The notes below the pieces were generated by a model that was not told where the DNA came from, searched no databases, and saw only the letters and a program-made list of their open reading frames with translations. This document shows, piece after piece, positions 1-20,525 of a DNA stretch of 20,525 nt. A program made the position numbers and the translations under genes. The first letter of the stretch is position 1, and the number at the start of each line of letters is the position of its first letter. The DNA is from a virus: positions 1 through 20,525 of IMG/VR virus record IMGVR_UViG_3300020474_000167, one strand, 5' to 3'.

Positions 1-177
1 ACGTTATATCAAAGACTTATGGCTAAGACTATGACGGCTGAATCTGATGTTACATTATTAAGTGATGAAGAAAAAGAAGAGCTAATGAATGCTCTTGAGG
101 ATGTATCTACAGACTTACAGAAAAAATCAGATGAGATGGGTATAGAGGAACTAAGAAAAAAATATGGAGATTCATAA
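1..177 (+). CDS. C-terminal end of an unrecognised protein (partial)
   Basis: The first reading frame is open from base 1 to a TAA that overlaps the next ATG by one base (TAATG). It gives 58 residues, charged and probably helical, rich in Glu, Lys and Asp, ending in ..RKKYGDS. No domain is recognisable. An ATG at base 19 could start a 52-residue protein, but the frame stays open upstream of it and only a weak AAAGA lies before it, so a truncated longer gene is more likely. Its one-base overlap with the spike gene suggests the same transcript, so a tail or baseplate role is plausible by position only. Confidence 0.6.
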   Translation, partial: TLYQRLMAKTMTAESDVTLLSDEEKEELMNALEDVSTDLQKKSDEMGIEELRKKYGDS

Positions 178-1478
178 TGGAATTTCGTGCAGGACATGTT
201 GAAAGAGTTCATACATCTTACAATGACTATCATCCAACTAAACGAGATCAAACTGAACCACAGAGAGTAGAATTTACTCCAAAAGGTAATCGAGGAATTC
301 GTAAAACTGTTTTTTCAGCACACCCTTTATTTAGAGGAGTTCAAGATTCAATTACACGAGGTGATTTAATTCTTTATTGTTCAATAGAAGGTAGGTATTA
401 TTATTTAGGACCGATAAACACCAAGAATAAACCATCTGAATCACCTGACAATACATACGATCCGGGTACTGTTTCTAATATAATTTCAGTATTTAATAAA
501 GATATCAAAAATGGATATAATAAAAACATACCCAAAAAGAAAGTAAAAAAATTATCAAAACCAAGACACACATCAATGGATTTTCCAATAGAGTATTTAG
601 AAAATGCTGTAAATCCAGCTCTAGTAGAATACGCCGAATCAAATTTTTCTGATCTTATGTTAGAGGGTAGATATGGTAATGCCATTAGAATTGGTGCTAG
701 ACATCAAAATCCTAAAATTATAATATCTAATAACAATTTAAGAAACGTAGAAACTTTAAGTGATGGTGGTTCTATATTTGCTATGACATCGTTAGGTACA
801 ATAGGTGATAATTTTCCTGTTGATGGTAATAACTACAGACTATCAATTGATACAGATGCTATAACAGAATTTTCAAATGATGTACAAGAAGAGAAAACAT
901 TTAATTATCAATATGGTGAGGTAAAACTTCCAACCGATAATGAACAAAGAGAATTTGATCAAATTATCATTTCCTCTGATAAAATTACTTTTAATACATT
1001 AGTAAATGATGTTGTTGTTTCTTCTAATAGAAACATAAACATAGGAGCAAATAAGAATATTGCTATAAGTAATAAAGGTTTCTCAGTAATTGATTCTAAG
1101 AATATTTATATAGGAAAACAATCAAAGGGTAGAACTGAACCTATGGTATTGGGTGATAAATTAAGAGAACTTTTAGTTAGGATATTAAGACTAATAGGAG
1201 ATTCATATTCAGTAGGTGCTCCTCCTGGAACACCAACACCATTATCAGTATTTGAAAGTTTGACAACACCAGGTACTTTAAAATCGGAAGTTAATAAAAT
1301 TATATCAGATTTTAATTTACTAGAGGGTGGTGAGTTGATACCAGGTCAAACTCCGATACAACTCAGTAGTACAAGAGAGAATTTAAACATAGTAGATGGT
1401 GTACCAACTACAGATCGAGCTAATAATTTAGCTAGTTTTTTAAGTGAACACCATTTCATAGAACCGAATAGGAGTTAA
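177..1478 (+). CDS. gp5-like central spike / baseplate hub protein without lysozyme domain
   Basis: A 433-residue protein likely to form the needle at the centre of the baseplate. The N-terminal part (about 1-90) looks like a gp5/VgrG-type OB-fold, with a GDLILYC strand at residues 62-68 followed by a YYYLGPI strand. Residues around 165-185 (RYGNAIRIGARHQNPKIIIS) continue as beta strands. From about 261 to 315 there is a run of short alternating strands (DQIIISS, VVVSSNRNINIG, NKNIAISNKG, NIYIG) expected for a trimeric beta-helix spike. It is followed by EPMVLGDKLRELL, a motif I recall from marine phage spike-like proteins. T4 gp5 carries a lysozyme domain between these parts; none is visible here. 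GGAGA at 166-170 supports the start. It lies just upstream of the wedge genes. The spike role is inferred from fold pattern and context. Confidence 0.65.
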   Translation: MEFRAGHVERVHTSYNDYHPTKRDQTEPQRVEFTPKGNRGIRKTVFSAHPLFRGVQDSITRGDLILYCSIEGRYYYLGPINTKNKPSESPDNTYDPGTVSNIISVFNKDIKNGYNKNIPKKKVKKLSKPRHTSMDFPIEYLENAVNPALVEYAESNFSDLMLEGRYGNAIRIGARHQNPKIIISNNNLRNVETLSDGGSIFAMTSLGTIGDNFPVDGNNYRLSIDTDAITEFSNDVQEEKTFNYQYGEVKLPTDNEQREFDQIIISSDKITFNTLVNDVVVSSNRNINIGANKNIAISNKGFSVIDSKNIYIGKQSKGRTEPMVLGDKLRELLVRILRLIGDSYSVGAPPGTPTPLSVFESLTTPGTLKSEVNKIISDFNLLEGGELIPGQTPIQLSSTRENLNIVDGVPTTDRANNLASFLSEHHFIEPNRS

Positions 1479-1479
1479 A

Positions 1480-1890
1480 ATGAAGTTATCTTTATTTAAG
1501 AAAGTAATAAGAGAAGTAGTTAGAGAAGAAATAGAATATTCTCTTGCTGGACTTCGTAAAGAGTTAAAAGAAGTACTGGTTAGTAAGATAAATGATGAAA
1601 TACTTAATGAAACACCATCTGTAACTACCACTAAAGCAGTCGAAAAAAAATCATCGACTGAAAGAGTTCCGATGACAAAGGACTCTATATTAAATAATTT
1701 ACTTAAAGAGACTGCTGATTCAGGTGAATGGCAGGATATCAATAAAGAAGCAGAGACTTCTTCTGTAATGGATGAAACTGCTGGATTACCTGATCATTTA
1801 GCAAATGCTCTTAACAAAGATTATTCAGGTGTGATGAAAAAGGTGGAAGAAAAGGCTAAGTTTAATAAAGGACCAGGAAATGGCATTTAA
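1480..1890 (+). CDS. Small coiled-coil protein of unknown function
   Basis: A 136-residue protein that I do not recognise. Residues 1-50 form an amphipathic, highly charged helix (FKKVIREVVREEI, then LRKELKEVLV) suited to a coiled coil. The rest is polar and probably flexible, with Ser/Thr-rich stretches and a Gly-rich end (KGPGNGI). AGGAG at 1470-1474 gives a good ribosome binding site. The gene starts one base after the spike stop and runs 11 bases into the next gene. Position between the spike and gp25 suggests a tail-assembly accessory or minor baseplate part, but nothing in the sequence shows a specific role. There is no signal peptide or membrane segment. Confidence 0.7.
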   Translation: MKLSLFKKVIREVVREEIEYSLAGLRKELKEVLVSKINDEILNETPSVTTTKAVEKKSSTERVPMTKDSILNNLLKETADSGEWQDINKEAETSSVMDETAGLPDHLANALNKDYSGVMKKVEEKAKFNKGPGNGI

Positions 1891-2248
1891 AACAAAAGGA
1901 GATTTATCAGAAGATTTACTTCAAATTGAAATTGATGGATTAGGTCAACAGGTGTATAATGATATGCCTGAAGCAAGTCGACTAAAAATTCAAAAGAAAT
2001 GTCTTGATCAAATGGAAGCGATAAAATCATGGATGTCTAGACAGATATTAAACATTACTAATTTAGAAGCAGCTGGTAGGATTAAACCTGGTGGTATACA
2101 AGTTAAAGGTTCTGCTGCCGCTCAGGCAAACACTGGTTTTGTTGATATTGATGTACAGGTAAGTGAACGAAGTAATAAGCATGGTCGAAAGGAAGTAAAC
2201 CAAAATGTAAATACAACAAAAGTTGAAGCTTTAACAGTAAAGAATTAA
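1880..2248 (+). CDS. Small putative tail/baseplate protein of unknown function
   Basis: A 122-residue protein that I do not recognise. Residues 1-65 look helical (DLLQIEIDGLGQQVYNDM, then LDQMEAIKSWMSRQI). They are followed by a Gly/Ala-rich turn region (RIKPGGIQVKGSAAAQANTG) and a short beta stretch (FVDIDVQVS), with a polar tail. AAAGGA at 1867-1872 supports the start, which lies inside the end of the preceding gene (11-base overlap, different frame), so translational coupling is likely. Position directly before gp25 suggests a virion or assembly role; gp53-like or neck proteins are alternatives that I cannot support by motif. Confidence 0.68.
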   Translation: MAFKTKGDLSEDLLQIEIDGLGQQVYNDMPEASRLKIQKKCLDQMEAIKSWMSRQILNITNLEAAGRIKPGGIQVKGSAAAQANTGFVDIDVQVSERSNKHGRKEVNQNVNTTKVEALTVKN

Positions 2249-2251
2249 CAA

Positions 2252-2686
2252 ATGGCAATACCAAATAACAGAGTAAATAGATTTATTGAAGACCAAGACA
2301 CTAGGATAAGTGTTGGTTTACAGATGCCATTGGGTAGACAACCTGGTACTACTGATGGATATTTTACATCTACTACGACAACAATGGATGCTGTGAAAGA
2401 AGATATTAAAATGTTATTAACAACTCAACGAGGTGAAAGATTGTTTCAACCATTTCTTGGTATGAATATAAGAAGATTTTTATTTGAACAGATAACCAAT
2501 GATACTGTAGTAGAAATTGAAAATGATATAGTGGATACATTTCAAATTTGGTTACCTTTTGTTGAGTTAAGAGAAATAGATATTACTTTACCTGAAAAGG
2601 GTAAGGAACAAATAAATATTTTTATTAAATTTAATATTAAAAACACACCCACTGATTTACAATCTGTTGGTGTGGTGGTGGAGTAG
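2252..2686 (+). CDS. 25: Baseplate wedge protein, gp25/GpW family
   Basis: A 144-residue protein of about the usual length for T4 gp25, the wedge component that joins the baseplate to the first sheath ring. The family hallmark is clear: DAVKEDIKMLL, then the RGER motif at residues 60-63, followed by LFQPFLGMNIRRFLFE, matching the conserved 'L..RpGER.f.P.fG..l...LFe' pattern. After it come a helix (VVEIENDIVDTF) and strands typical of the fold. The N-terminal 40 residues are extended and polar. The ribosome binding site is weak (AAAGAA near 2240-2245), so coupling to the preceding gene, four bases upstream, may matter. It is followed immediately by gp6, the same neighbour as in many contractile injection systems. 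Confidence 0.92.
   Translation: MAIPNNRVNRFIEDQDTRISVGLQMPLGRQPGTTDGYFTSTTTTMDAVKEDIKMLLTTQRGERLFQPFLGMNIRRFLFEQITNDTVVEIENDIVDTFQIWLPFVELREIDITLPEKGKEQINIFIKFNIKNTPTDLQSVGVVVE
2680..2683 (+). promoter_or_regulatory. Ribosome binding site that fixes the gp6 start
   Basis: GGAG lies seven bases before the ATG at 2691 and inside the last codons of gp25. It supports 2691 as the start of gp6, rather than the upstream in-frame TTG at 2667, which would add eight Trp-rich residues overlapping gp25. Confidence 0.7.
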
Positions 2687-2690
2687 AGAT

Positions 2691-4703
2691 ATGCCTTACA
2701 CAAAAAAACAAGCAGTGATACCGTCAAATGTAAGTTATACCAGTAAAGATTTTGCTACTATAAAAGCTGATCTCATAGAATATACTAAATCATATTTTCC
2801 TGATACCTATAAGGATTTCAATGAGACATCGCCTGGAATGATGTTGATAGAATTAGCAAGTTACGTTGGTGACGTGTTGAGTTACTACATTGATTATAAT
2901 TATAAAGAAAGTCTACTTACCACTGCTACTGAACGTAAGAATGTTCTTAGGTTAGCAGAGTTTTTAGGATATAAAACAACACCAACGACACCATCTATTG
3001 TTAGGTTATCTGTTAGTACTGAAATAGATGCAATAACATCACCTGGTGATGATTTGGGTAAACCTGATTATACAACTCTTTCAGGTAATTTAAGTAATCC
3101 AATCAACAGTGGTTTACAGATTAGATCAACAGAAAATACAGAATTAGTATTTGAAACTTTAGGTGAAATTGATTTTAATATAACTACTGAAAATCGAGAA
3201 GAAGTGATAACTCGTAATGATGCGGGAGTTGCTATTAAATATAAAATAACGAGATTTGTAAATGCTGTATCTGGTGAAACTAAAATAAAATCTTTTACTA
3301 TAACATCTCCAACTAAATTTTTAGAAATAGATTTAGATGAGACTAATGTGGTTGAGATATTAGATGTAAGGGATAGTTCTCAAGCGAAGTATTATGAGGT
3401 AGATTATTTAGCTCAAGATAGAATTTTAAAAGAAATTCATTATAGTGATGATCCTGATAGAGATGGTAGTGCTTATAATCAAGGTATTATTTCAGCTTTA
3501 GGAGAGGGTGTACAAAATGTTAGTGTTGATGTATCAATACCATATACTTTAGAATATGTAAAGACAAATAAAAAATTTGTTCGTAAGGTTGATCCTGAAA
3601 CTAATAACACTAAATTACAATTTGGTAATGGATTGTATAAATTTAATATATCAGGATCATCTAGTGCTGGTTTATTTTCAACAATAGAACAACAAGGTAT
3701 GTCGACAAGTGGTGTACCATCCACTGTGATAAATGCTGCTCTAAATAATTTAACTACAAACAATTCATTGAATCTTGGTGAAACTCCAACTAACACTGTA
3801 TTAACTGTAACCTATAGAGTTGGTGGTGGGGCTGATTCTAATGTTCAAGCTGGTGAATTAACAAACGTAATTAATTCAGATGAGCAAATAACTGTGACCA
3901 ATCTTGAACCAGCTAGTGGTGGAACTGATGGTGAAACTATAACAGAGATAAAAGAAAATGCTAAAACATTTTTTGCCTCACAATTAAGATGTGTTACTCG
4001 TGAGGATTATGCTGCTAGAATACTTAACTTACCTGCTAAGTTTGGTAATATAGCTAAAGCTCAAGTGGTTAGATTAAATAATGTCAGTGGATTAAAAATT
4101 TATACATTGTCTTATAATCAACAAAGACAATTAGTACAAACTCCTTTATTAGCCATAAACAATTTGAGAATGTATTTAGAACAATTTAGAATGATAAATG
4201 ATTCTTTAGATTTTGGATTTGCTACTGCCGATGCTGATGGTAATGTAACTGGTAATTTTTCAGCATATTTTATTAATTTTGGTGTTTACTTTCAAGTAAA
4301 TGCTGATAGGAGATTTAATCCAACTGATGTTAAACTAGAGGTTATTGATGTAATACGAGATTATTTTTTAATAGATAAAATGCACTTTGGTCAACCTATA
4401 AATTTAAATAATTTAAAATATGAAATACTAGGATTAGATGGTGTAATTGCCATTCCTACGTTAAAGATAACTCAAAATTTTGGTAACCAATCTCCAACAC
4501 CTGAGTTTACTGGTACAACAAGACGACTTTGTAATTTAAATGCCAGTGGTGGAACTATATCAGATGGAACATCTGGATATGGATTTGTTTATGATTTTGA
4601 AACAGCGCTATCAGAAGATGCAGATGTTATAAAACCATCTATAACACCAGCAGTTTTTGAATTACGAAATCCAAATACAGATATCTATGGGAGGGTAATC
4701 TAA
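2691..4703 (+). CDS. 6: Baseplate wedge protein gp6, baseplate J-like
   Basis: The frame is open from a TTG at 2667, but the ATG at 2691, with GGAG seven bases upstream, gives the better N-terminus (MPYTKKQ..), 670 residues, close to T4 gp6. gp6 dimers form the inner iris-like ring of the baseplate that opens during contraction. Family features: SPGMMLIELASYVGDVLSYY from residue 47, then TATERKNVLRLAEFLGY, the classic N-terminal baseplate-J pattern. The middle is beta-rich. A C-terminal part has FASQLRCVTREDYAARI and a region (LKIYTLSYN.., ..VKLEVIDVIRDYF) matching the J-like C-terminal domain. The stop overlaps the next ATG by one base. It belongs to the same module as gp25. Confidence 0.92.
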   Translation: MPYTKKQAVIPSNVSYTSKDFATIKADLIEYTKSYFPDTYKDFNETSPGMMLIELASYVGDVLSYYIDYNYKESLLTTATERKNVLRLAEFLGYKTTPTTPSIVRLSVSTEIDAITSPGDDLGKPDYTTLSGNLSNPINSGLQIRSTENTELVFETLGEIDFNITTENREEVITRNDAGVAIKYKITRFVNAVSGETKIKSFTITSPTKFLEIDLDETNVVEILDVRDSSQAKYYEVDYLAQDRILKEIHYSDDPDRDGSAYNQGIISALGEGVQNVSVDVSIPYTLEYVKTNKKFVRKVDPETNNTKLQFGNGLYKFNISGSSSAGLFSTIEQQGMSTSGVPSTVINAALNNLTTNNSLNLGETPTNTVLTVTYRVGGGADSNVQAGELTNVINSDEQITVTNLEPASGGTDGETITEIKENAKTFFASQLRCVTREDYAARILNLPAKFGNIAKAQVVRLNNVSGLKIYTLSYNQQRQLVQTPLLAINNLRMYLEQFRMINDSLDFGFATADADGNVTGNFSAYFINFGVYFQVNADRRFNPTDVKLEVIDVIRDYFLIDKMHFGQPINLNNLKYEILGLDGVIAIPTLKITQNFGNQSPTPEFTGTTRRLCNLNASGGTISDGTSGYGFVYDFETALSEDADVIKPSITPAVFELRNPNTDIYGRVI

Positions 4704-6301
4704 TGCATCGTTCATTTTTTGCTACAAAAGATACCTTTATCGATAGTGGTTCTAGAGAATCTGATGGTACTACCTTTCAAGATAAAAATGTAGGTCAAGA
4801 TGAAATCTTAGAACTAAAAAAAGTTTTTAGAAATAAAGAGTTTCATGCACCAACAAGAATGTTAGTTCAGTTTGATACTGATGAAGTAGAGAGTTACATT
4901 AGTTCCTCTGTATTACCAAGTGATTATAAATTAGTATTAAGACTTTATGAAACTGCTGGAACAAGTGGACTTAGTAATGATTACAATATAGCTGCTTATC
5001 CTCTAAGTGAATCTTGGGATGAGGGTATTGGTAAAGAAGTAGATAATCCAAAAACAACTGTTGGATGTAGTTGGTTGAATAGGCAAAATCGTGGTGATGA
5101 TATATCTGAAATAACTTGGTCAAATGCTGGTGGTACTTATATAGGTGAAGATGAGGTCACACAATCGTTTTCACTATCATCACCTGACATCGAAATGGAT
5201 GTTACATCAATAGCAAAAAAATGGTTTGGTGGTGTGAATCAAAATCATGGATTTCTACTTAGGTTTTCAGGTAGTTCAGAGCTTGGTACTATAACATCTA
5301 GTTCCATATCAGAATCATTAGCTATATCTGCTTCTACTGCACTTGTTGGTAAGGCTGGTGGAACTGGTGTTACATCATCATTTAGTGTAACAGTTGTAAG
5401 TGATGGTGGAAATAAATATGCTATAGATGGAGTCACAACTCCAAATCTAACACTACTTTCTGGTAATCAATATAGATTTTTACAACATGACAGTAGTAAT
5501 GCTGCTGGTGGTGGACATCCCTTTAGGTTTAGTTCAACAAAAACTAGTGGGCCTGGAGGAACTAATTTATACAGTATTGGTGTTACTGCAGTAGGTGATC
5601 CTGGTACTACTGGTGCTTATGTTAAAATAGATGTTACTGATTCTACAACAGGTTCATTATATTACTATTGCACTAATCATGCTGGTATGGGTAATGATGC
5701 CAGTGCTTCAATACAGACAAACACATTGGCAATATCATCATCTACATCTTCATCAATAGTAGAAACAACTATAAATCATACTTTACAAACTGGTGAATCA
5801 GAAGATTTAAAATTCTTTTCAAGACAAACCAATACAATTTATTCACCGAAATTAGAACTACGTTGGGATGATCATTTACCAGCAACTGGTTCAAACACAG
5901 GTAGTTTGACTCCATTAGATTTATCTGGTCAATCAGAAAACTATGTGTATCAATTACACACAAGAGAAGCTTATAAAGAAACTGAAACCGTTAAATTTAG
6001 ATTTGGTGCTCGTAAAAGATATATCAATAAGAGTTTCACAACATCGATACAGACTGTAAGTGGTAGTTATTTTGCTGAGGGTTCAGCGTCATATTCAATA
6101 ATTGACATGGCGACAAATGAGGATGTCATACCGTTTAGTTCATACACCACTATGAGTTGTGATCCCATATCACCATATTTTACACAAGACTTAAATACAT
6201 TTGAACCTAATAGGGCTTACAAAGTATTACTCAAGGTAAACCATAATGATGGTCAAACTATTGTGTATGATGATGATTTTGAATTTATAATAAGGAGTTA
6301 A
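4703..6301 (+). CDS. Virion protein with DNRLRE-type beta domain interrupted by a cupredoxin-like domain
   Basis: A 532-residue protein, likely a baseplate-peripheral or fibre part. Residues about 3-195 resemble a DNRLRE/CBM96-like beta sandwich: FFATKDTFIDSG at the N-terminus, RMLVQFDTDEV, YKLVLRLYETA, ITWSNAGGTY and HGFLLRFSGS. The ending of that fold (DLKFFSRQTNTIYSPKLELRW) appears only at about 369-389. In between, residues about 219-337 form a separate cupredoxin-like domain with H272, C323, H326 and M329. The C-terminal 120 residues (YVYQLHTREAY.. to FEFIIRS) look like another beta sandwich. GGGAGG at 4689-4694 is a strong ribosome binding site, and the start overlaps the gp6 stop (TAATG). 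No signal peptide or membrane segment is seen. Position after gp6, where T4 has gp7, suggests attachment to the wedge; homology to gp7 is not visible. Confidence 0.8.
   Translation: MHRSFFATKDTFIDSGSRESDGTTFQDKNVGQDEILELKKVFRNKEFHAPTRMLVQFDTDEVESYISSSVLPSDYKLVLRLYETAGTSGLSNDYNIAAYPLSESWDEGIGKEVDNPKTTVGCSWLNRQNRGDDISEITWSNAGGTYIGEDEVTQSFSLSSPDIEMDVTSIAKKWFGGVNQNHGFLLRFSGSSELGTITSSSISESLAISASTALVGKAGGTGVTSSFSVTVVSDGGNKYAIDGVTTPNLTLLSGNQYRFLQHDSSNAAGGGHPFRFSSTKTSGPGGTNLYSIGVTAVGDPGTTGAYVKIDVTDSTTGSLYYYCTNHAGMGNDASASIQTNTLAISSSTSSSIVETTINHTLQTGESEDLKFFSRQTNTIYSPKLELRWDDHLPATGSNTGSLTPLDLSGQSENYVYQLHTREAYKETETVKFRFGARKRYINKSFTTSIQTVSGSYFAEGSASYSIIDMATNEDVIPFSSYTTMSCDPISPYFTQDLNTFEPNRAYKVLLKVNHNDGQTIVYDDDFEFIIRS
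5360..5713 (+). other. Cupredoxin-like domain with complete type-1 copper ligand pattern
   Basis: Residues about 220-337 of the 532-residue protein. Strands FSVTVVS and LTLLSGNQYRFLQ lead to GGGHPFRFS (H272), then YVKIDVT and LYYYCTNHAGMG (C323, H326, M329). The spacing C-x2-H-x2-M equals that of amicyanin (CTPHPFM), and an upstream His lies in the expected place. This is an internal domain, not a separate gene. Confidence 0.65.
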
Positions 6302-6302
6302 C

Positions 6303-8165
6303 ATGGCAACTGGATCTTTTAGTTATGGAATGAGTAGCTATGGTGGTGGTTATGGAACTATAAAGATAGAACTATCAGAAACCAAATCATTGATTCAAGG
6401 TGTGGAGTATCAATATCAAATATTAGGTAATTCAGGTCCTGATAATACATATGTAGCTACGGCTGAACGTATACAAGGTAGGTTATTTTTAATTGACAAT
6501 AATTTTACCATTGATGAAAAAGATCCACCCTTTACACCTGGTAGACCAATAGTGATTTATGTTCCTGGAACAGGTGTACCTTTACTTGAAACAATGATAA
6601 CAAACATAACACCTTTTGAGCAAGAAAGTAAACAGCAACAAACTACATTTAACACCGAAACAATAAACCAAACAACTGGTGAAACACTTATCATAAAGGT
6701 TTATGATGGTAGTAATTTAAGAAAGTTTAATGGTATGCAAAGTATTTCAATTAATGAATTTATAGAAAATAATAAAGATATACCAATTATACAAATAGAT
6801 GAACTTTCAACTAATGGTCAAACTGTTAGCACCTACACTTCTGTTATAAAAAATAAATTTGGAAAGAAAGGACAAAAGAAGAAGAAAAAGAAAAAGAAAA
6901 AATTTAACTTATTTAAAAGTGATTCTAAATCAAATGTTAGTGCGAAAAGTGATACCTCTAATACATTTACTGAAATAAAAGGTGATACTGATTACAATAT
7001 AATGATTGATGATCCAGATAATATTCTTGGTAAGTTTTGGGAAATAAGTTACATAGGTACACCACCACCACCACCACCGATGTATGAAGAAGAACCTATT
7101 GAACCAATACCAGCTAGTTTCCCACCAGCTTATCAAAACTCAAACAACGAAGGTGTTGAAGGATTACTAACTGGTAGAAAATGTAGTAACTGTCAATTTT
7201 TTGAAGCTGAAAGTGGTAATTGTTCTAAATGGAATGCTATAGCTCGTGATTACTATTGGTGTGCTGCTTGGAAAACTATGGAGCCTGTAATAGCTCAACC
7301 AAACGAGTTTACCTCACGTATAAGTCAAACTAGTAATTCAGAAGACGAGTTGTATAATTTTTTTATAGAACGTGTTAAAGATCCAATATCACAAGAACCA
7401 AATCTTTCTAATTTTCTATCACCATTGAACGCATTACATTCAACATATAATGCTTATCTCTACGGTGATTCTTTGAGAAGAATGGTAGATTCTGGTAATG
7501 CTTATGATTTTGATAATGTCCCTTTAAATTTCTTTTTTACTGATCAAGATAAATTTTTAAGTGCTATAGATTTTATAAACAATGGTGGTTTGTCTGAGTT
7601 TGATATACCAGAAGAAGAATATGATTCAGTGCAACAACACCTTTGTACTTATACGTTAAATAAAAAAGAGTCTTCATCTTTACCACAAGAGTTTCCACAA
7701 TCAATTATAATAAATTTATATGGAAATTTTTTTGGTAGTCCAATAAATATATTATCACAATTAGATTTTACAAATGCTAAAATTGCTTATAATCCTAGTA
7801 GACATGTTTTGGTTGATAGTAGACTTGTAAATTATGAGAGTGTTGGTAGACTTCATATTGATTTAGTTAAACCTAGTATTCGTGAAAGAGTAATTAAATT
7901 TTTAAATGATAATTCTAAAGACTATAATTTAGATAATCTATCAAGTGTAAAATTTAAACAATGGATTGCAGATAGATCGTTTACTTCTGAAAGATGGCAA
8001 GATTTGTATAACTATTTACTAACTATTAGTGTTATATCATCAACTGATCAACAGTTGATTGAATTAATACAAAATACTTTAGGTGAGCAATTAATAGATA
8101 ATCCAAGTACTACTATATTACCCTTTCAAACAGAAGTTTTAGCTGGTGAGGAATCAGGAGTATAA
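6303..8165 (+). CDS. Putative virion protein with Lys and Pro tracts and a HiPIP-like four-Cys motif
   Basis: A 620-residue protein that I do not recognise as a whole. It starts with a Gly/Ser/Tyr-rich segment (SYGMSSYGGGYG). A beta-rich region to about 165 follows, then a basic linker with nine consecutive lysines (192-200) and a six-proline run (254-259). Next is GRKCSNCQFFE..GNCSKW..YYWCAAWK with C294, C297, C307 and C320, which matches the [4Fe-4S] ligand pattern of high-potential iron-sulfur proteins (C-x2-C-x9-C-x12-C-x2-W). Residues 345-620 are mostly helical and unrecognised. AAGGAG at 6292-6297 is a strong ribosome binding site; the gap to the preceding gene is one base. Location in the baseplate/fibre operon suggests a structural role. 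The low-complexity linker separates two folded halves. Confidence 0.75.
   Translation: MATGSFSYGMSSYGGGYGTIKIELSETKSLIQGVEYQYQILGNSGPDNTYVATAERIQGRLFLIDNNFTIDEKDPPFTPGRPIVIYVPGTGVPLLETMITNITPFEQESKQQQTTFNTETINQTTGETLIIKVYDGSNLRKFNGMQSISINEFIENNKDIPIIQIDELSTNGQTVSTYTSVIKNKFGKKGQKKKKKKKKKFNLFKSDSKSNVSAKSDTSNTFTEIKGDTDYNIMIDDPDNILGKFWEISYIGTPPPPPPMYEEEPIEPIPASFPPAYQNSNNEGVEGLLTGRKCSNCQFFEAESGNCSKWNAIARDYYWCAAWKTMEPVIAQPNEFTSRISQTSNSEDELYNFFIERVKDPISQEPNLSNFLSPLNALHSTYNAYLYGDSLRRMVDSGNAYDFDNVPLNFFFTDQDKFLSAIDFINNGGLSEFDIPEEEYDSVQQHLCTYTLNKKESSSLPQEFPQSIIINLYGNFFGSPINILSQLDFTNAKIAYNPSRHVLVDSRLVNYESVGRLHIDLVKPSIRERVIKFLNDNSKDYNLDNLSSVKFKQWIADRSFTSERWQDLYNYLLTISVISSTDQQLIELIQNTLGEQLIDNPSTTILPFQTEVLAGEESGV
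7182..7271 (+). other. HiPIP-like four-cysteine motif in a virion protein
   Basis: Residues 294-323 of the 620-residue protein: C294-x2-C297-x9-C307-x12-C320-x2-W323. The aromatic residues QFF after the second Cys, and YW before and W after the last Cys, agree with the C-terminal half of HiPIPs (..GWC..W/Y/F). A structural zinc site is the alternative. This is a motif within a gene. Confidence 0.6.
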
Positions 8166-8168
8166 TAA

Positions 8169-10376
8169 ATGCAGTGGATTGATTATTCAGAAACACAGAA
8201 AAAAGAGTTAAACTTTGTAGTTCAAGTAACTGATACTGGTGGAGCAATCGTAGCTAGTTCTGATGGTATAGTTGATGATGAATTTAGTCAAGAAATGTTT
8301 GACAGATTTACTATTACAATCGATCAACTAGAGGGTGAAATAAATATACCATACGAATTTGATAGAAGAATTTATAGTCCAGTAAGTGGTGTAAATATTC
8401 CACTACAAATAATTAGAGTACCATATTCTTTACTTGGTGGGTTTGCACAATTCAGAATAAATTATCAGTATATACACTACGATGATGAAGATGTTGTAAA
8501 TGGTAGCATAGAAACTCCGAGAATTTTAATACCTCGAATACCACCACCACCTCCAGAAATTATACCACCAGCGCTTAGTATTGATGAAAATCAAGTCAGA
8601 GAAGCATTTGCTGATAAGATATATGAAAAGTTTTTTAATTCGGATTTGATAGATGGTGATCTTGGAGATATAAAATCATATCAAACCACGGTATCAGAAG
8701 ATGGAATTGGATATAAAATAGGTAGAGAATCAGAAGATGATCAATTAATAATATTTAAAAAAGATAGAAATACTCCTGAAAATATTAAGGATTTTCAAAA
8801 TGGTGAAACACAGATAAGTTCTATCATTGGTTACATAATGGGTAATTTAGAAGCTGCTGCGACTGGTTTAGTTGACATATCAGATAAATTAGATAATGAA
8901 GTTACTGTCACAGCTAATACACCAATAAATCAATCTAGGATATCATCATTGGATCTTGATCCACCAATACCTTTTAATGAAGATGAACCAGACTCACCAC
9001 TTTTTTATTTAGAGATAAGAACTTTTAATATAAATTATAACGATGGTAATTTTAGTGAAACAATTTTATTTGCTGAACGACATAGTTTTTATCAACAAGC
9101 AACAGGTGATTTACGACAACAAATAACTGATGAAGAAGGAAATACAATTGATAGACCTGATGAGTGGGTAAATAAATTAAATTTATCTCAATTAACGGAG
9201 GTAAAACTTGGAACTAAAATAAATCCTGATAAAGCACGTTTTATTCTAGATACAAATATCATAGAGTTATTACCAAATCAAGCTGTAAGGCAACGTGAGT
9301 TGAATACTTTTTATCAAACTTTTCTACAGTTTATTGGAGCTCCACCAACATTTGAAGATGTAGATGACGATGGTGTGGGAGAATCATTGACTAGTGATCC
9401 TAGTAATAGGATAAATGAAGATCCTGATAATAATGAAGCAGTAATGGTAAGAATAAACGATGATAATTATGAAGGAAACTTAGGTACTTTAGAAAATATG
9501 AGAAACACTTTGAATCAATATCTACAAGATGTTGATAATGAATTTCAAGAAGTATCTGATTCAAGACCTGAATATCAAAATAAATCAGAAGGATTTGTAA
9601 AAATACGAAGATTAAATCAAGCAGTGGTTTTACAAAATATCACAGATAATCCTATGGAATTTGAAAAAACAGTTACACGTGGTGAAGAAACTGTAACTCA
9701 GCAAATTGATCCTAATTGGCAACCAAATATGGGAGGTCCACCACCAATGATTGATGTTGTAGTGGGACAAGAAATTACAGGTCCTTCTTGGGCTGTAGAT
9801 GGATTTACTGTAACGATGTGGGTTAGATTTTTAAACAACACAACTGGTGGAACATTGATGACATATGGTAATCCACTTTTAAAAACAAAACCAAGTTTTA
9901 GAATAGATAGTCATGTGGAAACTTTTGAAGAATCTCAAGATAATACTCCGAGTCCAATTCTTACAAATCGTAGAATGGTAAGACTTGTTGTTTATGAAAA
10001 TTTTTATTATGAAGATGGAGCTATATTTGATAGTCATGTTGGAATCAATGGTGCACCAAAATACAACACGTTAGAAAACAAACAACCAGCTCTTGAAGAA
10101 GGTACGATTGATCCTTTAATTATATTTAATCAACACACACAAATACCAACAGATGATTTAAATGAGTGGTTTTTTATTTGTGCAACTTATAATCCTTTAA
10201 TTAAAGAAGAGCAATCTAATAATATACTAAATATGTTAGAAGATTCAATGTTTTGGTTAAATCACAAAATGGTATCAGGTGGTCTTGTAGCAAATAGTAC
10301 ATTTGGAAATCGTTGTAAAGTAGAGGTGATAAGTCGAAGTGATTTATTAAGAGCTCGTGGTTTTAAGGTTGATTAA
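8169..10376 (+). CDS. Virion protein with C-terminal LamG/concanavalin-like domain
   Basis: A 735-residue putative fibre or baseplate-peripheral protein. The N-terminal 115 residues look like a beta domain. A proline-rich hinge (RIPPPPPEIIPP, about 123-134) follows, then a mixed helical region. D397-x-D399-x-D401-G is a calcium-loop-like run. From about 535 to the end lies a LamG/concanavalin-like lectin domain: WAVDGFTVTMWVRFLNN, GGTLMTYGNP, and NEWFFICATYNP, the usual 'ftvs.Wvr..g.Lf.yg..W..va.tyd' signatures. It ends in NRCKVEVISRSDLLRARGF, an ending I recall from marine phage structural proteins. AGGAG at 8156-8160 marks the start. The gene sits three bases after its neighbour and two bases before the next. 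The LamG domain suggests glycan binding at the cell surface; this is inference. Confidence 0.75.
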   Translation: MQWIDYSETQKKELNFVVQVTDTGGAIVASSDGIVDDEFSQEMFDRFTITIDQLEGEINIPYEFDRRIYSPVSGVNIPLQIIRVPYSLLGGFAQFRINYQYIHYDDEDVVNGSIETPRILIPRIPPPPPEIIPPALSIDENQVREAFADKIYEKFFNSDLIDGDLGDIKSYQTTVSEDGIGYKIGRESEDDQLIIFKKDRNTPENIKDFQNGETQISSIIGYIMGNLEAAATGLVDISDKLDNEVTVTANTPINQSRISSLDLDPPIPFNEDEPDSPLFYLEIRTFNINYNDGNFSETILFAERHSFYQQATGDLRQQITDEEGNTIDRPDEWVNKLNLSQLTEVKLGTKINPDKARFILDTNIIELLPNQAVRQRELNTFYQTFLQFIGAPPTFEDVDDDGVGESLTSDPSNRINEDPDNNEAVMVRINDDNYEGNLGTLENMRNTLNQYLQDVDNEFQEVSDSRPEYQNKSEGFVKIRRLNQAVVLQNITDNPMEFEKTVTRGEETVTQQIDPNWQPNMGGPPPMIDVVVGQEITGPSWAVDGFTVTMWVRFLNNTTGGTLMTYGNPLLKTKPSFRIDSHVETFEESQDNTPSPILTNRRMVRLVVYENFYYEDGAIFDSHVGINGAPKYNTLENKQPALEEGTIDPLIIFNQHTQIPTDDLNEWFFICATYNPLIKEEQSNNILNMLEDSMFWLNHKMVSGGLVANSTFGNRCKVEVISRSDLLRARGFKVD
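9775..10373 (+). other. LamG/concanavalin-like domain
   Basis: Residues about 536-735 of the 735-residue protein. The strand order WAVDGFTVTMWVRF, GGTLMTYGNP, RMVRLVVYENF, NEWFFICATYN and MFWLNHKMV follows the LamG-like jelly-roll pattern. An acidic insertion (about 575-640) makes it longer than a minimal LamG. Domain edges are approximate. Confidence 0.6.
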
Positions 10377-10378
10377 AA

Positions 10379-13300
10379 ATGTCAGATATAATTATAGAAG
10401 GTAAAAATCTAAAAGATATTGACCAAAGTAATTTTCAATCTGTTGGTCCTTATACAGATACACCACAAAGTGGTAGTGTTATAGAACCGTGGCAGGGTAG
10501 AAATGCTTATGTAGTAGATGGTGAAAATATTGATGACACAATAGGAACTGCAGCGTCTATAAGTCAAGAATATTATATTCTACAAAATCAGTTGGAAACT
10601 ATTCCATCTGGTTTGATGTGGAATAATTTACGTTTTAGAATTCAACAAAAACTCAATCAAATTGCAGTATTGTATCAAACTAATTTTGGTATCGCTTTAG
10701 AAGACACTACAATAAAGCATAGAGGAATTATGGTTGATACCGATGGAAGATTTAAACTTGGTACGTTCACAGAAGACAATAGAAATTTTTGGGAATTACA
10801 AACATATGATAGAAAAAAAGGTGGTTCACAATTTTCTAATTTAAAATTTCAAACAACTCAACAGCAAATTGATTCAAGGGATCTTGTCATATCAGAAGAG
10901 GTAAATTTTTCTGTAGATACATTTCCATTTTCAGAAGATAATAAGGGCACTGTACCACATTTTTTTTACTACGATAAAAAATTACATCCAAGAGAATACA
11001 ATTTAACCTCTGAGGGACAGGTTAGTCTTCGTATTGAATTACGTGAACAAGGTCGAGACAACTCTCCTAGAAATGACAATGGATACTTAGATCATTTTTT
11101 ATTTAGAGATACAATTAGGCCTTTTATTCTTGGTTTTAATAAAACTATAGTTTTTGGTTCTGATGTCGTTGATGCTGAACTTGTAGGTGATGGGTTATAT
11201 GGAAATGGTGATTATGTACAAGTAGAGGCATATCCAAATGATGTTTCTTATCTTGAAAAATGGACGGTATCACCATCATTAGAACCAGCATCTATTGAAA
11301 ATCCTTATAACTTTTTTATGCCACGTAGTGATACAGAAATAATTGGTCATTTGTTTCATAATCCAATTGTTAATCTAACTACTAGGGTTGATGGTAATTT
11401 ACAAGAAAAAAGTGGTTATGTAAAAATATTTGCAAAAGAAGATGTGGGTGGCGAGGCATTAAATGAAAGTACAAATCTTTTTTTAACAGAAGACTTAGAG
11501 ACAACCACTGAATTACTTAACAAATTATCAGAGAATTTTTATGATAATGTTATAGATGATGAAAGAAGAAATATAAAACCAAGACCTGTACATGATGTTG
11601 GTTTATCAATAGCTACTTCTGATCCACGTTATGAATTTGAAAATTTTGTAATTAATGAAAACCACAGTTCTGAATTAACAATACCAGCAGAACAAACAAA
11701 TGTTACAGATGAAATAATAGCATTTACTAACACGAAAATAATCCGAGGTCATTTTAATCTTAACCTTAGTCCACAATATTTGATAACCGATAGAGGTGAG
11801 GGTGAAAAACCATATGTAGATGTGATTGCAAATTTTAGTGTATTAAATTATAGTTGGAGAAATTTTAATTCACATATTGAAGAAGACATAGCAAACACAT
11901 TAACACCTTTGACTAAGTTAATGAAAAGATTAACTCATGGTGTTGGAAGACTAAATATAGGTGTGTTAAACGATGAGACAGTAGCTATAAATAATGATAA
12001 TCTTACAGTTTATGAAGATCCTGAAACAGAATCTATTAGACCTGAGTATGGATCACTTCCATTAAACACTAGTTTATTTATAGGAAGTGATCCTGGTAAA
12101 GGTTATACAACTCTTAGATCATCCTATAGATATTTTACACTTGTTGGTGATGATGTCAATAACAATTATTATGATATAAAAGATATGAATAGAGATGGTG
12201 ATTTGTTTGAGTCGTGGTATCTTGGTCCAGATTCTACTTTAGATCAAGACTATCTTGGTCCAGAAAACCCACCGACATTTGCTGATGGCACTGTACTTGA
12301 ATATGTTCCCTACGAGGAAAGAAATGAAAGTGGTATTGGTCTTTTAGAACAACAAGACAGACCTTTTGCTATACGTCCTATATTTGGAGCTATGGAAGCT
12401 GCATATGAAGCACAGATTGAACAACCAACCACAGATTCAGATTCTTATAAAATAATTTCAGTCAAATCAAATTTTGATGACGATGGTCAACCTGATAGAA
12501 CAACCGCTATTCAAACTACTTTTGCTCAACTAGGAACATGGGTTAAGACAGTAGCTATTCAAGAAAATCCAGAAGATGCTCCAATAAATTTTGTATTTGA
12601 TCACACAGGACAAGAAGAAGCTGGTGCTGTTGTAGGGGAAAGGGTTGACATAGATGAATCACCTCCTGAAATAAATGCCACAATGCTTTATAATGAATAC
12701 AATAACAGAATTTTATTAACGTTAAATGAAGACCAAAGAGAATTACAATCTGTACCAGTTCTTGAAAAAATTATTGTGGTTGAAGGTGCAGTGTTAGATT
12801 ACAGTACTTCAACTGTTGAAGAGAGAGAATCACAGACTAACTATTTACAATTGCCAATGGCATCAATGCTTGAAAGGGGTGATTTAAGTAATAATCACAT
12901 ATATGAAATTCCAGCTGAAGCTTTTGTTGATTTGGAAAGACCAATAGTAATTGAAGATCAAGAACAAATAGTTCCAGTTACTAAAAAAATACAGTTAAAT
13001 AGAGAACCTGGTACTCAAGCAGAAATACCAGTTGGAGATCGTTGGGCTGGACCACTACCAGCATTAGGTTTTAATGATCCTATATCTGATGATCAAGAAG
13101 AACAAGATGGTTTTTATAATGCCGCATATCATTTTGTTAAACGAGATAGTTTACAAGCAGACGTAAATACACATTGGCCTGGAACTATAGATGCTACTTC
13201 TAGACCTGAAATTGCTGGGATTTTAGATTTATGGTTATCAAGACCTGAATGGATTCCAACTAATCAAATAAATTCAAAACCAAATAGATTTTTAAAATAT

Positions 13301-15814
13301 GTTGAATTTAGATTTAGATCAAAGTTTTTATTAGAAATTTTTAAAGGGGTTTTTGAAATTCAATTTGAAGATATAATACTTGATAGAATTGGAGAAAGAC
13401 TTTTTACAGATGATCAGATTGATAATGCGTTTTTATTTAACGTGTCTGCGGTTCAATATGGGTTGAGAAGACATAGAATACGATTTGAAGGTCAACCACT
13501 GAAACATCAAGATATTCCATCTGATCATCCTTTCTTTGGTGACGAAAATGATGAACGAATTAACAAAAGACAAACCATTGAGATATTAGGTCCTGCAGGT
13601 GATCAAGATGCGGATGGTAATGCGAGTGAAGGTGAAAAACCAATAGCGTACTCAGAATTACTTGGTGTTACAACTGGTAGTGCGTATCAATTGTCTTTTC
13701 CAAATTCAGCTTTAAATACAAACTTAATTGATCATCGAGATGGTGGTAGTAGGGAAAGTAGAGGTTTTTTTATGGCTGGAAATCTTGATTCAAATTATAA
13801 TGTTAGCGAAGTTACTTTTCCAAATTCACGTACCTTTAGTGCACCTATGGTTGTAACAGATGATGATATTACTGATCCAAATGTTTATGTAGAACAATTA
13901 CCAGCGGGTTTTACACAAACTTCTGCTGAAATTTTTATTGAAGAATTAGAAATAAATTATCAAACCACTGGTGAATATGAAGTTTTTATTGGAGCACCAA
14001 GAGATAAAAATGATCCTAGAACTCATGAAAGATTTACTATTCCAAGTATTGAAGGAAAACCAATAGCCTTTACTTATCCTTCTTCGTATAATAATCCAAA
14101 TAATGCCATCACTAGTGAGCTTTATTCACACACCTCAGGATATGGACCTGGGTTCGCACCACCTACAAATGCATATGCACAAACCATAGAAGCTCCACCA
14201 CCATCAAATCCATTTCAAGGAAGTGGTGATAATCTTAGTGTTGTTTATTGGTTTTTAGGTGCTGAAGAAAATTTAAATACTGAATATACAACAAATAACT
14301 TAATTAATAACCAACAATGGCTTCAACAAGATAGTTCGTTTTGGGGTTATACTGGTATATGGAGAATTGCTGAAATAGCCGGTTCAACATTTAATCCAGA
14401 TTCTAATTTCACCATAACTTGGGAGATAAACACTAACTCGCCTCTAATTGATGATAAAGTAGGAACATTAAGTCCTAGTGGTCAATGGACATGGAGTCAA
14501 ACTAATGGTACTTACGATTGGGTAAAGGATGCAGATCAAGCTTACACAGACACACAGCTTTTGTTTTTAAATTTAATTGCATCATATTTCCCACAAGTTA
14601 CACAGAATTTTACTGTAAATCCAATGAGTCAAGAAGAATACACTCCATTTACTGATCTTAGTTATCGTAAACAAGCTACGGTATTGTATTATGCTGAAGC
14701 GGTTGCACAACTTTCAGATAGTATGAGAATTGAAGATAATAATTTTCAGTTTACAATTCCACAAGGACAATTGGCATCTGTTCATTTAACATCTCCTCAA
14801 GGAGAAGTATATGAATACACACCAAGTCAGTTATTTACTGATGAAGATCCAAATATAGCAAATCGAGAAAATTTATTATATTATTTGTTTAGAGCAATTA
14901 TAGATGCTGATGGTCAGCCACGTCCTCTTTCAGATCAATTAAGACCTGGTCGTAAATCAATAAGAGATTTTAGTGGATTTGATGATCCATGGCAACCTGG
15001 TAATGTTACAAGTTTTTTTGAAAATGATAAAAGAATACCTTTACCAGTAATAGTAAAACCAATATATAATATTATACCAACCACTTGGAAATTAACAATA
15101 AAAAATCCAGGTAATAATTATAATCCAGGACCTCTTTTCAGTACAAATTATCCTGGTATAATTGGAGCTGAAGGATATAATGATTATCCATCAGGTTATG
15201 GAAATCTTTCATCAGTAACAGAGATGTATAATGAAAATGAGGAAATACATCTTTATTTTCCAAAAAGAGAGGAAATATTTCAAGAAATTATTGATAACAC
15301 GGATGGTGTTGGTGCTGGATTTACAATAAGAATTAAAACAAATTCTGATTTAGATTGGGACATTACTGATAGTTGGTTTATAACTGATGGTTTAACAGGA
15401 CAGTCTTTAGGTGTTACTAATCCAGGTAGTGGTCAAGAGTATTATGAATATCTTGTAACTGGTATATCTTCTAATAGTAATTTAACACATGCCTATAATC
15501 AATCATTTGGAGGTGATGGTCAAGGAAGTGGTGGTCAAGGAGCGGTTGATATAATAGTTAACATCTCAGGTCCTGGAGCTGATTTTGCAATTGTTAACGG
15601 TCCATCTTCTGGTAATGCTGGTGAAACGTTAACATTTTCAGTTACATATGCTAACAGTAATTATATAACTGAAGGATGGTCAATTACAGGACCACCTGGA
15701 ACAAGTGCTCAAATCATAGGTCCCTTTTTTGGTAATCTGATAGATGTAGCGATGGGTAGTGCACCTGGTGATACTGTTTTTATTGAACTAGTAACTCAAG
15801 GATCATCTTCATGA
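10379..15814 (+). CDS. Giant modular virion protein, probable baseplate/tail-fibre component
   Basis: At 1811 residues this is the largest protein in the window. Residues about 75-150 (LMWNNLRFRIQQKLNQIAV.., GRFKLGTFTEDNRNFWELQ) are unrecognised. Around 268-325, GDGLYGNGDYVQVEAYP..YLEKWTVSP..NFFMPRSDTEI resembles an InlB B-repeat/Ig-like module ('G.Y..Gd.V.i.A.p...f..W....f.Mp..d'). Acidic loops at 602-611 (DMNRDGDLFE), 700-706 and 1075-1086 (DQDADGNASEGE) resemble calcium-binding loops; the last fits an EF-hand spacing. A tryptophan motif is at 1360-1381. The C-terminal 80 residues (GPSSGNAGETLTFSVTYAN) look Ig-like. The ribosome binding site is modest (AAGG at 10365-10368). The stop overlaps the next start as ATGA. 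I recognise no enzyme motif. The repeated adhesin-like modules suggest a fibre or receptor-binding role, inferred from architecture. Confidence 0.75.
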   Translation: MSDIIIEGKNLKDIDQSNFQSVGPYTDTPQSGSVIEPWQGRNAYVVDGENIDDTIGTAASISQEYYILQNQLETIPSGLMWNNLRFRIQQKLNQIAVLYQTNFGIALEDTTIKHRGIMVDTDGRFKLGTFTEDNRNFWELQTYDRKKGGSQFSNLKFQTTQQQIDSRDLVISEEVNFSVDTFPFSEDNKGTVPHFFYYDKKLHPREYNLTSEGQVSLRIELREQGRDNSPRNDNGYLDHFLFRDTIRPFILGFNKTIVFGSDVVDAELVGDGLYGNGDYVQVEAYPNDVSYLEKWTVSPSLEPASIENPYNFFMPRSDTEIIGHLFHNPIVNLTTRVDGNLQEKSGYVKIFAKEDVGGEALNESTNLFLTEDLETTTELLNKLSENFYDNVIDDERRNIKPRPVHDVGLSIATSDPRYEFENFVINENHSSELTIPAEQTNVTDEIIAFTNTKIIRGHFNLNLSPQYLITDRGEGEKPYVDVIANFSVLNYSWRNFNSHIEEDIANTLTPLTKLMKRLTHGVGRLNIGVLNDETVAINNDNLTVYEDPETESIRPEYGSLPLNTSLFIGSDPGKGYTTLRSSYRYFTLVGDDVNNNYYDIKDMNRDGDLFESWYLGPDSTLDQDYLGPENPPTFADGTVLEYVPYEERNESGIGLLEQQDRPFAIRPIFGAMEAAYEAQIEQPTTDSDSYKIISVKSNFDDDGQPDRTTAIQTTFAQLGTWVKTVAIQENPEDAPINFVFDHTGQEEAGAVVGERVDIDESPPEINATMLYNEYNNRILLTLNEDQRELQSVPVLEKIIVVEGAVLDYSTSTVEERESQTNYLQLPMASMLERGDLSNNHIYEIPAEAFVDLERPIVIEDQEQIVPVTKKIQLNREPGTQAEIPVGDRWAGPLPALGFNDPISDDQEEQDGFYNAAYHFVKRDSLQADVNTHWPGTIDATSRPEIAGILDLWLSRPEWIPTNQINSKPNRFLKYVEFRFRSKFLLEIFKGVFEIQFEDIILDRIGERLFTDDQIDNAFLFNVSAVQYGLRRHRIRFEGQPLKHQDIPSDHPFFGDENDERINKRQTIEILGPAGDQDADGNASEGEKPIAYSELLGVTTGSAYQLSFPNSALNTNLIDHRDGGSRESRGFFMAGNLDSNYNVSEVTFPNSRTFSAPMVVTDDDITDPNVYVEQLPAGFTQTSAEIFIEELEINYQTTGEYEVFIGAPRDKNDPRTHERFTIPSIEGKPIAFTYPSSYNNPNNAITSELYSHTSGYGPGFAPPTNAYAQTIEAPPPSNPFQGSGDNLSVVYWFLGAEENLNTEYTTNNLINNQQWLQQDSSFWGYTGIWRIAEIAGSTFNPDSNFTITWEINTNSPLIDDKVGTLSPSGQWTWSQTNGTYDWVKDADQAYTDTQLLFLNLIASYFPQVTQNFTVNPMSQEEYTPFTDLSYRKQATVLYYAEAVAQLSDSMRIEDNNFQFTIPQGQLASVHLTSPQGEVYEYTPSQLFTDEDPNIANRENLLYYLFRAIIDADGQPRPLSDQLRPGRKSIRDFSGFDDPWQPGNVTSFFENDKRIPLPVIVKPIYNIIPTTWKLTIKNPGNNYNPGPLFSTNYPGIIGAEGYNDYPSGYGNLSSVTEMYNENEEIHLYFPKREEIFQEIIDNTDGVGAGFTIRIKTNSDLDWDITDSWFITDGLTGQSLGVTNPGSGQEYYEYLVTGISSNSNLTHAYNQSFGGDGQGSGGQGAVDIIVNISGPGADFAIVNGPSSGNAGETLTFSVTYANSNYITEGWSITGPPGTSAQIIGPFFGNLIDVAMGSAPGDTVFIELVTQGSSS
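14456..14521 (+). repeat. Tryptophan motif, copy 1
   Basis: Residues 1360-1381 of the 1811-residue protein: KVGT, then GQWTW (1368-1372) and NGTYDW (1376-1381). The same pattern recurs at 17515-17586 and 20106-20174 in the next two proteins. The repeat is at protein level only; the DNA has diverged. Confidence 0.6.
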
Positions 15815-18800
15815 TTAAATTTACTAGAAAAGGATTTAATTATTACGTTACTAATTTAGATTGGGATGATGGTAGTCCATTAGAATTTGTGGAAACACCA
15901 AATGAATTTGATAGATTAGAAACCTTTAATCACACTTATTCCAAACCTGGTTTTTATTCAATCAAAGGTTTAGTTTTTAAAAATGCTTATGAACTTATAG
16001 ATGTATTTCCAAAAACATATACAGCCTTACAATCTGCTCACGTAAGCAGTAGTGACATGACCACTCATTTTATGACTGTTCAACGAGGAAGAACACAAGG
16101 TGAAGCGGATGAGGGTTATGCGGTTCATCCATTGGGAACACCAGAGAATATATATCAATCTACAACTAATGGAGTTGCTAGCAGTGGATTTCAAGACCTC
16201 ACACAAGGCACAAGATATACTGTGTATAGTCAACAACCATTGGGACAAGCACTTAGTGGTATGGGTATTGATACTAGTAAATGGGCTTTTGAAAACTCAA
16301 GTGGTCCTGATGTTGGTTATCATGACGATAATTTTTATCCTGGTATTTCTATAGTTGCACCATATAGAAGTTTTTCTAATATAGTTTTGGTTGATAGAAT
16401 AGGCACTGTTCCAGAGGGTGATCAATACACTGAAAGAATAATTAATTCTGAAACTGATAATCCATACAAATTATTAATTGATCAAAGCTATAATTTTCCA
16501 GGTCCTAATTATTATGATTCATTTAAGGGATCGGTTGAGGTTCAAGTGCCTGGATATAATGAAAATGGTCTTTATAAGGTTCAAGCTTCAAGTCAACCAT
16601 ATGGTGGTGATCCTATTACTGGATCTTACTCACAAAAGACTAGAACTAAAGACGGTGGTTGTGTGATAAATCTTAATGCTTTTATGGATGTTAAGAAAAA
16701 TGATTATTTAAAATATGAAGCAAAAGTTTGGCTACCTAATTGGATTAGACAAGATGGTACATATGTAATATTAACACCAGTTGAAAAACCACCATCATTA
16801 TACACTTCAAATATACCAAGCACACCACCTGAAGGTTATCTTTATCCCAATGAAACTAATGCGGCTAAATTAGAACAACTTTATGATGCGACTAATTTTG
16901 TTTATTCAAGTGAACCAGAATATCGTACAATAAGTTCTTCGTTTGATAATGCAATATATGTGGATGAAGAAGGAAATGAAGTTTTCCCACCACATCCAGC
17001 TACTCAACTTCCACCTGGATTTCCAAGAGAACCACATACTGATATGGGTATATCTGGACCTGCTACTAGACCTGATACAGTTCGACACGATTTAGGTCTA
17101 TACACTACACAAGCTAATGTTAATGCTAGAGGTGTATTTTGGTTAAAAGAAGGAGATACATCTGCCTTAGGTGAAATTACAGATGCTACTGGACCAAATA
17201 ATAAAAGGGGAAACAAACCAAATCCATTTAGTGATAATACTCGTGACATAATACCAGCACTTGGTGGTGCTGGTGCGTGGAAAATTACTCAAAAAACTGG
17301 AAATAATTTTGATAATCCAAGATATGCTTGGGGAGTGAATTGGGATTGGGAAACTAACTCTATGACATATGGAAATGAAACAGATGATCCTAATGGTATG
17401 AAATATACCAGTGAACGTCCACTTCAACTTGGGGGATATGATGGTATGGGAGGAGTGGTAGATACCGAAGGTATTATTGGAGAACCTTTTGTTAGATATG
17501 CTGGTTTTAATTTAAAAGAGGGTACGTATTCATCAGATCAACAATGGATATGGGGTGGAGCTACTGAAAATAATCAAGCTCAATGGACTAGAAATCCCTT
17601 TTATGCAGCTGGAACACTTAATGAAAATGTAAATGAAGAGGGACAAGGCGCAGGACATTGGAGATGGAATGGTGCTGATTGGGAATTAAATCCAGATTTT
17701 GCTGAAGTTGGACCAAATGGTGAACAATTTAGACTTCCTACAAAAAATCCAACACAATATGTTTCAACCATCAGAGCACATCCAGCTACCTTAGATGCAG
17801 AAGGTGCTCCTATATTAACCCAACCAAATTATAGTGAAAGGCAACAAAAATCAGAAATACTTTTTGGAACTAATAGTTGGCAAACAATTAAAGGAGAGTT
17901 ATACGCCGCATCAGATACACCATTGGTAAGAATTATGCTTTTTATCAGACAAAGAGATTTTACTAAAGATTACAGACCAAATCCTGAAGATGCTATTTGG
18001 GATTGGAATTTAAATCCACCTGATCTTAATGAAACTGAAGGTTTACAAAATTATAATAGACAATTACCTTGGACATTTTACGTCAAAGATATAAAATTTA
18101 TGTATAAAAATACAAACGATGTGTTGTTTCCATTAGAATGGGAAAGGTTTAGATCAAACGTAGTTGTAAATCAATCGAGAAATTATAAATCACCTTTTTT
18201 AGATTTTAATAATGAAAGTTTTTTGATGATAGGTGGATTTTCAAAAAACTCATATCACTATAAAACATTATACAGTCTTTTAGGATTGGGTAAAGATAGT
18301 AGTGTGCTTACTCAAAAATATAATTTATATGATGTAATAAAAGCAAATGAATGTTTAGCAAAATATGATCATCATAATTATAATTTGACATTACTTAATC
18401 CATATAGTGATGAAATATTTGATGCAGATGGTGAATTAATACACTCTGGTTTTGTCGACAAAGAAAATAATGGTGTTTATGAAAATACATCTATTGAAGA
18501 TATAGATGTATCCACTGCTAGAGTTTTCAAAGGTGTTGTACCCATGTGGAAACAATTAGGTTTTCAAAATGATTCATTTGATATTCCTGATAATTTTGAT
18601 TATTGGAACAATATAATACCAAAAAATTATGGATTAGAAAATAGAGTTGGAATTACAAGAGAAACACTCCATCCTTTGTCTGGTTCAACAATACCGAGAA
18701 TGGAAAGAGAAACAATAGTTATAGATGAAGATGCAAGTCAAGATTGGCTTGATGGATATAGGTATCCAAATTTACCTAAGTTTGATAGATTCGGAAATCT

Positions 18801-19059
18801 AGTATCAGAAGTAGATATCACGAGTGTATATGGTTCAGATGCTTTAGATATAATTACGAACATTAATTATGCTGGTGGTGATTTAGTTTTAAATATGAAT
18901 CTAAATGCAGATGAGCAAATTGAGGATTTAACTGCAAGGCATAAAATTAATTTGATTAAAGATTTTTCTTTATCATTAGATGATAATAATAGAATAATTG
19001 AAGACATAGAAGACCAAACCGATCAAATAGAAACTGATCAAGATAAACAGGCATTTTAA
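15811..19059 (+). CDS. Modular virion protein with N-terminal PKD-like and split CBM-like domains
   Basis: A 1082-residue probable fibre or adhesin. Residues about 8-60 are PKD-like (NLDWDDGSPLEF.., FNHTYSKPGFYSIKGLVF), but the first strands of the fold are missing or minimal. A jelly-roll resembling carbohydrate-binding modules begins around 241-310 (GLYKVQASS.., NDYLKYEAKVWLP) and seems to finish at 681-775 (NSWQTIKGELYA.., FYVKDIKFMYK). Between them is a Trp/Gly/Pro-rich insert with tryptophan motifs at 569-592 and 615-624. Residues 805-950 (SFLMIGGFSKNSYHYKTLYSLLG.., VPMWKQLGF.., YWNNIIPKNY) match a pattern I recall from marine phage structural proteins. The C-terminus is acidic and helical. 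CAAGGA at 15797-15802 and an ATGA overlap indicate coupled translation with the upstream gene. Glycan binding is inferred from the modules. Confidence 0.75.
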   Translation: MIKFTRKGFNYYVTNLDWDDGSPLEFVETPNEFDRLETFNHTYSKPGFYSIKGLVFKNAYELIDVFPKTYTALQSAHVSSSDMTTHFMTVQRGRTQGEADEGYAVHPLGTPENIYQSTTNGVASSGFQDLTQGTRYTVYSQQPLGQALSGMGIDTSKWAFENSSGPDVGYHDDNFYPGISIVAPYRSFSNIVLVDRIGTVPEGDQYTERIINSETDNPYKLLIDQSYNFPGPNYYDSFKGSVEVQVPGYNENGLYKVQASSQPYGGDPITGSYSQKTRTKDGGCVINLNAFMDVKKNDYLKYEAKVWLPNWIRQDGTYVILTPVEKPPSLYTSNIPSTPPEGYLYPNETNAAKLEQLYDATNFVYSSEPEYRTISSSFDNAIYVDEEGNEVFPPHPATQLPPGFPREPHTDMGISGPATRPDTVRHDLGLYTTQANVNARGVFWLKEGDTSALGEITDATGPNNKRGNKPNPFSDNTRDIIPALGGAGAWKITQKTGNNFDNPRYAWGVNWDWETNSMTYGNETDDPNGMKYTSERPLQLGGYDGMGGVVDTEGIIGEPFVRYAGFNLKEGTYSSDQQWIWGGATENNQAQWTRNPFYAAGTLNENVNEEGQGAGHWRWNGADWELNPDFAEVGPNGEQFRLPTKNPTQYVSTIRAHPATLDAEGAPILTQPNYSERQQKSEILFGTNSWQTIKGELYAASDTPLVRIMLFIRQRDFTKDYRPNPEDAIWDWNLNPPDLNETEGLQNYNRQLPWTFYVKDIKFMYKNTNDVLFPLEWERFRSNVVVNQSRNYKSPFLDFNNESFLMIGGFSKNSYHYKTLYSLLGLGKDSSVLTQKYNLYDVIKANECLAKYDHHNYNLTLLNPYSDEIFDADGELIHSGFVDKENNGVYENTSIEDIDVSTARVFKGVVPMWKQLGFQNDSFDIPDNFDYWNNIIPKNYGLENRVGITRETLHPLSGSTIPRMERETIVIDEDASQDWLDGYRYPNLPKFDRFGNLVSEVDITSVYGSDALDIITNINYAGGDLVLNMNLNADEQIEDLTARHKINLIKDFSLSLDDNNRIIEDIEDQTDQIETDQDKQAF
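15832..15990 (+). other. PKD-like domain at the extreme N-terminus
   Basis: Residues about 8-60 of the 1082-residue protein: LDWDDGSPLEF corresponds to the 'WDFGDGS' strand of PKD domains and HTYSKPGFYSIKGLVF to the 'H.Y..pG.Y.v.l.v' strand. The opening strand before the WDDG motif is only a few residues long. Edges are approximate. Confidence 0.6.
17515..17586 (+). repeat. Tryptophan motif, copy 2
   Basis: Residues 569-592 of the 1082-residue protein: KEGT, then QQWIW (577-581) and NNQAQW (587-592). It aligns with KVGT..GQW.W..NG..DW in the neighbouring proteins. The final NG..DW part is degenerate. Confidence 0.5.
17653..17682 (+). repeat. Tryptophan motif, short degenerate copy 3
   Basis: Residues 615-624 of the 1082-residue protein: GHWRWNGADW, a shortened version of GQWxW..NGxxDW, 23 residues after copy 2. 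The upstream KxGT part is absent. Confidence 0.4.
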
Positions 19060-20525
19060 TGGAAATTGATATAAAAAGAGAACCCAAGATACCATCTATA
19101 ACAAGACCAGGTACTTTTTTTACTGATCGTTTAAATGAAGGTAAATTTGATGATTTAGTTGGTATTCCATCGGGTAGTGTTGAAACTGATTATTTTACAT
19201 TTGCACTAGGGACATGGGAACAGATAAACAGACAAGAGAGAAAATTAAAAATAGTTAATTTAACTGAAGTAGAATTTGTCTCTTTAACCATACCTGATGT
19301 AGAACCACCTGGTAAACCAGAATCTCCACCAGCTGGTTATATGGAAAACACAGATGAAAATGCTATTGCACTAGGAGATAACAAACCACCAAGTGACAGT
19401 AGAGATTTCATAGCAGTTGATACTGGTGAACAAGGTAAACCATATGAAAATTTTTTAGAACCACGGCATAGCGGTTTCATTGGTGCTCAATTTACTGAGA
19501 ATGGTTTAGAAAATTACAGAATACCTGAGAATTACAGTGCTAGAAAGTATGGAGATAGAGGATTATATTTTTATGTTGAACTCCACGGTGACAATGGATG
19601 GCAAGCATTTCCAGTAAATGGGTATGTACAGGATGAGTTAAGCGATCCAGGAAACGCTGAAATCGGTGAGGCAGTTAGACAAAACGAACCATCGATCTCC
19701 AACAATGATAGAATTGGGTATGTTGTTGGTGGATTTAATCAAAAAGGTATAGGTTTCAATAAAAAACTTAAAGAAAAACATTTTCATTTTCACGGCAAAA
19801 AAGATCAACCTAGTGGATTAAAAAATACAGAACCTTGGTTTCAATTAAATAATCCAAAGGGATATTGGAAAGTTAAAGATATTGACATAAATGAGGAAGA
19901 ATTGTCTACTGGACAAGCTTTTGTAGCAGGTGGTAAAAAGTTTTTTACATTTATAAGAAATATAGGTGGAAGTATAGTCAGTTACTTTAGCGGAGAGTCA
20001 AATTCTGGTGATTCTAGAGAATCGGAATACGCACAATATGGAGCGAGAGATAAATGGATTTACTACACTTGGGAACCGTGTCTACATGATTATAATGAAT
20101 TTAACAAAGTAGGAACACCAAGTGATGATGGACAATGGATATGGATTGAAACTGCTAATGGAGAATTTGATTGGTCAAGCACTCAACCATTGATAGCTGA
20201 TAAAACAGAATTATTAAAACCTGATAATATTTTTATTGGAGTTCCGATAGTATCTGATCTAGAACCAAATCTTTATGCTCAAGAAATGGATACAATATTT
20301 TACTCATCAAATCAAACTGTTCCTTTATATTATCCTCGTAGTGATGAAAAATATGCAAAAACAACACCACCTTGTAAGGTATTCTTTGGTGTTGATTTTT
20401 TACAAAGAGATTTGAGAAGAAGTAATATATTTAACGCTGAAACTAGTTTCAGTGACAATCAATTTAAGTTTTTTGTATTGGAATGGGGTGATGAAGAAGA
20501 ATTAATGGATGAAAACGATATATTA
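19059..20525 (+). CDS. Putative fibre/virion protein, N-terminal 489 residues (runs off the window)
   Basis: The ATG at 19059 overlaps the preceding TAA (TAATG). The frame is open to the last base, giving 489 residues of a longer protein. AGG at 19048-19050 is a weak ribosome binding site, so coupling is likely. The N-terminus (MEIDIKREPKIPS) is polar, with no signal peptide. Visible items: a Pro-rich stretch (about 80-92), YGDRGLYFYVELHGDNGWQAFPVNG (about 166-190), a KHFHFHG motif with H241, H243 and H245, and a tryptophan motif at 350-372. Near the window edge, FFVLEWGDEEEL resembles the PKD 'WGDG' strand seen at the start of the preceding protein. It seems to belong to the same modular family as its two upstream neighbours. 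An adhesion role is inferred from this. Confidence 0.72.
   Translation, partial: MEIDIKREPKIPSITRPGTFFTDRLNEGKFDDLVGIPSGSVETDYFTFALGTWEQINRQERKLKIVNLTEVEFVSLTIPDVEPPGKPESPPAGYMENTDENAIALGDNKPPSDSRDFIAVDTGEQGKPYENFLEPRHSGFIGAQFTENGLENYRIPENYSARKYGDRGLYFYVELHGDNGWQAFPVNGYVQDELSDPGNAEIGEAVRQNEPSISNNDRIGYVVGGFNQKGIGFNKKLKEKHFHFHGKKDQPSGLKNTEPWFQLNNPKGYWKVKDIDINEEELSTGQAFVAGGKKFFTFIRNIGGSIVSYFSGESNSGDSRESEYAQYGARDKWIYYTWEPCLHDYNEFNKVGTPSDDGQWIWIETANGEFDWSSTQPLIADKTELLKPDNIFIGVPIVSDLEPNLYAQEMDTIFYSSNQTVPLYYPRSDEKYAKTTPPCKVFFGVDFLQRDLRRSNIFNAETSFSDNQFKFFVLEWGDEEELMDENDIL
20106..20174 (+). repeat. Tryptophan motif, copy 4
   Basis: Residues 350-372 of the right-edge protein: KVGT, GQWIW (358-362) and NGEFDW (367-372). 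It is the closest match to copy 1 in the 1811-residue protein, with the same order and nearly the same spacing. Confidence 0.6.

Follow-up and report, generated by a model that had tools for sequence, protein, structure and literature searches.

A predicted cupredoxin-like domain with a conserved type-1 copper ligand set in a baseplate-region protein of a phage

A protein encoded in the baseplate region of the virus record IMGVR_UViG_3300020474_000167 (20,525 nucleotides, analysed at full length and called the window below) contains a domain with a predicted cupredoxin fold and the complete His, Cys, His and Met ligand set of type-1 copper proteins. This assignment, first proposed in an initial annotation made from the letters of the DNA, is supported by the predicted fold and by the conservation of the four residues. 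By its predicted fold, the order of its ligands and its homology at the profile level, the domain appears to belong to the cupredoxin superfamily, outside the family PF00127 as Pfam cuts it. Its place is unusual for this superfamily, in exchangeable proteins of the tails and baseplates of marine phages. In the reading preferred here, which is held with slightly better than even confidence, the insert is a cupredoxin domain with a predicted type-1 copper site that serves as an exchangeable display or adhesion module and is probably loaded with copper outside the cell.

The window has a single copy of the domain, in a 532-residue carrier protein (Table 1). Genes for gp25-like and gp6-like baseplate wedge proteins lie upstream of the carrier gene, and the label 'baseplate region' given to it at the outset therefore holds; in Mel-JY01 and immuto phages, too, the orthologous carrier gene comes after one for a gp6-like protein. 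The carrier is probably present in the virion of this phage. Because the predicted model of the full-length carrier is too poor to use (pLDDT 48.2), surface exposure of the cupredoxin-like insert is presumed rather than read from a structure.

Table 1. Features of the carrier gene, its domain and the upstream genes (window coordinates)
Feature	Position	Strand	Evidence or remark
gp25-like baseplate wedge gene (P0004)	2252..2686	+	PF04965 E 3.3e-10; phrog_261
gp6-like baseplate wedge gene (P0003)	2667..4703	+	phrog_219 E 2.2e-23; phrog_10646 E 7.3e-23
Gene of 532-aa carrier (gp6-adjacent baseplate-region protein)	4703..6301	+	ORF; orthologue gene order
Carrier N-terminal half, residues 1-192	4703..5278	+	
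Linker preceding domain, residues 193-224	5279..5374	+	Missing from insert-less orthologues
Cupredoxin-like domain core, residues about 225-338	5375..5716	+	Model of 5345-5737, Foldseek, VIA-align, profile comparison
His272, predicted Cu ligand 1	5516..5518	+	Sequence, profile alignment, conservation
Cys323, predicted Cu ligand 2, sole Cys of analysed segment	5669..5671	+	Sequence, profile alignment, conservation
His326, predicted Cu ligand 3	5678..5680	+	Sequence, profile alignment, conservation
Met329, predicted axial Cu ligand	5687..5689	+	Sequence, profile alignment, conservation
Linker following domain, residues 339-366	5717..5800	+	Mostly missing from insert-less orthologues
Carrier C-terminal half, residues 367-532	5801..6298	+	90-93% identity to closest orthologues

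His272 lies within the string GGGHPF, and Cys323, His326 and Met329 lie within YYYCTNHAGM, all at the positions originally noted; the span first given for the domain (nucleotides 5360-5713, residues 220-337) corresponds to its extent. The window domain has the order His...Cys-x2-4-His-x2-4-Met that characterizes type-1 copper proteins. The spacing of amicyanin is C-x2-H-x2-M, and C-x2-H-x3-M is found in many relatives of the window domain. An intradomain disulfide was discarded as an explanation of the Cys, which is single in the segment.

The AlphaFold2 model of positions 5345-5737, for which the input included 37 aligned family members, is all-beta (pLDDT 79.5, pTM 0.78). Foldseek against the PDB placed rusticyanin and AcoP on top, followed by multicopper oxidases or laccases, plastocyanin and Cu-nitrite reductase (CuNIR), and rows 1-38 are all cupredoxins, multicopper oxidases or CuNIR; the best match has a probability of 1.00 with an E-value of 1.4e-3, and no row reaches E <= 1e-3. 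VIA-align gave a top Z of 8.3 (rmsd 3.1-4.0), shared by rusticyanin (rmsd 3.1, 108 residues aligned) and the N-terminal portion of a CuNIR with three domains. As a Z near 8 can be common, a caution that VIA-align itself attaches to such values, the fold call relies on the consistency of the match list in its entirety. The model and fold search that had been suggested as a check thus point to a Greek-key beta-sandwich of the cupredoxin type, with modest Foldseek E-values. An Ig-like domain was considered and rejected, as Ig-like chains first appear at ranks 39 and 42 among the best 50 Foldseek rows. Among viral models, the structure search returned 67 matches at E up to 1e-3, chiefly phage tail proteins. 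Among these matches are giant-virus 'beta-sandwich proteins' in BFVD (Marseillevirus LCMAC201 and Pithovirus LCPAC302/304, E 2e-6 to 4e-5).

For the window domain, homology to copper proteins lies below Pfam detection. A Pfam search of the window protein with matches admitted up to E 1 gave no family, so the gathering cut-off of PF00127 was not reached; searches of PDB sequences, with a single sequence or a profile, and of NCBIfam returned nothing relevant. Among 37 family members, PF00127 weakly matches six (best E 0.086) and PF25489 (At5g54830-like) weakly matches three. A reference profile was built from ten PF00127 proteins, which come from eight of ten domain-bearing genomes, and it retrieves solved plastocyanins, pseudoazurins and amicyanins from the PDB. 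Comparison of the family profile with this plastocyanin-type profile by hhalign gave a probability of 94.5 and an E-value of 7.6e-8, and placed H58/C109/H112/M115 of the segment (H272/C323/H326/M329 of the carrier) on all four copper ligands. The hhalign score in a local rerun was 44.0, as against 20.3 for the best of 200 column shuffles. When the ligand columns were masked, the score was 20.7 and the best shuffle 14.9 (n=200), the probability dropping to 7.9; with or without masking, 0/200 shuffles equalled the score. Since the masked score exceeds all 200 shuffles, a weaker homology signal remains outside the ligands, and the explanation that the similarity is due solely to the four ligands was rejected, though with a masked probability of only 7.9. 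The profile comparison therefore argues for sequence homology to proven type-1 copper proteins. A Bacteroidetes PF00127 domain (L172:1501-1752) contains the strings SGHPF and YYYQCSLHNGM and seems to stand between the plastocyanins and the family seen in phages.

Conservation of the four residues was followed in three scans that differed in their dependence on the ligands. The first viral scan, which used a pattern covering C323 and H326, yielded 80 loci with 89 domain rows, and H/C/H/M is found in all of them. In the second, the query was cut before the Cys and no pattern lay over C323, H326 or M329; the set is intact in every domain of its 48 loci that is not truncated by a contig end. The genome scan, with patterns covering none of the four ligands, gave 34 loci. 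Ascertainment through the CxxH pattern was checked by this query ending before the Cys and by the ligand-free genome patterns. All sources together gave 207 rows, equal to 146 distinct domains, and the full set of H, C, H and M is kept in 137 of the 146, although ligand-less copies may be under-found because copies were gathered with a profile from ligand-bearing members. Of the nine exceptions, two are domains truncated at contig ends, four belong to a single SAR116 protein and three to cyanophage proteins. Recurrence in independent scans, in 137/146 domains, rules out a chance motif, and the retention of H272, C323, H326 and M329 by homologues, on which the original proposal could have failed, was found. 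After clustering at 60% identity, H272 is present in 29/29 full-length clusters and C323, H326 and M329 each in 28/29, where 'full-length' means an alignment reaching the Met column, a definition biased against ligand-less copies. The ligands are among the top six positions, and only Y257 and F259 (29/29 each) equal or exceed them. The SAR116 exceptions come from a giant open frame (L162) with four degenerate ligand-less copies and one full-set copy.

The family recurs in many marine phages. By tblastn, the domain is found in 113 of 50,697 phage records, whose names begin with Synechococcus (70), Cyanophage (16), Prochlorococcus (16), Methylophilales (4), Pelagibacter (3) or other words (4); the hosts of carrier phages include marine cyanobacteria, SAR11 and Methylophilales. 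The family in marine phages suggested at the outset thus exists, and to judge by the names and hosts given in the records its phages are marine. The carriers extend to an Autographiviridae podovirus and small pelagiphages, and the domain was not found in the plasmid collection. Depositors annotated the carriers as tail fiber, gp7 baseplate wedge, baseplate wedge tail fiber connector, minor tail, virion structural or hypothetical proteins. In S-TIM5, the carrier gene lies near the portal gene and 'virion structural protein' is the depositors' wording; in Mosig, the N-terminus of the carrier is T4 gp9/10-like (PF07880 E 3.5e-7). Sampling of 27 of the 113 matching records gave 30 copies at E below 1e-3, of which 22 have the full ligand set and eight an incomplete one, so ligand-less versions exist in cultured phages. 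Incomplete sets occur in single copies (S-SZBM1, S-H25, S-CREM1, P-TIM40, P-RSM6) and in second copies (S-SSM5, Syn19, ACG-2014a). In the loci L274, L275, L276, L280 and L281, the proteins with ligand-less versions of the domain are cyanophage structural proteins.

The domain also occurs in cellular genomes, within giant open frames of a Bacteroidetes single cell (5494 aa), SAR86 (3469 aa), a euryarchaeote (2353 aa) and Prochlorococcus (2543 aa). Three giant frames, partly cut by locus ends, were scanned with Pfam and contain Big, FG-GAP, cadherin and RTX repeats; such domain-bearing frames of marine bacteria and archaea look like surface adhesins. The domain profile matched ten of ten genomes at fifteen places and PF00127 matched ordinary copper proteins in eight of the same ten at ten places, with no place common to the two lists; some of the cellular records are metagenome assemblies, in which the smaller contigs may be contaminated by phage DNA.

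Within the carrier family, the domain behaves as a removable insert. The carrier orthologues of Microcystis phage Mel-JY01 and Flavobacterium phage immuto have no domain, and in these proteins a GFL(L/I)K strand is almost directly joined to an NTIY.P segment. Among carrier orthologues of viral contigs, 5/67 have the domain (two distinct domain sequences) and 62/67 do not, which is the in-frame presence and absence among close orthologues expected of an exchangeable decoration domain. No domain copy was found in two related records of about 130 kb, which may be fragments. Five of the 62 domain-less orthologues (L213, L214, L221, L224, L236) have another insert of comparable size, roughly 190 aa, which sits in a different loop, near the ITWSNAGGTYI of the window protein. 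Identity between the window protein and L192/L193 is 83% in the N-terminal half, 55-58% in the domain and 92-93% in the C-terminal half, and the four ligands are kept. For the domain, dN/dS comes to 0.17-0.42, against 0.05-0.08 for the C-terminal half, with dS of the same order in both. The domain is evolving fast under purifying selection.

On the preferred reading, the domain (residues about 225-338), inserted in a loop of the gp6-adjacent baseplate protein, would be one of the exchangeable, outward-facing display or adhesion modules on marine phage tail and baseplate proteins, drawn from a pool of modules shared with the very large adhesin-like proteins that marine bacteria and archaea encode. 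The particle would assemble with the copper site empty, and one copper ion would then be acquired from lysate or seawater, outside the copper-poor cytoplasm. Bound copper would lock the ligand loops, and the loaded domain would act as a rigid module touching the host surface or adjacent tail parts, without electron transfer. Copper binding, the loading route and the adhesion role are thus proposals of this scheme. In known type-1 copper proteins, this ligand set serves electron transfer; a display or adhesion module is favoured here because neither a baseplate loop nor an adhesin has an evident redox partner. A domain of cupredoxin fold might instead be displayed free of copper, the beta-sandwich doing the work and the four residues being kept, metal-less, for packing. 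The eight of 30 cultured-phage copies and the four SAR116 copies without the full set count against a copper site, since the fold can evidently be maintained where the site is missing, and copper-free cupredoxin folds exist elsewhere. The copper-free alternative is unlikely, though it gains from the ligand-less copies, in which the fold can evidently do its work with no such site; against it, the four residues rank within the six best-conserved positions across 29 clusters, and Cys, the second His and Met are lost jointly in the five single ligand-less copies, a pattern that fits a metal site better than packing.

Other proposals accept a metal and differ in its identity or use. The loaded site might be a copper lure that aids docking to a host metal-uptake system, much as the Trojan Horse hypothesis proposes for iron. 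That hypothesis concerns HxH motifs in the tail fibres of marine phages (PMC11705849), and the lure would suit a family found, in the phage collection, in phages of marine hosts and in proteins annotated as tail fibre and connector; it is nevertheless very unlikely, given that the domain is also found in cellular adhesin-like proteins and in the S-TIM5 protein encoded near the portal gene. Zinc or iron could stabilize the domain in place of copper, since Cys, His, His and Met can bind other metals and zinc and iron sites occur in phage tails; the order and spacing of the residues, with four ligands in register, fit type-1 copper proteins and leave this a faint prospect. Most improbable is a redox centre that exchanges electrons with the host envelope or with oxidants and in this way detects contact or shields the particle. 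Electron-transfer proteins use the same ligand set and a conserved HiPIP-like four-Cys motif lies in the next gene, but no partner protein is known, the adhesin contexts need no redox function and the Fe-S match of that gene is weak (E 0.82). The motif itself, C-x2-C-x9-C-x12-C followed by x2-W (window 7182-7262, + strand), lies in the protein encoded at 6303-8165; it is matched by PF01355 at E 0.82 and, weakly, by HiPIP chains in the PDB, and its four Cys are kept in the six distinct sequences among ten matches from orthologous loci. The same protein has a lysine run at about 6870-6910 of the window (+ strand). A wider proposal, distinctly improbable, would make copper metalloparticles of the tailed phages of the sea, a range that spans cyanobacterial and SAR11 myoviruses as well as podoviruses: they would bear type-1 centres on baseplates and fibres, here beside a HiPIP-like Fe-S motif in the next baseplate-region protein, and would use the metal state to sense the host or to dock to it.

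If copper is bound as the preferred reading predicts, the machinery with which abundant marine viruses contact their hosts would bear a defined transition-metal centre. Virus particles would then gain a place in ocean copper chemistry, and the iron Trojan Horse would have an analogue with another metal that can be tested directly. Even without copper, more than 100 phage records gain a fold and a family for proteins whose annotations go no further than tail fibre, structural or hypothetical, and the natural ligand-less copies are a means of testing the role of the metal. A literature search that excluded most subscription journals and all bioRxiv preprints found no title on a virion cupredoxin.

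Several known systems resemble the window domain in part. Plastocyanin, amicyanin and pseudoazurin (PF00127, Copper-bind) have in common with it the ligand order His...Cys-x2-His-x(n)-Met, with all four ligands aligned; however, they are soluble electron carriers whereas the window domain is part of a structural phage protein, the first ligand is followed by Asn in plastocyanin and by Pro in the window domain, and the domain falls below the Pfam detection limit for PF00127. Rusticyanin and AcoP, cupredoxins of acidophiles, are the closest structural matches to the model (for rusticyanin, rmsd 2.7-3.2 Å across about 100 residues in VIA-align), but identity in the structural alignments is just 11-20% and the context differs. 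Ig-like domains occur in tailed-phage tail proteins as exchangeable inserts. They are likewise beta-sandwiches in structural proteins whose presence varies among close relatives, and the window domain is set apart from them by its cupredoxin top matches and its conserved four-residue site. The profiles of the PHROG tail families phrog_30742, phrog_693 and phrog_677 match the window domain (phrog_30742 at E 5.9e-20), and their descriptions say tail fiber or connector, never cupredoxin. The HxH iron sites of phage tail fibres (T4 gp37, R22Y) are likewise metal sites proposed in a marine phage tail protein, and differ from the window domain in their ligands and in the predicted metal (PMC11705849).
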